Of a stretch of DNA of 64,000 bases, positions 1 to 64,000 are shown piece by piece (the stretch's first letter is position 1; each line of letters begins with the position of its first letter). The notes beneath the pieces are model-generated. The model was given only the letters and a program-made list of their open reading frames with translations, searched no databases and had not been told where the DNA came from. The position numbers were made by a program, and so were the translations under genes. The stretch comes from an uncultured Pelagibacteraceae bacterium. GTDB taxonomy: Bacteria; Pseudomonadota; Alphaproteobacteria; Pelagibacterales; Pelagibacteraceae. Where the stretch lies: assembly GCA_902546145.1 (NCBI GenBank), contig CACCIT010000001.1, positions 62,001-126,000 on the forward strand, in the 5' to 3' direction.

Positions 1-165
1 AACGTTCAGAACAAATCTAAAAAAACTATTGAACTTGTTGAGCATTATGAAAAATTAAAAAACTTAGAAACCCAAAATAAAGAAGATAAAATTTCTCAAA
101 AAAAAGAAGTTAAAAAAATAAAAAAAAATTATAAAAAAAAGAAATATTATAAAAAAACTAAATAA
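1..165 (+). CDS. C-terminal end of a truncated CDS; Lys-rich tail (...KKVKKIKKNYKKKKYYKKTK*), function unknown
   Basis: Frame 1 is open from base 1 to the TAA at 163-165; start lies outside the window. Confidence 0.5.
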   Translation, partial: NVQNKSKKTIELVEHYEKLKNLETQNKEDKISQKKEVKKIKKNYKKKKYYKKTK

Positions 166-931
166 TACCTTTTAGTGGAGAAGAGGGGTTTCCCATTAAG
201 GTTTTATCTATTCTTCCTGAATTGTATGATTGTCTTCCAGCAATAACAGCATTTTTAAATGCAAGAGCCATATCAAATGGTTTTTTTGCTTTCGCAATTG
301 CTGTGTTTACCAATACTCCATCACAACCAAGTTCCATTGCAATTGTAGCATCAGAAGCTTGTCCAAGACCCGCATCAATAATTAATGGAAGTTTTGTTTG
401 CTTCCTGATTATTTGAATATTAATTTTATTTTGTATTCCTAAACCTGATCCAATTGGTGCTGCTAGTGGCATTATCGCAGCAGCTCCAACATTTTCTAAT
501 CTTTTTGCCATTAATGGATCATCGTTACAATAAACCATAACTTTAAATCCCTCTTTGGTGAGAACTTCAGTAGATTCTAAAGTTTCAATCATATCAGGAA
601 ATAAATTTTCCTTATCTCCTAAAACTTCTAATTTAACTAATTTCCACCCACCTATTTCTCTTGCTAACCTCAAAGTTCTAAGGGCTTCTTTAGAATTAAA
701 ACAACCTGCTGTATTAGGTAAATAGGTAATCTTTTTTGGATCTATATAATCCATTAACAAGGGTTTGTTTTTATCAGAAATATTTACTCTTCTAACTGCA
801 ACAGTTACGATCTCTGCTCCTGACAATTTGATAGCTTTGGCACATTCAGACATCGTTTTATACTTTCCAGTGCCAACAATTAATCTAGATTTAAATTTTT
901 TTTTAGCAATGATGAGATTATCTTTTTTCAT
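158..931 (-). CDS. thiG: Thiazole synthase ThiG
   Basis: Protein with RLIVGTGKY, VTVAVRR, LPNTAGC, PLIIDAGLG, DGVLVNTAIA motifs typical of ThiG; adjacent to thiS. Confidence 0.95.
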   Translation of the reverse strand: MKKDNLIIAKKKFKSRLIVGTGKYKTMSECAKAIKLSGAEIVTVAVRRVNISDKNKPLLMDYIDPKKITYLPNTAGCFNSKEALRTLRLAREIGGWKLVKLEVLGDKENLFPDMIETLESTEVLTKEGFKVMVYCNDDPLMAKRLENVGAAAIMPLAAPIGSGLGIQNKINIQIIRKQTKLPLIIDAGLGQASDATIAMELGCDGVLVNTAIAKAKKPFDMALAFKNAVIAGRQSYNSGRIDKTLMGNPSSPLKGII

Positions 932-932
932 G

Positions 933-1142
933 TTACCCTCCTCCTATAAAATGAACAATCTCAATTTTGTCGTTTTGATTTAATTTAATTTTGTTAACAT
1001 TTTTTTTATCTATTATTTCTTCATTAAGTTCAATTGCTACTTTTTTCATAGGAATTTTAAGGTGTTTTATTAAATCTGAAAGTTTATATGTTTCAGAAAT
1101 TGATCTGTTTTTACCATTTACTTTGATTTTTATTTTTTTCAT
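933..1142 (-). CDS. thiS: Sulfur carrier protein ThiS
   Basis: Small ubiquitin-like protein with C-terminal GGG immediately upstream of thiG. Confidence 0.9.
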   Translation of the reverse strand: MKKIKIKVNGKNRSISETYKLSDLIKHLKIPMKKVAIELNEEIIDKKNVNKIKLNQNDKIEIVHFIGGG

Positions 1143-1158
1143 CGTATATAAAAGCTGA

Positions 1159-1599
1159 ATGAATAATAAAATAATTATTATTAACGGTCCAAATCTTAAT
1201 CTATTAGGTGAAAGAGAACAATCACAATATGGATCAGGTAACTATGAACAACTTAAAGAAAATTGTTTAAAAAAATCAAAAGAAATTGGGCTTGACTGTG
1301 AATTTATCCAATCAAATTTGGAGGGAGATTTAGTAAATACAATTCAAGATGCACGTAAAAATTATGATGGAATGATTCTAAATGCTGCTGCATTTACACA
1401 TACTTCAGTTGCAATAAGAGATGCTCTTGAATTGTTCAAGAAACCAATAATTGAAATGCATATATCAAACATATATAAAAGAGAGGAATTTAGACATAAA
1501 TCACTTATTAGTGGAGTTGCAACAGGTGGGATTTTTGGATTAGGCACTGAGGGATATATTTTGGCCATAATTTCATTACAAAAGCTTTTACAAAAATGA
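1159..1599 (+). CDS. aroQ: Type II 3-dehydroquinate dehydratase
   Basis: IIINGPNLNLLGEREQSQYG, ILNAAAFTHTSVAIRDAL, EMHISNIYKREEFRHKS motifs; upstream of accB-accC. Confidence 0.96.
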   Translation: MNNKIIIINGPNLNLLGEREQSQYGSGNYEQLKENCLKKSKEIGLDCEFIQSNLEGDLVNTIQDARKNYDGMILNAAAFTHTSVAIRDALELFKKPIIEMHISNIYKREEFRHKSLISGVATGGIFGLGTEGYILAIISLQKLLQK

Positions 1600-2030
1600 A
1601 AATAGATAAAAACATAATCAAAGAACTTAGTAATTATTTAGATGAGTTTAATTTAACTGAAATAGAAATTACTGAAAAAGATACTAAAATTAAAGTTTCA
1701 AAAAATAACGTATCAATTAGCAACCAAACAATTCCAGCAACTGTAAACAATACAAATTTAACTGCTACTTCCCAATCTGCTGAAAGCGTTAAATCTGGTA
1801 CAGAAATTACTTCTCCAATAATTGGAACTGCTTATCATGCGCCAGAACCGGGGGCAAAAAAATTTGTTGAAGTTGGTAAAAAAATTAAAAAAGGTGACAC
1901 AATAATGATTGTTGAAGCAATGAAGACTATGAATCACGTCCCTTCTACTCATGATGGTGTTGTAAAAGAGATTTGTGTTGATGATGGTCAGCCAGTTGAG
2001 TTTGGTCAAACAATTCTTATTTTAGAATAA
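1596..2030 (+). CDS. accB: Biotin carboxyl carrier protein of acetyl-CoA carboxylase
   Basis: C-terminal biotinyl domain with VEAMKTMN motif; next to accC. Confidence 0.95.
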   Translation: MKIDKNIIKELSNYLDEFNLTEIEITEKDTKIKVSKNNVSISNQTIPATVNNTNLTATSQSAESVKSGTEITSPIIGTAYHAPEPGAKKFVEVGKKIKKGDTIMIVEAMKTMNHVPSTHDGVVKEICVDDGQPVEFGQTILILE

Positions 2031-2033
2031 TTA

Positions 2034-3371
2034 ATGTTCAAAAAAATTTTAATTGCAAATCGTGGAGAAATTGCAGTTAGAATTATAAGAGCATGTAAAG
2101 AATGGGGTATTGCAACCGTAGCAGTCCATTCAGATGTTGATAGAGAAAGCATGCATGTAAGAATGGCAGATGAAAGTGTCTGCATAGGTTCTCATCAACC
2201 AGCAAACAGTTATTTAAATATTCCCGCATTAATGTCTGCAATAGAACTGACTAACGCAGATGCTGTTCATCCAGGATATGGCTTCTTATCTGAAAATGCT
2301 AACTTTGCTAAAATTTTAGAGGAAAATAAAATTAAATTTATTGGTGCATCTTCTAAACATATTGAAATGATGGGAGATAAAATTCAAGCTAAAAGAATAG
2401 CTAAAGAAAATGGTTTACCTGTTATTGAAGGATCTGAAGGTGGTGTTAGGGATATTAATGAAGCAAAAGACCTTTGTAAAAAAATTGGTTTTCCTGTTCT
2501 GATTAAAGCCTCAGGTGGAGGTGGTGGAAAAGGTATGAAAATAGTACATAAAGAGGAAGAATTTGAAACTTTATTTTCCACAGCCAAATCAGAAGCACAA
2601 AAATACTTTGGTAACGACGAAGTGTATATTGAGAAATTCTTTCAAAATCCAAGACACATAGAAGTTCAAATACTAGCAGGAAAAAACAGAGTTGTGCATT
2701 TGCATGAAAGGGATTGCTCTGTTCAAAGAAGACATCAAAAACTTATTGAAGAAACTCCTAGTCCTGTTTTGAATGATGAAATTAGAAAAGATCTTTTTGA
2801 AAAAACTGTAAAAATGGTCTCTAAAATTGGGTACATGGGGGCTGGTACAGTCGAGTTTATCTATGAAGATGGAAAGTTTTACTTTCTTGAAATGAATACA
2901 AGAGTTCAAGTAGAACACCCTGTTACAGAAATGGTGACAGGAGTAGATATTATCAAAGAACAAATTTGGATAGCATTTTCTGAGGAAACGGCATTAAAAC
3001 AAAGCGATATTAATCCAAGAGGTCATGCTATTGAATGCAGAATAAACGCTGAAGATGCTAGTAAAAATTTTCAACCATCACCAGGGGTTATAAATATGTG
3101 TCACCAGCCATCTGGATTTAGAACAAGAGTAGATGGAGCCATATTTCAAGGTTACAAAGTTACTCCATATTATGACAGTATGGTTTGTAAATTAATTTGT
3201 CATGGACGAAATAGAACAGAAGCTATTCAAAGAATGAATAGATCTTTGGATGAATTTGTTATTGAAGGTATTACGACTACTATTCCACTTCACAAAAAAT
3301 TGTTAAATCATAAAAAATTTATCAATTCAGATTTTAATGTGAGCTGGCTAGATAAAGATACTATAGTTTAA
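2034..3371 (+). CDS. accC: Acetyl-CoA carboxylase, biotin carboxylase subunit
   Basis: FKKILIANRGEIAVRIIRA, ASGGGGGKGMK, EMNTRVQVEHPVTE motifs; full length. Confidence 0.97.
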   Translation: MFKKILIANRGEIAVRIIRACKEWGIATVAVHSDVDRESMHVRMADESVCIGSHQPANSYLNIPALMSAIELTNADAVHPGYGFLSENANFAKILEENKIKFIGASSKHIEMMGDKIQAKRIAKENGLPVIEGSEGGVRDINEAKDLCKKIGFPVLIKASGGGGGKGMKIVHKEEEFETLFSTAKSEAQKYFGNDEVYIEKFFQNPRHIEVQILAGKNRVVHLHERDCSVQRRHQKLIEETPSPVLNDEIRKDLFEKTVKMVSKIGYMGAGTVEFIYEDGKFYFLEMNTRVQVEHPVTEMVTGVDIIKEQIWIAFSEETALKQSDINPRGHAIECRINAEDASKNFQPSPGVINMCHQPSGFRTRVDGAIFQGYKVTPYYDSMVCKLICHGRNRTEAIQRMNRSLDEFVIEGITTTIPLHKKLLNHKKFINSDFNVSWLDKDTIV

Positions 3372-3769
3372 TAACATTTTATTAGCCACACATCATAAAT
3401 AGGATGATCAAACGGAGTTATTGAAGGGCTTGAAGAAAACATCCATCCATTAAAAACAAAAACTTCATCATTGTTTTGATTTGATAAATCTCTTACTTGT
3501 ATATAAGCAGTTATTTCTGGACTATCATCAAATTCAGAATTTTTACATTTTAAACTCTGAATTGATAAGTCTTTAAATTTTAGTAATTGACCATTTTTAA
3601 GTTTTAATGAAGTATTTTTAGAACTAATTTTATCTAAAATTTTAATTTCAGTAAAAGAACCTTCAAGTTGACTATTGGAATGTGAAATAGATGTGAATAG
3701 AAAAAAGAGGATTGGTAAGTAAAGAAAAAAACTACTCTTTCCAACTAGTATATTTTTTTTTAACACCAT
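3368..3769 (-). CDS. DUF2155-like (putative periplasmic) protein
   Basis: Signal-like N-terminus; FNGWMFSSSPSITPFDHPIYDVWLIKC matches the DUF2155 pattern; next to the NDUFA12-family gene. Confidence 0.75.
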   Translation of the reverse strand: MVLKKNILVGKSSFFLYLPILFFLFTSISHSNSQLEGSFTEIKILDKISSKNTSLKLKNGQLLKFKDLSIQSLKCKNSEFDDSPEITAYIQVRDLSNQNNDEVFVFNGWMFSSSPSITPFDHPIYDVWLIKCY

Positions 3770-4091
3770 CTTTATTTTTATTTGGATAATATGCTTCTTC
3801 AGTTCCTGTTAAGTTTGATTGATGAGGTTTTTGCCAGTCATATTTTTCAAGCTCATGTTTTTTTTCTATTTTGTTAGGTGTAAAATGTATCCATGAATAC
3901 CACTCAACTGGAATTTTTGATGCATCAATAACATCAGAATATATTACCCATCTCTTTCCTTTTTTATCTTCGTAATATTTGTTTCCAAACTGATCTGTTC
4001 CAGCAAGTTTTCCAAAAAAAATTGTTTTTAATCTTGTGCCAAAAGTGTCTTGATTCCACCAAGTGAAAATTTTTTTTAAAAGTGTCAACAT
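3732..4091 (-). CDS. NDUFA12-family NADH:ubiquinone oxidoreductase accessory subunit
   Basis: GTRLKTIFFGKLAGTDQFGNKYYEDKKGKRWVIYSD...ASKIPVEWYSWIHF is characteristic of the NDUFA12/B17.2 family. Confidence 0.9.
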   Translation of the reverse strand: MLTLLKKIFTWWNQDTFGTRLKTIFFGKLAGTDQFGNKYYEDKKGKRWVIYSDVIDASKIPVEWYSWIHFTPNKIEKKHELEKYDWQKPHQSNLTGTEEAYYPNKNKDGVKKKYTSWKE

Positions 4092-4205
4092 GTTATTTTA
4101 TTTTTTATTTCAATTAAAAATTGTAAAAATTAAATTAGACTAAAATTTGAATAAGTATATAAATTAAAAGAATCTATTTTCAAACTAATTTTAAACTGAG
4201 GTAAA

Positions 4206-5021
4206 ATGGCAAAATATCTTGTAGAAACTTATTATACTTGTACCTTTAAGGTGAATCATTATTTAGACGATATAAATGAAACAGAGCTTAAAAACTTAGA
4301 AAAAAGAGACGATGGTAAATTCGAAGTTTTAGATGTCAAATTAGACAATAGAAAAACTAAAAGTTTAGATCCAAATAATAAAAAAGTAGTTGAAAATAAA
4401 AAAATTGAAATTGTCTCAAAAAGTACAAGTGAAAATTCTATAAGTAAAGAAACAGTTGTTCAAAACTTAAACAAAAACTCAGAAAAAGGTGGAAAAAGAT
4501 TTAGTATGCCTGACAGACGAAAAGGCTATATACAAAAAGCTACAATCGGAGATCATAAAGTCTATCTTCATACTGGTGAGTATGAAGATGGAAAAATTGG
4601 AGAAATATTTATCGACACAAGTAAAGAAGGAGAACTAGTTAAGGCATTAATGAATAACTTTGCTATAGCAGTGTCTTTAGGTCTTCAATACGGAGTGCCA
4701 TTAGATGAATTTATAAGCGCATTTGTGGGAACAAAATTTGAACCATCTGGCAAAGTACATGGAAATGATAGAATATTGAGCGCTACCTCTATTCTAGATT
4801 ATATTTTTAGAGAGTTGGCTATATCTTACCAAAATAGAGAAGATCTTGCGCACACTCCTGCAATTGGTGGAAATGAAACAAATGATCAAGAAAATGATGA
4901 TCAAAATCAATTATTAAAAATTGTAAAAGATATTACTAGCAAAGGATTTGTAAGAAACAACTATAAAAAAAATCTAGTTGATTTATCAGATGTTAAAATA
5001 AGTCTAAAAGGTAAAAAATAA
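4206..5021 (+). CDS. TSCPD-domain protein resembling the C-terminus of vitamin B12-dependent ribonucleotide reductase (NrdJ-like)
   Basis: [37 protein letters not shown]...[50 protein letters not shown] resembles the NrdJ C-terminal region; no catalytic barrel present. Confidence 0.8.
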
Positions 5022-5023
5022 TT

Positions 5024-6808
5024 TTATTTTTTATTTTTTAAAGACAAGTTCAATTCTTTTAACTGTTCAGGATTAACTTCTGATGGGGCATTCATCATCA
5101 AATCTTGAGCATTTTGGTTCATTGGAAACATTGTTACTTCTCTAATATTCTTCTCATTAGCTAACAACATGACAATTCTATCTATTCCTGGAGCAATACC
5201 TCCATGGGGTGGAGCACCATAACTTAATGCGTTTATCATACCACTAAATTTTTTATCTACTTGCTGCTTATCATAACCAGCAATTGAGAATAACTTGTAC
5301 ATAAGTTCTGGTTTATGATTTCTTATAGCACCAGAGGATAATTCAATACCATTACAAACAATATCGTATTGATAAGCTAAAAGTTCTAGAGGATTTTCAA
5401 GTTCTTTTTCTGTTAAATCACCTTGTGGCATGGAAAATGGATTATGACTAAATTCGATTTTGCTGGTAACCTCATCTCTTTCAAACATTGGATAATCAAC
5501 TATCCAACAAAACGCGAAAATATCTTCATCAATTAAATGTAAATCTTCTGCAATTTTATTTCTTGCCTGAGAAGTTATTTTTTCTAATTCATTTTGTTTG
5601 CCACAAGCTAGAAAAATACTGTCCCCTACTTCTGCATTAGTTAAATTCATTATTTCTAACAATGCTTCTTTAGTGAAAAATTTTCCTATAGGTCCTTTAC
5701 CAGATAACTCAGTATCTTTTTCAAATGTAAAATAAGCCAAACCTGATGCTCCTTGTTCTTTGGCCCATTTATCAATATTATCAAAAAAGCTTCTTGGTTT
5801 ATCCTTAGTATTTTTTGTTATTATGCATCTTACTCTTGAACCAGATTTTACTAACTTTTTAAATATTTCAAAAGATACATCTTCTCTTGTAAATATTTCA
5901 GTAATATCATTTATTATAAGTGGATTTCTTAAATCAGGTTTATCACTTCCATATTTTAACATTGCTTCTTTGTAAGAAATTCTTGGAAACTTATCGTATA
6001 ATAATTTTTTATTCGAAAATGTTTTAAAAGTATTAACCATTAATTTTTCAACAACATTAAAAACATCTTCTTGTTCTACAAAAGACATTTCTAAATCTAA
6101 TTGATAAAATTCACCTGGACTTCGGTCTGCTCTTGCATCCTCATCCCTAAAGCAAGGAGCTATTTGAAAATACTTATCAAAACCAGAAACCATAATTAGT
6201 TGTTTAAATTGTTGTGGCGCTTGAGGTAACGCATAAAACTTCCCTGGATTTAATCTACTTGGAACTAAAAAATCTCTAGCACCCTCAGGACTAGAGGATG
6301 TTAGTATTGGTGTTTGGAATTCCAAAAAACCTAATTTGGTCATTTCATTTCTAATGTGTGAAATAACTTTTGATCTTAAGATTATATTTTCGTGTATTTT
6401 TTTTCTTCTTAAATCCAAAAATCTATATTTTAATCTTATTTCCTCAGCATATTCTTGATCACTGAAAACTGGCATTGGTAATTCTTTACAAGAACCTAGT
6501 TCTTCATAAGTGTCAATTGTTACCTCAATTTCTCCTGTACCTATTTCTTTGTTAATTGTATCTTCAGATCGAGCTACAACCTTACCTTCGATTTTAACTA
6601 CAGTTTCTAATTGAGTTTTTTCTAAGTTTGTAAAATTTTTATTATCTTTATCTATAATACATTGTGTGACACCATAATTATCTCTTAAATCTATGAATAA
6701 TAAGTTACCATGATCTCGTTTTTTATTGATCCAGCCTGAAAGAAATACTTTTTTACCAACATCTTCTTTTCTTAATTCGTTACAAGTATGTGTTCTATAT
6801 TTACTCAA
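5024..6808 (-). CDS. aspS: Aspartyl-tRNA synthetase
   Basis: Full-length class II aaRS; RYRFLDLRR-like motif, FRDEDARADRSPGEFYQLDLEMSF, GAPPHGGIAPGIDRIVMLL. Confidence 0.97.
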   Translation of the reverse strand: MSKYRTHTCNELRKEDVGKKVFLSGWINKKRDHGNLLFIDLRDNYGVTQCIIDKDNKNFTNLEKTQLETVVKIEGKVVARSEDTINKEIGTGEIEVTIDTYEELGSCKELPMPVFSDQEYAEEIRLKYRFLDLRRKKIHENIILRSKVISHIRNEMTKLGFLEFQTPILTSSSPEGARDFLVPSRLNPGKFYALPQAPQQFKQLIMVSGFDKYFQIAPCFRDEDARADRSPGEFYQLDLEMSFVEQEDVFNVVEKLMVNTFKTFSNKKLLYDKFPRISYKEAMLKYGSDKPDLRNPLIINDITEIFTREDVSFEIFKKLVKSGSRVRCIITKNTKDKPRSFFDNIDKWAKEQGASGLAYFTFEKDTELSGKGPIGKFFTKEALLEIMNLTNAEVGDSIFLACGKQNELEKITSQARNKIAEDLHLIDEDIFAFCWIVDYPMFERDEVTSKIEFSHNPFSMPQGDLTEKELENPLELLAYQYDIVCNGIELSSGAIRNHKPELMYKLFSIAGYDKQQVDKKFSGMINALSYGAPPHGGIAPGIDRIVMLLANEKNIREVTMFPMNQNAQDLMMNAPSEVNPEQLKELNLSLKNKK

Positions 6809-7483
6809 TTAATCTCCTAAAGCTTCTTTAATAATTTTAAAATCGATTGGTTTTTTTCTTTTTAAACTAATTTCGTCGATCTTATATATGAATTCAGATA
6901 TTTTGCCATAGGATCTATCTATTCTTTTTATAATGAAATCTATTAATTTCTTATCAATTGAAATCTGACGATCAGAAAGATTTTTTAATATTAAGGCATA
7001 TAACAAATCATCTTCTGGTTTATCAATCTTTGATAAAATAAAATTTTTAGCTCTAGAATTTAAATCATTTAATTCAAAAGTGTAATCAACAATAGGTTTT
7101 GTTGAAGTAATAATTAAATACTTATTGTCTTGCTCTATGTTATTCAAAAAAGTGAATAATAACTTTTCATCAATATTTTTATTCAAATCTTCAATAATTA
7201 TATTTTCATAGATTTTAATTTTTTTTAAATATTCATTACTAATATCAGCAGCGTTTATTTTAATACCCTTAAATTTATGTAAAAAAATATTAATTAAATG
7301 AGATTTTCCTGAAAATTTTTCACCAATAATATTTATAAAATTTTTTTCCCACTTGGGCCAACTATTTAATAATAGAAATGAAAATTCATTAGATTTTGAA
7401 ACATAAAAGTCCTGATCTTTAAAATTTTGATCATAGTCAAATTTTAAAATTTCTTGGTTTAAAGATTTCATTTTAATAACCAA
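6809..7483 (-). CDS. DnaA-like ATPase (Hda-type regulatory inactivator of DnaA)
   Basis: ~220-aa DnaA-like protein with a degenerate GEKFSGKSHLINIF P-loop, lacking the DnaA domain IV; position typical of alphaproteobacterial hda. Confidence 0.75.
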   Translation of the reverse strand: MVIKMKSLNQEILKFDYDQNFKDQDFYVSKSNEFSFLLLNSWPKWEKNFINIIGEKFSGKSHLINIFLHKFKGIKINAADISNEYLKKIKIYENIIIEDLNKNIDEKLLFTFLNNIEQDNKYLIITSTKPIVDYTFELNDLNSRAKNFILSKIDKPEDDLLYALILKNLSDRQISIDKKLIDFIIKRIDRSYGKISEFIYKIDEISLKRKKPIDFKIIKEALGD

Positions 7484-8547
7484 ATTTTATTTTTAATTTC
7501 AAAAAAATAATCATAATCTTTCATCACATCTAAGAACTGATCTCGAGTTCCATTAAAAATTATTTTATAAATGTTTTTTTTATTATCAAATTTAAATATA
7601 TTAAATTTATTTACCAATTCTATGTTTGAAAGTGTTTCCTCAAACTGATCAATTTTTATTATATTGCTATTATCAACTGAGATAGTCAAATCTAATTTAA
7701 TTGAAGTATTTATTATGTTTTTTAATTTCCAATAATCTTCAAAAATTATTTTTTGTTTATCTATAAATTTTTCTAAATCTCCTAAATTTTCTAAATTGAT
7801 ATTTTTGAATTTAAAATTTTTTAAATTTTGGTCTTTATTAAATACTATTTGATTGAGAACTCGAATTTCCTCATTATTTTTAAAAACAATCATTATAATG
7901 AAATCTTCAAAATTATATTTTTTTGAAATTTCCCTAAAATCAAAATCTTCTAAATTGTTAATATTTTTTTTTATTAAATTATAATCATCAATATCTTCGT
8001 TTGGTAAGATGTAATTTAGTTGATGATGTTTTTCTTTTTTTGAATTCCAATTTTTAAATAATTGACTTTCTGAAAAAAGAAATATTTCATTTTTTTCTTC
8101 ATCTACTTCTATTGGAAAAAAAATTAAATCTTTTTGAATAATAGATGAAGGAAATACATTTTTTTTTTCTAATAATTCAAAAAAACTTTTTTTATTAAAT
8201 TCTACATTTAAAGTAAGATTATATATTTCATCAATAAAACTTTCTTGAATAATTGAAAATGTTTCAACTAAACTTTTAACTTCTTTAGTTGAAGAATTTT
8301 GAATTTTTTTTTGATCTTTGCTTTGAGCAATTGTAAAAATAAGTTCCTCATATGCTTTAACAAAACCTCGATTTATAATCTTATTTTTGTCAAATGAGGC
8401 ATTAAATGGAGATGAAATTTCAATTTCTTTTATAGAAAATGTTTTTGCAACACTATTTTCTGTGGAAAAAAAAATATTTAATAAAGCAAGAAATAGAAAA
8501 AGATTATATAAACTCTTTAGTTTAAATAATTTTGAAAAACACCTCAT
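7468..8547 (-). CDS. Secreted/envelope protein, DUF2066-like
   Basis: N-terminal signal-like segment; upstream of the hda-like gene and divergent from purM, an arrangement typical for DUF2066 proteins. Confidence 0.55.
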   Translation of the reverse strand: MRCFSKLFKLKSLYNLFLFLALLNIFFSTENSVAKTFSIKEIEISSPFNASFDKNKIINRGFVKAYEELIFTIAQSKDQKKIQNSSTKEVKSLVETFSIIQESFIDEIYNLTLNVEFNKKSFFELLEKKNVFPSSIIQKDLIFFPIEVDEEKNEIFLFSESQLFKNWNSKKEKHHQLNYILPNEDIDDYNLIKKNINNLEDFDFREISKKYNFEDFIIMIVFKNNEEIRVLNQIVFNKDQNLKNFKFKNINLENLGDLEKFIDKQKIIFEDYWKLKNIINTSIKLDLTISVDNSNIIKIDQFEETLSNIELVNKFNIFKFDNKKNIYKIIFNGTRDQFLDVMKDYDYFFEIKNKIWLLK

Positions 8548-8558
8548 AAAATATTGTA

Positions 8559-9587
8559 ATGAATAATAAAAATTTTACCTATAAAAAAAGTGGTGTTAAT
8601 GTTAAAGCCGCCGATAAATTTGTAAATTTCATTTCATCAGTATCATCAAAAAAAAGGGGCAAAAAAAAGTTTTCTAATATTGGAGGGTTTGGTTCTATCT
8701 CAAATATTCCAAGCAACATAAAGCAACCTCAAATAGTTGCTTGTACAGATGGTGTTGGGACTAAAATTGAAATAGCTAATTCTTTAAATAAATTTGATAC
8801 AATTGGTATTGATCTTGTAGCAATGAGTGTGAACGATTTAATTGTTCAAGGTGCTAAACCTTTGCTTTTTTTAGATTACATTTCAATAAACAAGATTGAT
8901 TTAATTAAACTTAAATCGATCATTAAAGGAATAGTTAAGGGCTGTAAACTATCAGATTGTGAACTTGTAGGTGGAGAGACAGCAGAGATGCCTGGCACTT
9001 ATTCAAAAGGTAAATTTGATATAGCTGGTTTTGCCGTTGGTATTGTTGGTAAAAATAAAATCTTAAATAAAAATAAAATCAAAAAAAATAATTTAATATT
9101 GGCAATTCCATCTAGTGGATTACATTCTAATGGGTTCTCACTTGTAAGGTATTTAATAAATAAAAAAAAAATTAATATAAATAGAAATAAATTTTTAAAA
9201 TCAGAACTTTTGAAACCAACAAAAATATACGTAAAAGAAATAATCAATTTAATTTCAAAAAATCTTATTAATGGTTGTGCGAATATTACAGGAGGAGGAC
9301 TTGCTGATAACATTAAAAGAATTATACCAGATAACATGGTAGCTGATATTGATTTAAATGAAATTAAAACTTTAAAAATTTTTAATTGGCTTAAAAAAAA
9401 TGGAATATCAGAAAATGAAATGTTAAAAACATTTAACTGTGGTGTTGGTTTTTGCTTAATTATTAACAAAAAAAACTTAAATAAAATTCAAAGTTATTTT
9501 CCTAAAGATTACAAACCATATGTAATTGGAAAAATTATTAATGGAAAAAATAAAGTAAAATTAAATGGTTCTATCAACTGGAACTAA
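8559..9587 (+). CDS. purM: Phosphoribosylformylglycinamidine cyclo-ligase
   Basis: GVGTKIEIA, DLVAMSVNDLIVQGAKPLLFLDY, GGETAEMPGTY, ITGGGLADNIKRI motifs. Confidence 0.96.
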   Translation: MNNKNFTYKKSGVNVKAADKFVNFISSVSSKKRGKKKFSNIGGFGSISNIPSNIKQPQIVACTDGVGTKIEIANSLNKFDTIGIDLVAMSVNDLIVQGAKPLLFLDYISINKIDLIKLKSIIKGIVKGCKLSDCELVGGETAEMPGTYSKGKFDIAGFAVGIVGKNKILNKNKIKKNNLILAIPSSGLHSNGFSLVRYLINKKKININRNKFLKSELLKPTKIYVKEIINLISKNLINGCANITGGGLADNIKRIIPDNMVADIDLNEIKTLKIFNWLKKNGISENEMLKTFNCGVGFCLIINKKNLNKIQSYFPKDYKPYVIGKIINGKNKVKLNGSINWN

Positions 9588-10146
9588 TAAAATTAAAACT
9601 GCAGTATTTATTTCTGGCACAGGTAGTAATTTAAAATCACTGATTAAATTTTCTAAATTAAAGAAATCTCCTATTTCTGTTAACATAATAATTACAAATA
9701 ATAAATTAGCTAAAGGTTTGAAATATGGAACCATTTTTAAAATTAAAAAAAAAATAATAAATTTCAAAAATAAAGAAATTGCTGAAAAAAAAATACTTAA
9801 TGAGCTTAGAAAAAATAAAATTGAATTAATTTGCTTAGCTGGATTTATGAAAATCTTATCAAAAAATTTTATTGAAAATTTTAAAGGTAAAATTTTAAAT
9901 ATTCACCCTTCCCTATTACCAAAATACAAAGGTTTAAATACTCATCAAAGAGCTATAAAGAATAAAGATAAATATTCAGGATGTACTGTACATTTTGTGA
10001 ATTCAAAATTGGACTCTGGAAAAATAATTCTTCAAAAGAAGGTTAATGTTCTAAAAAAAGATACCCCAGCTAGACTTGCTAAAAAAATTTTAGCTCAAGA
10101 GCATAAATTATATCCAAAAGCTATTTTGAAAATCTTTAGTCTTTAA
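9565..10146 (+). CDS. purN: Phosphoribosylglycinamide formyltransferase
   Basis: AVFISGTGSNLKSL, LAGFMKILS, ILNIHPSLLPKYKGL, GCTVHFV motifs; overlaps the purM 3' end. Confidence 0.95.
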   Translation: MVLSTGTNKIKTAVFISGTGSNLKSLIKFSKLKKSPISVNIIITNNKLAKGLKYGTIFKIKKKIINFKNKEIAEKKILNELRKNKIELICLAGFMKILSKNFIENFKGKILNIHPSLLPKYKGLNTHQRAIKNKDKYSGCTVHFVNSKLDSGKIILQKKVNVLKKDTPARLAKKILAQEHKLYPKAILKIFSL

Positions 10147-10546
10147 AAAAGAAATCAATTTCAATTTTTGCATTTTCAACACTATCGGATCCATGGACAG
10201 AATTTTTATCAATTGAAATCCCATATTTCTTTCTGATTGTGCCATCTTCAGCATCTTTAGGATTTGTTGCTCCCATCAATTCTCTATTTCCCAAAACTGC
10301 GTTTTCTTTTTCAAGCACCATTACTACTATCGGACCTGAAGATAAATATTCGCATAAATCATTGTAAAATGGCTTTGTTTCATGAACTTTGTAAAAATTT
10401 TCAGCCTCAGATTTTTCAATTTGAATTTTTTTTTCTTTTAAAATTGAAAAACCATTATTTTTAAACATTTCTTTTATTTCATTCTCTAGATTTCTCTCTA
10501 CTGCATCAGGTTTGATAATTGATAAAGTTTGTTCAATATTACTCAT
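10136..10546 (-). CDS. ndk: Nucleoside diphosphate kinase
   Basis: QTLSIIKPDAVERN, MGATNPKDAEDGTIRKKYG, NSVHGSDSVENAKIEI motifs. Confidence 0.97.
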   Translation of the reverse strand: MSNIEQTLSIIKPDAVERNLENEIKEMFKNNGFSILKEKKIQIEKSEAENFYKVHETKPFYNDLCEYLSSGPIVVMVLEKENAVLGNRELMGATNPKDAEDGTIRKKYGISIDKNSVHGSDSVENAKIEIDFFFKD

Positions 10547-11993
10547 ATTTATCCTCTATTAGTTTATTTAATAATCTTACTCCATAACCAGTAGCTCCAC
10601 CTGAATTTAATGCTCCTCCATATTTAGAGAAGGCCATACCTGCTATATCTAAGTGAGCCCATGGTGTTTTATTTAAAATAAATCTTTGTAAAAACTGTGC
10701 AGCAGTTGTTGAGCCTGCTCCCCCAACATAATTTATGTTTTGCATATCTGCATTTTTTGAGTCTATTAATTTATCGAAATTTTTATTTAACGGCATTCTC
10801 CAAACTTTTTCCTCAACTTTTTCACCTGCTTCAATGAGTTGGTTTGATAAATTATCATCATTTGAAAATAAGCCTGCGTATTCAGATCCCAATGAAACAA
10901 TAATTGCTCCTGTTAACGTTGCTAAATCAATTATAAACTTAGGTTTAAATTTTTCCTCAGTGTAAGTAAGAGCATCCGCAAGAACTAGTCTACCTTCTGC
11001 ATCCGTATTTAATATTTCAACAGTTTTTCCACTGTAGGATTTTACTATATCTCCTGGTCTTTGAGCGTTTCCACCTGGCATATTCTCTACTAGTCCTACA
11101 ACACCTACTGCATTTACTTTTGCTTTTCTTAAGGCCAAACTTTTCATCAATCCAACAACAACTGCGGAACCAGCCATATCGTAAGTCATGTCTTCCATAA
11201 ATTTAGCTGGTTTAAGCGAAATACCTCCGGTGTCGAAACAAACTCCTTTTCCAACAAATGCTAAAGGTTTTGATTTATCTTTCAAACCTTTCCATTCCAT
11301 AGTAACTAAATAAGACCCTCTTATACTTCCTTGACCAACACCCAATAAAGTATTCATCCCTAATTTTTTTAGTTTTTTTTCGTCATAAATAGTAATTTTC
11401 AAACCAAACTTTGATAAAGTTTTTATTCGTTTTGCATACTCATCAGGATGCAAAACATTACCAGGTTCTGAAACTAAATCTCTAGCATAGAAAGTTCCTT
11501 GTTCTATTGCATTAAATATTTTCTGGTCTTTATTGGAAGGCACATTCTTTCCAAATACATTAATTATAATATTATTTTTATTTTTTTTACTTTTATATTT
11601 ATCAAACACATAAGATTTAAGTTTTAAACCATGTAAAAAATAACCTATTAATTTTTTTTGATTTGCCGGAAGAACTTCCGAATTAATTTGAAATTCTTTT
11701 TGTTTTAAATTTTTTATATAATTAAAGAATTTAGCACCCAAGTTTTCTACTTCAAAAGAGTTAATATTTTTTTTTACAGATATTAAAAAAATTCTTTTTT
11801 TAGAATTTATATCAAAACTGATTATATTTTTAGTTAAATCATGAGAAGATAATATATCTCTCATAAACTCATATTCAGATTTAACTAAATTCTTCTTTAA
11901 ACTAATTAATGAATATTTTTCATCTACAAAAAATATTAATTTTCCAGAGTTATTTTTTGATGATTTATTTTTATAGTTAATTTTAATTGACAT
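10539..11993 (-). CDS. pepA: Leucyl (M17) aminopeptidase
   Basis: VGKGVCFDTGGISLKPA, NTDAEGRLVLADAL motifs. Confidence 0.96.
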   Translation of the reverse strand: MSIKINYKNKSSKNNSGKLIFFVDEKYSLISLKKNLVKSEYEFMRDILSSHDLTKNIISFDINSKKRIFLISVKKNINSFEVENLGAKFFNYIKNLKQKEFQINSEVLPANQKKLIGYFLHGLKLKSYVFDKYKSKKNKNNIIINVFGKNVPSNKDQKIFNAIEQGTFYARDLVSEPGNVLHPDEYAKRIKTLSKFGLKITIYDEKKLKKLGMNTLLGVGQGSIRGSYLVTMEWKGLKDKSKPLAFVGKGVCFDTGGISLKPAKFMEDMTYDMAGSAVVVGLMKSLALRKAKVNAVGVVGLVENMPGGNAQRPGDIVKSYSGKTVEILNTDAEGRLVLADALTYTEEKFKPKFIIDLATLTGAIIVSLGSEYAGLFSNDDNLSNQLIEAGEKVEEKVWRMPLNKNFDKLIDSKNADMQNINYVGGAGSTTAAQFLQRFILNKTPWAHLDIAGMAFSKYGGALNSGGATGYGVRLLNKLIEDKYE

Positions 11994-12054
11994 AAATTTT
12001 TAATACAAACTGTTAGTGATGGATGCTATATATGAATAAAAATACCTTATTTCA

Positions 12055-13200
12055 ATGAAAAAAATACTCTTTCGAAAGTTTATGTATGATTGCACATTTT
12101 TCTTTTTCATTTCTCTTATTTCAGCATCAATTATCGTTTGGGTATTTCAGGCAGTTAATTTTCTAGATTTAATGGTTGAAGATGGCAGAGATTTTTTTCT
12201 TTATCTAAAATATACACTGTTAAATTTTCCAAAAATAATTAGTAAACTTTTTCCTTTTGCACTTTTCTTTAGTTTTTTTTATGTAATTTCTAAATATGAG
12301 CTTAATAATGAACTGATAATTTTTTGGAACTTTGGAATTTCCAAAATACAAGTCATAAATTTCTTCATTAAATATTCTATACTTTTTATGTTATTTCAAA
12401 TTTTACTGGTATCGTTATTAGTGCCTACAACACAAAATTTTTCCAGAAATCTTATTAAAGATTCTAATATAAATTTTTTTGAAAGCTTTATTAAGCCAAA
12501 AAAATTTAATGATAACATTAAAGGATTAACTCTATTTGTTGATGAAAAAAAAAACAACGGTGAATTAGTTAATATTTACCTTAAAAAAGAAACTGATAAC
12601 CAAAATTTTCAAATTACATATGCAAAAAGTGGTTTCTTTTTATCAAAAAATAATAATCAAATGTTAGTGTTAAAAAATGGTCAAACAATAAATAAAATTG
12701 GAAACAATCTTACTACATTTAATTTTAAAGAATCTTCTTTAAATATGTCTAATCAAGACTCGGGAATAATTAAAGTTGATAAAATTCAGGAAACCTCAAC
12801 AATAAATTTACTTAAATGTGTAAATAGATTTGAAAAGATATTTTTAAATATTTCGATTAAATCTGAGAAAATATTTATTCAAAACTGCACAATAGAAAAT
12901 TTAGATAATATATTTAAAGAAATTTATAAGAGATTTTTGGTTCCTATGTATATTCCATCATTAATATTATGTTCTTTAATATTAATAATATATTCTAAAG
13001 AAAATATTAATTACACTAAGTTTAGGATTTTTGTATTTTTAGTAGGTTTTGGTTTAATAATTTTTTCAGAAACAACTCAAAAACTAATTCAAGAGAATTT
13101 GAATTTTAATATTATTATATTTTTAATACCATTGGTTATTTTTTTATTACTTTTAATTTCAATTAATAGCAAAATTAAATTTAAGGCAAATAGTATTTAG
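12055..13200 (+). CDS. lptF: LPS export permease LptF (YjgP/YjgQ family)
   Basis: Multi-TM YjgP/YjgQ-type protein followed by a second family member and lptD. Confidence 0.88.
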   Translation: MKKILFRKFMYDCTFFFFISLISASIIVWVFQAVNFLDLMVEDGRDFFLYLKYTLLNFPKIISKLFPFALFFSFFYVISKYELNNELIIFWNFGISKIQVINFFIKYSILFMLFQILLVSLLVPTTQNFSRNLIKDSNINFFESFIKPKKFNDNIKGLTLFVDEKKNNGELVNIYLKKETDNQNFQITYAKSGFFLSKNNNQMLVLKNGQTINKIGNNLTTFNFKESSLNMSNQDSGIIKVDKIQETSTINLLKCVNRFEKIFLNISIKSEKIFIQNCTIENLDNIFKEIYKRFLVPMYIPSLILCSLILIIYSKENINYTKFRIFVFLVGFGLIIFSETTQKLIQENLNFNIIIFLIPLVIFLLLLISINSKIKFKANSI

Positions 13201-13201
13201 T

Positions 13202-14278
13202 ATGATGAAAACATATTATAAATTTATACTTAGTACTTTTTTAAAGTCATTTATATTTGTTTTTTTTATAATGTTTAGCTTGGTTATAATTTTAAATATT
13301 TTGAGTGAGATTGAATTTTTTAGAAATACAAATGTAAGTGTTTTATTTCCTCTATACCTGTCACTACTTAATTCTCCTGCCTTAATATTTGAAATGTTCC
13401 CGTTTATCTTTCTCATAGGAACACAACTATTTTTTATAAACTTATTTAATGATAATCAAATTCAAATATTTAAATATTCAGGGTTAAAAAACTCAAAGAT
13501 TTTAACTATAATAAGTTTTTTCACTTTTTTTCTTGGTATATTCATCATATTAATTTTTTATAGTTTTTCGTCTAACTTAAAAAATTTTTACTTAGAGCTT
13601 AAAAATAATTATACAGCTGATGACGAATATTTAGCGGTCGTAACCAAAAATGGATTATGGATAAAAGATAATGTTGATGGAAAAGTAAGCATCATTAATG
13701 CATCAAAAATAGATAAAAACTATTTAATAAATACATTTATAACTCAGTTTGATAATGAGTATGAGGTTTTGAGCAATATTCAAGCAGAAAAGATAGATAT
13801 ATCAAACAATAATTGGTTAGCTTACCAAGTTAAATTATATGAAAATAATCAAAGTGAAAAAAAAGATACTTTTATAATAAAATCGAATTTTAATTATGAA
13901 AAGATTCAAAGCTTGTTTTCAAACTTATCATCATTATCAATTTTAAAATTACTTGATCTGAGAAATAATTATCTCTCTTTAAATTATTCAATAATAGAGG
14001 TAGATTTAGAATTAAACAGGATTATTTCATATCCAATATATCTATCGTTAATGACTATCTTATCGGCTATATTAATGTTTAATATTAAAAGATTTAACAG
14101 TACTACAATCAAAATAGCTCTTGGTCTTTTTTTATCTGTAGTAATTTATTATCTTAATAATTTTTTCTATGTAATGGGTAAAACAGAAAAATTTGATGTT
14201 TCTGTGGCTATTTGGACACCTTTACTAGCAATATTAATATTAAATCTTACAATGATTTTTAAAATTAATGAAAAATAG
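13202..14278 (+). CDS. lptG: LPS export permease LptG (YjgP/YjgQ family)
   Basis: Second YjgP/YjgQ-type permease in tandem, upstream of lptD. Confidence 0.88.
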   Translation: MMKTYYKFILSTFLKSFIFVFFIMFSLVIILNILSEIEFFRNTNVSVLFPLYLSLLNSPALIFEMFPFIFLIGTQLFFINLFNDNQIQIFKYSGLKNSKILTIISFFTFFLGIFIILIFYSFSSNLKNFYLELKNNYTADDEYLAVVTKNGLWIKDNVDGKVSIINASKIDKNYLINTFITQFDNEYEVLSNIQAEKIDISNNNWLAYQVKLYENNQSEKKDTFIIKSNFNYEKIQSLFSNLSSLSILKLLDLRNNYLSLNYSIIEVDLELNRIISYPIYLSLMTILSAILMFNIKRFNSTTIKIALGLFLSVVIYYLNNFFYVMGKTEKFDVSVAIWTPLLAILILNLTMIFKINEK

Positions 14279-17200
14279 AATTTCTATAATACTTATAACT
14301 TTTCTAATTTTAGTTAATTGCAAACTAAGTTTGGCTCAAGAACAATTTGAATTTAATGTTACTCAAATAGAAGTTTATGAAAATGGAAACAAATTTAAAG
14401 GCCTTAAAAGAGGTAAGATAAAAACAGATAGCAACATAAACTTAGAAGCTGATGAATTCGAGTATAATAAGATTACCAACATACTTGTTGCAAATGGCAA
14501 TGTAATAATAAAAGATCTTGTAAACGATATATTAATTGAAACTGGGAGTGTAACATACAAAAAAAATGAAGAGATAATTTTTACAAATACAAGATCAAAG
14601 GCAACTGGAAAAAATACAATTATAAATGCTGATAGTTTTAGATATAACAAAAAACAAAATGAATTATATGCAAATGGAAATGTAATAATCAATGATTTGC
14701 TTAATGATATTTTGATTGAAGCAGATGATTTAAACTATTTAGTTAATAAAGACATAATTTTTACAAATACAAGATCAAAGGCAACTGGAAAAAATACAAT
14801 TATAAATGCTGATAGTTTTAGATATAACAAAAAACAAAATGAATTATATGCAAATGGAAATGTAATAATCAATGATTTGCTTAATGATATTTTGATTGAA
14901 GCAGATGATTTAAACTATTTAGTTAATAAAGACATAATTTTTACAAATACAAGATCAAAGGCAACTGGAAAAAATACAATTATAAATGCTGATAGTTTTA
15001 AGTTTAATAGATCAACTAATGAATTAAATGCTCATGGCAATGCAGAAATTGAGGATTTAGTTAAAAAAATAATTGTTGAGTCAGAAAGAATTAACTTTTT
15101 CAAAAATAATCAAAAGTTTAATTCTAAAGGTAATTCAAAAGCCTATGATAATGGACTTACAATAAATGCTGATGAATTTGAGTATAACAAAACCTTAAAT
15201 ATTGCAAACGCATATAAAAATGTAGTTATCAATGATGAAATTCAAGATGTTAAGATATTTGCGGAAAACTCTACATACTTTAGGAACAAAGAGAAAATTA
15301 TTACAGAAGGAAAAACAGAGGCAATATCAGAAAATAAGTATAACTTTAAATCTAAAAATACTGTATTTTTAAGAAATGAAGGTGTCTTAAGTTCAGAATT
15401 CAAAACAATCATAACTGATGATGAAAATAATTTCTATGATTTGAATAATTTTAATTACATAACAAAGACCAAAATATTGCGTGGTAATAACGTAAAAATA
15501 ACAACAAATTTCAAAAAAGAAAATAGTGATGATTTTTTATTTTCAAATGCAATATTTAATTTAGAAAAAAAAGAATTTAAAGGCAAAGATACTAAAGTTT
15601 TCTTGCATAGTAATATATTCCAAAAAGAGAAAGAAAAATTTTTAGAATTAATCGGAAAAACTGAAATTAATAAACTTGTTGATGAAGACAAAATATTTGA
15701 AAATAAACCAAGATTATTTGGAATTTCTTCTAGTGGAGACAAAAATAAGACTATTGTTAATAAGGGTATTTTTACAAGTTGTAAAAACAGTGAAGACAAT
15801 TGTCCTTCTTGGAGTATGAAGTCAAAAAAAATAACTCATGATAAAAATAAAAAACTATTAATGTATGAAAATTCAATTTTAAATTTATATAATATTCCAG
15901 TTTTTTATTTTCCAAAATTTTTTCATCCTGACCCAACTGTTAAAAGACAATCAGGATTTTTAAGGCCTCAACTTAATAGATCTAAAACTTTGGGAACATC
16001 ATTTTACCTACCTTATTTTCATGTAATCTCAGATAACAAAGATTATACTTTTAAACCTCAAGTTTTTGATAGTGAAATTAAAATGTTTCAAAATGAATAC
16101 AGACAAGTAAATAAAAATTCAAAATTTATAGCAGATTTCGGTATAACCAAAGGCTATCAGTCATCATTAAATGGAAGCAAAAGAAATAGTATTGGGCATT
16201 TATTTAGTAATTATGAAAGAAATTTAGAATACAAAAACTATGAAACTAGCAAAATAGATATATCTCTTGAGAGTGTTACAAATGATACTTTTCTGAATGT
16301 GTTTAAAAACAATTTAATCAAATCTTCAGTAAAACCTACTAGCTTAAGCCAACTTACATCCGGTATTTCATTAATTTTAGATAAAAAAGAATTTAAATTT
16401 GATACAAATTTTAAGATCCATGAAACTTTGTCAGGATTGGAAAGTGATAGGTATCAATATAATTTACCTTCGTATAATTTTTCAACAGATTTTACGAATG
16501 ATCTATTTGATGGTTTTTTTGAATTTTCATCGTCTGGTAGTAATGTTTTAGATAATACAAACAGATTAAAAACTTCTATCAATAACAACCTTAATTATTC
16601 AAGTTTAGATTATTTTTCAAACTTAGGTTTCAAAAATAATTTTAATATTTATTTAAAAAATTTTAATACAGTAGCCAAAAATCATAGTGTTTACAAATCT
16701 AGTCCTCAATCACAGATTATGAGTTTGTTTGAAGTTAATTCCACATATCCATTGGAAAAATTTACTGAGGGTTATGAGGAAACTATTACACCGACAATTT
16801 CATTTAGAATAAATCCAAGTCATATGAAAAATTTAAGTAACAGAAATGTTAATGTTGATAATATCTTTAGTTTAAATCGATTGGGTATAGACGAAGCTTA
16901 CGAAGAAGGGAAATCCTTAACCTTGGGTTTAAATTATAGAAAAGATAAATTAATTGATGAGGATAAAATTCCAAAGGAAATTAAGGAAAAAATTGAAAAT
17001 AATGAATTAGAAAAAATTGAAAAATATTTTGAAATAAAATTAGCAGGAGTACTAAGAGATGTTGAAGAAGAAAAAATTTCAAGTTCAACTACACTTAATA
17101 GAAAAGCATCAAATTTATTTGGTTCTATTACAAATAAATTGAATGAAAAAGTTCAACTAGACTATAATTTTGCAATAGATAATGATTTAAATACATTTGA

Positions 17201-17573
17201 AAATAATGATATTGGGTTAAAATTTTCTCTTAATAACTTAATTTCAACATTCAATTTTACAGAAACAAGTGGTGAAATGGGTAGCTCTAACACAATATCT
17301 AATTCAACTTTATTTAAAATTAATGATTATAATTATTTTACTTTTGAAACTAGAAGAAACAGAAAAATTAGTTTGACTGAATACTATGACTTAGTTTACG
17401 AATATAAAAATGATTGTTTAACAGCAGGTATAAAATATAGAAAAACTTATTATGAAGATCGTGATGCAAAACCAACAGAAGATTTGTTGCTTACTCTTAC
17501 CCTTTTCCCACTTACAACTTTAGAGCAAAATGTTGACCAAAGTTTTTATAGAGAAAATGATTTATTTGATTAA
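14268..17573 (+). CDS. lptD: LPS assembly outer-membrane protein LptD with an extended, repeat-rich OstA/LptA-like N-terminal domain
   Basis: Signal peptide; repeated ANGNVIIxDxxNDILIE / INADSFxYNK units; CPSWSMKSKKITHDKNKKLLMYENSILNLYNIPVFYFPKFFHPDPTVKRQSGFLRP motif; lptFG upstream and surA-like downstream. Confidence 0.93.
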   Translation: MKNRISIILITFLILVNCKLSLAQEQFEFNVTQIEVYENGNKFKGLKRGKIKTDSNINLEADEFEYNKITNILVANGNVIIKDLVNDILIETGSVTYKKNEEIIFTNTRSKATGKNTIINADSFRYNKKQNELYANGNVIINDLLNDILIEADDLNYLVNKDIIFTNTRSKATGKNTIINADSFRYNKKQNELYANGNVIINDLLNDILIEADDLNYLVNKDIIFTNTRSKATGKNTIINADSFKFNRSTNELNAHGNAEIEDLVKKIIVESERINFFKNNQKFNSKGNSKAYDNGLTINADEFEYNKTLNIANAYKNVVINDEIQDVKIFAENSTYFRNKEKIITEGKTEAISENKYNFKSKNTVFLRNEGVLSSEFKTIITDDENNFYDLNNFNYITKTKILRGNNVKITTNFKKENSDDFLFSNAIFNLEKKEFKGKDTKVFLHSNIFQKEKEKFLELIGKTEINKLVDEDKIFENKPRLFGISSSGDKNKTIVNKGIFTSCKNSEDNCPSWSMKSKKITHDKNKKLLMYENSILNLYNIPVFYFPKFFHPDPTVKRQSGFLRPQLNRSKTLGTSFYLPYFHVISDNKDYTFKPQVFDSEIKMFQNEYRQVNKNSKFIADFGITKGYQSSLNGSKRNSIGHLFSNYERNLEYKNYETSKIDISLESVTNDTFLNVFKNNLIKSSVKPTSLSQLTSGISLILDKKEFKFDTNFKIHETLSGLESDRYQYNLPSYNFSTDFTNDLFDGFFEFSSSGSNVLDNTNRLKTSINNNLNYSSLDYFSNLGFKNNFNIYLKNFNTVAKNHSVYKSSPQSQIMSLFEVNSTYPLEKFTEGYEETITPTISFRINPSHMKNLSNRNVNVDNIFSLNRLGIDEAYEEGKSLTLGLNYRKDKLIDEDKIPKEIKEKIENNELEKIEKYFEIKLAGVLRDVEEEKISSSTTLNRKASNLFGSITNKLNEKVQLDYNFAIDNDLNTFENNDIGLKFSLNNLISTFNFTETSGEMGSSNTISNSTLFKINDYNYFTFETRRNRKISLTEYYDLVYEYKNDCLTAGIKYRKTYYEDRDAKPTEDLLLTLTLFPLTTLEQNVDQSFYRENDLFD
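14574..15000 (+). repeat. Perfect 180-bp (60-codon) in-frame tandem repeat, about 2.4 copies, inside lptD
   Basis: 14581-14760 and 14761-14940 read identically base for base; 14941-15000 begins a third identical partial copy before diverging. Confidence 0.97.
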
Positions 17574-18492
17574 GTTTTTTAAATTTTTTTTTATATTTTT
17601 TATTTTTCTAAATTATAATTTAATAGCTAGTTCAACAGAGAATAAAATAATTTATAAAATTGATAATGAAATAATAACTAGTTTTGATATAACTAGAGAA
17701 TTTAGATATTTGGCACTCATAAATCCGAATATAATTAACTTAAAAAAAGCAGAAATTTTTGAAATTTCAAAAAACTCTTTAATTAGAGAAAAAATTAAGA
17801 AAATTGAAATTTTAAATCATACCAGCTCTTTAAGCTTAAATGAGGATTTTTTTAATCAATTGCTTACCGAAAATTACACTAAACTGGGTCTAAATAATTT
17901 AAAAGAGCTGGAAAAAAAACTATACAGTATTGGATTTAGTTTAGATGAATTTAAAAATAAATTAGCAATAGAAGCCTTATGGAATCAGCTGGTTTATGAA
18001 AAATATTTCACAAAAGTAAAAATAGATAAAGATAAGTTAAAAAATGAAATATCCAGAAAAAGCAGACAATTAGTATATAATTTGTCTGAAATAGTTTTCA
18101 ATGCAGAAAATAAGAAAGATTTTGAAGACAAATTTAAAAATATTGAGAGAGAGATAGAAACAAATGGATTTGAAAACGCAGCATTATTGCACAGTATTTC
18201 TGATAGTAAGTCTTTAGGTGGTAATTTAGGTTGGATAAATGAAACTTCTATAAATAAAAATTTAAATATAAAAATTAAAAATTTGAAAATAGGAGAGTTT
18301 ACCAAGCCTGAAGTTATCCCTGGTGGTTTTCTTATTATAAAATTAAATAATGTTGAGGAAAAAAAAATATCTATTAATAAAGATTTAGAATTGAAAAAAT
18401 TAATTACATTGAAAACAAATCAACAATTAAATAGATTTTCGAATATTTATTTTAAAAAAATAAAAAAAAATATAAAAATTGAAAAAATTTAA
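17530..18492 (+). CDS. SurA/PpiC-like periplasmic peptidyl-prolyl isomerase/chaperone (true start probably the ATG at 17557)
   Basis: Signal-like N-terminus, YKIDNEIITSFDITREFRYL SurA-like N-region, SDSKSLGGNLGWINE parvulin signature; between lptD and pdxA. Confidence 0.85.
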   Translation: MLTKVFIEKMIYLIKFFKFFFIFFIFLNYNLIASSTENKIIYKIDNEIITSFDITREFRYLALINPNIINLKKAEIFEISKNSLIREKIKKIEILNHTSSLSLNEDFFNQLLTENYTKLGLNNLKELEKKLYSIGFSLDEFKNKLAIEALWNQLVYEKYFTKVKIDKDKLKNEISRKSRQLVYNLSEIVFNAENKKDFEDKFKNIEREIETNGFENAALLHSISDSKSLGGNLGWINETSINKNLNIKIKNLKIGEFTKPEVIPGGFLIIKLNNVEEKKISINKDLELKKLITLKTNQQLNRFSNIYFKKIKKNIKIEKI

Positions 18493-19444
18493 ACCTATAA
18501 TTATCATTCCAGGTGAGCCAAATAGTGTTTTTTTAGAAATTTTTTTTAAATTATTTAAGCAAAAAATAAAAAGTCCTTTAATTTTAATAGGATCTTCAAA
18601 ACTTGTTAGGTTTCAAATGAAAAAGCTAAATTATAAAATAAAAATTAAAATTCTAAATTTTAGTAAACTAAATGACTATGTTTTAAATAATAATACAATT
18701 AATTTAATTGATATAGATTATAATTTTAAAAAAACGTTTGAGCCAATATCAAAAAAATCAAACAAATATATACATAAATCTCTCAAAATTGGTTTAGAGC
18801 TAATTAAAAATAAATTTTCAGATAAATTAATAAATGGTCCAATTTCTAAAAAAAACTTTTTAAATAAAAAATATCCTGGGATGACAGAATATTTTTCAAA
18901 AGAATTCTCTGTTAAAAAAAATGCAATGTTAATTTACAATAAAAGGCTATCTGTATGTCCAATTACAACGCATTTACCTTTAAAATTTGTATCAAAAAAT
19001 ATTAGTAAAGAAAAAATAATTGGTAAGGTTAGACTAATAAATGAATTTTATACAACAAAACTTAAATTTAAACCAAAAATTGCTATTTTAGGGCTAAATC
19101 CTCATTGTGAAACTATTGATAAGTTTGATGAGGACAATAAAATAATTTCTCCTGCAATAAAATTTTTAAAAAGTAAAAATTATTTTGTTTCAGGACCTTT
19201 TTCAGCAGATACGATTTTTTTATCTCAAAATCGAAAAAAATATAATGTTATTGTTGGAATGTATCATGATCAAGTATTATCACCGCTTAAAACATTGTTC
19301 GAGTATGATGCAATAAATATAACACTGGGATTGCCTTTTCTTAGAATATCACCTGACCATGGACCGAATGAAAACATGCTTGGAAAAAATAAATCAAACC
19401 CACTCAGTTTAATGAGAGCAATCTCGTTTTTAGACAAAAATTGA
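18479..19444 (+). CDS. pdxA: 4-hydroxythreonine-4-phosphate dehydrogenase
   Basis: IIPGEPNSV..., GPFSADT, GMYHDQVLSPLKTL, NITLGLPFLRISPDHG motifs; TTG start. Confidence 0.92.
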   Translation: MKKFKPIIIIPGEPNSVFLEIFFKLFKQKIKSPLILIGSSKLVRFQMKKLNYKIKIKILNFSKLNDYVLNNNTINLIDIDYNFKKTFEPISKKSNKYIHKSLKIGLELIKNKFSDKLINGPISKKNFLNKKYPGMTEYFSKEFSVKKNAMLIYNKRLSVCPITTHLPLKFVSKNISKEKIIGKVRLINEFYTTKLKFKPKIAILGLNPHCETIDKFDEDNKIISPAIKFLKSKNYFVSGPFSADTIFLSQNRKKYNVIVGMYHDQVLSPLKTLFEYDAINITLGLPFLRISPDHGPNENMLGKNKSNPLSLMRAISFLDKN

Positions 19445-20226
19445 TAAAAGCAAAAAAAAGTTTAGGACAAAACTTCTTAATTGATGATAAAGTTTTAAAA
19501 CAAATTGTTAATTGTTTAGAAATTAAAAACAAAAACGTACTTGAAATAGGACCTGGAACAGGAAATCTCACAAAATATATTTTAAACAAAAAACCAAAAA
19601 AGATGACCGTAATTGAGAAGGATAATGATCTTGTTGACAACTTAAAAGATAAATTTAATGAAAATTTAAATATAATTAATAATGATGTTCTGAATATAGA
19701 TGAAAGCTCATTATTTAATGAAAAAGTAATAGTATTTGGGAATTTACCTTACAATATATCTACTGAGATACTTAGCAAATGGATAATTAACTTAAAAAAT
19801 GATTTTTGGTTTGAAAATTTAGTTTTGATGTTCCAAAAAGAAGTGGCTGATAGAATAATAGCTAGTAACAATAATTCAAGTTATGGAAGATTGTCTATTC
19901 TAGCAAATTGGAAATTAATTATTAAAAAAATATGTGACATAAGGCCAAATTCTTTTTCACCAAAGCCAAAAATAGATAGCAGTTTGCTTATATTTACTCC
20001 AAGAAAAGATTACTATAAATTGAAAAATCCTAAAAACTTAGAAAAAATTACTAGAATTTTTTTTAACAATAGAAGAAAAATGATTAAGAAACCATTTAAT
20101 CAAATATTTAATGGTGATCTAAGAATATTAGAAAAACTTAAAATTGATTTAAATTTAAGACCACAGAACTTAAATACTGAAACTTATTATAAACTTACTG
20201 AAGAATATGAGAATTTAAGAAGTTAG
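19441..20226 (+). CDS. rsmA: 16S rRNA (A1518/A1519) dimethyltransferase
   Basis: [43 protein letters not shown] motifs; TTG start. Confidence 0.95.
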
Positions 20227-20847
20227 TTTCTCAATATGATTTCTGATAAAATTTAGATCATAATCTTTGGAACCGTCATTTAACTCTGCCTCTATAAGAT
20301 TATCAATCTTATTATAACATTTTTCTATCTCGTCATTAATTATTACATAGTCATAATTTATCCAGTGCAATACATCTCTTTCAAACTGCTTCATTCTCTC
20401 CTCTACAATCAGTTTATCTCTCATGTCTCTGTTTGAAAGTCTTTGAAATAAAACTTCTTTACTTGGAGGTAAAATAAAAAAAGAAATTAACTTGAAATCA
20501 AGCTTTTTATTTTTTATTTGATCTGCACCTTGCCAATCAATGTCAAACAAAACATTATTTCCTTTATTTAAATTATCAATAACTGGAGTTCTTGTTGTGC
20601 CATAATAATTATTAAAAACTTTTGCATATTCAAGAAATTCCTCATTTTTAATTAATCTTTGAAATTCATCATTATCTACAAAATAATAATCTTTATGATT
20701 TATTTCGCCTTGACGAGGATTTCTAGTTGTATGCGAAACGGAAATTACGTAGTTATCTTTTTTTGATAATAAATTTACTAACGTAGTTTTCCCTGCTCCT
20801 GATGGAGAGGAAAGTATTATCATTACCCCATCTTTTTCTGAGGGCAT
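20215..20847 (-). CDS. gmk: Guanylate kinase
   Basis: [39 protein letters not shown] motifs. Confidence 0.96.
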
Positions 20848-20855
20848 TGAAATTT

Positions 20856-21095
20856 CTAGTTTGCTTTTCCTTCGATAAATTTAACTGCATCTCCTACAGT
20901 TAAAATTTTCTCTGCTTCGCTATCTGAAATTTCAGATCCAAATTCTTCTTCAAAAGCCATCACTAACTCAACTGTATCTAAACTATCAGCTCCTAAATCG
21001 TCTATAAAACTAGATTCTTCTGTTACTTTAGCTTCATCGATACCTAAGTGATCTGCTACAATTTTTTTTACTTTGCTTGAAACGTCTTCTGACAT
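20856..21095 (-). CDS. acpP: Acyl carrier protein
   Basis: [22 protein letters not shown] phosphopantetheine attachment motif. Confidence 0.97.
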
Positions 21096-21143
21096 ATTGA
21101 TCCTTTTTGTTATAATTCGTTAATAGTTTAAAAAGCTATTTTG

Positions 21144-21881
21144 TCAAGCCATATACATGCCACCATTAACATGCAAGGTTTCACCATTTATATAGCTAGA
21201 TTGATCAGAACATAAAAAACCTACAACATTTGCAATATCATCAGGCTCACCAAGACGTGCAGATGGTATTTTTGATATAATTGTTTCTTTAAACTTTTCA
21301 TCTATCTTATCTGTCATAGCAGTTTTAATAAAACCAGGTGAGATGCAATTAACATTAATATTTTTCTTTCCATATTCAATTGCTAAACTTTTAGACATAG
21401 CAACTATTCCTGCTTTTGATGCGGTATAGTTAGCTTGACCTAAATTTCCCGTATGTCCAACTACAGAAGTAATATTAACTATTTTTCCAGATTTATTTTT
21501 TAACATTTTTTTTATAGCAAATTTACTCATTAAAAATGTTGACGTTAAATTAATATCAATTACCTTTCGCCATTCCTCCAAACTCATTCTAATTGCCAAG
21601 TTATCTTGTGTGATGCCTGCATTATTAACAATGCAATTCAAACTACCACCTAGTTCTTTTGTTGCATTTTCAATAAATTCCTCAATTTTTTCACTCTGAG
21701 ATATGTCAAACTTTAAAATATTTATTTTTTCGAGTCCTTTTTTTAATTCTTCAAGTTTTTCAATTCTTGTTCCTGAAGCTAAAATATTAGCGCCACTTTC
21801 ATATAATTTCTTTACAATAGAATTGCCTATTCCTCCAGATGCACCTGTAACAATTATATTTTTATCTTTTAAATCATTCAT
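21144..21881 (-). CDS. fabG: 3-oxoacyl-ACP reductase
   Basis: SDR fold, TGASGGIGNSI, NNAGITQD, YTASKAGI; between fabD and acpP. Confidence 0.95.
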   Translation of the reverse strand: MNDLKDKNIIVTGASGGIGNSIVKKLYESGANILASGTRIEKLEELKKGLEKINILKFDISQSEKIEEFIENATKELGGSLNCIVNNAGITQDNLAIRMSLEEWRKVIDINLTSTFLMSKFAIKKMLKNKSGKIVNITSVVGHTGNLGQANYTASKAGIVAMSKSLAIEYGKKNINVNCISPGFIKTAMTDKIDEKFKETIISKIPSARLGEPDDIANVVGFLCSDQSSYINGETLHVNGGMYMA

Positions 21882-22804
21882 ATGTTTAAATTTCCAATAT
21901 CCTCTTGACTGTTTATCGTGTTAATTTTAACTTCTCTATTAATTCTTTTTACCAAACCTGACAAAACTTTCCCAGGTCCAATTTCTATAAAATGATTTAC
22001 ATCATTATTTATCATATTTAACACACTTTCTCTCCATCTTACTCTATTTTCAATTTGTTTTATTAAAAGCGATTTTAAATCGTCAGAATTTGAAATGGCT
22101 TCAGCTGTTACATTTGATATCAATTTATTACTTCCATCAGAAAATGAAATCTTATTTAATTCTTCTGTCATAATTTCTGTTGCCTTACTCATAAGACTGC
22201 AGTGAAAAGGAGCACTAACAGGAAGTTTGATATTTTTAATTGAATTTTCTTTTAATATTTCAATTAACTTCTCTAGATCTTGAGTTTTTCCACTTAAAAC
22301 TATTTGCCCCTCTGAATTATCATTTGCTATTTGTGCTATAAGTTTGGATTCATTATCTTTTAATATTTTTTCGATCACCTCAACAGTTGATCCAAGCACT
22401 GCAACCATTCCACCTTCACCTTTTGGAACTGAATTTTGCATAGCATCACCTCTGATTCTTAAAATTTTTAATGTTTCTGCAAAATTTAAATATCCAGCAC
22501 AAGATAAAGCAGAATATTCACCTAAAGAATGTCCAGCAAAATACTTTGCTTTATTTAAATCAATATTAAATTCTTTTCTAATAACGTTAAATATTGAATA
22601 ACTTATTAAAAAAATTGCTGGTTGTGTGTTTGATGTTAAATCAAGCTCTTCCTTAGGTCCTTCTAATATTAGCTTTGAAATTGAATAATTTAATGTCTCG
22701 TCTGCCTCATTAAATAAGCTTTTCACAAGCTCAAATTTTTCATAAAACTCTTTTCCCATTCCAACCATTTGAGATCCTTGACCTGGGAATATTACAGAAA
22801 ACAT
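21878..22804 (-). CDS. fabD: Malonyl-CoA:ACP transacylase
   Basis: FPGQGSQMVGMGKE, GHSLGEYSAL, PVSAPFHCSLM motifs. Confidence 0.96.
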   Translation of the reverse strand: MFSVIFPGQGSQMVGMGKEFYEKFELVKSLFNEADETLNYSISKLILEGPKEELDLTSNTQPAIFLISYSIFNVIRKEFNIDLNKAKYFAGHSLGEYSALSCAGYLNFAETLKILRIRGDAMQNSVPKGEGGMVAVLGSTVEVIEKILKDNESKLIAQIANDNSEGQIVLSGKTQDLEKLIEILKENSIKNIKLPVSAPFHCSLMSKATEIMTEELNKISFSDGSNKLISNVTAEAISNSDDLKSLLIKQIENRVRWRESVLNMINNDVNHFIEIGPGKVLSGLVKRINREVKINTINSQEDIGNLNI

Positions 22805-22890
22805 ATAAAAATATTAATAATTTTGTGTTTTTATCTATTGTAATTGCACTTTTATAATAGTATATCCTCACATTTTATTAAAGAACATAA

Positions 22891-23244
22891 ATGAACTTAT
22901 ACGAACACACTATAATTGCGAGACAAGATACTTCTCCAAGCGAGTTAAAACAGTTAACTGAAAAATATTCTAAAATTGTTGAAAAAAATGAGGGTGAAGT
23001 TGTAAAAACTGAGAACTGGGGCCTTCTAAATCTTTCTTATCTAATCAAGAAAAATAAGAAAGGTAGCTATATTCACTTTAAAATTAAAGGTAAAGGTAAA
23101 GTAGTTGAAGAGTTAGAAAAAAATGAAGCTATTGATAAAAAATTATTAAGATATCTAACAGTAAGAGTAAAAGAGTTTGATTTAGACACAAACTATTTCG
23201 GCAAAAAAGAAGATAGTGAAAACAAAGAAAGTGCCAAAAACTAA
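22891..23244 (+). CDS. rpsF: 30S ribosomal protein S6
   Basis: [13 protein letters not shown], small bS6-like protein; precedes rpsR and rplI. Confidence 0.95.
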
Positions 23245-23516
23245 TGCCAAAAAGACAAAGTGGAAACAAAAAAGGAAAGCAAAGTAATTTTGCTAAGTTA
23301 AGTATTTTCCAACCAAATAAATATAAATTTAAAAAAACTTGCCCGCTTTCAGTAAAAGGTGCACCTAAAGTTGATTATAAAAATATCAAACTTTTAAAAA
23401 GATATGTTTCTGAAAATGGTAAGATTTTACCTTCAAGAATTACAAATGTTTCTCAAAAGAAACAAAGAGAATTATCTTTATCAATTAAAAGAGCAAGAAA
23501 CCTAGCTTTAATATAA
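23244..23516 (+). CDS. rpsR: 30S ribosomal protein S18
   Basis: [48 protein letters not shown]. Confidence 0.97.
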
Positions 23517-23974
23517 TGAAAGTTATTTTATTAGAAAATGTTAAAAGAATTGGATCTCTCGGAGAGGTAATTGACGTAAAAAGAGGGTTTGCTAGAAACT
23601 TTTTGATTGCAAATAAAAAAGCTCTTTATGCATCTAAAGAAAACATCAAAGAAGTAGAAAAGATAAAAGCTGAATTATCTAAAAAAGATAATGAGAGAAA
23701 ACAAGAAGCAGCTAAGATTGCAGAACAAGTAAATAATAAGGAATACTCAGTACAAAAATTAAGTACTGAAAATAATGAACTTTATGGTTCAGTTAAGCCC
23801 ACTGAAATTTCAAAACTTATTCAAGAAGAAAATAAAATTGAAATCAAACCTTCAATGATACAACCAGTTGAAGAAATTAAATCTTTAGGAAAATTCAAAG
23901 TTAAAATTTCTTTACACTCTGAAGTTGATGCTGAAATAATTGTTAACGTTACATCAGCAGACACAATTCAATAA
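23516..23974 (+). CDS. rplI: 50S ribosomal protein L9
   Basis: [31 protein letters not shown]. Confidence 0.97.
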   Translation: MKVILLENVKRIGSLGEVIDVKRGFARNFLIANKKALYASKENIKEVEKIKAELSKKDNERKQEAAKIAEQVNNKEYSVQKLSTENNELYGSVKPTEISKLIQEENKIEIKPSMIQPVEEIKSLGKFKVKISLHSEVDAEIIVNVTSADTIQ

Positions 23975-24041
23975 TTATACATTCTTTTCAACAGCTAAAA
24001 TTTAAAATTTAAATAATAAAAATTTTCTATAAATTTGGTCT

Positions 24042-25460
24042 ATGGAAAATAATCTAAGTATTGTTAAAGATAAATTTAAAGAATTACCAAATAACATTGA
24101 AGCAGAACAAGCTGTAATTGGTTCAATACTAGTGAGCAACGATATTTTTGATGAAATTAATACTATTGTTTCTTCAATTAATTTTTATGATCCTATGCAT
24201 CAAAAGATTTTTGAAGCTATCGAAAGTCTTATTTACAAAGGTATGCTTGCTAATCCCATTACTTTAAAAAATTATTTTGAAGATGAAAAAGATGACATTA
24301 ATGTTCCAGAGTATTTAGTAAAAGTAACTAAATTTTCTACATCTGTAAGACAAGCAGTAGAGTACTCAAAAATAATATATGATATGTTTGTCAGACGAGA
24401 GCTGATAAAAATATCTGAAGAAACTATCGATAGTGCTAAACTTAATGACCTTGATACTAGCGGTCAAACTATAATTGAGAATTCTGAGAAACAATTATTT
24501 GATTTGGCTGAAAAAGGATCTTTTAGTTCTTCACTTATTAAATTTGATGATGCCATGAAACAAACTATAGAAATGGCTTCAGCTGCGTATAAAAACGAAG
24601 AGGGAATTGTTGGAGTTCCAACAGGGCTTAGAGATTTAGATGATAAACTTGGTGGTTTGCATCAATCTGATTTGATCATTATTGCAGGTCGTCCATCAAT
24701 GGGTAAAACATCACTTGCAACAAACATAGCATTCAATGCTGCTCAAAAACTTCAAGATAGTGGTAAAAAATCTTCTATAGCTTTTTTCTCTTTAGAAATG
24801 TCATCTGAACAGCTTTCAACTCGTATTATCTCAGAACAAGCAAGAATTAGCTCTAATGACATAAGAAGAGGTAGAATTTCTGATGATCAATTTGATAAAT
24901 TTCTTGAGACTTCTAAAAATATAGCTGAACTTCCACTTTATATTGATGAAACCCCAGCAATTAGCATTGCTGCTTTAAGTAATAGAGCAAGAAGAATTAA
25001 AAGACTATTTGGATTAGATATGATTGTAGTTGATTATATTCAGTTAATGAGAGGTACAACTTACAATAAAGACGGTAGAGTTCAGGAAATCTCTCAGATC
25101 ACACAAGGGCTAAAAGCAATTGCAAAAGAGCTTGCTGTTCCAGTTGTTGCTCTATCGCAGTTGTCAAGACAAGTTGAACAAAGAGATGACCACAAACCTC
25201 AATTAGCAGATTTAAGAGAATCAGGTTCAATTGAGCAAGATGCGGATGTTGTTATGTTTGTTTACAGAGAAGGATATTATCTATCTAGAAAAGAACCAAG
25301 AGAAGCAACTGTAGAACATGCAGAATGGCAAGCTAAAATGAATGAGGTCGCACACTTAGCGCAAATTATAATTGGGAAACAACGACACGGTCCAATTGGT
25401 AATGTAACACTTGAGTTTGAGGAAAGATTTACCAAATTTAAAGATACTCAAACTAATTAA
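24042..25460 (+). CDS. dnaB: Replicative DNA helicase
   Basis: PNNIEAEQAVIGSIL, AGRPSMGKTSLATNIA, VDYIQLMRG, LADLRESGSIEQDADVVMF motifs. Confidence 0.97.
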   Translation: MENNLSIVKDKFKELPNNIEAEQAVIGSILVSNDIFDEINTIVSSINFYDPMHQKIFEAIESLIYKGMLANPITLKNYFEDEKDDINVPEYLVKVTKFSTSVRQAVEYSKIIYDMFVRRELIKISEETIDSAKLNDLDTSGQTIIENSEKQLFDLAEKGSFSSSLIKFDDAMKQTIEMASAAYKNEEGIVGVPTGLRDLDDKLGGLHQSDLIIIAGRPSMGKTSLATNIAFNAAQKLQDSGKKSSIAFFSLEMSSEQLSTRIISEQARISSNDIRRGRISDDQFDKFLETSKNIAELPLYIDETPAISIAALSNRARRIKRLFGLDMIVVDYIQLMRGTTYNKDGRVQEISQITQGLKAIAKELAVPVVALSQLSRQVEQRDDHKPQLADLRESGSIEQDADVVMFVYREGYYLSRKEPREATVEHAEWQAKMNEVAHLAQIIIGKQRHGPIGNVTLEFEERFTKFKDTQTN

Positions 25461-25480
25461 TTTCCAATATAAATGAGCCA

Positions 25481-27874
25481 ATGTTAGCTCAAATGTATCA
25501 AAACTTAGTTTTAAAAAACCCAAAGTCAGTATTTATAATACTAATTATTTCTATTTTAAGTTTTGGTTATTTTTCTAAAGATTTTAGGCTAGATGCTTCA
25601 TCAGAAACCTTATTAATTGATGGAGATCCAGATTTAGCTTACTTACAGGAAGTTTCAGAAAGATACGGTTCTAAGGAGTTTTTAATTCTTACTTACACTC
25701 CTAATGAAGGAATGGTGACAGACTCTTCAATAAATAATCTATTAAGTCTTAAATACAAAATTCAAAGTTTAGATTGGGTTCATAGTGTTATTACACTTTT
25801 AGACATACCACTTTTAAATAATTCAGATGCACCACTTCAGGAAAGATTAGAAAGCTTTAAAACTTTAAAAGATGAAGAAGTAGACAGAGAAAGAGGATTT
25901 AGTGAAATTTTAAACAGTCCTGTCTTTAGAAATTTTGTAATTAGTGAGGATGGTAAAACAAGTGGGATAATTGTTAACATAAAGCAAAATAAAAAATTAG
26001 AGGATATAGAAAATAAGTCTAAAGAAGAAATAGAAAATTATAAAGATCAAATAAAAAAACAAAACCATCAAAACATTTTAGAGATAAGACAAGTAATTCA
26101 AAGTTATGGAGATGTTGGAAAAATTTACTTAGGTGGAATTCCAATGATTGCGGATGATATGATGACTTTTATCAAAAGTGATATTGTTGTATTTGGTATT
26201 GGAGTTTTATTATTTATTATAGCAACTCTTTGGTTTGTATTTAGAAATCTAATTTGGATTATTATTCCTATCAGTAGTTGTTTTTTCTCAGTGATTATCA
26301 TGATGGGTCTACTTGGATTGCTTGGGTGGAAAGTGACTGTTATATCGTCAAACTTTATTGCCTTGATGCTTATTCTTACAATGGCGATGAATATTCATAT
26401 GAGCACAAGGTTTCTTCAGCTTAAAAAAAATTTTCCAACAAAAAGGAACTTTGAAATCATTTCACTTACAACTAGCAAAATGTTTTGGCCTATATTGTAT
26501 ACAGCTTTAACAACAATTTTGGCTTTCTTATCTTTAATCTTTAGTGAAATTAAACCGATTATAGATTTTGGATGGATGATGACTTTTGGTTTAATTACAT
26601 CATTTATAATAACTTTTACTTTGCTCCCCACTCTTTTAAGTTTTACTTCAGCTAGAAATGTAGCTTTAAAAAAAGAACAAGACTCTAAAGTTACATCAAT
26701 ACTTGGCTCAATTTCTTTAAATAACAAATTTACAATTTTTTCTGCAACTGGAATTATTATTATCTTAAGTGTGGTTGGTATAAGTAAATTAGAAGTTGAG
26801 AATAGTTTTATAAATTATTTTGATAAAAATACTGAAATTTATAAAGGAATGAAACTCATTGATGAGGAACTGGGTGGAACTACTCCTTTAGAAGTAATTT
26901 TAAAATTTCCAAAAAAAGAAGAAAAGAAATCAGAAGAAGATGATGAATTTGAAGATTGGGGAGATGAAGAAGATGCAAATGATGAAAAATATTGGTTTAC
27001 TAAAGATAAAGTAGATAGAATTGCATCTGTTCATAATTATTTAGACAGTCTTCCACAAGTTGGTAAAGTTTTGTCTTTTTCATCAATTATTGATATCGCA
27101 ACACAATTAAATAATAATAATCCACTTGGTACTTTAGAAATGGGAGTATTGTATTCAAAAATACCTGAAAGTATTAAAACAGAAATAATTGATCCGTATT
27201 TATCAATAGAAAATAATGAAGCTCGAATTAGTCTTAGAATAATAGACTCACAAGAAAATTTAAGAAGAAATGACTTAATTAATAAAATTAATTTTGACTT
27301 AGAAAATGAATTAGGATTAGAAAAAGATGATTATAAATTAGCAGGGGTATTAATATTATTTAATAATTTGTTACAAAGTTTATTTAAGTCACAAATTTTG
27401 ACACTTGGTTTGGTTATGATTGGTATTTTCTCAATGTTTATTATTTTATTTAGAAATATAAAACTTTCATTAATTGGTGTTGTGCCTAATTTTATAGCTG
27501 CATTCTTTATTTTAGGAATTATTGGCTTGTTAGGAATACCTTTGGATATGATGACTATTACAATTGCTGCAATTACAATTGGTATAGCTGTTGATAATAG
27601 TATTCACTATATTTACAGGTTCAAAGAAGAATTTAGTAAAATAAAAAATTATAACAACACATTAAAAACTTGTCACTCAACAGTTGGGGTTGCAATATTA
27701 AACACTTCAATCACAATTGTTTTTGGTTTTTCAATTTTGGTATTATCTAAATTTATACCAACAATTTATTTTGGAATGTTTACAGGTCTTGCAATGTTAC
27801 TTGCAATGATATCGGTGTTAACTTTGCTGCCAGCATTGATATTGGCGGTTAAACCTTTTGGTAAAGATGCTTAA
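25481..27874 (+). CDS. RND/MMPL family transporter
   Basis: 797 aa with two blocks of TM segments (MMPL/SSD-like), e.g. ITIAAITIGIAVDNSIHYIYRFKEE. Confidence 0.88.
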   Translation: MLAQMYQNLVLKNPKSVFIILIISILSFGYFSKDFRLDASSETLLIDGDPDLAYLQEVSERYGSKEFLILTYTPNEGMVTDSSINNLLSLKYKIQSLDWVHSVITLLDIPLLNNSDAPLQERLESFKTLKDEEVDRERGFSEILNSPVFRNFVISEDGKTSGIIVNIKQNKKLEDIENKSKEEIENYKDQIKKQNHQNILEIRQVIQSYGDVGKIYLGGIPMIADDMMTFIKSDIVVFGIGVLLFIIATLWFVFRNLIWIIIPISSCFFSVIIMMGLLGLLGWKVTVISSNFIALMLILTMAMNIHMSTRFLQLKKNFPTKRNFEIISLTTSKMFWPILYTALTTILAFLSLIFSEIKPIIDFGWMMTFGLITSFIITFTLLPTLLSFTSARNVALKKEQDSKVTSILGSISLNNKFTIFSATGIIIILSVVGISKLEVENSFINYFDKNTEIYKGMKLIDEELGGTTPLEVILKFPKKEEKKSEEDDEFEDWGDEEDANDEKYWFTKDKVDRIASVHNYLDSLPQVGKVLSFSSIIDIATQLNNNNPLGTLEMGVLYSKIPESIKTEIIDPYLSIENNEARISLRIIDSQENLRRNDLINKINFDLENELGLEKDDYKLAGVLILFNNLLQSLFKSQILTLGLVMIGIFSMFIILFRNIKLSLIGVVPNFIAAFFILGIIGLLGIPLDMMTITIAAITIGIAVDNSIHYIYRFKEEFSKIKNYNNTLKTCHSTVGVAILNTSITIVFGFSILVLSKFIPTIYFGMFTGLAMLLAMISVLTLLPALILAVKPFGKDA

Positions 27875-28419
27875 TGGTAGATGCTCTTAAAGATTTTCTT
27901 GAAGCATCCTCTATTATTGATTTAATCTATATTGCAATAACAATATGGTATTTAATTAGTTGTTATAGAAAAGGGTTTGTCTTAAGCATCCTTTCAATGG
28001 CTAAATGGCTCCTAGCCTACGTTATTACACTAATTTTATTTCCACGTATAAAACCTTATGTAGAAGATATAATCGACAATGAATATGTTCTCGATATTGG
28101 ACTTGGAATTACAATATTTATAGTCGTTATCTTTTTAGTATTATTAGTTAACAAAGGTATCAGCAAAGCTGTGAAATATACTGGTATAGGAGGTTTAGAC
28201 ACTACCTTTGGATTCTTTTTTGGGTTTGTAAAAGCATATATTGTTGCTGTTTGTATTTTTTCAGGAATTCACATTGTTTATAATCATGATAAATGGCCAA
28301 TAAATTTAGATAAATCATACACCTTTCCATATTTAGAAAAAGGTAGTAATTATCTGATAAAAGAATTCCCTAATGAAAAAACATATCAAGATTCTAAAGA
28401 AAAAATTGAAGATATTTGA
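27874..28419 (+). CDS. cvpA: CvpA family membrane protein
   Basis: Four-TM small membrane protein immediately upstream of purF, CvpA-like. Confidence 0.8.
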   Translation: MVDALKDFLEASSIIDLIYIAITIWYLISCYRKGFVLSILSMAKWLLAYVITLILFPRIKPYVEDIIDNEYVLDIGLGITIFIVVIFLVLLVNKGISKAVKYTGIGGLDTTFGFFFGFVKAYIVAVCIFSGIHIVYNHDKWPINLDKSYTFPYLEKGSNYLIKEFPNEKTYQDSKEKIEDI

Positions 28420-29854
28420 TCCGAAATTAAAAGAAGAGTGTGGAGTATTTGGCATTAGTAACGCAAAAGATGCGTCTGCATTAACAGCTTTAGGTTTGCA
28501 TGCATTGCAGCATAGAGGTCAGGAAGGTTGCGGAATTGTTACTTTTGATGGAGAGAAATATTATTCAGAAAAAAGATTTGGATTAGTCGGAGATAATTTC
28601 AACAAAGAAAAAGTTTTAAAAAACCTAAAAGGTAATTATGCTATTGGACATAATCGATACAGTACTACCGGCAATAATATTTTAAGAAATATTCAGCCTT
28701 TTTTTGCAGATACTAATGCAGGTGGTATTGGGGTATCGCATAACGGAAACTTAACAAATTCAATATCTTTAAGAAACAAACTTGTAGAGGAAGGAGCTAT
28801 TTTTTATACAACTTCTGACACAGAAACTATTGTTCAGTTAATTGCTAAATCTAAAAGATCAAAAACAATTGATAAAGTAATAGATGCCATATTCCAAATT
28901 CAAGGTGGATATGCATTAGTAATGATGACTCAAAAATCTTTAATAGGTGTAAGAGATCCATATGGTATTAGACCTTTGATGATTGGAAAATTAGGTAGTA
29001 GCTATGTTTTAGCTTCTGAAACTTGTGCATTAGATATTATTGGCGCAAAATTTATAAGAGAAGTAGAGAACGGTGAAATAGTGTTAATTGAAAATGATGA
29101 ACTAACTAGCATCAAACCCTTCCCTCCAAAAAAAGTAAGACCATGTGTGTTTGAGTATATTTACTTTTCAAGACCAGATAGCTTACTTGATAACAAGACA
29201 GCTTATGAGCATAGAAAAAATTTAGGAAAAGAGCTTGCAAAAGAAAATGATGTTGATGCAGATATAGTGGTACCTGTGCCAGACTCTGGTAACGCTGCAG
29301 CACTTGGTTTTTCTCAACATTTAAAAATGAATTTTGAACATGGTCTAATTAGAAATCACTATGTTGGAAGAACCTTCATTGAACCAAGTCAGCAAATTAG
29401 AAGTTTGGGTGTAAAATTAAAATTAAATGCAAATCAAAGTACAATTAAAGATAAAAAAATTATTTTAATTGATGACTCGCTAGTTAGAGGAACTACATCT
29501 TATAAGATTGTTAAAATGCTCTATGATGCAGGTGCAAAAGAAGTTCATGTTCGAATTGCTTGTCCTGAGATCAAATATCCAGATTTTTATGGCGTAGATA
29601 CCCCAACTAAAAAAGAGTTATTGGCAGCAAATAAAACAAATGATGAAATTTGTGAATATATAGGAGCAAAATCACTAAAATTTTTATCTATTGACGGATT
29701 GTATAGAGCAATTGGTTTTGAAAAAAGAAATGAGGCTTATCCTCAATTAACAGACCATTATTTTACTGGTGATTACCCAGTTAAACCTGTTGATGAATTG
29801 GGTGATAATAAAATAACTCAACTTTCTTTATTAAGTACAGCATCTAATAATTAA
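28373..29854 (+). CDS. purF: Amidophosphoribosyltransferase (start may instead be TTG at 28406)
   Basis: EECGVFGISN, HALQHRGQEGCGI, GHNRYSTTG, IILIDDSLVRGTTSYKIV motifs. Confidence 0.96.
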   Translation: MKKHIKILKKKLKIFDPKLKEECGVFGISNAKDASALTALGLHALQHRGQEGCGIVTFDGEKYYSEKRFGLVGDNFNKEKVLKNLKGNYAIGHNRYSTTGNNILRNIQPFFADTNAGGIGVSHNGNLTNSISLRNKLVEEGAIFYTTSDTETIVQLIAKSKRSKTIDKVIDAIFQIQGGYALVMMTQKSLIGVRDPYGIRPLMIGKLGSSYVLASETCALDIIGAKFIREVENGEIVLIENDELTSIKPFPPKKVRPCVFEYIYFSRPDSLLDNKTAYEHRKNLGKELAKENDVDADIVVPVPDSGNAAALGFSQHLKMNFEHGLIRNHYVGRTFIEPSQQIRSLGVKLKLNANQSTIKDKKIILIDDSLVRGTTSYKIVKMLYDAGAKEVHVRIACPEIKYPDFYGVDTPTKKELLAANKTNDEICEYIGAKSLKFLSIDGLYRAIGFEKRNEAYPQLTDHYFTGDYPVKPVDELGDNKITQLSLLSTASNN

Positions 29855-29857
29855 AAT

Positions 29858-30415
29858 ATGAAAACAGTAAATTTTACTGAAATGAAAAATGGCTCTAAAG
29901 AGGATTATGAGCTACTAGAAAAATTTGAAAAAAATTTTGAAAGACAAACAGCAGATAGGATTATTAATTATTTGTCTAAGCAAACTACAACGCTGGAAGG
30001 ATATAAAATCTCAAGATTAGAACATTCCTTACAAGCTGCAACAAGAGCATTTAAAAATAATGAAAATGATGAGATGGTTGTTGCAACATTATTACATGAC
30101 ATAGGAGATGATCTTGCACCAATGAATCATTCACAATACGCAGCTTCCATTTTAAGACCTTACGTTTCTGAAAGAACTTATTGGATCATTCTTCATCATG
30201 GTCTTTTTCAAACTTATTATAGTGCTCATCACTTAGGTGGTGATAGAAACGCGAGAGATAAATTTAAAGATCATAAGTACTACCAGGACACAATAGATTT
30301 TTGTGAAAAATATGATCAGTGTTCATTTGATCCTGAATATAAAAGTATGTCTTTAGAGGATTTTACGCCATTAATAAGGAAAATATTCTCAAAAGAACCT
30401 TATTATTACCTTTAA
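29858..30415 (+). CDS. HD-domain protein (phosphohydrolase/oxygenase-like superfamily)
   Basis: ISRLEHSLQAATRA and ATLLHDIGDDL HD-type metal-ligand motifs. Confidence 0.8.
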   Translation: MKTVNFTEMKNGSKEDYELLEKFEKNFERQTADRIINYLSKQTTTLEGYKISRLEHSLQAATRAFKNNENDEMVVATLLHDIGDDLAPMNHSQYAASILRPYVSERTYWIILHHGLFQTYYSAHHLGGDRNARDKFKDHKYYQDTIDFCEKYDQCSFDPEYKSMSLEDFTPLIRKIFSKEPYYYL

Positions 30416-30444
30416 ATTCATTTATAAATCACTAATTAGAAGCC

Positions 30445-31740
30445 ATGATTAAAACTAAAGATCAAATTATAGAATATTTTAAGTCAGGTATTAAAGATAC
30501 GAAAGACTTTAAAATTGGAATTGAACACGAAAAATTTTTGTTCGACACTAATGAAAACAAAAGAATTGATTACCCAAAAGTAAAAGAAATGTTTACAGCC
30601 TTAACTGAGTTTGGCTGGAACCCTGTATTTGAAAAAGAAAATTTCATTGGTCTTAATAAAGGTGGTAAAAATATTACACTAGAACCTGGAAACCAAATTG
30701 AATTATCAGGTGACAAGTTAAACCATATGCATGAAGCATGTGCAGAATCTCAAGATTATCTATTTGAATTAAAACAAGTTACTAAAAAATTAGATATAAA
30801 AATAGTTAGTGCAGGTTTTGATCCTATTTCAAAATTAGAAGATATTCCAAACAATCCTAAGCAACGTTATGAGTTAATGACAAAAGACATGCCATTAGGT
30901 GGTGAGCTTAGTTTAGATATGATGTATCGAACGTGTGGAACACAATTAAATATTGATTACAATTCAGAAGAAGATTTTATTAAAAAATTTAAATTAGCTA
31001 ATTCTATTGTTCCAATTTCAATTGCACTATTTGCAAATTCTTCAATAGTTGAAAAAAAGAATAGTAATTATTTATCTTACAGATCTAAAGTTTGGCAAAG
31101 CACCTCAAGAGGAGGTTTGCCTAAATTATTTTTTGAAAGTTTAGATTTTGAAAAATATGCAGAATTTGTAATAAACTTTCCAATTTTATTCATTCAACAT
31201 AATGATCAGTATACTTCAGGAAGAAAATATACATTTAAAGATTTCATGGATGGAAAAATTGAGGAAATAGGAAATAGACTTCCAACTGAATCTGATCTTA
31301 CAACCCACTTAAGTACAATCTTTACTGAAAATAGACTGAAGAAATATATTGAGCTTAGATCAATGGATACCTGTGGTTGGGATTGCTTGTGTGCCGGACC
31401 GGCTTTTAATATTGGTATGTTGTATGGAAATTTAGATGAAGCGTATGAATTAGTCTCTTCATGGGAAACAGACAAAATAATTAATGCTTATTTAGAGGCT
31501 CCACAAAAAGGATTTAATACTCAATTAATGGGTAAAGACTTATTGTATTGGACTTCTACTCTTCTGCACATTTCTAGAAAAGGATTAGAGAAAAGAGACA
31601 TCATTAGTAAAAAAGGAAATAACGAAACTATCTTCTTAAATCATTTGCAAAATGTAGTTGATAATAAGACTACAAATGCAGATCATATGATTAGTAAATT
31701 TTCGAAAGATGAAAATTTAGAAGAATTATATGACAAATAA
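30445..31740 (+). CDS. gshA: Glutamate-cysteine ligase
   Basis: FKIGIEHEKFLFD, SLDMMYRTCGTQLNIDY, KIIELRSMD-like (IELRSMDTCGW) motifs; upstream of gshB. Confidence 0.93.
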   Translation: MIKTKDQIIEYFKSGIKDTKDFKIGIEHEKFLFDTNENKRIDYPKVKEMFTALTEFGWNPVFEKENFIGLNKGGKNITLEPGNQIELSGDKLNHMHEACAESQDYLFELKQVTKKLDIKIVSAGFDPISKLEDIPNNPKQRYELMTKDMPLGGELSLDMMYRTCGTQLNIDYNSEEDFIKKFKLANSIVPISIALFANSSIVEKKNSNYLSYRSKVWQSTSRGGLPKLFFESLDFEKYAEFVINFPILFIQHNDQYTSGRKYTFKDFMDGKIEEIGNRLPTESDLTTHLSTIFTENRLKKYIELRSMDTCGWDCLCAGPAFNIGMLYGNLDEAYELVSSWETDKIINAYLEAPQKGFNTQLMGKDLLYWTSTLLHISRKGLEKRDIISKKGNNETIFLNHLQNVVDNKTTNADHMISKFSKDENLEELYDK

Positions 31741-32653
31741 AATAGTAGCTGTTCAAGGAAATCATCCCTCTACCTTAAACCCTGTAACTGATACCAGTGT
31801 TTTTTTAGTTAACGAAATTCAAAACAAATATAAAATTTTTTATTATGATCCAAAAGATCTATCAATAATTAACAAAAAAGTTCTAGCTAAAGGTTTCTTC
31901 ATTAAGTTCAATTATCAAAACAAGAAATTTTATAAAATCATTAAAAAACAAACTTTAGACCTTACAAAGTGTAAGTTTATTTTAATCCGTCAAGATCCAC
32001 CATTTAATTTAGAATATATTTCCACTACTTACATTTTAGATTTTATTAAAAATAAAGTTAAAATAATCAATAACCCAACATCAATAAGAAATATTTCTGA
32101 AAAGTTATATTCAACAAAATATTTAAAATATATGCCTGGTACACTTTTTTCTCAGGATACAAATGAAATCAAAAATTTTATTAGAAAACATAAGAAAGTA
32201 ATTGTAAAACCTATTCATAGTTATAGTGGTAATGATATTCACTTATTAAACAAATTTAATTCAAAACTTATTAATAAATTTATTAAAAAACATGATCATA
32301 TTATGTGTCAAAAATTTTTACCTAAGATTAATAAAGGAGACAAAAGAGTTTTTATAATTAATGGAAAAGTTTGTGGTGCAATTTCTAGAGTTCCTAAGAA
32401 GGGATCTTATCTAAGTAATATGAGCAAAGGTGCTAAACCTATTAATATCAATTTAACTAAGCTAGAAAATAAAATTTCAAAATTAATTGCTAAAGATTTA
32501 AAAAAAGAAAATATATATTTTGCAGGGATTGATTTTATAGATCAAAAATTAAATGGAGATATAAATGTTACTTCTCCTACAGGACTTAAAACTTTTTTTG
32601 ATTTATCAGGAATAAACCTAGCAAAAACTTTTTGGAAAGAATTAAAAGCGTGA
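31730..32653 (+). CDS. gshB: Glutathione synthetase
   Basis: ILIRQDPPFNLEYISTTYIL, VVKPIHSYSGNDI-like, NVTSPTGL motifs. Confidence 0.93.
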   Translation: MTNKIVAVQGNHPSTLNPVTDTSVFLVNEIQNKYKIFYYDPKDLSIINKKVLAKGFFIKFNYQNKKFYKIIKKQTLDLTKCKFILIRQDPPFNLEYISTTYILDFIKNKVKIINNPTSIRNISEKLYSTKYLKYMPGTLFSQDTNEIKNFIRKHKKVIVKPIHSYSGNDIHLLNKFNSKLINKFIKKHDHIMCQKFLPKINKGDKRVFIINGKVCGAISRVPKKGSYLSNMSKGAKPININLTKLENKISKLIAKDLKKENIYFAGIDFIDQKLNGDINVTSPTGLKTFFDLSGINLAKTFWKELKA

Positions 32654-33525
32654 ACAATTTAACTGATCAGCAAAGAGGTTCATTAATGGCTTTTGTTGCA
32701 GTGATGTTTATCACTCCTGATAGTTTATTTATTAGGCTTTCAAATGTTGATACTTGGGGATTAGTTTTTTATAGAGGCATCATTCCATTTGTAACTGTAT
32801 TTGTTGGCATGTTGTTTATTTACAAATCTTCTTTTTTTAAATTACTTTATGGAAATTCTATTTATGGCGTTGCTTACATTGTTACATTTTCAATAACCAA
32901 CATTACTTTTGTACTATCAATTCAAAATACAAATGTTGCAAACACACTTGTTATGATTGCACTTGCACCAATGTTGTCAGCTATTTTTGGTGCAATATTT
33001 TTAAAAGAAAAACCAGATCGAAATACTTTGGTTGCTATAGCAATTACGTTTTTAAGTGTTCTTTATATATTTTACGATTCTGTGAAATTAGGAAATATTT
33101 TTGGAGATATTTTAGGTTTTATTACTGCATGTGGTCTTGCTGCAGGAGCAACAATCATAAGAGCTGGAAAAAGTCTAAACTTAGTTCCTTCAGCTGTGGT
33201 TGGTAAGTTGGTCGTAGCATTAGTTGCTTTATTTTTTATTGATACCTTTGAGCTAAAAGACAATGATATTTATATCATTCCAGCGATGTGTATCCTTTGT
33301 GTGGCCATTCCTTTTGTGTTGGTAACACTAGCTCCAAGATACATAACAGGAGCTGAGGTAAATCTATTCTTTCTAATGGAAACAGTTTTGGGACCTATAT
33401 GGGTGTGGATGGTTGTTAAAGAACAACCTTCAATGGAGACAATTCAGGGAGGAGTGGTAATCATTTTAACTATCGCTATTCACTCTTTCCTAGCCATAAA
33501 AAAAACACAAACCAAAACTACTTAG
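32650..33525 (+). CDS. EamA/DMT-family transporter
   Basis: Ten-TM EamA-like protein; GTG start at 32650 overlaps the gshB TGA (GTGA), preferred over the track's TTG at 32632. Confidence 0.85.
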   Translation: MNNLTDQQRGSLMAFVAVMFITPDSLFIRLSNVDTWGLVFYRGIIPFVTVFVGMLFIYKSSFFKLLYGNSIYGVAYIVTFSITNITFVLSIQNTNVANTLVMIALAPMLSAIFGAIFLKEKPDRNTLVAIAITFLSVLYIFYDSVKLGNIFGDILGFITACGLAAGATIIRAGKSLNLVPSAVVGKLVVALVALFFIDTFELKDNDIYIIPAMCILCVAIPFVLVTLAPRYITGAEVNLFFLMETVLGPIWVWMVVKEQPSMETIQGGVVIILTIAIHSFLAIKKTQTKTT

Positions 33526-33556
33526 CCCGCAATTTATTAATACTTAAAATTTAGAA

Positions 33557-34870
33557 ATGCAAAAAGAAGTAAAAAAATCCTGGGCCCTATTTATAGGTAT
33601 TGGAGTAATGATGATAGCTCACGGACTGCAAATGCAGTTGATGGGTATTAGATCTGTACTTGAAGACTTTAGTGTTTTTACAACTGGTGTCTTTATGTCT
33701 GGTTATTACATTGGATATTTTATTGGTTCTAGAACAACTCCAAATTTTGTATCTAAAGTTGGTCACATTAGAGTGTTTGCAGCTTTTGCATCTCTTGCAT
33801 CTTTAAGCGCGTTAGTTGCTGTTGTTTATGTAAATCCATTTATGTGGACTGTTAGTAGATTTGTAACAGGTATCAGTTTAGTTAGTTGTTATGTTGTTAC
33901 TGAAAGTTGGTTAAATGATAGAGCAACAAACAAAAACAGAGGTCAATTATTATCTGCATACATGATGGTAATTTATTTTGGTTTGGCACTTGGAATGTTA
34001 TTGCTTAACTTAAGTGAACCAAAAGCTTATGAACCCTTTATTTTAGTTTCTATTCTTTTATCAGTAGCACTTGTTCCAATTTTATTAACAAAAAGACCAG
34101 CTCCTAAATTTAAAAAAATTGAGACAATTAGTATTAAAGAACTCTATCAAATCTCTCCGCTTGGAACTTTTAGTTCTTTTTTTACTGGAGTAATTCATGC
34201 TGCATTTTTTTCATTAATATCTGTTTATGCAACGCTTGCAAAGCTAACTTTATTTGAAACATCTGTTTTATTATTTATAGCAACAATTGCAGGAGTACTT
34301 GGTCAAGGTCCTATTGGATATTTTTCAGATCAATTTGATAGAAGAAGAGTTATTGTTATAACTACTTTTGGTAGTTCTGTATTAGCATTGTTGTCAATTT
34401 TTACATCAAATGATCCGATCCAAAATATTTATTACATGGATGAATTTAGTTTTAGAAAAATTATATTTTTTATAGCTGTTGGGCTTTATTCAAGTTTATG
34501 TCTTCCATTGTTCTCTTTAAATCTTGCACATACTAATGACTTTGTGCCAAAATCTAAATTCGTTGCTGCTGGGGGAGGACTTCAATTAATTTTTGGTGTT
34601 GGTGCAATAAGTGGTCCAATTTTATGTTCATTGTTTATGGAATGGTTTGGATTGAATGGATTTTTTGCATTTTTAGTTATAGTTCATGCTTTAATTGGTA
34701 CATTTGGTTTATACAGAATGAGAGTAAGAGAGACTGTCGATAATCCAGATTCTACATTTACACCTGTTCCTGCAACCATTACACCTGCTGGATTAGAATT
34801 AGACCCAGATACTCCAGCAACATTGGAAGAAACTTCTAAAACTGATAATCCTGAAATTAAAAAATATTAA
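33557..34870 (+). CDS. MFS transporter
   Basis: 12-TM MFS-like protein; GYFSDQFDRRRVI loop motif. Confidence 0.85.
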   Translation: MQKEVKKSWALFIGIGVMMIAHGLQMQLMGIRSVLEDFSVFTTGVFMSGYYIGYFIGSRTTPNFVSKVGHIRVFAAFASLASLSALVAVVYVNPFMWTVSRFVTGISLVSCYVVTESWLNDRATNKNRGQLLSAYMMVIYFGLALGMLLLNLSEPKAYEPFILVSILLSVALVPILLTKRPAPKFKKIETISIKELYQISPLGTFSSFFTGVIHAAFFSLISVYATLAKLTLFETSVLLFIATIAGVLGQGPIGYFSDQFDRRRVIVITTFGSSVLALLSIFTSNDPIQNIYYMDEFSFRKIIFFIAVGLYSSLCLPLFSLNLAHTNDFVPKSKFVAAGGGLQLIFGVGAISGPILCSLFMEWFGLNGFFAFLVIVHALIGTFGLYRMRVRETVDNPDSTFTPVPATITPAGLELDPDTPATLEETSKTDNPEIKKY

Positions 34871-34874
34871 ATTT

Positions 34875-35663
34875 TTAATGTGAGTCTAATACTGCATGTA
34901 AAAATTGTTTAGTTCTCTCGTTTTGAGGATCTCCAAATAATTTTTCTGGTGGTCCTTCCTCAAATATTTTACCTTCATTAAAAAAACAAACTCTATCAGA
35001 AATCTCACGAGCAAAACCCATTTGGTGAGTGACCATTATCATAGTCAAACTATGCTCTTTATTTAGTGAACGGATAACGTTTAATACTTCTCCTACTACC
35101 TCAGGATCAAGCGCAGAAGTTATTTCATCTAAAAGCATAACTTTGGGTCTCATGGCAAGAGCTCTTGCTATAGCAACTCTTTGCTGTTGACCTCCTGAAA
35201 GCCTACTTGGGTGTTGGTCTTTTTTATCTGTCAAACCTACTAGTTCCAATAATTCTAAGGCTCTTTCCTCTGCTTCTTCTTTTTTAAGACCTAAAACTTC
35301 AATTGGCGCTTCTATGCAATTTTGTAAAGCTGTCATATGGGGAAACAAATTGAATTGCTGAAATACCATCCCAATTTTTGAACGTCTTTCTCTTAAATAC
35401 TTTTCACTTGCCTCAACAAGGTTACCATTTTCATTCATATGAGTTAGAGGTTCCCCGTCGAGATTAATTACACCTCCATTTATTTTTTCTAAAGTCATTA
35501 AAACTCTAAGAACTGTAGTTTTACCTGATCCTGAAGGTCCTATAATTGAGACCATTTCATTTTTTTTAATATCTAGATTTAATTTATCCAAAACTACTAA
35601 GTCACCATATTGTTTGGTTACTTGATCAAATTTTACAATTATTTCGTCAGATGAATTTTTCAT
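34875..35663 (-). CDS. Amino-acid/ectoine-type ABC transporter ATP-binding protein (EhuA-like)
   Basis: Walker [10 protein letters not shown], signature [15 protein letters not shown], Walker [13 protein letters not shown]. Confidence 0.93.
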
Positions 35664-35666
35664 AAT

Positions 35667-36344
35667 TTATTTTTTTATTTTCCCTTGTGCTTTATTAACA
35701 TCATTTTCTAATTTTCTAACCCACATTGCAGCAGGAATTGAAAGAGTTAAAAATATAATTCCAACCAAAGTATAAGGTTCTAAATATCTATAATTATATC
35801 CACCTACTGCAGTTGCTGCATGGAATAATTCTGCAACTCCTATTGTTGAAAGTAATGGCGTATCTTTAAAGATACCAACTAAATAATTTCCCATACCTGG
35901 TATAGCTATAGGAAATGCTTGTGGCAGAACTATTCTTCTGTAAGTATAAATTGTTGAAAAATTAAGAGCTCTACATGCTTCCCATTGAGATTTTGGAACT
36001 CCTTCCAGAGCACCTCTATAAACTTCAGATAAATAAGTTCCAAAATGAAGACCAATAGTAATCATTCCACAAACCCAAGCTGATAGGGTAATTCCAAATT
36101 GTGGTAATACAAAATAAACAAAAAATAACTGAATCAAAAGTGGTGTTGATCTTATAAATTCTACTATTTCTCTATTAATCCAATTAACAATTTTAAAAGG
36201 AGTTTTTTGACCTAGTAAAAAAAATAAACCAACTATTAAAGCGATCGCATAACCTACACCAGCTGCAAGAATAGTATTTAAAGTTGCAATTGCCATTTGT
36301 GGCAAAATTTCAAATGTAAAATCCCATCTCCATCCCATTTGCAT
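35667..36344 (-). CDS. Amino-acid/ectoine-type ABC transporter permease (EhuD-like)
   Basis: HisMQ-type permease; EIVEFIRSTPLLIQLFFVYFVLP, EVYRGALEGVPKSQWEA. Confidence 0.9.
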   Translation of the reverse strand: MQMGWRWDFTFEILPQMAIATLNTILAAGVGYAIALIVGLFFLLGQKTPFKIVNWINREIVEFIRSTPLLIQLFFVYFVLPQFGITLSAWVCGMITIGLHFGTYLSEVYRGALEGVPKSQWEACRALNFSTIYTYRRIVLPQAFPIAIPGMGNYLVGIFKDTPLLSTIGVAELFHAATAVGGYNYRYLEPYTLVGIIFLTLSIPAAMWVRKLENDVNKAQGKIKK

Positions 36345-36347
36345 AAT

Positions 36348-37019
36348 TTAAATTCTTTCCTTTCCAACTTTTCTAGCTGCTAACACTTCTAACCATCTCA
36401 AAAATGGAACTAATGCAAATCTAGCAATAATATAATAAATCAGTAGTGCTGTTCCAAAACACTGAGCAGATAACCAAGTAATTGAATTAATTTGTTTTGC
36501 TTCAAAAGTTAAATCCACAACTGTTACCAATGCAACTAATGCTGTCGCTTTTAATAATTCGACAGTTAAATTTGCTGCAGGTGGAAGAATTATTGGAAAT
36601 ATTTGTGGAATAATAATTCTTTTAATTCTTTTTGCTGGAGTAAAATTTAAAGCATGTGCCGCCTCCCATTGTCCCTTAGGCACTGCGAGTATTCCTGCTC
36701 TAACTATTTCTGCACCATAAGCACCAAAGTTTAAACCAAGAGCCACTACTCCTGCTGTAAATGCTTCAAGTGATATTCCAAAAAAAGGTAATACATAATA
36801 GGCCCAAAATAATTGAACCAATAAAGAAGTTCCCCTGAAAAATTCTATATATACTGTAGCAATCCCTTGTATCGCTCGATTTTTAGACAATCTCATCAAA
36901 CCAAAAATCATGGAAATAATCACATATAGAATCATAGAACAAACAAGCACTTTTATTGTAGTGACTGTTCCTAACAAAAGTGTAACACCGTGTTCGTTTA
37001 AAAATTCAAAATATGTCAA
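36348..37019 (-). CDS. Amino-acid/ectoine-type ABC transporter permease (EhuC-like)
   Basis: HisMQ-type permease; EFFRGTSLLVQLFWAYYVLP, EIVRAGILAVPKGQWEAA. Confidence 0.9.
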   Translation of the reverse strand: MTYFEFLNEHGVTLLLGTVTTIKVLVCSMILYVIISMIFGLMRLSKNRAIQGIATVYIEFFRGTSLLVQLFWAYYVLPFFGISLEAFTAGVVALGLNFGAYGAEIVRAGILAVPKGQWEAAHALNFTPAKRIKRIIIPQIFPIILPPAANLTVELLKATALVALVTVVDLTFEAKQINSITWLSAQCFGTALLIYYIIARFALVPFLRWLEVLAARKVGKERI

Positions 37020-37040
37020 AGTATTTTCCTTTAGATTTTA

Positions 37041-37070
37041 AAACCAGGCAACAATTAAGTTGCCTGGTTT
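37041..37070. promoter_or_regulatory. Perfect 12-bp inverted repeat with 6-nt loop between the substrate-binding protein gene and the first permease gene
   Basis: aaaccaggcaac-aattaa-gttgcctggttt; no strong T-run downstream on the coding (minus) strand. Confidence 0.85.
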
Positions 37071-37089
37071 AATTTTTTAATAATGTAAA

Positions 37090-37935
37090 TTATTTAGTTG
37101 AGCAAGCCCACTCTGTAGTCATGTCAGCGGGAGGTAGTTGAGCTTTATCATAGCCATACTTACCAGCTCTCTCTAACATTTTATCAGGATTAGCTAAAAC
37201 TTTAGCTAAAGCTACGTTGAAAGCATCTCTGAACTTACTATCACTTTTTCTAAAACCAATACCTACTACGTTTACAGTTTCTTTAGGCATTAATTTAGGA
37301 TCAGTTACTTCAAAAGCTCCGCCAGTTTTTTCCTCATGCTCTTTTGCACCAAAGAAAGTTTGTACAGCAGCATCAGCTCTTCCAGCTTTCATTGCTGCTA
37401 AAATACCAACTTCACCTTCTACTAAAAGCATTTGGCTATCTGGAACACCAGCTTTTTTTGCAGCTTCTACAGTGTTAAAACCAGTTCCTGTTACAAGTTT
37501 AGCTCCAGTTCTTATAACATCCTCGTAATTATTAATTCCTTTAGGGTTACCTTTTGGAACTAACATTGCATCACCAAATACTCCGATTGGATCTGAAAAA
37601 TCAATGTTGGCACATCTGCTTTTTAAAATGTACATACCACCAGTTATCATGTCTGATCTGTCAGCATTTATTCCTGGAATAAGACCTGACCATTCAAAAA
37701 CTTTAGTTTCATGCTCAGTAATTCCCATTTCTTCTAAAACAGTTAAAGCAATCATGTTTACGAAACCTAATGCTTCACCATTATCTCCAGCATATGCCCA
37801 TGGCACAGCAGTACCAAAACCTAGTCTTAATTTGTGACCATCTGCAAGCCTTTCAGTTAATGTTTTTGCATTAACAGTCGAAATACTAAACAGAAGAACA
37901 AATAAAACAGTTAACGTTTTATATATTTTTCTCAT
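37090..37935 (-). CDS. Ectoine/hydroxyectoine-type ABC transporter substrate-binding protein (EhuB-like)
   Basis: MRKIYK... signal peptide start preceded by a GAAGGGGAT Shine-Dalgarno-like run; SBP_bac_3 type protein ending TTEWACSTK. Track ORF extends to 37992 but 37935 is the better start. Confidence 0.88.
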   Translation of the reverse strand: MRKIYKTLTVLFVLLFSISTVNAKTLTERLADGHKLRLGFGTAVPWAYAGDNGEALGFVNMIALTVLEEMGITEHETKVFEWSGLIPGINADRSDMITGGMYILKSRCANIDFSDPIGVFGDAMLVPKGNPKGINNYEDVIRTGAKLVTGTGFNTVEAAKKAGVPDSQMLLVEGEVGILAAMKAGRADAAVQTFFGAKEHEEKTGGAFEVTDPKLMPKETVNVVGIGFRKSDSKFRDAFNVALAKVLANPDKMLERAGKYGYDKAQLPPADMTTEWACSTK

Positions 37936-38032
37936 TATATCCCCTTCGTTATGTTTTGATAAAGTTAAACAGATTAGAGAAGTGGTGTACACAGTAATTG
38001 AAATAAATATTCAATCCTGAGTTGTCTGCAAT

Positions 38033-38821
38033 TTATTTTATAAGGATTTTTTCTGATAAATTTATTTCACCATCATTTTCCGGTGTCAAATAAACACCCA
38101 TGTCATAGTGATCGTAAGTTTGTTTTAAAGTTTTAAGTAAATTAAAAGAATTATCATCTGTTTCAGGTTTTAAGTTTATTGCAACACATCTTGGAATATT
38201 TTTTTCAACTTTAAACAAAATATTATTTATTTTTATAGTTTTACCAATCCAGTTTCTTTCTTCCCAAGCTTCCACTCCATCAAAATATAGATTGCCTCTG
38301 AAAATAGATTTTTCAATTTTTTTATCAATTTTATTCTCAAAATCTTTAATGCTATTAATATTTAAAAGCGAAATTGAGTTTCTAAACATAGACTTGTTAG
38401 ATATAGAGGTATCATAAAAAGGATACTCATCATTTCTCATAAGTCTTATATCGTTTTTTAAAGACCCCTCTAGTTCAATTAATTTTCTTACAAGATCATC
38501 TCTTTCATTTGTTTCATTAACGTTAACAGTAATAATTTCTTTATTATTTAGCGTTAGAGTTAACTTATTGTCCTCATGTAAAAAATTGTACTTATTAAAC
38601 ACTGGTGTGTTTTTAAGCGTTACAATTTTATTCCATTTACCTTTTCTTGTTTCAGGATTTTTTTCGAATTCTACAGATTGATCTAAATTAAGATTTTGTG
38701 AAAAAGCAAAAACTCTATCACCTTCTATCCCAACATTTTTATTAATTTTACATTTTTCAATATTTTGAAATGAAATCGATTTTACAGGACAGTTATGTAT
38801 TGAAGTAATAATAACACTCAT
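38033..38821 (-). CDS. MOSC domain-containing protein
   Basis: YPVKSISFQ-like N-terminus (HNCPVKSISFQ), FRGNLYFDGVEAWEERNWIGKTIKI...RCVAINLKPET typical of MOSC/MOSC_N proteins. Confidence 0.85.
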   Translation of the reverse strand: MSVIITSIHNCPVKSISFQNIEKCKINKNVGIEGDRVFAFSQNLNLDQSVEFEKNPETRKGKWNKIVTLKNTPVFNKYNFLHEDNKLTLTLNNKEIITVNVNETNERDDLVRKLIELEGSLKNDIRLMRNDEYPFYDTSISNKSMFRNSISLLNINSIKDFENKIDKKIEKSIFRGNLYFDGVEAWEERNWIGKTIKINNILFKVEKNIPRCVAINLKPETDDNSFNLLKTLKQTYDHYDMGVYLTPENDGEINLSEKILIK

Positions 38822-38839
38822 ATAATCTTTAAAAATAAT

Positions 38840-39664
38840 ATGACTTATCTTAATTCAAATCAACAGAAACAATACAATGAAGAAGGATATGTAGCGCCCT
38901 TAGATATTTTAACTCAAGAAGAAGCTTTAGAAGCAAGAAATGAAATTGAGCTAATTGAAAAAGAAATGCCAAATGAAATTGATAAATCTGGCAGATACAA
39001 TGTGCACTTAATATCTCCTAAACTAGATGCGATTGTTCATAATTCTAAAATTCTTGATGCAGTTGAAAGTATTATTGGAAAAAATATTTTAGTTTGTAGT
39101 ACTACTTTATTTATTAAAAACCCTAAACAAGAGGGATTTGTAAGTTATCATCAAGATGCAAAATATATTGGGTTAGAACCTCATAATTGGGTCACTGCAT
39201 GGATAGCAATTACAGACTCAAATAATGAAAATGGTTGCATGAGAATGTGGCCTAAGTCTCATATCGAACTAAAAGATCATAACCAAAAGTTTAATGAAGG
39301 AAACCTCTTAACACGTGGTCAAACAGTAGAAGGAGTGCCAGAAAATGAAGTTAAACCCATAGAGCTTAAAGCGGGTCAAATGTCTTTACACCACCCAAGA
39401 ATAGTCCACGGCTCTGGAATAAATAAAAGTAATGATAGAAGAATTGGTTTTGTGGTTCAAAGTTACATAGGAACCAATGTTAAACAAATTTTAGGAAAAA
39501 ATAGTGTTCAAATTGCTAGAGGAAAAGATGAATATCATTATCACAAAGTTATTAATCGTGCTAATTCATTAATGAGTGAAGAAGGCAAGTCTTTAAGAAT
39601 TAGAGAAAATAAATATCTACAAGAAATCTTTTATAACGGTTCAGAAAAACAAGGAACATATTAA
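38840..39664 (+). CDS. Phytanoyl-CoA dioxygenase (PhyH) family Fe(II)/2OG oxygenase
   Basis: YHQDAKYIGLEPHNWVTAWIAITDS ... LHHPRIVHGSGINKSNDRRIG facial-triad context. Confidence 0.9.
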   Translation: MTYLNSNQQKQYNEEGYVAPLDILTQEEALEARNEIELIEKEMPNEIDKSGRYNVHLISPKLDAIVHNSKILDAVESIIGKNILVCSTTLFIKNPKQEGFVSYHQDAKYIGLEPHNWVTAWIAITDSNNENGCMRMWPKSHIELKDHNQKFNEGNLLTRGQTVEGVPENEVKPIELKAGQMSLHHPRIVHGSGINKSNDRRIGFVVQSYIGTNVKQILGKNSVQIARGKDEYHYHKVINRANSLMSEEGKSLRIRENKYLQEIFYNGSEKQGTY

Positions 39665-39668
39665 CAAG

Positions 39669-40679
39669 ATGAAAAAGACTATTAATCTTGGAGTGATAGG
39701 TATAGATCATGGTCACATCTTTGACATGTTGGACGAAATGTTAAAAGAAGGATGTACGTGTGATCATTTTTGGACAGAGGGTGATCCATTAACCCTAGGG
39801 GAATTCAATTCAAAATATCCAAATATTAAAAGAAAAGAAAATAAGGAAGAAATATTAAATGATCCCTCAATTGATATGATTTTAATATCTTCAGTTCCTA
39901 AAGATAGAGCTCATAATTCAATAGAAGCTTTAAAAGCTGGAAAAGATGTGATGGTCGATAAACCTGGTTGCACTACCCTGGATCAATTAAACGAGCTTAA
40001 ACAAACAGTAAAAGAGACTGGAAAAATATGGTCAGTTAATTTTTCAGAAAGATTTCATGTTGCAGCTGTTGCTAAGGCTGAAGAATTAGTAAACGAGGGA
40101 AAAATTGGTAAAGTAAAGCAAACAATTGGTACCGGTCCACATAGACAAGGTAATTATGAGAGACCTGATTGGTTTTATGATCGAGAAAGTTATGGTGGAA
40201 TAATTACTGATATAGGCTCTCATCAAATTCATCAATTTTTAGTATTTACAAATTCAAATGAAGCAAAAATTAATCATGCTCTTGTGGAAAATACTACCAA
40301 AAAAGAAAAACCTGGTTTTCAAGATTTTGGAGAGGTTAATCTAACTGGTAATGGTGGACATGGTTACGTTAGATTAGATTGGTTCACTCCAGATGCACTT
40401 CCAACGTGGGGAGATGGACGATTATTAATCCTTGGGGATAAAGGTTATATAGAAATAAGAAAATATACAGATTTAGCAAAATCAGAAAAAGGTAATCATT
40501 TATATTTAGCGAACAATGAAGAAGTTAAATACATCGATTGCTCTGATGTTAAGCTCCCCTACTTTAGAAATTTAATTAATGATGTAATAAACAGAACTGA
40601 AACTGCTTGTGCTCAGGAATTAACTTATCTTTCAATGAAACTTGCAATAAAAGCACAATTAAAAGCTGAAACAAAATGA
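39669..40679 (+). CDS. Gfo/Idh/MocA family oxidoreductase
   Basis: Rossmann N-terminus; IEALKAGKDVMVDKPGC motif, GGIITDIGSHQIHQF. Confidence 0.88.
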   Translation: MKKTINLGVIGIDHGHIFDMLDEMLKEGCTCDHFWTEGDPLTLGEFNSKYPNIKRKENKEEILNDPSIDMILISSVPKDRAHNSIEALKAGKDVMVDKPGCTTLDQLNELKQTVKETGKIWSVNFSERFHVAAVAKAEELVNEGKIGKVKQTIGTGPHRQGNYERPDWFYDRESYGGIITDIGSHQIHQFLVFTNSNEAKINHALVENTTKKEKPGFQDFGEVNLTGNGGHGYVRLDWFTPDALPTWGDGRLLILGDKGYIEIRKYTDLAKSEKGNHLYLANNEEVKYIDCSDVKLPYFRNLINDVINRTETACAQELTYLSMKLAIKAQLKAETK

Positions 40680-41755
40680 AAAAGTATCAAGTAGCAATTA
40701 TTGGAACCAATATAGGTGCTAAGCACTATGAAGATTTTCAAAAAGTTAAAGAAAGATTTAATGTTCACACTTTATGTGGACTTACAAGAGAAGCAATTGA
40801 TAACATTTTATCAAATGACACCGAAACAAAAATATCACTCAACTTTGATGAAGTATTAAAAGTAAAAGAAATTGATATCATTGATATATGTCTTCCACCC
40901 CACTTACATTTTTCAGCTTGTAAAAAATCTATGGAAGCTGGAAAGCATGTAATTTGTGAAAAACCATTAGTATCAAGTCTTAAAGAAGTAGATGAATTAG
41001 AAAAGATCAGTAAAGAAACAGGTAAAATTATTTTTCCAGTTTTCCAATATCGTTATGGTCTAGGATTTTCTAAATTAAAAGCATTAATAAAATCTGGTTT
41101 AGCAGGAAAACCTTTGGTTGCTTCATTAGAAACTCATTGGAATAGAGGAAAAGATTATTATTCAAAACCTTGGAGAGGAACTTGGGAAGGTGAACAAGGT
41201 GGAGCTATATTAAGTCATTCAATACACATTCATGACTTAGTAAGCATGATCTTAGGTCCGGTTTCAAATGTATTTGCTAAATTATCAACTAGAGTAAATG
41301 ATATTGAAGTAGAAGATTGTGCAGCTTTATCAATTGAAATGGAAAATGGAACTTTAGTTACAAGCTCAATTACTCTTGGAGCTGCAAATGATACTAGTAG
41401 ACTTCGATTTTGTTTTGAAGGATTAACAGCTGAGTCTGGTGCATCTCCAGACAAACCATACAGTCCAGCAGATGATGAGTGGCATTTCTTACCAAGATCC
41501 CCAGTTACTCAAGCTAAAATAGATGAGGTACTGGCAAAAGTAGAAGAGCCTCAATCTTGGTATGCAGGTATGTTTGATGAAATTGCAAACAAATTAGATG
41601 GATCCAATAGTGATGAGGTAACTTTATCAGATGCTAGAAAATCTTTGGAATTTGTTACTGCTGTCTACGATTCTTCTAGGCAAAATAAAAACATTAAACT
41701 TCCAATAGATAAAGACAATCCACTTTATCATTCATGGTTGCCAAATAAATCATGA
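40676..41755 (+). CDS. Gfo/Idh/MocA family oxidoreductase
   Basis: KYQVAIIGTNIG, SMEAGKHVICEKPLVSS, GGAILSHSIHIHDLV motifs; ATGA overlap with the upstream gene. Confidence 0.9.
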   Translation: MKKYQVAIIGTNIGAKHYEDFQKVKERFNVHTLCGLTREAIDNILSNDTETKISLNFDEVLKVKEIDIIDICLPPHLHFSACKKSMEAGKHVICEKPLVSSLKEVDELEKISKETGKIIFPVFQYRYGLGFSKLKALIKSGLAGKPLVASLETHWNRGKDYYSKPWRGTWEGEQGGAILSHSIHIHDLVSMILGPVSNVFAKLSTRVNDIEVEDCAALSIEMENGTLVTSSITLGAANDTSRLRFCFEGLTAESGASPDKPYSPADDEWHFLPRSPVTQAKIDEVLAKVEEPQSWYAGMFDEIANKLDGSNSDEVTLSDARKSLEFVTAVYDSSRQNKNIKLPIDKDNPLYHSWLPNKS

Positions 41756-42579
41756 TAAACTTTGAGCTCAATGAGAGTTTAATTGAAGAGTTTAATAATA
41801 ATGGTTTTCTGATTTTAGATAACTTTTTAGATTTAAAATATATTGAAGATCTTAGAAATAAATTTGAGCCTTTATTTAAAGGTAATTTTGAAACAGGAAT
41901 TGAGCCAGATGAGTGGAACTGGAGATTTGGTAAAGATCCTGAAGATGTTACTCGTCAAATCTGTAATGCTTGGAAGGCAGATAATTTAATAAAAAAAGTA
42001 GTTTGTCATAAAATAATTGGTAAAGTTTGTTCTCGTTTGATGAACTGGCAAGGTGCAAGATTAGTTCAGGATAATGTTTTATGGAAACCTCCCGGAGGAA
42101 AAACATTAGGCTTTCATCAAGACGCTGCTTATGATGATTGGCTTATTCCTCAAACAATGATGACCTGTTGGATGTCATTAGATGATACATCAAAAGATAC
42201 TGGAACTTTAGAGTATATAAAAGGCTCTCATAAATGGGTACTACAGCCTCCTAAAGGAGAATTTCACTCCCCTGAAGATTATAAAAAAGAATTAAATATT
42301 TTTGCTGAAAAAAATAATAAACAAATAGAAGTTGCTTATGTAGAGGTGCCAGCTGGTGGTGTTTCATTTCACCATGGCTTTACCTGGCATGGATCAGGAA
42401 TTAATACTTCAAGTAACAATCGACGAGCAATTGTTTCTCATTGTGTTCCAAGTAATGCAAAGTTTCATCCAATAAATGAAGGTGGAACAGCTAAGACTTA
42501 TAAAAAATATAAAAAGGAAAATTGTGATCTTTTAGATGAAGAGTATTTTCCTCTTTTATGGGAAAATAATTCTATTTAG
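41752..42579 (+). CDS. Phytanoyl-CoA dioxygenase (PhyH) family Fe(II)/2OG oxygenase
   Basis: LGFHQDAAYDDWLIPQTMMTCWMSLDDT ... VSFHHGFTWHGSGIN; ATGA overlap with the upstream gene. Confidence 0.9.
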   Translation: MINFELNESLIEEFNNNGFLILDNFLDLKYIEDLRNKFEPLFKGNFETGIEPDEWNWRFGKDPEDVTRQICNAWKADNLIKKVVCHKIIGKVCSRLMNWQGARLVQDNVLWKPPGGKTLGFHQDAAYDDWLIPQTMMTCWMSLDDTSKDTGTLEYIKGSHKWVLQPPKGEFHSPEDYKKELNIFAEKNNKQIEVAYVEVPAGGVSFHHGFTWHGSGINTSSNNRRAIVSHCVPSNAKFHPINEGGTAKTYKKYKKENCDLLDEEYFPLLWENNSI

Positions 42580-43042
42580 ATCCATCAAACCTATCTTCAT
42601 CCTGTCTAGTTGGATTGTAGGTAGGTGATGTTTCAAATTGTTCTTCACATTTAATATCAATATAAGGCGCTTTTGATCTTGTAAAAATCTCACCTGATAC
42701 TCCAAACCAAAAACTTGGTGGATCAAATGTTGCAGCAGCAATAGCTGTTAAACCCTTTAAAGCTGGTGCTGATATAGTCCAATAAACACTGGTTCCACAT
42801 TTTTTACAAAAATTTGTTTCAAAAGTATTTCCGCTCTCAGTTACAAACTTATATTGATTATAATTTTGTGAGTGGTGTTTTACATTTTCTTCTTTAAACC
42901 AAGCACCAACTCCAAAAGGACTGCCTGATCTTAGTTGGCAATATCTACAGTGACAAACTCTAGCTCTTTCTGGATTACCAGTTGTTTCGTATCTGTTTTC
43001 TCCACAAGCACATCCACCTTGATGAATTTCTTTATCTGACAT
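42572..43042 (-). CDS. GFA (glutathione-dependent formaldehyde-activating-like, CENP-V) family protein
   Basis: GGCACGENRYE, ARVCHCRYCQLRSGSPFGV, NFCKKCGTSVY zinc-binding motifs. Confidence 0.92.
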   Translation of the reverse strand: MSDKEIHQGGCACGENRYETTGNPERARVCHCRYCQLRSGSPFGVGAWFKEENVKHHSQNYNQYKFVTESGNTFETNFCKKCGTSVYWTISAPALKGLTAIAAATFDPPSFWFGVSGEIFTRSKAPYIDIKCEEQFETSPTYNPTRQDEDRFDGSK

Positions 43043-43070
43043 AATTAAAGACTATAATATTTTAAAATAA

Positions 43071-43132
43071 TATGAACAAAGAAAACGCAAGTAAACTCTG
43101 GAAAATTATTCAGGAAGCTGGCGATTATTTGG
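43071..43132 (+). repeat. Left copy of a 62-bp perfect direct repeat flanking the accessory island
   Basis: Identical base for base to 46849-46910; contains the 5' end of the 46850-47077 gene. Confidence 0.97.
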
Positions 43133-43140
43133 GGGAATAG
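43072..43140 (+). pseudogene. Truncated 5' copy of the ORF6C-like gene (MNKENASKLWKIIQEAGDYLGE*)
   Basis: First 20 codons identical to the gene at 46850, then an in-frame TAG at 43138-43140. Confidence 0.93.
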
Positions 43141-43156
43141 AGGGACACCCTACTAC

Positions 43157-43184
43157 ACACTACTTCACACTAGTAGACACTAGT
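43157..43184. repeat. Three ACACTA(C/G)T units at exact 10-bp spacing (possible recombinase/protein-binding iterons)
   Basis: ACACTACT 43157-43164, ACACTAGT 43167-43174, ACACTAGT 43177-43184; GACACCCTA also at 43144-43152 and 43308-43316. Confidence 0.75.
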
Positions 43185-43192
43185 TATGCGAA

Positions 43193-43288
43193 TAATTAAA
43201 ATTTGTATTAAAATAAATCGCATAAAGACTCATCGATTTAATCAAAAAACTTGAATACAGACTTGAAACAAATTAGATAAATCAAATA
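43193..43288 (+). repeat. Left copy of a ~96-bp imperfect direct repeat (R2) bounding the cargo
   Basis: Aligns without gaps to 46609-46704 with about 7 mismatches; includes acttgaaacaaattagataaatcaa. Confidence 0.9.
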
Positions 43289-43379
43289 CATGTTTTTCAA
43301 GCAATTAGACACCCTATTAAGGATTTGGTAATCTTGGTTATGAGTTTAAGTGCTGAACTTAAAAAAAAAATAATAAAAT

Positions 43380-43589
43380 CTAAATTTTATAATCTTTTCT
43401 CCATTTATTTGTAATCTTTGTTATGGCTCTATTTTGTGGATGATTATCACTAAAACCGTTTTCACCTGAAATACCAGCGTTGTGACAATTAGATGCTATA
43501 ACTTTTATTTCATCAGCTAATTTATCATCATTGTATTTTTTTTTTATGATTGTTGAAATTGAAAATACAGCATGTTCAATAGGTCCCAT
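43380..43589 (-). CDS. Small protein (69 aa) of unknown function, last gene of the island operon
   Basis: ORF preceded by AAAGGAGTAATAATG-type Shine-Dalgarno, 17 nt downstream of the GHKL ATPase gene on the same strand. Confidence 0.65.
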   Translation of the reverse strand: MGPIEHAVFSISTIIKKKYNDDKLADEIKVIASNCHNAGISGENGFSDNHPQNRAITKITNKWRKDYKI

Positions 43590-43606
43590 TATTACTCCTT
43601 TCTAAA

Positions 43607-45586
43607 TTAGATTTCCGAAACTCTAGATTTCTCTTTTTCAATTCTTGATTTTAGATCAATTACTTTTTTTGAACCAAAAGACATAAATTTATCCTCTACA
43701 TAAATTTTGTGAATTGCATCTGCATATTTATTTTGAAGTTCATTTGCATATTTATTAATAGCATCTGGTCCAGCTACTAATGGTGTATATTTTCCAGTTT
43801 CTATAGCCCTTTTTGCAACAGCTTTTGAGACAGCCTCTAAAACTAACTCTGCTTGCATCACTTGACCACCAGGAGTATCCAATCCTTTGCCACCTTCTCC
43901 GAGATATAAACTTACTGATGGAGATTTAATAAAAATTACTACATTGTTTTCTGAGTCAAACATAACTCTTTGCTTAACCCCTTCCCTTGGATCGTATTTA
44001 ATATCGTTTATGAAACCACCTCTTTTCTTTGGCTTAGGGTTTGGATTAGGATTTCTAACAGTTTTAGCTACAGAGTGTAAAAGAGTTTGTGCTTCATTAC
44101 TTTCGAAATTAGCAGTTAAAACATTATCGCTACCAACTTGTCCTCCTTCAACTCTAACAGTAGCTTTAACAAGATCTTCCCACTCTGTTTCTTGAAAAGC
44201 AACATCTTTAGTTACAACATTTAATTTCTGCTCTTCAGATGAAAAACTTACAACGTCACCTTCTTTAGCTATGCTAGTATTAGCATAAACTGAAATACTG
44301 TTTGTTTTATTTGAAATTATTGAAAAATATTCTGACAGGAAACCAAACCCATTATTAGGTCTAGGTTTATTTTTTCCCTGAGTTACAACTGGACCTAAAT
44401 CATTTTCACCTAAGAGTTCTTTAAATAATTCATTTATTTTATTTACTGACTCTTCTATTTTAACTTTATGTTTTTTGTCTAATTGACCTTTCCTACTATT
44501 TTGAATTTCTCTTCTTTTCGCATCTATAAAAGGTTTAATTTTTTCAATTACAGTTTCTTTTAAAGCTTTCATGAAGTCGTGATTCCAATTAGGACCAGTT
44601 CTATTAGTTGAAAATACAACTTCATCTCTTAATGCAAGTTCTCTTATATGTGGACAATCACACGTTCCATAAAAAAAAGAAAATGCTTCGTCAGCTGACC
44701 AATCAAATGCGGTATTATCTACTGCTAATCCTTGGGTATAAAAGACTATTCCAGATAAAGCAGACTCCTTTTCTTCGGAAACTGTAGTTAATTCTTCCTT
44801 ACATTCATTTAATTCTAAATTTATCTTTATATCAGGGAAATTTTTAACTGAAACTTCCTCATTTAGAATATTTTTTGATTTAGGATAATTAAATTCTAAA
44901 ACTCTTTCATGAAGAACTCTTTTTCCTCTAGTTGACTTAAAATTAATAGATCTATTTGGATCAGCTATTATATGTCTTATCTCAAAATGTGTCTGTAGTT
45001 GTTCCCTCAACTGTTCATACTGAGTTATTGTTCTTATTTTTGAACAATCTGCAACAACCAAAGTACCATTTTTTTTATGTATTCCTAATTCTGATCTTAT
45101 TTTTTTATTAGCTGATTTCTGTGGGTGTTTAAATAATTTTGGTTTTCTTTTTTTTGTATAGACATCAATTCTATTATATTTGCCATCTTTAATTGTATGT
45201 ACAGTTCCAGAACCAAGTCCCAATAAAGATTGAATCAATCCTCTTCCCCAAAGTCCTCTTACACTTCTTCCTTTTTGAGTATTATCAAATCCACTAGTTG
45301 AAGCTGCGTAAGTTCTTATTTTTTTCTCTAACTCATCCTCACCCATTCCTTCTGCAAAATCTCTAAATTTTAAAATTGCACTATCTAGTTTTCTTTCATA
45401 TTCAATTTCAATTTTTCCATTAATTTTTGCATTTTTATTTTCTAATCTTTTATAACTATCATCAGGATTTGTTGTTAATTCAATTGCTGCTCTTTTTAAA
45501 TCACCTCTTATTGTGTCATTCGCATCTGTAGTTAGCAACCTATCGTCTATCTTAAAATCTAATTCTTCACCTTTTTTTGCTACCAT
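43607..45586 (-). CDS. GHKL-type ATPase (MutL/Hsp90/MORC-like), putative conflict-system protein
   Basis: N-box-like KRAAIELTTNPDDSYKR, FRDFAEGMGEDEL (motif 1-like), GRSVRGLWGRGLIQSLLGLGSG (glycine lid-like); a later NRTGPNWNHDFMKAL segment resembles an S5-type transducer region. Confidence 0.78.
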   Translation of the reverse strand: MVAKKGEELDFKIDDRLLTTDANDTIRGDLKRAAIELTTNPDDSYKRLENKNAKINGKIEIEYERKLDSAILKFRDFAEGMGEDELEKKIRTYAASTSGFDNTQKGRSVRGLWGRGLIQSLLGLGSGTVHTIKDGKYNRIDVYTKKRKPKLFKHPQKSANKKIRSELGIHKKNGTLVVADCSKIRTITQYEQLREQLQTHFEIRHIIADPNRSINFKSTRGKRVLHERVLEFNYPKSKNILNEEVSVKNFPDIKINLELNECKEELTTVSEEKESALSGIVFYTQGLAVDNTAFDWSADEAFSFFYGTCDCPHIRELALRDEVVFSTNRTGPNWNHDFMKALKETVIEKIKPFIDAKRREIQNSRKGQLDKKHKVKIEESVNKINELFKELLGENDLGPVVTQGKNKPRPNNGFGFLSEYFSIISNKTNSISVYANTSIAKEGDVVSFSSEEQKLNVVTKDVAFQETEWEDLVKATVRVEGGQVGSDNVLTANFESNEAQTLLHSVAKTVRNPNPNPKPKKRGGFINDIKYDPREGVKQRVMFDSENNVVIFIKSPSVSLYLGEGGKGLDTPGGQVMQAELVLEAVSKAVAKRAIETGKYTPLVAGPDAINKYANELQNKYADAIHKIYVEDKFMSFGSKKVIDLKSRIEKEKSRVSEI

Positions 45587-45587
45587 A

Positions 45588-46247
45588 TTATTTATTTAGC
45601 TTTTTAAGCATACCTCCTGAATATTTGTCATCGTTGTTTGTGGAAAATAGAAACACATATTTTTCTTTTAAATCATCTAAGAAATTGATCATATCATCTC
45701 TGTTACAAGCTTTAAGATGTTGCGTTAATTCAATAAATGATCTGTTGAGCATTTCAGACGAGCTTTCCATTGTGCAATGTAATATTTCTCTCAAATCAAA
45801 TTCTGTAACATCTAAAATGCTTTTTGAATTTAAAAATTTTTTATAACCATCTGAATTTTCCATTATATTAACGATTTTACCAGATCTTGTCCTGTTATCT
45901 TTATTTGTTTTGATCGATGATTTAATTTTTAATTTCTGCTCAGTTATTTTTACTAAATCAACACCCTTTGGAAGGACTGTAAATCCACTTTTATTGTTTC
46001 CAGAAATATAATCTAAATGTCTACAATCAACCCATCTTTTATCTATAACAGCTGAGTCAGGCCAATCTTCATGTCCCCTTAATCCAAACTTTTTAGGAAA
46101 CATTTTAAAAGCTCCAAGAACTAGTTCTTCTCTTGTTATTGACCTATTTTGTTCACATAATTTATGTGCTGTATAAACGATCAGCTCATTCATACCTACA
46201 TCAATATATTTATTTTCTTCAAACATTTTTAAATCTTCTAATCTCAT
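45588..46247 (-). CDS. Winged-helix-like protein, partner of the GHKL ATPase
   Basis: ITREELVLGAFKMFPKKFGLRGHEDWPDSAVIDKRWVDCRHLDYISGNNKSGFTVLPKGVDLVK reads like a wHTH; 1-nt overlap (TAATG) with the upstream gene and 1-nt gap to the ATPase gene. Confidence 0.7.
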   Translation of the reverse strand: MRLEDLKMFEENKYIDVGMNELIVYTAHKLCEQNRSITREELVLGAFKMFPKKFGLRGHEDWPDSAVIDKRWVDCRHLDYISGNNKSGFTVLPKGVDLVKITEQKLKIKSSIKTNKDNRTRSGKIVNIMENSDGYKKFLNSKSILDVTEFDLREILHCTMESSSEMLNRSFIELTQHLKACNRDDMINFLDDLKEKYVFLFSTNNDDKYSGGMLKKLNK

Positions 46248-46468
46248 TATGTAAAATCAAACTCATCTCTTTCTCTTCCAGTTTTTGAGTTTCTAAACTT
46301 ATGTTTTATTACTCTTACTTCTTTTTCAAGCGCGCTAATAATTTGCTCAGCTTCATCTGTTGAGTAAGCGTAATGACTTTTATTAGCTAAATTACCAATG
46401 AGCTTAATAGTTTTAATTGCTTTGTTAGTTCTGCTTTTTGCAAGTTCTCTAAATTTTTTATCTTTCAT
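46247..46468 (-). CDS. Small helical protein (73 aa), first gene of the island operon
   Basis: Starts at MKDKKFRELAKSR... 7 nt after a -10 element; the track's longer start (46522) lies upstream of the promoter elements. Confidence 0.7.
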   Translation of the reverse strand: MKDKKFRELAKSRTNKAIKTIKLIGNLANKSHYAYSTDEAEQIISALEKEVRVIKHKFRNSKTGRERDEFDFT

Positions 46469-46475
46469 TGTATTT

Positions 46476-46504
46476 AATATATGTTGCCATATGGCATATG
46501 TCAA
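46476..46504 (-). promoter_or_regulatory. Near-consensus sigma-70 promoter TTGACA-N17-TATATT with 12-bp palindrome TGCCATATGGCA in the spacer
   Basis: Minus strand: TTGACAtatgccatatggcaacaTATATTaaatacaATG; -35 at 46499-46504, -10 at 46476-46481, palindrome at 46485-46496. Confidence 0.8.
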
Positions 46505-46608
46505 GTGTAAATAATTATACAACCTATAGACTAATCATTATTTAAACCTATATTTACAACAATATTTAGACGAGTATCTTTTTAATTAATTATAAATAAG
46601 AAAGCAGA

Positions 46609-46704
46609 TAATTAAAATTTTTATTAAAATAAATTGTATAAAGACTCATCTATTTAATTAAAAAACTTAAATACATACTTGAAACAAATTAGATAAATCA
46701 AATA
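46609..46704 (+). repeat. Right copy of the ~96-bp imperfect direct repeat (R2)
   Basis: See 43193-43288. Confidence 0.9.
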
Positions 46705-46781
46705 GCTATTGAGTGTGTGCAAAAAATCTATAGCTCTTAAATATCATTTATTTATTGAGTCGTTTTGACTCGTTAAATATA

Positions 46782-46837
46782 TTATAGGATTTTATAGGAT
46801 AACTTGAAACAAACTTGAAACAAACGAGATAAATCAA
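46782..46837. repeat. Right-end short repeats: TTATAGGAT x2 at 10-bp spacing, then ACTTGAAACAA x2 in tandem, the second within a third copy of the acttgaaacaaa..agataaatcaa motif
   Basis: 46782-46790 and 46792-46800; 46802-46812 and 46813-46823; full motif 46813-46837. Confidence 0.75.
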
Positions 46838-46848
46838 GGTATAAGTAG

Positions 46849-46910
46849 TATGAACAAAGAAAACGCAAGTAAACTCTGGAAAATTATTCAGGAAGCTGGC
46901 GATTATTTGG
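46849..46910 (+). repeat. Right copy of the 62-bp perfect direct repeat
   Basis: Identical to 43071-43132. Confidence 0.97.
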
Positions 46911-47077
46911 TGGGACAATTACCTGACCATCCAAATCACCCTAAAGGAAGAAACCCCTATGCTCATGTTGCTATCTGTGTGAAGAGTAAATTCAATGCAA
47001 GTTATAAGGATATTCCTGATGAAAAATTTGATGAAGTTATAAAGTATATTGAGTTTTTAAAAGAAAATCCTAGTTAG
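46850..47077 (+). CDS. Small protein with ORF6C-like C-terminal motif (SYKDIPDEKFDEVIKYIEFL)
   Basis: Complete 75-aa ORF; the C-terminal part resembles the ORF6C domain of phage-associated regulators. Confidence 0.7.
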   Translation: MNKENASKLWKIIQEAGDYLVGQLPDHPNHPKGRNPYAHVAICVKSKFNASYKDIPDEKFDEVIKYIEFLKENPS

Positions 47078-48119
47078 ATTTAATTGTATTTAACAATTCA
47101 TCAACATCACTAGCTTTAGTATTCCAAGCAGCAACTAATCTAACCGCTTTACCATCCAATTCTTCTTCATTCATTTTGTAACCTTGAGAATTTAGATGTT
47201 CTATTTTTTCTCTTGGAAATTTTGCAAAAACTTCATTTGCCTCTGTTGGATAAGCAATTTCAATATCATTATGTTTACTTAAACCATCACTTAATTTTTT
47301 ACCCATTGCATTAGCATGTTTTGCGTTTCTCAACCAAACATCATTTGAAATGTAGGCATCTAGTTGAGCAGACACAAAACGCATTTTAGATAATAAATGC
47401 CCTGCTCTTTTCATTAAAAAAGCAATGTCCCCTACTAATTCTTTCTTAAAAAATATAATTGCTTCAGCAGCTAAACATCCATTTTTAGTTGCTCCAAATG
47501 ACAATACATCAACCCCTGATTTCCAAGTCATTTCAGCAGGAGTTGCACCTAAAGATACCAATGCATTAGCAAATCTAGCACCATCCATATGTAAATTTAG
47601 ATTATGTTTGTGAGTTATCTCTGCAATTTTTTTGATTTCATCTAATTGATAAACTTCCCCTGTTTCACATACTTGAGTGATACTGACTGATGAAGGTTGG
47701 GTGTGATGCACAATTCCTTTTCCACCTATCGATTGGTGTAATTCTTCTGCAGTTATTTTTCCCATTATTCCAGTTAAAGGAATTAATTTTCCACCTCCTG
47801 TATAAAATTCAGGGGCACCACATTCATCCGTATTAATGTGAGACATCTTATGGCAATAAATATTTCCATATGATGGTGTCATTGTAGATAAAGCTAATGC
47901 ATTTGCAGCTGTCCCTGATGCAGTTGGAAAAACAATTACTTCTTTTTCAAATATTTCAGAAAACTTATCTTGTAACTCTGTTGATAAAGGATCATTTCCA
48001 TAAGGAGTACTATCTCCTTCATTTGCTTTTATGATTGCCTCTAATACTTCAGGACAAGCACCCGCAACATTATCGGAAGCGAATTTAACCCGCTCTCTTT
48101 TTGTTTTTATTTTTGCCAT
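47070..48119 (-). CDS. Low-specificity L-threonine aldolase-like PLP enzyme
   Basis: FASDNVAGACPEVLEAI, YGNDPLSTELQ, LHMDGARFANALVSLG, SFGATKNGCLAAEA motifs. Confidence 0.9.
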   Translation of the reverse strand: MAKIKTKRERVKFASDNVAGACPEVLEAIIKANEGDSTPYGNDPLSTELQDKFSEIFEKEVIVFPTASGTAANALALSTMTPSYGNIYCHKMSHINTDECGAPEFYTGGGKLIPLTGIMGKITAEELHQSIGGKGIVHHTQPSSVSITQVCETGEVYQLDEIKKIAEITHKHNLNLHMDGARFANALVSLGATPAEMTWKSGVDVLSFGATKNGCLAAEAIIFFKKELVGDIAFLMKRAGHLLSKMRFVSAQLDAYISNDVWLRNAKHANAMGKKLSDGLSKHNDIEIAYPTEANEVFAKFPREKIEHLNSQGYKMNEEELDGKAVRLVAAWNTKASDVDELLNTIKSN

Positions 48120-48121
48120 TG

Positions 48122-49237
48122 TTATTGTTTTGGAAAATAATCTTTTAAAGTGCCTTCTCTATATACATCTGCTGTACAACAATGAAGTCCTCCACCAAAT
48201 GCATAAGCATCTCTTAATTCTACAGGCACTACTTCCATTCCTAATTTATCTAATTGCTCAGCTTGATAAATTTCACTTTTCTCAACACAAACTGTTTTAG
48301 GATCTAAAACCAAAACATTCATTGATAACCATGTTGAAGAATAACAAAGTGGTGGCGGTTCGTTATGAGCTGGTTGAGCACTATCAACAATTTGCCATCC
48401 ATTATCTTCAAAAAGTTTTCTTTGTTCTTTTGGTAATCTTCTTTGAGGATTGTTGATTATTAAACCTTCTTTTATTGGGGTAAACGTTGCATCAATGTGA
48501 ATAGGATATGGATCTCCTGGGAAATTTACTGCGTGAACTCTGTGATCTTTATAATGTCTTTTTAGCCAATCAATTCCTTTTAAATTAGTTGTAAATCCAT
48601 GTTGCACAACCAAATCTTTTCCAAATCTCAATACATCTGCTGCATCAAACAATGGCTCTTCTTCAGTAGTTACAAAATATTTTTTCTCAGTCCACTCTAA
48701 TCTTTTTTGAACACCAATTTTATCTGATAAATAATCTTTTCTGTAATCTGCATCTGTTAATCTTGGTTTTGGAGCAGACTCGTGTCTCATGTTAGGATCT
48801 TGATTGTAATAATCTTTAAGTAATGGTCGGTAACATAAATATTCAAACCAACGACATCTGTAACTCATTGTTGCTTCTAAAATTTCATTACCCACAGTTA
48901 ACAAAACATCTCTTGGAGGCATACAACCAAACATAGTTTCTGCTTCCCAATCTGGTGTTGATGTTTTTTGATTAAAATCAATTGGTGTTGGTCGATCAAC
49001 TTTAATACCTCTTTTTTGAAGCATGTTAGAAAAGTTGTCTAACAATTCATTTGCTTTATCGACAGTGTCTTTGGTTCTTGGACCAAACTGTCCTCGCATA
49101 TCACTATCTTCAGGAACTTTTGCATCTAATGCTGGCTCTGGTGCTGGAATACAAGTACCATCCGCTCTTCCAACAATTACATGTTTTAACGGATCCCATT
49201 CATTCCAACTATTAACAATAGTTTTGTTCTCGCTCAT
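48122..49237 (-). CDS. Glycine amidinotransferase (AGAT-like)
   Basis: VNSWNEWDPLKHVIVGRADG, FGKDLVVQHGFTTNLKGIDWLKRHY, HIDATFTPIKEGL, AFGGGLHCCTADVYREG (catalytic Asp/His/Cys context). Confidence 0.88.
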   Translation of the reverse strand: MSENKTIVNSWNEWDPLKHVIVGRADGTCIPAPEPALDAKVPEDSDMRGQFGPRTKDTVDKANELLDNFSNMLQKRGIKVDRPTPIDFNQKTSTPDWEAETMFGCMPPRDVLLTVGNEILEATMSYRCRWFEYLCYRPLLKDYYNQDPNMRHESAPKPRLTDADYRKDYLSDKIGVQKRLEWTEKKYFVTTEEEPLFDAADVLRFGKDLVVQHGFTTNLKGIDWLKRHYKDHRVHAVNFPGDPYPIHIDATFTPIKEGLIINNPQRRLPKEQRKLFEDNGWQIVDSAQPAHNEPPPLCYSSTWLSMNVLVLDPKTVCVEKSEIYQAEQLDKLGMEVVPVELRDAYAFGGGLHCCTADVYREGTLKDYFPKQ

Positions 49238-49242
49238 AAAGA

Positions 49243-50460
49243 TTAGTTTTTTATAATATTATGCTCAGGCCCGAAAGGAAATTTTGTAATATTTTCTGCT
49301 CCATCTTTACCAATCACTAATATATCGTGTTCTCTATATCCACCAGCACCAGGATTACCTTCTGGGATCATTATCATTGGCTCCATAGAAACCACCATAT
49401 TTTCCTCAAGAACAGTATCAATATCTTCTCTTAATTCTAAACCAGCTTCTCTTCCATAAAAATGTGAAAGCATACCAAATGAATGGCCATAGCCAAATGT
49501 TCGGTACTGAAGGTAACCAAGTTCAGCAAATAATTCATTTAACTCATGACAAATATCAGAACATTTAACACCTGGTTTGATTAATTCTAATCCTCGCTTA
49601 TGAACTTTAACATTTGCTTCCCAAGCTTTAAGGGAGGCATCATCTGCATGGTCTAAAAACAAAGTTCTCTCCAATGCAGTGTAATATCCTGAGATCATTG
49701 GGAAAGTATTTAAAGATAAAATATCTCCTTTAACTAATTTTCTATTAGTCTTTGGATTGTGAGCTCCATCTGTATTGATACCAGATTGGAACCATACCCA
49801 AGTGTCCATGTATTCTGCACCTGGATAACTTTTAACAATCTCCCTTTCCATTCTATCCCTTGCTGCTATTGCTACTTCGATCTCCGTGTTATCTTCTCTA
49901 ATATTTTTAGCTATTTCTTCACCACCAATGTCTGCAATCCTTGCGCCATTTCGAATGATCTCAATTTCTTCATCAGATTTAATCATTCTAAGTTTCATTA
50001 GATCTTTTGAAACATCACTAAAAACAGAGAAAGTAAAAATAGATCCTATTTTTTCTCTCATATCTAAAGTGACATGATCATTTTCAATTCCTATGTTTTT
50101 TGGAGGCTCATCTCTTCCAATAATTGATACAATTGCTCTTAGAAAGTTATCTCTTTTCCAATCAGTATAAATAACATTATCACAATGTGATCTACGCCAT
50201 GGTTGGCTTGCATCAATATTAGCTGAAATTGTTGAAATTTTATCTTGAGTAATCACACATCCATATGGTCTTCCAAAAGAACAGTAAATAAAACCTGTGT
50301 AATACGCAACGTTATGCATGGATGTTAAAATAATCATATCAAGACCATTTTTTTCCATCACCGATCTAAGTTTACTTACTCGATCGTTATACTCTTTATC
50401 TGTAAATGGTAATTTTACTTTTTCACCATTTTTAAGTTCAAAAAAATCTGGTCGTTCCAT
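49243..50460 (-). CDS. Creatinase-like M24 family amidinohydrolase
   Basis: CSFGRPYGCVIT, SANIDASQPWRRSHCDNVIYTDWKRDN, WVWFQSGINTDGAHNPKTNR, GYGHSFGMLSHFYGREAGLELREDIDTVLE resemble bacterial creatinase. Confidence 0.85.
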   Translation of the reverse strand: MERPDFFELKNGEKVKLPFTDKEYNDRVSKLRSVMEKNGLDMIILTSMHNVAYYTGFIYCSFGRPYGCVITQDKISTISANIDASQPWRRSHCDNVIYTDWKRDNFLRAIVSIIGRDEPPKNIGIENDHVTLDMREKIGSIFTFSVFSDVSKDLMKLRMIKSDEEIEIIRNGARIADIGGEEIAKNIREDNTEIEVAIAARDRMEREIVKSYPGAEYMDTWVWFQSGINTDGAHNPKTNRKLVKGDILSLNTFPMISGYYTALERTLFLDHADDASLKAWEANVKVHKRGLELIKPGVKCSDICHELNELFAELGYLQYRTFGYGHSFGMLSHFYGREAGLELREDIDTVLEENMVVSMEPMIMIPEGNPGAGGYREHDILVIGKDGAENITKFPFGPEHNIIKN

Positions 50461-50466
50461 AATAAT

Positions 50467-51372
50467 TTAATTTAATGCTATGTAGCGTTTATTCCATCTC
50501 ATAATTAAGCTGTAGTAGAATAAAGATACAAACAAAAAGAAACCTCCAATAATTGTATTTGTTGATGGTACTTCATTAATTCCTAAAATTGGTAACCAAA
50601 CCCAAAATATTCCACCCACAACTTCTGTTAAAGATAACAATGTTAACTCAGCAGCTGGAATAGCTTTTGAACCAATTGAATATAAAATTAATCCTGAACA
50701 AACTAAAAATCCATGAAGTGAAAATAAAGAACTATTATAACTCGTAGCAAAGAATGCTTGTCCAGTAGATAAAATCATAATTGATGCAAACACAAAACAA
50801 AAGAAACCAGCAAAAGCAACTGTTGTAAATTTAGGAGTTTCCTTTCGCCATCTTAGCGAAACTGAAAATACTGAAAAACCTATCGATGAGGTTAGTCCAA
50901 ATACAAAACCAATTAAAGATTTCTCACCAGTATTACCAATTGCCATTATCAATATGCCAGCTGAAGCAATTATAATTGATATCCAAACATTAAGTGAAAT
51001 TCGTTCTCTAAGAAATAAAAACGCTAAAAGTGCAGTAAAGAAAGGCATTGCAGCCAAACAAAGTAAAGTAACAGCAGCACTGGTATTTGTTATCGAGTAA
51101 ATAAACGTAATCATTGCAACTCCAAGACCTGAGCCACCAACTACTCCTGATAATCCTATTTTATAGTAATTTTTATAAAAGTTTTTTCCCTCTTCAAAAT
51201 ATAAGTAGAGATTAAGTAGAATAAAAATAGTTAAACCTCTTCCAAAAATATACTGCCAAGGAACAAGATTAGGACTATCCATATATCTTACAACCAAAGG
51301 TCCAAATGACCATAAAATACCAGCAAATAGTACAATTGGGACAGCAAGTTTTGGATTTCTTAACTCTAACAT
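50467..51372 (-). CDS. EamA/DMT-family transporter
   Basis: Ten-TM EamA-like protein. Confidence 0.85.
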   Translation of the reverse strand: MLELRNPKLAVPIVLFAGILWSFGPLVVRYMDSPNLVPWQYIFGRGLTIFILLNLYLYFEEGKNFYKNYYKIGLSGVVGGSGLGVAMITFIYSITNTSAAVTLLCLAAMPFFTALLAFLFLRERISLNVWISIIIASAGILIMAIGNTGEKSLIGFVFGLTSSIGFSVFSVSLRWRKETPKFTTVAFAGFFCFVFASIMILSTGQAFFATSYNSSLFSLHGFLVCSGLILYSIGSKAIPAAELTLLSLTEVVGGIFWVWLPILGINEVPSTNTIIGGFFLFVSLFYYSLIMRWNKRYIALN

Positions 51373-51421
51373 ATGGAGAAATCTAATTCTAAAAAGATTT
51401 TTCTACAACAAAAATACGTTT

Positions 51422-52675
51422 CTAAATCAAAGTTTGATTGGAGTGGTTGGGGAAAAAACAATCTAAGATGTCTCCTTTTTTAAATTTTGATTTCCCTGCT
51501 GGTAACAAAGACCAAATGTTTGATTTAACAAAAGATTTTACTCTAAAAGACTCTTGCCCTTGTAAAATCTCAACTTCTATTTTTCCATTTTTAGTTGTGC
51601 TTAATTTACTTTTTGCAAACCTTGTAAAATTCTGTTTTTTAGAAAAACTATTTTTTAAAGTTGCCCTAATAGGCTGTTCTTCACTTAGTCCTAAAATGTT
51701 TTCCATAAAAGGAATAACGAAAAATCTAAAACAAGCAGATGATGACATTGGATTTCCTGGAAGTCCAAAGATTGCTTTTTGTTTTCCTTTAATTTTGGCA
51801 AATAAAATTGGTTTTCCTGGTCGGATTGCTACACTTTTAAAATAATTGGATAATTTAAATGTCTTAACAACACTTGGAATATAGTCATATTTTCCAGCAG
51901 AAACAGCGCCTGAGGTTATCAATATATCGGTATCAGTACTTATAAGTTTTTTAATTTGAGATTTATAAATATTTTGATGGTTGTCTCTAAGTATTCCACC
52001 ATTTTTAAAATTGAATAAAAAGTTTTCTTTAAGATTTTTGATATAATGACTATTAGAGTTTCTAACTTTCCAATTTGGAATGTTGTCTTGGTCGGTAATT
52101 TCATTTCCTGTTGAAAAAAATAAAATATTAATCTTCTTTTTAACTTTAATTTTTTTTATCCCCAATGTTTTAAAAGCTAAAATGTGATTTGGCTGTATTA
52201 TTGTATTTTTTTTTACAACCATCTCACCTTTTTTAAAATCTGAACCTGCAAATCTCACATGATTAAATTTTTTAATTTTTTGATTAACTAAAATATATTT
52301 TCTATTATTTTTGTTTGGATAAAAAATAATTTGTTCTATTGGGATAATTGTATCAAAACTTTTAGGGATTATACCACCTGTCATTATTTCAACAGCATCA
52401 TATTTTTTAATTTTTTTATTTAATGATTTTGTTCCTGCTGCAATGGATCCGATTATTTTAAATTGTTTTGGTGAATTTTTCTTAATTCCATTAGTATCTT
52501 TCGATTTAACTGCAAATCCATCAAATGCAGCATTATCTCCTGATGGATAATTGATCTTTGAATAAATGTTATCTGAAATCACTCTATTAAGAGAATTTTC
52601 ACTAGATATACTTTGATCTTTAATTTTAATTTTTGCTTTTTTTAAAATTTTTCTAGATTGATCGTAACTAATCAT
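51422..52675 (-). CDS. moeA: Molybdopterin molybdenumtransferase MoeA
   Basis: NYPSGDNAAFDGFAVKS, EIMTGGIIP, VRNSNSHYI, ITSGAVSAGKYDY, FGLPGNPMSSSACFRFFV motifs. Confidence 0.93.
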   Translation of the reverse strand: MISYDQSRKILKKAKIKIKDQSISSENSLNRVISDNIYSKINYPSGDNAAFDGFAVKSKDTNGIKKNSPKQFKIIGSIAAGTKSLNKKIKKYDAVEIMTGGIIPKSFDTIIPIEQIIFYPNKNNRKYILVNQKIKKFNHVRFAGSDFKKGEMVVKKNTIIQPNHILAFKTLGIKKIKVKKKINILFFSTGNEITDQDNIPNWKVRNSNSHYIKNLKENFLFNFKNGGILRDNHQNIYKSQIKKLISTDTDILITSGAVSAGKYDYIPSVVKTFKLSNYFKSVAIRPGKPILFAKIKGKQKAIFGLPGNPMSSSACFRFFVIPFMENILGLSEEQPIRATLKNSFSKKQNFTRFAKSKLSTTKNGKIEVEILQGQESFRVKSFVKSNIWSLLPAGKSKFKKGDILDCFFPNHSNQTLI

Positions 52676-53294
52676 TTTTTAATAAATCTTTAGCTTGTTC
52701 TAAATCTTCTTTTGTATTGATATTAAAGAAAGGATCTTGATTTGAAAACTCCATATTAATTATTTTAACTCCAATACTATTAGCCCACAATTCAACTTTC
52801 CGAGCTCCTTTTTCTAGATCATCTTCTAATTGATCTAATAAATTCATCGACCATAAACCAAAGATGTTGTGCCTAGTATTGTTTGATTTTATAAAAAATA
52901 AACTACTTTCATTTTCATCAATTTGATTAATGAATTGCTCTAAAATTTCTTTTTTAAAAAAAGGAGTATCTACTGGAAAAGTTGCAATCCATTGATAGTT
53001 TTTTTTATGATCTTTGACCCATTTCATTGCTGACAGAACTCCACCTAAAGGGCCAAGATCTTTTTTAATATCTCCAATTAGTGAAATTTTATCTGAATTA
53101 GTAAATTTAATTGAATTATTTGATACTATTAATACTTCCTTAAATTCATCAATTATTTCTGCCAAGATGTAATCAATTAATATTTTATCAGCTAGCAATA
53201 TTTGAGATTTATCTTCACCAAACCTTTGTGACTTCCCGCCTGCTAGCACTGTTCCTAAAATATTGTTATGTTCCATTAATAAAATATAAAACAT
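52668..53294 (-). CDS. mobA: Molybdenum cofactor guanylyltransferase MobA
   Basis: GTVLAGGKSQRFGEDKS, DLGPLGGVLSAM, FPVDTPFF motifs; adjacent to moeA. Confidence 0.92.
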   Translation of the reverse strand: MFYILLMEHNNILGTVLAGGKSQRFGEDKSQILLADKILIDYILAEIIDEFKEVLIVSNNSIKFTNSDKISLIGDIKKDLGPLGGVLSAMKWVKDHKKNYQWIATFPVDTPFFKKEILEQFINQIDENESSLFFIKSNNTRHNIFGLWSMNLLDQLEDDLEKGARKVELWANSIGVKIINMEFSNQDPFFNINTKEDLEQAKDLLKND

Positions 53295-53318
53295 TCAAAT
53301 TTGAATTAAAGAAATTAA

Positions 53319-53717
53319 ATGGATTTAAGAATTTTAGAAATCGCGTCTCACACAGAAAATAATAAAGTTTTAGAAAACTTTACTCACAAATCAAAAAACA
53401 AAAATCCTATTTGTGGAGATGAAATGGAAATAAGCTTAATTGTCAAAGATGACGTTGTAAAAGATATGGGTTATCAGTGTAAATCTTGTATTTATTGCCA
53501 AGCATCTGTAAGCTTATTATCTAGAAAAATTAAGGATAAAAACTTAAAGGAAATAAAAGATTTTGTTACCGCTGGTGAAAAATTGTTTGAAGATGTTAAA
53601 GTAAGTCTAGAAAAACACTGGAAAGATTTTAAAGAAATTTTAGATAAAAAAAATCTTTCGAGGAAAGAATGTTTGCTTTTACCTTTAAGAACAATTGTTA
53701 AAGCATTAAAAATTTAA
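53319..53717 (+). CDS. IscU/NifU-like iron-sulfur cluster scaffold-family protein
   Basis: NPICGDEMEISL, MGYQCKSCIYCQASVSLLSRKI; heads the formate dehydrogenase cluster. Confidence 0.8.
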   Translation: MDLRILEIASHTENNKVLENFTHKSKNKNPICGDEMEISLIVKDDVVKDMGYQCKSCIYCQASVSLLSRKIKDKNLKEIKDFVTAGEKLFEDVKVSLEKHWKDFKEILDKKNLSRKECLLLPLRTIVKALKI

Positions 53718-54194
53718 ATGATCAAAATCACAAAAGCATTATTACAAAAAGCATTGATTGCAGGTTTTTTTTCAACAATCACTATAGGGGTACTTACAGT
53801 ATTAACTTACAAAAGTACTCTTGGATATTTTATTGCAGCATCATTTGGCTCATCCATGGTTTTATTGTTTGGATTTCCTGAAAGTCCTTTTGCTCAACCA
53901 AAAAATGTTTTCTTTGGACATTTGTTAACTGCTTTAGTGGGGGTGTTATTTGTTAATTTTATTCCACTTCCAATTTATATGAGTATTGCATTTGCAGTAG
54001 GTATTGGAGTGTTCTTAATGATTTTATTAAATGTTGTTCATCCTCCTGCGGGAGGAAATCCAATAATTGTTATTATTGGAAGTGCTTCTTATGATTATTT
54101 AATTAATCCAATTATATTTGGATGTATCATAATTTTGTTACTCGCAATCATAATCAATAAATATTTATTACAAAAAAACTATCCTTTAAAATAA
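53718..54194 (+). CDS. HPP family integral membrane protein
   Basis: SFGSSMVLLFGFPESPFAQPKNVFFGHLLTALVG, NVVHPPAGGNPIIVI motif. Confidence 0.88.
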   Translation: MIKITKALLQKALIAGFFSTITIGVLTVLTYKSTLGYFIAASFGSSMVLLFGFPESPFAQPKNVFFGHLLTALVGVLFVNFIPLPIYMSIAFAVGIGVFLMILLNVVHPPAGGNPIIVIIGSASYDYLINPIIFGCIIILLLAIIINKYLLQKNYPLK

Positions 54195-54196
54195 TT

Positions 54197-55036
54197 ATGA
54201 ATTCAAAATATAAAGTTTTAAAGTATTCATCTAATAATTTTAAAGATGTTGATGATTTAGTTTCAATTGAAGAACCATTAGAGATTTCTTTAAAGTACAA
54301 AGAAAAAGATAATTGGGTTGAGCAAACTTTATCTATTACGATGAGAACTCCTGGTAATGATGAAGATCTTGTAAGAGGATTTTTATTTAATGAACAAATT
54401 GTAAAAAGTTTAAATGATATCGATAGCATTGAAAGTTATGGAGACAAAGTTGGTCAATATAAAATTCAAAATAAAATACTAGCAACACTTAATAATTCAG
54501 AAAATGTTAATATATCAAAAATTAAAAGAGATTTTTTAACAAACTCCTCTTGTGGTGTTTGTGGGAAATCTTCATTGGATGCGCTAGAGATAATTAAAAC
54601 TACAAAGACAAATGCCTCCGAACCTAAAATTTCAAAAGATGTAATTATTCAATCACCTGATATTTTAAGAGAAGGTCAGTCTGAATTCAGCAAAACTGGT
54701 GGTATCCATGCAAGTGGTCTATTTAATAGTGATGGAAAATTGATAGCTCTTAGAGAAGATGTTGGAAGACATAACGCTTTAGACAAACTTATCGGCTGTG
54801 CTTTGGAGAAAAACCAATTTGATCCAAAAGACCAATTTATTACGTGTTCTGGGAGACTTAATTTTGAGCTAGTTCAGAAGGTATTAATGACAGATATTGG
54901 GATTATGATCGGGGTTGGTGCGCCAACAAGTCTTGCTATCGATTTAGCTAATAAGTTTGACATCACCCTCATAGGTTTCGTAAAGATGGACAGTTTTAAT
55001 ATTTACACAAATAACAAAAAAGTTAAGGTGGAATAA
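54197..55036 (+). CDS. fdhD: Formate dehydrogenase accessory sulfurtransferase FdhD
   Basis: TNSSCGVCGKSSLDAL, GGIHASGLF, REDVGRHNALDKLIG motifs. Confidence 0.95.
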   Translation: MNSKYKVLKYSSNNFKDVDDLVSIEEPLEISLKYKEKDNWVEQTLSITMRTPGNDEDLVRGFLFNEQIVKSLNDIDSIESYGDKVGQYKIQNKILATLNNSENVNISKIKRDFLTNSSCGVCGKSSLDALEIIKTTKTNASEPKISKDVIIQSPDILREGQSEFSKTGGIHASGLFNSDGKLIALREDVGRHNALDKLIGCALEKNQFDPKDQFITCSGRLNFELVQKVLMTDIGIMIGVGAPTSLAIDLANKFDITLIGFVKMDSFNIYTNNKKVKVE

Positions 55037-55052
55037 TAAAAAAAGGGTAATT

Positions 55053-56708
55053 GTGTCAAAAAATATAAGTAATTTATCTGGAAGAATAGGCCTAAAAGAC
55101 AATCTATTTAAGCAGATTTCAGAGAACACATTAAGTGAAAACCCACAAGATATTAAAGAAATTGCAAAAAAACATAACCTTGGAGTTTCAACACTTCACG
55201 GTGCTGAATCTTTTTATGAATTTTTAAGACCTTCACACAGAGAAAAAAAAGCTTTCGTATGTAACGGTAGTGCATGCATGTGTGCTGGTACTCAAGACAA
55301 ACTAAAAGATAAATTAAAAGAAAAATTAGGTGATGACAAAGTTGGAGAGATGTTTTGTCTAGGTCATTGTTATGAAAATCATGCATTTCACTATGATGGT
55401 GAAAATTATGCTGGAAAAGATATTGAAAAGATTGATCAAATTTTAAAAGGTGAGGAAATTAAACAAGAAAAGTTTTTTTCTAAGAGCTATGCAACAACAA
55501 GTTTTTTAATGGATGATAAATTATCATCAACAGATCAATTCAAAGAACAGTTAAGTAAATTTTTAAAAACAGATAAAAAGGAAATAGTAAAATCATTATT
55601 AGACTCAAACTTAACAGGAAGAGGTGGCGCTGGTTTTCCAACAGGAATGAAATGGGATTTCTGTAGTAAAGCAAAAGGTGATAAGAAATACGTTATCTGT
55701 AATGCAGATGAAGGTGACTCAGGAGCTTTTTCAGATAGATACCTATTAGAAGATCAACCATTAAAAGTTATTTTTGGAATGGTGCTGTGTGGATTTGTAA
55801 TTGGAAGTGATGAAGGAGTTTTATACATCAGAGGCGAGTATCCAAAATCTATTGAAGCGATTAATGGATGTATCAATGAACTTAAAAAATTAAATTTACT
55901 TGGTGAAAATATTTTAGGAACAGATTTTTCTTTTGATCTTGGAATTTGTATCGGTCAAGGTGCATATATTTGTGGAGAAGAAACAGCTTTGATAGCTTCT
56001 ATTGAAGGAAGAAGAGCTGAAGTAGATGTAAGACCTCCCTTCCCTGTAACAGAAGGATTGTATAAAAAACCAACGGTGGTTAACAATGTCGAAACTTTAG
56101 CAGCTGCAACTGGAATTTTATTAAATGGATCAGACAAATTTTCTTCAGTTGGAAATAAAAAGTCAGCTGGAACAAAACTAGTTTGCTTAGATAGCTTCTT
56201 TAACAATCCAGGTGTTTATGAAATTGATATGGGAACACCAATGAAAAAAATATTTAATGAAATTGGTGGCGGATACAAAGAACCTGTTAAAGCTTTTCAA
56301 ATAGGTGGCCCTTTAGGTGGGGTTGTTCCTTTGAGTGAAATAGAAAATTTAAATTTAGATTTTCAAGAGTTTACTGCAAAAGGTTTTATGTTAGGTCACG
56401 CAAGTGTAGTTAGTATTCCAAAAGATTTTCCAATGGCTGAATATATTCATCATTTATTTGAATTTTCTGCAGAAGAGTCTTGTGGGAAATGTTTTCCTGG
56501 AAGACTTGGATCTTACAGAGGAAAAGAAATGTTTGATCAAGCTAAGAAGAAAACAGCTAAAATTCCTTTAAAATTACTAGAAGAATTGTTGGTTACTATG
56601 CAAAAAGGCTGCTTATGTGCTCTATGTGGAGCGATCCCAACTCCTATTCAAAACATCCTAAAATACTTTGGTGATGAAATGAAAAATGATATGGTGAAAG
56701 ATAATTAA
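55053..56708 (+). CDS. NAD-dependent formate dehydrogenase beta (NuoEF-like) subunit
   Basis: N-terminal NuoE-like thioredoxin domain (CNGSACMCAG, CLGHCYENH) fused to NuoF-like FMN/Fe-S domain (GRGGAGFPTGMKWDFC, CNADEGDSGAFSDR, ESCGKCFPGR). Confidence 0.93.
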   Translation: MSKNISNLSGRIGLKDNLFKQISENTLSENPQDIKEIAKKHNLGVSTLHGAESFYEFLRPSHREKKAFVCNGSACMCAGTQDKLKDKLKEKLGDDKVGEMFCLGHCYENHAFHYDGENYAGKDIEKIDQILKGEEIKQEKFFSKSYATTSFLMDDKLSSTDQFKEQLSKFLKTDKKEIVKSLLDSNLTGRGGAGFPTGMKWDFCSKAKGDKKYVICNADEGDSGAFSDRYLLEDQPLKVIFGMVLCGFVIGSDEGVLYIRGEYPKSIEAINGCINELKKLNLLGENILGTDFSFDLGICIGQGAYICGEETALIASIEGRRAEVDVRPPFPVTEGLYKKPTVVNNVETLAAATGILLNGSDKFSSVGNKKSAGTKLVCLDSFFNNPGVYEIDMGTPMKKIFNEIGGGYKEPVKAFQIGGPLGGVVPLSEIENLNLDFQEFTAKGFMLGHASVVSIPKDFPMAEYIHHLFEFSAEESCGKCFPGRLGSYRGKEMFDQAKKKTAKIPLKLLEELLVTMQKGCLCALCGAIPTPIQNILKYFGDEMKNDMVKDN

Positions 56709-59476
56709 TGAGCTCAGAGAAAAGAAAAATTGCTTATATTGATGGAAAACCTTACGAAATAGGTCCTAATCATACATCTATTTTAAAATTCGTTAAAAGC
56801 TATGTTGGTGAAAAAAAGGTGCCAACTTTATGTGATGACCCTAACTTAGCACCATATGGAGCTTGCAGAGTTTGTTCAGTTGAAGTTGCGTTAGAAAAAG
56901 ACGGACCAACTAGAGTAGTTGCATCTTGTCATACACCTGTTGTAGAAAACCAGCACATATTTACTTCAAACGAAGCATTAACAAGTCTTAGAAAAAATAT
57001 TGTTGAGTTAGTTTTAACTGACCACCCTATGGAATGTGATACTTGTGAAGTAAACAATAACTGTGAACTTCAAACGGTTGCAAATGATTTAGGTGTTGCT
57101 GATCATAGATACAATAGTCCTAAGCAACATAAAGGAATTCCAAGAGATACTTCTCATGATTACATGAGAATGAATTTAGATAACTGTATTAACTGCGGAA
57201 GATGTGTCAGAGCATGTGATGAAATTCAAGGATCATTTGTTTTAACAATGAGTGGTAGAGGATTTGAATCTAGAATTACAACAGACAACGATATGATGTT
57301 TGGAGATAGTTCTTGTGTGTCATGTGGAGCTTGTGCTCATACATGTCCAACGGATGCAATTTCCGATGTATTCCAATCTAAGTCTGCAGCTGTAGATAAA
57401 AAAGTTAGAACAACTTGTTCGTACTGTGGTGTTGGTTGTAATTTAGAAGCATCTATTAAAGATGATAAGGTAGTTGCAATAGACACTCCTAAGCAAACAG
57501 AAGTAAACGCTGGTCACACTTGTATTAAGGGGAGATACGCATTTAGTTTTTATGAACACCCTGACAGATTAAAAACTCCATTGATTAAAAGAAATGGAAA
57601 GTTTGAAGAAGCAAGTTGGGATGAAGCGTATGACTTTATCAAAAAAGAAATGAATAGAATTACAAAAGAAAATGGACCAGATGCTTTTGCTGGAATTTCT
57701 TCTGCAAGATGTACAAACGAAGAAAACTATGTTTTCCAAAAAATGATTAGAGCAGCTGTTGGAACTAACAGTGTAGATTGTTGTGCAAGAATTTGTCATT
57801 CGCCTACAGCTTGGGGTATGCAACAAACATTTGGAACAGGTGCTGCAACTAACTCAACAGAAGATATTTATCATGCAGATTTATTTTTAGTGATTGGTGC
57901 AAACCCAACTAATGCTCACCCAGTAACAGGAGCAAAAATTAAACAGCAAGTGATGAAAGGTAAAAAATTAATTGTCCTTGATCCGGTGACAACTGAATTA
58001 GCTAAACTTGCAGATTATCATATCAAACTTAGACCAGGTACTAACGTTGCGGTTCTAAATATGATGTTACACTTTATTATTAAATCTAAACTTTATAATG
58101 CTGACTTTGTAAGAGATAGAACAGAAGGTTTTGATAATTTCTTAAAAGAAATCGAAAGACAGGATGTTGATCAGTTAGCAAAAGTTGCTGGTGTTGATAA
58201 ACAACTAGTTAAAGAAGCTGCAATTGCCTATGCAACAGCAAGAAATTCAATGGAGTTCCATGGATTAGGAGTTACTGAACACGAACAAGGTTCTAAAACT
58301 GTGATGTTGATTGCTGATTTAGCAATGATTACAGGAAATATTGGAAGAAAAGGTGTTGGTGTAAATCCACTTAGAGGCCAAAATAATGTACAAGGTGCTG
58401 CGGATATGGGTTGTCAGCCTCACCAAGGTGCAGGTTATTTTGAGGTAGCAGATGAAAACAATCAAAAATTTTATACTGAAAAATATGGTGTAACTCACCC
58501 TACTAAACCAGGTTTAAAAATTCCTCAAATGTTTGAGGCCGCAATCAGTAAAGAACTAAAAGGTTTATGGATTATTGGTGAAGATATAGTTCAAACAGAT
58601 CCAAATAGTGCACATGTTATTGAAGCAATGAACTCATTAGAGCTATTGGTGGTTCAAGAAATATTTATGAGTGAAACTGCAAAACTTGCAACTGTAGTTT
58701 TACCTGGAACTACATTCTTAGAAAAAGATGGAACTTTTACAAATACTGAAAGAAGAATTCAAAGAGTTAATAGAGCAGTTCCTCCATTACCAGGTACAAA
58801 ACCAGATGGACTAATTGTAACTGAGATGATGCAAAAATTAGGTTTTGATCAACCATCTTATGATGCAGATCAAGTATTAGCAGAGATTGCTGATGTGGTA
58901 CCATTCTTTAAAGGTGTTACTAGAGAGAGACTTGGTAAATTAGGATTACAATGGCCTGTAAAAGAAGATGGAACAGATACACAAATTCTACACACAGAAA
59001 CATTTAAACTTGGAAAAGGAAGATTGAAAAACTTTGATTGGAAAGAATCTAGTGAGATAGAAGCTAATCAAAAAGATTATCCATTAATTTTAACTACAAG
59101 TAGAGTTTTACAACACTACAATGCAGCAACAATGACAAGAAGAACAAAAAATATAAATATTGTTAATGAAGACGTTTTATTAATTCATCCTAAAGATGCA
59201 GCTCATAGAGATTTAAATACGGGTGATATTGGAAGATTATATTCTGGAAGAGGAGAAGTTGCTTTAAAAGTTGAAGTAACAGACAAAGTTAAAGAAGGAA
59301 TTGTATTTACAACATTCCACTTCCCAGAACATATGGTCAATATGGTTACTGGTCATGGAAAAGATGAAGAAACTATGTGTGCAGAATACAAAGTTTCATC
59401 AGTTGAAGTTCAAAAAATTTCTAATCAATTTAAAACAGAAGTTAAGCCAAAAGAACATCAAGCTGAAGTTAGTTAA
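56708..59476 (+). CDS. Formate dehydrogenase alpha (molybdopterin) subunit, Cys-type
   Basis: N-terminal [2Fe-2S]/4Fe-4S segments, TTCSYCGVGCNLEA, CCARICHSPTAWGM with Cys at the Sec/Cys position, C-terminal molydop-binding domain. Confidence 0.94.
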   Translation: MSSEKRKIAYIDGKPYEIGPNHTSILKFVKSYVGEKKVPTLCDDPNLAPYGACRVCSVEVALEKDGPTRVVASCHTPVVENQHIFTSNEALTSLRKNIVELVLTDHPMECDTCEVNNNCELQTVANDLGVADHRYNSPKQHKGIPRDTSHDYMRMNLDNCINCGRCVRACDEIQGSFVLTMSGRGFESRITTDNDMMFGDSSCVSCGACAHTCPTDAISDVFQSKSAAVDKKVRTTCSYCGVGCNLEASIKDDKVVAIDTPKQTEVNAGHTCIKGRYAFSFYEHPDRLKTPLIKRNGKFEEASWDEAYDFIKKEMNRITKENGPDAFAGISSARCTNEENYVFQKMIRAAVGTNSVDCCARICHSPTAWGMQQTFGTGAATNSTEDIYHADLFLVIGANPTNAHPVTGAKIKQQVMKGKKLIVLDPVTTELAKLADYHIKLRPGTNVAVLNMMLHFIIKSKLYNADFVRDRTEGFDNFLKEIERQDVDQLAKVAGVDKQLVKEAAIAYATARNSMEFHGLGVTEHEQGSKTVMLIADLAMITGNIGRKGVGVNPLRGQNNVQGAADMGCQPHQGAGYFEVADENNQKFYTEKYGVTHPTKPGLKIPQMFEAAISKELKGLWIIGEDIVQTDPNSAHVIEAMNSLELLVVQEIFMSETAKLATVVLPGTTFLEKDGTFTNTERRIQRVNRAVPPLPGTKPDGLIVTEMMQKLGFDQPSYDADQVLAEIADVVPFFKGVTRERLGKLGLQWPVKEDGTDTQILHTETFKLGKGRLKNFDWKESSEIEANQKDYPLILTTSRVLQHYNAATMTRRTKNINIVNEDVLLIHPKDAAHRDLNTGDIGRLYSGRGEVALKVEVTDKVKEGIVFTTFHFPEHMVNMVTGHGKDEETMCAEYKVSSVEVQKISNQFKTEVKPKEHQAEVS

Positions 59477-59481
59477 TTAAA

Positions 59482-60927
59482 ATGACCATCGGTTGGCATT
59501 TTGATAATTCATATTCAAAACTATCAAAAACATTTAAAGAAGACATCAAACCTACACCCGTTCATGAACCTGAACTTGTTATTTTAAACGAAGAACTTGC
59601 TAAAAATTTAAATTTAAACTTTTCAGGAATAGATAAAAAAAAATTAGCTGAAATATTTTCAGGAAATAGTTTGCCTGATGGAACTAATTCAATTGCACAA
59701 GCATATGCTGGTCATCAATTTGGTCATTTCACGATGCTTGGAGATGGTAGAGCAGTTTTATTAGGAGAACATATAGATAATAAAAATCAACGTTTCGATA
59801 TACAATTTAAAGGTTCAGGAAGAACCTCTTTTTCTAGAGGCGGAGATGGAAGGGCTGCTTTAGGTCCAATGCTGAGAGAATACATAATTAGTGAAGCAAT
59901 TAACGCTTTAAATATTCCAACAACTAGAAGTCTTGCTGTTGTTAAAACTGGGGAAAAAGTAGTTAGAGAAAATTTGTTAAATGGAGCAATATTAACAAGA
60001 GTTGCATCCAGTCATATTCGAGTTGGAACTTTTCAATATATTGCAGCCACTCAAAATCTTGAGGATCTTAATACATTAGTTGATTACACAATTGATAGAC
60101 ACTATCCAGAAATTAAATCCTCTAAAAACAAAGCTTTAGATTTATTAAGTCTTGTAATGGAAAAACAATGTCAGTTAGTCATTAATTGGATGAGAGTTGG
60201 ATTTATTCATGGAGTGATGAACACTGATAATATGGCTATTTCTGGCGAAACAATTGATTATGGTCCATGTGCTTTTATGGATCAGTATGATCCAAAAACT
60301 GTTTTTAGCTCTATAGATAAATTTGGAAGATATGCTTTTTCAAATCAACCACCAATTACAAAATGGAATTTAGCAAGATTTGCAGAATGTCTGATACCAC
60401 TTATTGATAAAGATGAAGATACAGCAGTTAAAATTGCAACAGAGTTAATTGATAATTTTCAAAATATTTATGAAGAAAAATGGTTAAATATGATGAGAGA
60501 TAAACTTGGTTTATTTGGTGAAGATAAAAATGATCTAACATTAATTAATAAACTTTTAGATTGGATGAAAAATAATAATGCAGATTACACAAATACCTTC
60601 TGTCATTTAATGGGTGTTGAGATTGATGATGAAGTTTACAAAAATGATGATTTTAAAAGTTGGACTAATGAATGGGAAAAAAGATTAAAACTAAATAATT
60701 CATCTGACAAATATTTGGAACTGATGAAAAAAACTAATCCTATCGTTATTCCAAGAAATCAAAAAGTTGAAGAAGCTCTAGCTGATGCAGACAAAGGAAA
60801 TCTAGAAACAATGAATAAGCTTTTAAAAGTTTTAAGTAATCCTTATTCTGATCAAAAAAATATTATTGAATTTCAAAAGTCTACACTAATTGGTAAAGAA
60901 AAATATCAAACTTTTTGTGGAACTTAA
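59482..60927 (+). CDS. SelO/YdiU family pseudokinase (protein adenylyltransferase)
   Basis: AYAGHQFGHFTMLGDGRAVLLGE, FQFKGSGRTSFSRGGDGRAALGPMLREYIISEA, GFIHGVMNTDNMAISGETIDYGPCAFMD motifs. Confidence 0.94.
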   Translation: MTIGWHFDNSYSKLSKTFKEDIKPTPVHEPELVILNEELAKNLNLNFSGIDKKKLAEIFSGNSLPDGTNSIAQAYAGHQFGHFTMLGDGRAVLLGEHIDNKNQRFDIQFKGSGRTSFSRGGDGRAALGPMLREYIISEAINALNIPTTRSLAVVKTGEKVVRENLLNGAILTRVASSHIRVGTFQYIAATQNLEDLNTLVDYTIDRHYPEIKSSKNKALDLLSLVMEKQCQLVINWMRVGFIHGVMNTDNMAISGETIDYGPCAFMDQYDPKTVFSSIDKFGRYAFSNQPPITKWNLARFAECLIPLIDKDEDTAVKIATELIDNFQNIYEEKWLNMMRDKLGLFGEDKNDLTLINKLLDWMKNNNADYTNTFCHLMGVEIDDEVYKNDDFKSWTNEWEKRLKLNNSSDKYLELMKKTNPIVIPRNQKVEEALADADKGNLETMNKLLKVLSNPYSDQKNIIEFQKSTLIGKEKYQTFCGT

Positions 60928-62159
60928 TTATTAAATAATTTTTTGGTTAAAGAATAAACTGAAGAAATAAATATTAATGATATAATGAAAATTATATAAA
61001 AATCCAAACAATGTTTAGTGACTGTCGCAATTGGTTTGAAAAGTTTTAAATGGTTTTCATACATGTAAATTAATATTGTCGATATAAAAAATTTTCCACA
61101 CAAAGCATAATAATAAAAGCTATAAAAGGACTTAAAATTACTTAATTTTTTTTGACTTAGTATCCATGGAATTAAACCTAAAAAAAATATTTCTCTATAC
61201 ATATAATTAGAAAAACTAAAATAACAAACCAACACAATAATGGTTGATAAAATGTAGAGTCTATTTTCAAAACAATTTTTGCTGAATAATTCTTTTATTT
61301 TTTCATCCGAAAAAATAAATTTTACTTTTGAAAATAATGTAAAAATAATTGGAACTAAAAGAATTAATAAAATGAAAATATATTTTATCCAATTATAGTC
61401 TTTGCCATGAAATACAATTTTTATATCATTTATATGATTAACAAATCCTATAAAAGAAAAAGATAAAAAAGCTGACGCAGAAAATTGTTTTGAATTTTCA
61501 GATATTTTTTTCAAACTATCAATTTCAAAGTATAAAATAAAAAAAATAATGAGTACTAAAAATGTTAAATTTATTATTATTTTTTTTAAGTTCCTTTTAA
61601 ATAAAAAAATTATTGAACTAACTATGGGATAAAATTTAGTTATAGTTCCTAAAATGATTAAAAAATAATTTAATATTAAATTTTTATTAATAGATATTAG
61701 AAAGATAATTAAAAAAATTAAATTATCAATGTTAGCCCTCTCAATTACAAATAAAACTGGAATACTAAAAATAAATGGTAGTGCTGTTAAATATTCAAAT
61801 TTTTTTTTGAAATCAAAAAATGTTACGACTACATAAATAAATAAAAAATTAATAATTATAGGTAACACTAAATAATAAAACTTTGGAAATTCTTTTATTA
61901 ATGGAATATTAAGTAATATATTTCCATATACATGATACCTATTCCAAAAATCACATGGGTTCTCAATGTATACGTCTACTTTTGTTTTGCATAAATTAGC
62001 ACTTAAGATCACCGACCAATCAGCAAATATATTTATTACTCCATCTTTAACAATTGGGAAAAGTGTTGGATAAATAAGTTGTTTTGTAATGAGAAAATAA
62101 AATATTAAAGATATTATTGATGCAATAATGAAATAAGTTAAATTTTTTTTAAATTGCAT
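60924..62159 (-). CDS. Multi-TM glycosyltransferase-like protein (GT87/DUF2029-like)
   Basis: Many TM segments; IERANIDNLIFLIIFLIS ... TKFYPIV pattern seen in GT87-type mannosyltransferases. Confidence 0.55.
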   Translation of the reverse strand: MQFKKNLTYFIIASIISLIFYFLITKQLIYPTLFPIVKDGVINIFADWSVILSANLCKTKVDVYIENPCDFWNRYHVYGNILLNIPLIKEFPKFYYLVLPIIINFLFIYVVVTFFDFKKKFEYLTALPFIFSIPVLFVIERANIDNLIFLIIFLISINKNLILNYFLIILGTITKFYPIVSSIIFLFKRNLKKIIINLTFLVLIIFFILYFEIDSLKKISENSKQFSASAFLSFSFIGFVNHINDIKIVFHGKDYNWIKYIFILLILLVPIIFTLFSKVKFIFSDEKIKELFSKNCFENRLYILSTIIVLVCYFSFSNYMYREIFFLGLIPWILSQKKLSNFKSFYSFYYYALCGKFFISTILIYMYENHLKLFKPIATVTKHCLDFYIIFIISLIFISSVYSLTKKLFNN

Positions 62160-62168
62160 CAGTAAATT

Positions 62169-63272
62169 TTAGAGAACGTAAGGTTCTCTTCTGGCCGTTT
62201 TACCTAATACTCTTTCGACAGCAAAATCACTTATATCAATTGTTTGATACGAACCAGTTGTAATCAATTCAGTTAATGCTCTTCCAATACCTGGGGCTTG
62301 CATCAATCCTCTTCCTGTAAATCCAGTAGCCATATAAACATTATCGTACTTAGGATGTTTTCCAACTACAGCATTATTATCTAGTCTGTTACAATCATAG
62401 TAACCTGCCCAGCCTCCAGTTAATTTTAATTCTTCAAAAGCTGGTATTCTTTTTGCTAGTGCTGGCCAAACTAATTCTTCAAAATCATTCCATGCTGGCT
62501 CCAAGTCATCTGCCCCAAATACTGACAATGGTGATCCTGCTAAATACTCACCACCCTCTGGTCTCCAATATACACCTGTAGTTAAATCACCAATTAGAGG
62601 CATTTCTTTTATGTATGTTGGACATTTTACTCTGAACACTGTGTGTTTTTGAGGTTCAACAGGAATGTCTTCTAATAACTCTTTAGTCCAACAACCAGCT
62701 GCAGAAACAATTGTTTTAGCATTTATCTCTGATAGACTTTTAATCTCTCCTTTTATAAATTCTGCTCCAAGTTCTATTGCCTTACTTTTAAGTGCACTAT
62801 GAAACATGAAAGGATCAATCCAACCTTCACTTTGGTTGTCTGTGTAAGTAGCGGTCTCAACACCTTCATCATTTATATATGGAAATACTTTTGATAACTC
62901 TGAGCCTTTAATATTTTTTGTACCTGCATCACATTCTTTATGATTTTCTAAAGCTTTATATTGTTCTTCAGCATGTTCAGGACCAAACATCAAAAGGTAA
63001 CCATTGGTCACCATACTTGCTGTTGGATTAGGATTTTTTTCAGTTTTCAATAATTCTGGTATTTGAAAAATAAATTCTCTTGCAAATTTACCTAGGAGGA
63101 TATTTTCTTTTTGAAAAAATTGTCTTCTAAAACCTCCTAAAGACAAAGGAAATGAAGCTGTTTTATAAGTTGGATCTCTTTCAATGACTTTAACTTTTCT
63201 TCCTTCTTTTGAGAGAAAATAAGCTGTTGCCGCTCCGATTATTCCACCACCAACTACAACAACATCATCCAT
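62169..63272 (-). CDS. FAD-dependent oxidoreductase (DAO family, sarcosine/dimethylglycine dehydrogenase- or FOXRED1-like)
   Basis: VVVVGGGIIGAATAYFLSKEG dinucleotide-binding motif; C-terminal GFTGRGLMQAPGIGRALTELI. Start chosen at MDDVVVVGG rather than the track's 63326. Confidence 0.88.
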   Translation of the reverse strand: MDDVVVVGGGIIGAATAYFLSKEGRKVKVIERDPTYKTASFPLSLGGFRRQFFQKENILLGKFAREFIFQIPELLKTEKNPNPTASMVTNGYLLMFGPEHAEEQYKALENHKECDAGTKNIKGSELSKVFPYINDEGVETATYTDNQSEGWIDPFMFHSALKSKAIELGAEFIKGEIKSLSEINAKTIVSAAGCWTKELLEDIPVEPQKHTVFRVKCPTYIKEMPLIGDLTTGVYWRPEGGEYLAGSPLSVFGADDLEPAWNDFEELVWPALAKRIPAFEELKLTGGWAGYYDCNRLDNNAVVGKHPKYDNVYMATGFTGRGLMQAPGIGRALTELITTGSYQTIDISDFAVERVLGKTARREPYVL

Positions 63273-63274
63273 AA

Positions 63275-63760
63275 TTAATTCAATATTATCAAACTTGTAT
63301 TCAAAATTAGAGCAAAGCAACACCAAAGTAAATATGGAATCATTAAATACGAGCTCATCATTGTGACGCGTCTATAACTTATGATTAGATTGATAATAAA
63401 TGCAATTAACACAACTAATACTAATAAAGCTAAAACCATGTTGTGAAATACAAAGAAAACTATACTCCAAGTTGCATTGAAAACTAAATGAATAAAATAA
63501 ATATAAACTGTATTCATCACTTTATTTTTAGAATGCCAGTACATCCAAATAGAAATTGTCATCAATAAATATAAAATTGTCCATACCGGACCAAACACCC
63601 AGTCTGGTGGATTAAAAACAGGTTTATTTAATAAAGAATACCAAGGCTCCTTGAAAGTAAATGTAGCTAAACCTCCAATTAATGAAGCTGAAAATGTAAT
63701 GATAAGAAATAATATAAATGTTACAATTTTATTTTTTAACATAATGTTTACACATAACAA
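63275..63760 (-). CDS. TspO/MBR family protein
   Basis: WYSLLNKPVFNPPDWVFGPVWTILYLLMTISIWMYW and NATWSIVFF motifs. Confidence 0.94.
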   Translation of the reverse strand: MLCVNIMLKNKIVTFILFLIITFSASLIGGLATFTFKEPWYSLLNKPVFNPPDWVFGPVWTILYLLMTISIWMYWHSKNKVMNTVYIYFIHLVFNATWSIVFFVFHNMVLALLVLVVLIAFIINLIISYRRVTMMSSYLMIPYLLWCCFALILNTSLIILN

Positions 63761-63763
63761 AAA

Positions 63764-64000
63764 ATGAGCAAAAAAACTATTTGGATAACTGGTGGCAGCA
63801 CAGGAATTGGTAAAGCTTTGGCAATTAAATTTGCAAACAAAGGATGGAATGTTGCGGTATCTGCGAGAAGAGTTGAGCTCCTAGATGAACTTTCAAAAAA
63901 TTATGAAAATATTTCATCATTTCCCTTAGATGTTACTGATAAAACAAAATGTATAGAAGTTTTCAATAAGATTAAAACTAAGTTTGAAAATATTGATATA
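63764..64000 (+). CDS. SDR family oxidoreductase, N-terminal part (runs off the window)
   Basis: MSKKTIWITGGSTGIGKALAIKFANKGWNVAVSARR from the ATG at 63764. Confidence 0.85.
   Translation, partial: MSKKTIWITGGSTGIGKALAIKFANKGWNVAVSARRVELLDELSKNYENISSFPLDVTDKTKCIEVFNKIKTKFENIDI

What the first reader, a model, noticed from the sequence alone, without database searches (positions are those of the whole stretch)
43071..46910. Accessory island bounded by a 62-bp perfect direct repeat that duplicates the 5' end of a small gene
43071-43132 and 46849-46910 are identical over 62 bp. The left copy is a stub of 22 codons (43072-43140) ending in TAG, and the right copy is the start of the intact 75-aa gene. 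This is the geometry expected when an element inserts into the 5' part of a gene and restores that end. A TATAAT at 43053-43058 sits upstream of the stub, consistent with the original promoter having stayed on the left side. No integrase or transposase is visible between the repeats, so the element may be mobilised in trans or may have lost its recombinase.
Basis: partly seen in the sequence, partly recalled or inferred. Interest (0 to 1): 0.82.

Follow-up and report, generated by a model that had tools for sequence, protein, structure and literature searches.

The report
Integrase-less defence cassettes in SAR11 bacteria
The island is one of a large family of small gene cassettes in the ocean bacterium Pelagibacter that insert precisely into the start of one 75-residue gene, carry many anti-virus genes but no integrase, and have the same DNA ends as rare 9-kb circular elements that do carry one, which probably moves them.

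Summary
In detail: 62 bp at 43071-43132 and 46849-46910 are identical. The interpretation passes its own test: in the single-contig relative G106 the joined window flanks align without a gap over 1431 bp (94.3%), i.e. an empty site with one copy. The site is a genus-wide hotspot: 63 of 254 genomes with the 75-aa gene carry 2-4 copies of its 5' end. I dissected 45 islands (0.7-7 kb, arrays of up to three) with shared ends and mostly unrelated cargo, rich in restriction and other defence genes. One 2.3-kb cassette is 99.8% identical in two genomes whose flanking DNA is 68% identical, so it moved as an exact unit. No island carries a recognisable integrase. The missing enzyme sits on ~9-kb circles in IMG/VR: a 571-581-aa tyrosine integrase, a primase-helicase, and the same attP directly upstream of int. 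Each element has its own ~9-nt arm repeat, the same in both arms (38/46 versus mean 9.6, maximum 19 in shuffles); some cassettes share an arm code with a circle. Best reading: non-autonomous cassettes mobilised in trans by the integrase of a satellite-like element. Site-specific integration is shown by comparison; mobilisation in trans is inferred. The window island is a fused pair of cassettes.

The parts
43071..43132 (+). left copy of the 62-bp repeat (attL), the host's original 5' end of the small gene
   Evidence: exact repeat; upstream sequence continues as in the empty site of G106
43072..43140 (+). 22-codon stub ORF, its TAG supplied by the element
43111..43130 (+). inferred exchange region (core) in attL, CAGGAAGCTGGCGATTATTT = gene positions 40-59
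   Evidence: nearly invariant between stub and partner in 45 pairs; differences on both sides in L113
43133..43190 (+). element left end with ~10-bp repeats (ACACTACTTC-like)
   Evidence: shared by cassettes and circles
43184..43225 (.). inverted repeat TTATGCG / CGCATAA (43184-43190, 43219-43225), a cassette-specific motif
   Evidence: sequence; TTATGCG in 25 of 45 cassettes, absent in three circles
43249..43269 (+). left arm repeats ACTTGAATAC (43249-43258) and ACTTGAAAC (43261-43269)
43380..43589 (-). ORF of 69 aa, unknown
43607..45586 (-). 659-aa protein, probably a GHKL-type ATPase; candidate defence cargo
   Evidence: motifs; related to cassette proteins L105 and L093; weak profile match to the TRAP1 ATPase domain
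45588..46247 (-). 219-aa partner protein
   Evidence: related to L105 partner
46247..46468 (-). 73-aa protein of the same module
   Evidence: same position and size in L105, L093 and L087
46608..46704 (+). remnant left end of a second cassette, with arm repeats, without core or stub
   Evidence: 93% repeat of 43192-43288; matches left ends of other cassettes
46783..46800 (+). TATAGGAT direct repeat of the right end
   Evidence: TATAGGAT in 29 of 45 cassettes
46802..46821 (+). right arm repeats ACTTGAAAC (46802-46810, 46813-46821)
46849..46910 (+). right copy of the 62-bp repeat (attR); core at 46889-46908
46850..47077 (+). intact 75-aa target gene, its first ~60 nt now element-derived
42572..43042 (-). 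left chromosomal flank: GFA-family gene
   Evidence: PF04828
47070..48119 (-). right chromosomal flank: threonine-aldolase-like gene
   Evidence: PF01212

Best explanation
43133-46910 is a non-autonomous integrative cassette (strictly a fused pair) that entered codons 14-20 of a conserved 75-aa gene by site-specific recombination. Shown by comparison: exact insertion, a single-copy empty site, recurrent insertion of mostly unrelated cargo at the same core, tandem arrays, and transfer of whole cassettes with exact ends between divergent genomes. Inferred: excision and integration are done in trans by an arm-binding tyrosine integrase encoded by a rare ~9-kb circular satellite-like element with the same attP, and the ~9-nt arm repeats are the address read by that integrase or an accessory factor. 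Each insertion gives the target gene a new start and promoter region, so the gene survives. The cargo, often defence genes, is what selection keeps.
For: Empty site, gapless over 1431 bp. 63 of 254 genomes with extra 5' copies; 45 islands with common ends; stub-TAG junction in 48 of 398 genomes, reversed control 0. Island also in single-contig genome G409. Cassette 99.8% identical over 2296 bp with flanks 68% identical, and 97.2% over 2645 bp with flanks 76%. Exchange confined to positions 40-59. Circles L156, L160, L299 carry the whole attP directly before a tyrosine integrase and are the only IMG/VR contigs with the exact junction. An element of this type, with a broken integrase, is integrated at the window's own chromosomal site in G183. 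Arm code match 38/46 versus mean 9.6, max 19 of 2000 shuffles; L160 code identical to cassette L091.1. Integrase model matches tyrosine recombinases and arm-binding domains.
Against: No excised cassette circle was seen; no experiment. The own genome (62% complete) and G409 have no homolog of this integrase, so the resident islands may be stationary at present. The integrase model is of moderate confidence (pLDDT 73, pTM 0.40). Eight of 46 elements do not show the arm match. Cassette ends have motifs that the circles lack.
Confidence: 0.8

Rival explanations
1. Fossil islands: each is a decayed integrative element that lost its integrase after insertion and is now fixed, moving only by accretion with an active neighbour (CIME in the strict sense).
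For: No integrase in the islands and none of this type in most genomes; the window island has a fused second left end; some stubs are decayed (L092.1, L114.1).
Against: Whole cassettes with exact ends were exchanged recently between divergent genomes; arm pairs stay matched within elements; cassettes share end motifs absent from the circles, as expected of a lineage of its own.
Confidence: 0.15
2. A resident tyrosine recombinase (the single XerC/D-like protein of ~318 aa found in nearly every genome) integrates the cassettes, as an integron integrase would.
For: One such gene per genome in most genomes tested, including single-contig ones; weak similarity to XerA/integron models.
Against: It lies elsewhere, among glycosyltransferase-type genes; it lacks the long N-terminal region of the satellite integrase; the whole attP lies directly before another integrase in all three circles that have it.
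Confidence: 0.06
3. Cassettes spread by homologous recombination of flanking DNA (transformation, transduction), the repeats being relics of old insertions.
For: Homologous exchange is frequent in SAR11 (general knowledge); shared ends give short homology.
Against: Identity drops from 99.8% to 68% at the core in the clearest transfer; differences between stub and partner locate the exchange in about 20 bp.
Confidence: 0.08
4. Simple segmental duplication of the 5' end of the gene, no mobile element.
For: Two identical copies exist.
Against: Empty single-copy site; mostly unrelated cargo between copies in relatives; conserved element ends.
Confidence: 0.01

Closest known systems
CIMEs and tandem integrase-less islands (e.g. 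Dehalococcoides ssrA islands, PMC3146451)
   Same: Tandem islands bounded by direct repeats of a gene end, many without their own recombinase, thought to move with an integrase-bearing neighbour.
   Different: There a serine recombinase and the 3' end of the tmRNA gene, with most of the described islands carrying an integration module; here a tyrosine integrase, the 5' end of a protein gene, 0.7-7 kb cassettes, integrase rare, and matched arm repeats.
Marine phage satellites: VEIMEs and tycheposons (named in PMC10803314, PMC11389934)
   Same: The ~9-kb circles (integrase, primase-helicase, found in a virus collection) look like such satellites.
   Different: The cassettes have neither integrase nor replication genes. 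Original VEIME and tycheposon papers were not readable here. Virion packaging not shown.
Integron cassettes / CALIN arrays (PMC11389934)
   Same: Arrays of small integrase-less gene cassettes in one orientation, mobilised in trans.
   Different: No attC-like structure was looked for; the sites here are core plus arm repeats around a gene 5' end, and the integrase is on another mobile element.
dusA-type islands (integrase family targeting the 5' end of dusA, PMC4482086)
   Same: Integration into the 5' end of a protein-coding gene.
   Different: Those islands encode their integrase (abstract); here it is absent from the cassette.
MITEs (non-autonomous relatives of insertion sequences)
   Same: Short non-autonomous elements sharing ends with a rare autonomous partner.
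   Different: Site-specific recombination into one gene, protein-coding cargo, no terminal inverted repeats of a transposon.

Membership tests
CIME | flanked by attL and attR | tested here: met
CIME | no integrase and no transfer genes | tested here: met
   no recombinase in the window ORFs nor among the 25 commonest Pfam families of 100 island proteins; cargo lists
CIME | mobilised by accretion with an integrase-bearing element at the same site | tested here: inconclusive
   tandem arrays and an integrated element of the integrase type at the site, but mobilisation not observed
VEIME / tycheposon-like satellite (for the 9-kb circles) | encodes tyrosine integrase and replication genes | tested here: met
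VEIME / tycheposon-like satellite (for the 9-kb circles) | packaged in virions | not testable with these tools
   records are in IMG/VR, which is not proof of packaging
VEIME / tycheposon-like satellite (for the window island) | encodes its own integrase | tested here: not met
integron cassette | attC site folding as a single strand | not tested
   no fold was run; ends show core plus arm repeats instead
integron cassette | inserted at attI beside an intI gene | tested here: not met
   no integrase beside the site in the window
ICE / IME | conjugation or mobilisation genes | tested here: not met
   no Pfam hit in the four island ORFs
GHKL ATPase (659-aa protein) | N, G1 and G2 boxes with ATPase fold | tested here: inconclusive
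   motifs invariant in three relatives; profile E 0.15 to TRAP1; structure model failed

The most novel reading that the evidence does not exclude
A two-tier mobile system in SAR11: a rare satellite-like autonomous element and a much commoner pool of non-autonomous defence cassettes that use its integrase, with a diversified arm-repeat address deciding which integrase can move which cassette, so that one small gene is a shared docking site where the genus exchanges immune genes.
Probability: 0.5. Interest if true: 0.87.

Novelty: new variant of a known kind. Interest (0 to 1): 0.74.

Why it matters
SAR11 bacteria are among the most abundant cells in the sea and have streamlined genomes with few recognised mobile elements. 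A single docking gene with a large pool of small, exactly delimited cassettes gives a concrete route by which these cells gain and lose immunity to phages, and a sequence signature (core plus matching arm repeats) with which cassettes, and unknown defence genes inside them, can be collected automatically. The arm code makes the question which integrase moves which cassette directly testable.

Tried and rejected
Phage records: no nucleotide match to right end plus core. Cassettes as simple deletion derivatives of the known circles: unlikely, cassettes share end motifs the circles lack. Right-end pattern in IMG/VR: no hit. Structure of the 659-aa protein: model unusable (pLDDT 35), so the GHKL assignment rests on motifs and weak profile hits. 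PADLOC and NCBIfam name no system for the window module. Papers: no description of this cassette family in the open library; subscription papers and preprints are not held, so an earlier description cannot be excluded.

Full report
Observation. The stub (43072-43140) ends in TAG and the right copy opens the intact 75-aa gene. The organism is a SAR11 bacterium: the displayed named records carrying the core are Pelagibacteraceae, Pelagibacter or Pelagibacterales apart from one titled only 'Alpha proteobacterium'; many are single-cell genomes.

Is it an insertion? The window flanks joined at the repeat align without a gap over 1431 bp, 94.3% identical, to the single-contig genome G106, which has one copy of the 5' end and an intact gene next to the GFA gene. 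G121 has the same left flank but a different island at the same place.

How general is it? Of 399 genomes of the genus, 254 have the small gene, and 63 of these have two to four copies of its first ~20 codons (the 63 is my count from the listing). I cut out 44 islands from relatives plus the window: 0.75-6.8 kb, one to seven ORFs, bounded by same-strand copies, up to three in a row (G024). The stub-TAG junction occurs in 48 of 398 genus genomes, with no match of the reversed control, in one genome of another genus of the family, and in none of the sampled genomes of the other family. The single-contig genome G409 carries a 2.2-kb island with the same ends, so this is not an artefact of single-cell amplification.

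Cargo. Pfam and PADLOC on 100 island proteins give type I and IIG restriction-modification, specificity subunits, GmrSD, Z1 helicase, Mrr-type and DUF559/MTES_1575 nucleases and MADS-like components, but also proteases, dehydrogenases, a TypA-like GTPase and DUF1330 proteins. The window module (659+219+73 aa) has diverged counterparts in cassettes L093 and L105 (about 25% identity for the large protein). The large protein has the motifs of a GHKL ATPase and a weak profile match to the TRAP1 ATPase domain (E 0.15); the predicted structure was unusable. A defence role is a guess from the company it keeps.

Do cassettes move? Two cassettes of equal length (2296 bp) are 99.8% identical in G190 and G210, whose DNA just beyond the core is 68% identical; another pair is 97.2% over 2645 bp against 76%. 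In G190 the cassette is second in an array, in G210 it stands alone. Cassettes therefore move as exact units.

Where is the exchange? Stub and right partner differ often at gene positions 27, 36 and 39 and from 60 on, and are nearly identical at 40-59; in L113 differences on both sides place the exchange within CAGGAAGCTGGCGATTATTT. The intact gene thus has the element's start region and the stub the host's.

Who supplies the recombinase? A core pattern found two IMG/VR contigs. L156 is 9070 bp with a 29-bp terminal direct repeat, i.e. probably a 9041-bp circle. It has a complete attP with both ends and, directly after it, a 581-aa tyrosine integrase, plus a primase-helicase and a RusA-like resolvase. 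L160 and L299 are further circles with the same attP; these three are the only IMG/VR contigs with the exact junction. L300 and L301 have the same kind of arms but another core. More distant integrases sit at the 5' half of tRNA-Leu in L173 and L174, with 41-42-bp direct repeats, and in the 3' end of the same small gene in G424. G183 has an element of this type, its integrase broken, at the window's own chromosomal site. The integrase is rare in genomes: 7 of 399. Its model matches tyrosine recombinases and, separately, the arm-binding domains of HAI7, HPI and P4-like integrases (moderate confidence, pLDDT 73, pTM 0.40).

Arm code. Just upstream of the start codon most elements have two copies of a ~9-nt repeat, ACT plus six variable bases; the same repeat recurs about 105-130 nt after the stub. 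Matching within elements: 38 of 46, against a mean of 9.6 and a maximum of 19 in 2000 shuffles. In the circles the left copies lie in the first codons of int; the window cassette keeps the DNA but not the reading frame. The window's code ACTTGAAAC is shared with cassette L034.1; L160's code is that of cassette L091.1; L156's resembles those of L088.1, L104.1 and L113.1. That this is the binding address of the integrase or a partner is inference.

Composite nature. The left-end sequence occurs a second time at 46608-46704, without core and stub, best explained as two tandem cassettes fused by a deletion.

Verdict. Shown: site-specific insertion, hotspot, movement as units, and a cognate integrase-bearing element with the same site. 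Inferred: mobilisation in trans, meaning of the arm code, defence role of this cargo. Integrase-less integrative elements are a known kind; the small cassettes, the 5'-gene docking site, the arm code and the scale in SAR11 make it a new variant. No earlier description was found in the open library, which is incomplete.

Noticed in passing
L171:393-512 and L172:9007-9231 (IMG/VR 3300025425_002733): A related element is inserted in the 3' end of the same small gene, duplicating about 110 bp of it, while the 5' side has a right end of the 5' class: the gene is a target at both ends.
   Followed up: partly
L173:1501-1541/9277-9317 and L174:6972-7013/15778-15819: Related integrase elements of about 7.8 and 8.8 kb sit in the 5' half of tRNA-Leu(TAA), duplicating its first 41-42 nt.
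   Followed up: partly
L300, L301: Circles of the same family with the same type of arms but another attP core, so a second target gene probably exists.
   Followed up: no
L298: A 14-kb circle with the primase of the family but no homolog of the integrase, and a tRNA-Arg gene.
   Followed up: no
L091.2 and L106.1: A cassette of GC 0.39, well above the others (0.24-0.32), nearly identical in two divergent genomes: probably recently foreign cargo.
   Followed up: partly
G373:C7 16975 and 31965: Two stub junctions 15 kb apart on a contig other than the one with the intact gene: a second locus or a long array.
   Followed up: no
Most genomes of the genus, including single-contig ones, have only one detected tyrosine recombinase of about 318 aa, XerC/D-like, in two examples beside sugar-transferase-type genes.
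   Followed up: no
L033.2, L119.1, L303.1, L304.1: The same DUF1330 gene is cassette cargo in four genomes, beside different neighbours.
   Followed up: partly

Follow-up and report, generated by a model that had tools for sequence, protein, structure and literature searches.

GHKL ATPases in restriction operons have been known since 2008, when Iyer et al. (PMC2292703) described MORC and paraMORC ATPases in such operons; that paper gives GhXhhpXXRhl as the MORC-defining motif and lists 'CPel' in the legend to Fig. 2. GHKL domains also occur in VcSduA, the GHKL-Shedu of Vibrio cholerae, a conflict system with an N-terminal GHKL ATPase (PMC12137116), and in CapK (HTH-STAS-GHKL), which together with CapS (STAS-wHTH) forms a pair of DNA-damage regulators upstream of immune operons (PMC13373217). 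In mzaABCDE, mzaA encodes a sigma factor (PMC9523054, citing Gao 2020). The PADLOC library further holds the candidate system PDC-M33, with the proteins M33A, M33B and M33C, the third of which is DUF6339; we found no literature on either DUF6339 or PDC-M33.

Here we describe an operon in a 64,000-nt stretch of DNA from an uncultured Pelagibacteraceae bacterium (the window, to which all coordinates refer), whose genome assembly amounts to 0.9 Mb and is 62% complete. Judged from its sequence and that of its relatives, we consider the operon to be a mobile, autoregulated DNA-conflict unit, probably anti-phage or anti-plasmid, with a probability of roughly 0.6. It resembles the MORC and paraMORC operons in its GHKL plus S5-like architecture, its sporadic occurrence, and the methylase, Vsr and endonuclease contexts of its relatives, but it has no helicase, methylase or nuclease and no MORC motif; the comparison of its ATPase with paraMORC families 1–5 covered the general GHKL and S5 architecture, and neither the small protein nor a wHTH partner of the window type is described in the accessible part of PMC2292703. 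PDC-M33 loci are sporadically distributed, occur on plasmids and have restriction neighbours, and a member of the small-protein family found in the window lies directly upstream of their GHKL-type ATPase, M33A. Unlike them, the window has a wHTH gene instead of homologues of M33B and M33C, and its ATPase shows no detectable kinship with M33A past the GHKL motifs. The resemblance to Mza comes from two related loci (L021 and L062), in which a protein with alpha-CTD and sigma-70 region 4 domains weakly matches MzaA, whereas the island in the window has no Z1, AIPR, methylase or sigma-like genes. In CapK/CapS, too, a GHKL protein and a DNA-binding wHTH protein go together close to a promoter with a palindrome, but the window has neither a downstream immune operon nor STAS, and sizes and architecture differ, while VcSduA carries its own DUF4263 nuclease, of which none was found in the window operon.

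An earlier reading of the bare sequence (the sequence-only reading) had presented the operon as a candidate undescribed conflict/defence operon, a label that an exact match to a named system would have overturned. A PADLOC scan returned no such match, and the word 'undescribed' can stand for the three-gene variant with a wHTH gene, which, together with a hotspot that has an empty site, is new as far as the libraries and papers searched show. It goes too far for the wider class, since GHKL ATPases in restriction operons are already known (PMC2292703) and PDC-M33 already exists as a candidate.

The operon and its conserved core

The operon and its control region comprise the following features.

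46476..46504, minus strand: promoter-like site TTGACA-17-TATATT, 11/12 matches, the best of the region
46485..46496, no strand assigned: perfect palindrome TGCCATATGGCA within the promoter spacer, candidate operator
46247..46468, minus strand: gene 1, small charged protein of 73 aa, first gene of the operon
45588..46247, minus strand: gene 2, 219-aa protein with a predicted N-terminal winged helix (about residues 19–106) and a helical C-terminal part, from an AlphaFold2 model and the family alignment
43607..45586, minus strand: gene 3, 659-aa GHKL ATPase by motifs and hhalign, with an S5-like segment and a C-terminal region (about residues 390–659)
43380..43589, minus strand: gene 4, 69-aa orphan ORF outside the conserved core

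The ORF list agrees exactly with the earlier description of four minus-strand genes separated, from gene 1 to gene 4, by a 1-nt overlap, a 1-nt gap and a 17-nt gap. Gene 1 starts at the ATG at 46468; the ORF list extends it to a TTG, which gives 91 aa. Genes 1 to 3 form the core, and their order (small protein, wHTH protein, ATPase) is kept in eight complete loci of the window's genus, probably SAR11 to judge by low GC, gene content and the 1.2–1.5-Mb genomes of complete relatives (the window, L005, L006, L018, L019, L021, L022 and L197), while a ninth locus of the genus is split by contig ends into L020, with the small gene and a partial wHTH gene, and L198, with the ATPase. The first two related loci encode a 73–76-aa protein, then a protein of about 220 aa, then an ATPase of about 760 aa; a profile of the small protein brought in further loci of the genus. 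One locus in another alphaproteobacterial family, L062, has the same three-gene core and is the sole case of the wHTH variant outside the genus; this locus and L021 have an extra fourth gene, encoding RNAP alpha-CTD and sigma-70 region 4 domains. When 299 genomes of the phylum were searched with a wHTH profile, the window genome alone gave a match, so that this variant is rare. The operon genes are under purifying selection, with dN/dS values of 0.05–0.20 in the computable pairs. The small and wHTH genes accompany the ATPase gene in many genomes, so that the lack of such company elsewhere, which would have refuted the sequence-only reading, did not come about.

None of the window proteins had a convincing family match in direct scans against Pfam, NCBIfam, PADLOC and PHROGs; the one PADLOC hit, of the small protein, was weak (0.0015, to part of a 530-aa model). 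The ATPase, which likewise matched no Pfam model, has an N-box (E36-LTT-N40-PD-D43-S), the motif D76FAEG80M, in which Ala replaces the first Gly of D-x-G-x-G, a lid (RGLWGRG, 110–116) and a G-T motif (NGT, 173–175), and residues E36, N40, D43, D76, G80, R110, G116, N173 and G174 are invariant in five relatives. Its identity to its relatives is only about 23%; when 197 genomes from the order were searched, two distant ATPases turned up, at 28% identity. A profile of five SAR11 sequences aligned with the ATPases of L021, L022 and L062 over 278 columns (hhalign, P=98.4%, E=5e-15); the L022 ATPase matches HATPase_c_3 (3e-13), and the profile of the L021, L022 and L062 ATPases matches gyrase B (3.6e-6), HtpG (7e-6) and, weakly, MutL (0.013). 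The AlphaFold2 model has low confidence (mean pLDDT 46), and its top Foldseek neighbours, of the Hsp90, MORC and GyrB types, count as support only. From these motifs, the profile links to gyrase B/HtpG-type proteins and the Foldseek neighbours, we assign the 659-aa protein to the GHKL ATPases, with an S5-like segment, as had been proposed from its N-box, motif 1 and glycine lid. The profile searches assigned it to no housekeeping GHKL family. The earlier MORC label had to be dropped as too specific, because the MORC-defining GhXhhpXXRhl motif is missing: the window has GIVFYTQGLAV, without Arg, and the motif is missing in all SAR11 relatives tested as well.

The product of gene 2 likely adopts a winged-helix fold, in keeping with its earlier description as a wHTH protein. 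In its AlphaFold2 model (pLDDT 77.8), the elements H19–33, H39–49, E59–63, H65–77, E81–84, E88–91 and H93–106 follow the winged-helix order (H-H-E-H-E-E), and the Foldseek neighbours are mainly wHTH proteins (MukF, MarR, MntR), with probabilities up to 0.99 and no E-value under 0.04, so that none is significant by E-value.

The promoter-like site ends 7 nt ahead of the ATG of gene 1, and the same layout is present in a related genome (G058), which has TGCCACACGGCA at the position equivalent to the palindrome. Other relatives carry differing inverted repeats near the same promoter position, the palindrome itself not being conserved in all of them, and the total of promoter-like sites across the region is not above chance.

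A recurrent integration site

The operon is carried by an insertion of 3,778 bp, which lies between two copies of a 71-bp direct repeat that are 96% identical.

43065..43135, plus strand: left copy of the 71-bp repeat, the 5' end of a 75-aa host gene, cut short at about 20 codons
43132..43295, plus strand: left end of the insertion, with CACACTANNT-like iterons, a conserved block, a tandem ACTTGAA-type pair and GATAAATCAAA; nhmmer E=2e-39, the window copy being part of the training set
46602..46709, plus strand: a further, incomplete copy of the left end, close to the right border (97 nt, 93%; E=1e-12)
46768..46848, plus strand: right end of the insertion, with AGGATTTTATAGGATA, a tandem ACTTGAAACAA pair and GAGATAAATCAAG
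46843..46913, plus strand: right copy of the 71-bp repeat, the start of the intact 75-aa gene
46850..47077, plus strand: 75-aa host gene, whose 5' end is the integration target; uninterrupted in relatives, e.g. G020

In the complete relative G020 the same genes lie on either side, the insertion is absent, and the repeat occurs once, in a form that can be aligned with either window copy, which together with the flanking repeat bears out the earlier view that the operon sits alone as the cargo of an island. A housekeeping role, which we also considered, was rejected because this complete relative with the same flanks is without the unit. Differing versions of the small, wHTH and ATPase genes occupy the same site in G058, G299, G1091 and G342 (the last spanning two contig ends), while G011 and G013 have other cargo there, in G011 including genes unlike defence. 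The integration site is a recurrent hotspot of conflict genes in a streamlined marine lineage, with differing alleles of the core and a clean empty site; frequencies at the site are biased upward, since its genomes were partly found via the same genes. The ends of the related insertions at the site share a conserved structure, and the second partial left end in the window is read as a nested or tandem insertion. Neither tblastn with the ATPase as query, run on phages and plasmids, nor a scan of viral contigs gave a match.

The small protein and its partners

Members of the small-protein family share the motif K.F..LA..R.N.AIK.I.LIGNL.N[KR]..Y.Y; none of 13 has a convincing Pfam match, and the family is without a Pfam model. 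Counting the window genome and a few weak matches, its profile matched 9/399 genomes in a phylum-wide draw and 15/289 in a class-wide draw. A scan of 85,462 species genomes gave 156 relatives, for which 80 loci were fetched. These belong to Pseudomonadota and to records titled Dadabacteria, Bacteroidetes, Planctomycetaceae, Verrucomicrobia, Nitrospira, Fimbriimonadaceae, Gemmatimonadetes, Obscuribacterales and Desulfobacteraceae, and matches on plasmids add Bacillota, Actinomycetota and Deinococcus, so that the family spans about ten phyla, several of the records being metagenome bins, in which taxonomic labels may be mistaken. No phage record contained the small protein, but three viral contigs do, one of which (L050) encodes it with a GHKL ATPase and a C5 methylase.

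A GHKL-type ATPase lies directly downstream of the small gene in 99 of 109 loci, where 'directly downstream' means on the same strand, within 1.6 kb, in mechanically called ORFs and with a match to one of five GHKL-type profiles derived from members of the same locus set; the commonest ATPase class (77 loci) counts as GHKL by its E-x3-N-x2-D motif rather than by a Pfam match. The ten exceptions include the contig end L020 and L023, whose 803-aa protein is GHKL-like by motif. At L063 the small gene is paired with a protein whose N-terminus resembles, by eye, DUF262/GmrSD. In its commonest neighbourhood the small gene is followed by genes for an ATPase of about 630 aa and proteins of about 280 aa and 250 aa, which match PDC-M33A, B and C (1e-107, 2.5e-40 and 7e-30, respectively), whereas no M33 model of PADLOC matches the small protein. 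When the window ATPase type was compared by hhalign with the PDC-M33A type and with an 820-aa type, neither result was significant, and we therefore do not claim the three as one ATPase family.

Small-protein relatives adjoin C5 methylases, Vsr, MutH/Sau3AI, AlwI and other type II endonucleases, and Shedu. The PDC-M33 arrangement is found beside a MutH/Sau3AI endonuclease and dcm on a Priestia plasmid, beside AlwI, Vsr and a cytosine methylase on a Planococcus plasmid, and beside dcm, Vsr, a type II endonuclease and Shedu on an Arthrobacter plasmid. Two loci of the SAR11-like genus have, respectively, a C5 methylase with Vsr (L024) and an N4/N6 methylase with an integrase-like ORF (L023). These neighbours, together with the GHKL ATPases, argue for the conflict-type context that the sequence-only reading had assumed from domain type, operon structure and island location. 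With no profile link between the window ATPase and M33A, the bridge from the window to restriction consists of the small protein and the GHKL class only.

As far as the libraries and papers searched show, it is also new that the small protein apparently recurs as the partner of several GHKL ATPase types. Found in about ten phyla beside several such ATPases that are otherwise unlike one another, it offers a handle on what the ATPases do in restriction operons, a marker for finding further GHKL systems, and an obvious biochemical partner.

Possible modes of action

We infer autoregulation, clamp action, a partner role for the small protein and a defence function, as follows. The wHTH protein would repress its own operon promoter through the spacer palindrome, would read invading DNA, or would do both. 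The GHKL ATPase would dimerise on binding ATP and clamp the invading DNA, in the manner of MutL, Hsp90 and MORC ATPases, and the small protein would be the partner through which the ATPase is loaded onto its target or coupled to it. The clamp itself might then stall or silence the invader, or a nuclease might be recruited, its gene lying at another locus or its domain concealed in the C-terminal part of the ATPase. Consistent with what had been noted from the sequence, the family scans revealed no nuclease, methylase or toxin domain in the window operon, and the effector step is accordingly unsupported. Tentatively, we put forward a clamp without a dedicated nuclease as the most likely outcome, because a recognisable nuclease or methylase is present in the operon of none of the eight SAR11-type three-gene loci.

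Cleavage by the ATPase itself would require that residues 390–659 form a nuclease, as in paraMORC3 or PMS2-type MutL, making the operon a self-contained restriction factor. C-terminal nucleases on GHKL conflict ATPases are known from paraMORC3 (PMC2292703) and GHKL-Shedu (PMC12137116), but this region of the window ATPase matched no family of Pfam, NCBIfam or PADLOC, is less conserved than the rest of the protein, is modelled mainly at pLDDT <50, and has no catalytic E-D-ExK pattern standing out among its invariant columns; we regard cleavage as rather unlikely. A regulatory module, in which the GHKL protein would phosphorylate or strip the wHTH repressor upon sensing DNA damage and thereby switch the operon or other genes, has in its favour the adjacency of wHTH and GHKL genes, the strong promoter and palindrome at the operon start, and the precedent of CapK/CapS, which act in this way upstream of immune operons (PMC13373217). 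Such a module is nonetheless improbable: the unit is alone in a 3.8-kb insertion with no immune operon downstream, its GHKL protein, which has about 660–780 aa and includes an S5-like segment and an extended C-terminal region, is unlike a CapK-type kinase, a Pfam scan found no STAS domain in the window proteins, the 219-aa protein included, and in most phyla the pair of small protein and GHKL ATPase is without a wHTH gene of the window type.

That the operon makes up most of what a small mobile insertion carries, with a small gene preceding a larger one behind a promoter of the autoregulated kind typical of addiction units, might instead suggest selfish maintenance, in which a toxin-antitoxin or addiction unit would benefit the insertion alone. 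This we judge very improbable, as the small protein keeps its class of partner across phyla and restriction systems, and an ATPase of 660–780 aa is not a usual toxin. Returning to the nuclease-free clamp, a wider and more doubtful proposal is that the small protein is a general subunit of GHKL immunity and that the SAR11 form represents a minimal, ATP-driven clamp or silencer of invading DNA, a bacterial counterpart of MORC silencing, carried on a family of insertions that have no recombinase and have element-specific end repeats. With its three conserved genes only, the SAR11-type version may therefore be the simplest form in which clamping can be tested against cutting.

The 69-aa ORF, earlier counted as the fourth member of the operon, has no homologue in 201 genomes of the genus, is missing from the related loci, and was on this ground dropped as a component of the system. 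Its length exceeds chance (P about 0.002–0.006), and it may therefore be a real orphan gene.

Insertion ends at the 75-aa host gene

Seven insertions at the 75-aa host gene have end structures in common: those of the window, of the complete three-gene loci L005, L021 and L197, of the three-gene locus split between two contigs (L020/L198), and of the related-genome loci L181 and L183. In the window, these ends lie as follows.

43132-43295, left end
46768-46848, right end

On the left, these insertions carry a conserved block together with iterons resembling CACACTANNT; 11-12-bp repeats, arranged as a tandem pair, are present at left and right ends alike. These repeats mostly read ACTNG followed by variable bases, which are unlike between elements and largely match between both ends of one element. 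The insertions at this site that were read end to end showed no recombinase gene. All seven look like mobile elements of one family, without a recombinase and with recombination sites specific to each element. In addition, a partial copy of the left end lies near the right end in the window (46602-46709), which suggests nested or tandem insertion events.

Insertions at other targets

The same end structure occurs in genome G011 at a second, unrelated target, and the element family is therefore not tied to the 75-aa gene.

L228 8003-9496, insertion flanked by a recA-like and an alaS-like gene; 371-aa cargo protein, 25-bp direct repeat

A cassette of small protein, wHTH protein and ATPase was also found inserted at another site (L019 3718-7473), where an M24 peptidase gene has its 3' end. 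There, the gene end is duplicated (61 codons) and the 24-bp TATGTGTCGGTCTTGTGCCGGTTT, which itself consists of an imperfect 11-bp tandem, occurs repeated.

Other cargo and partner proteins

In genome G013, the hotspot at the 75-aa gene holds different cargo.

L183 3305-4682, HNH-like protein and HIT-family protein

The former matches PtuB weakly and the latter is ThsC-like (2e-9), and the pair is possibly a second conflict system.

Downstream of the GHKL gene, two distant alphaproteobacteria carry a gene for a 590-692-aa protein with a weak MzaA match.

L021 5475-7553 and L062 9190-10962, RNA-polymerase alpha-CTD and sigma-70 region 4 protein

At L063, a member of the small-protein family (9609-10070) is followed by a protein with a DUF262/GmrSD-like N-terminus, as judged by eye, which stands in place of the GHKL ATPase.
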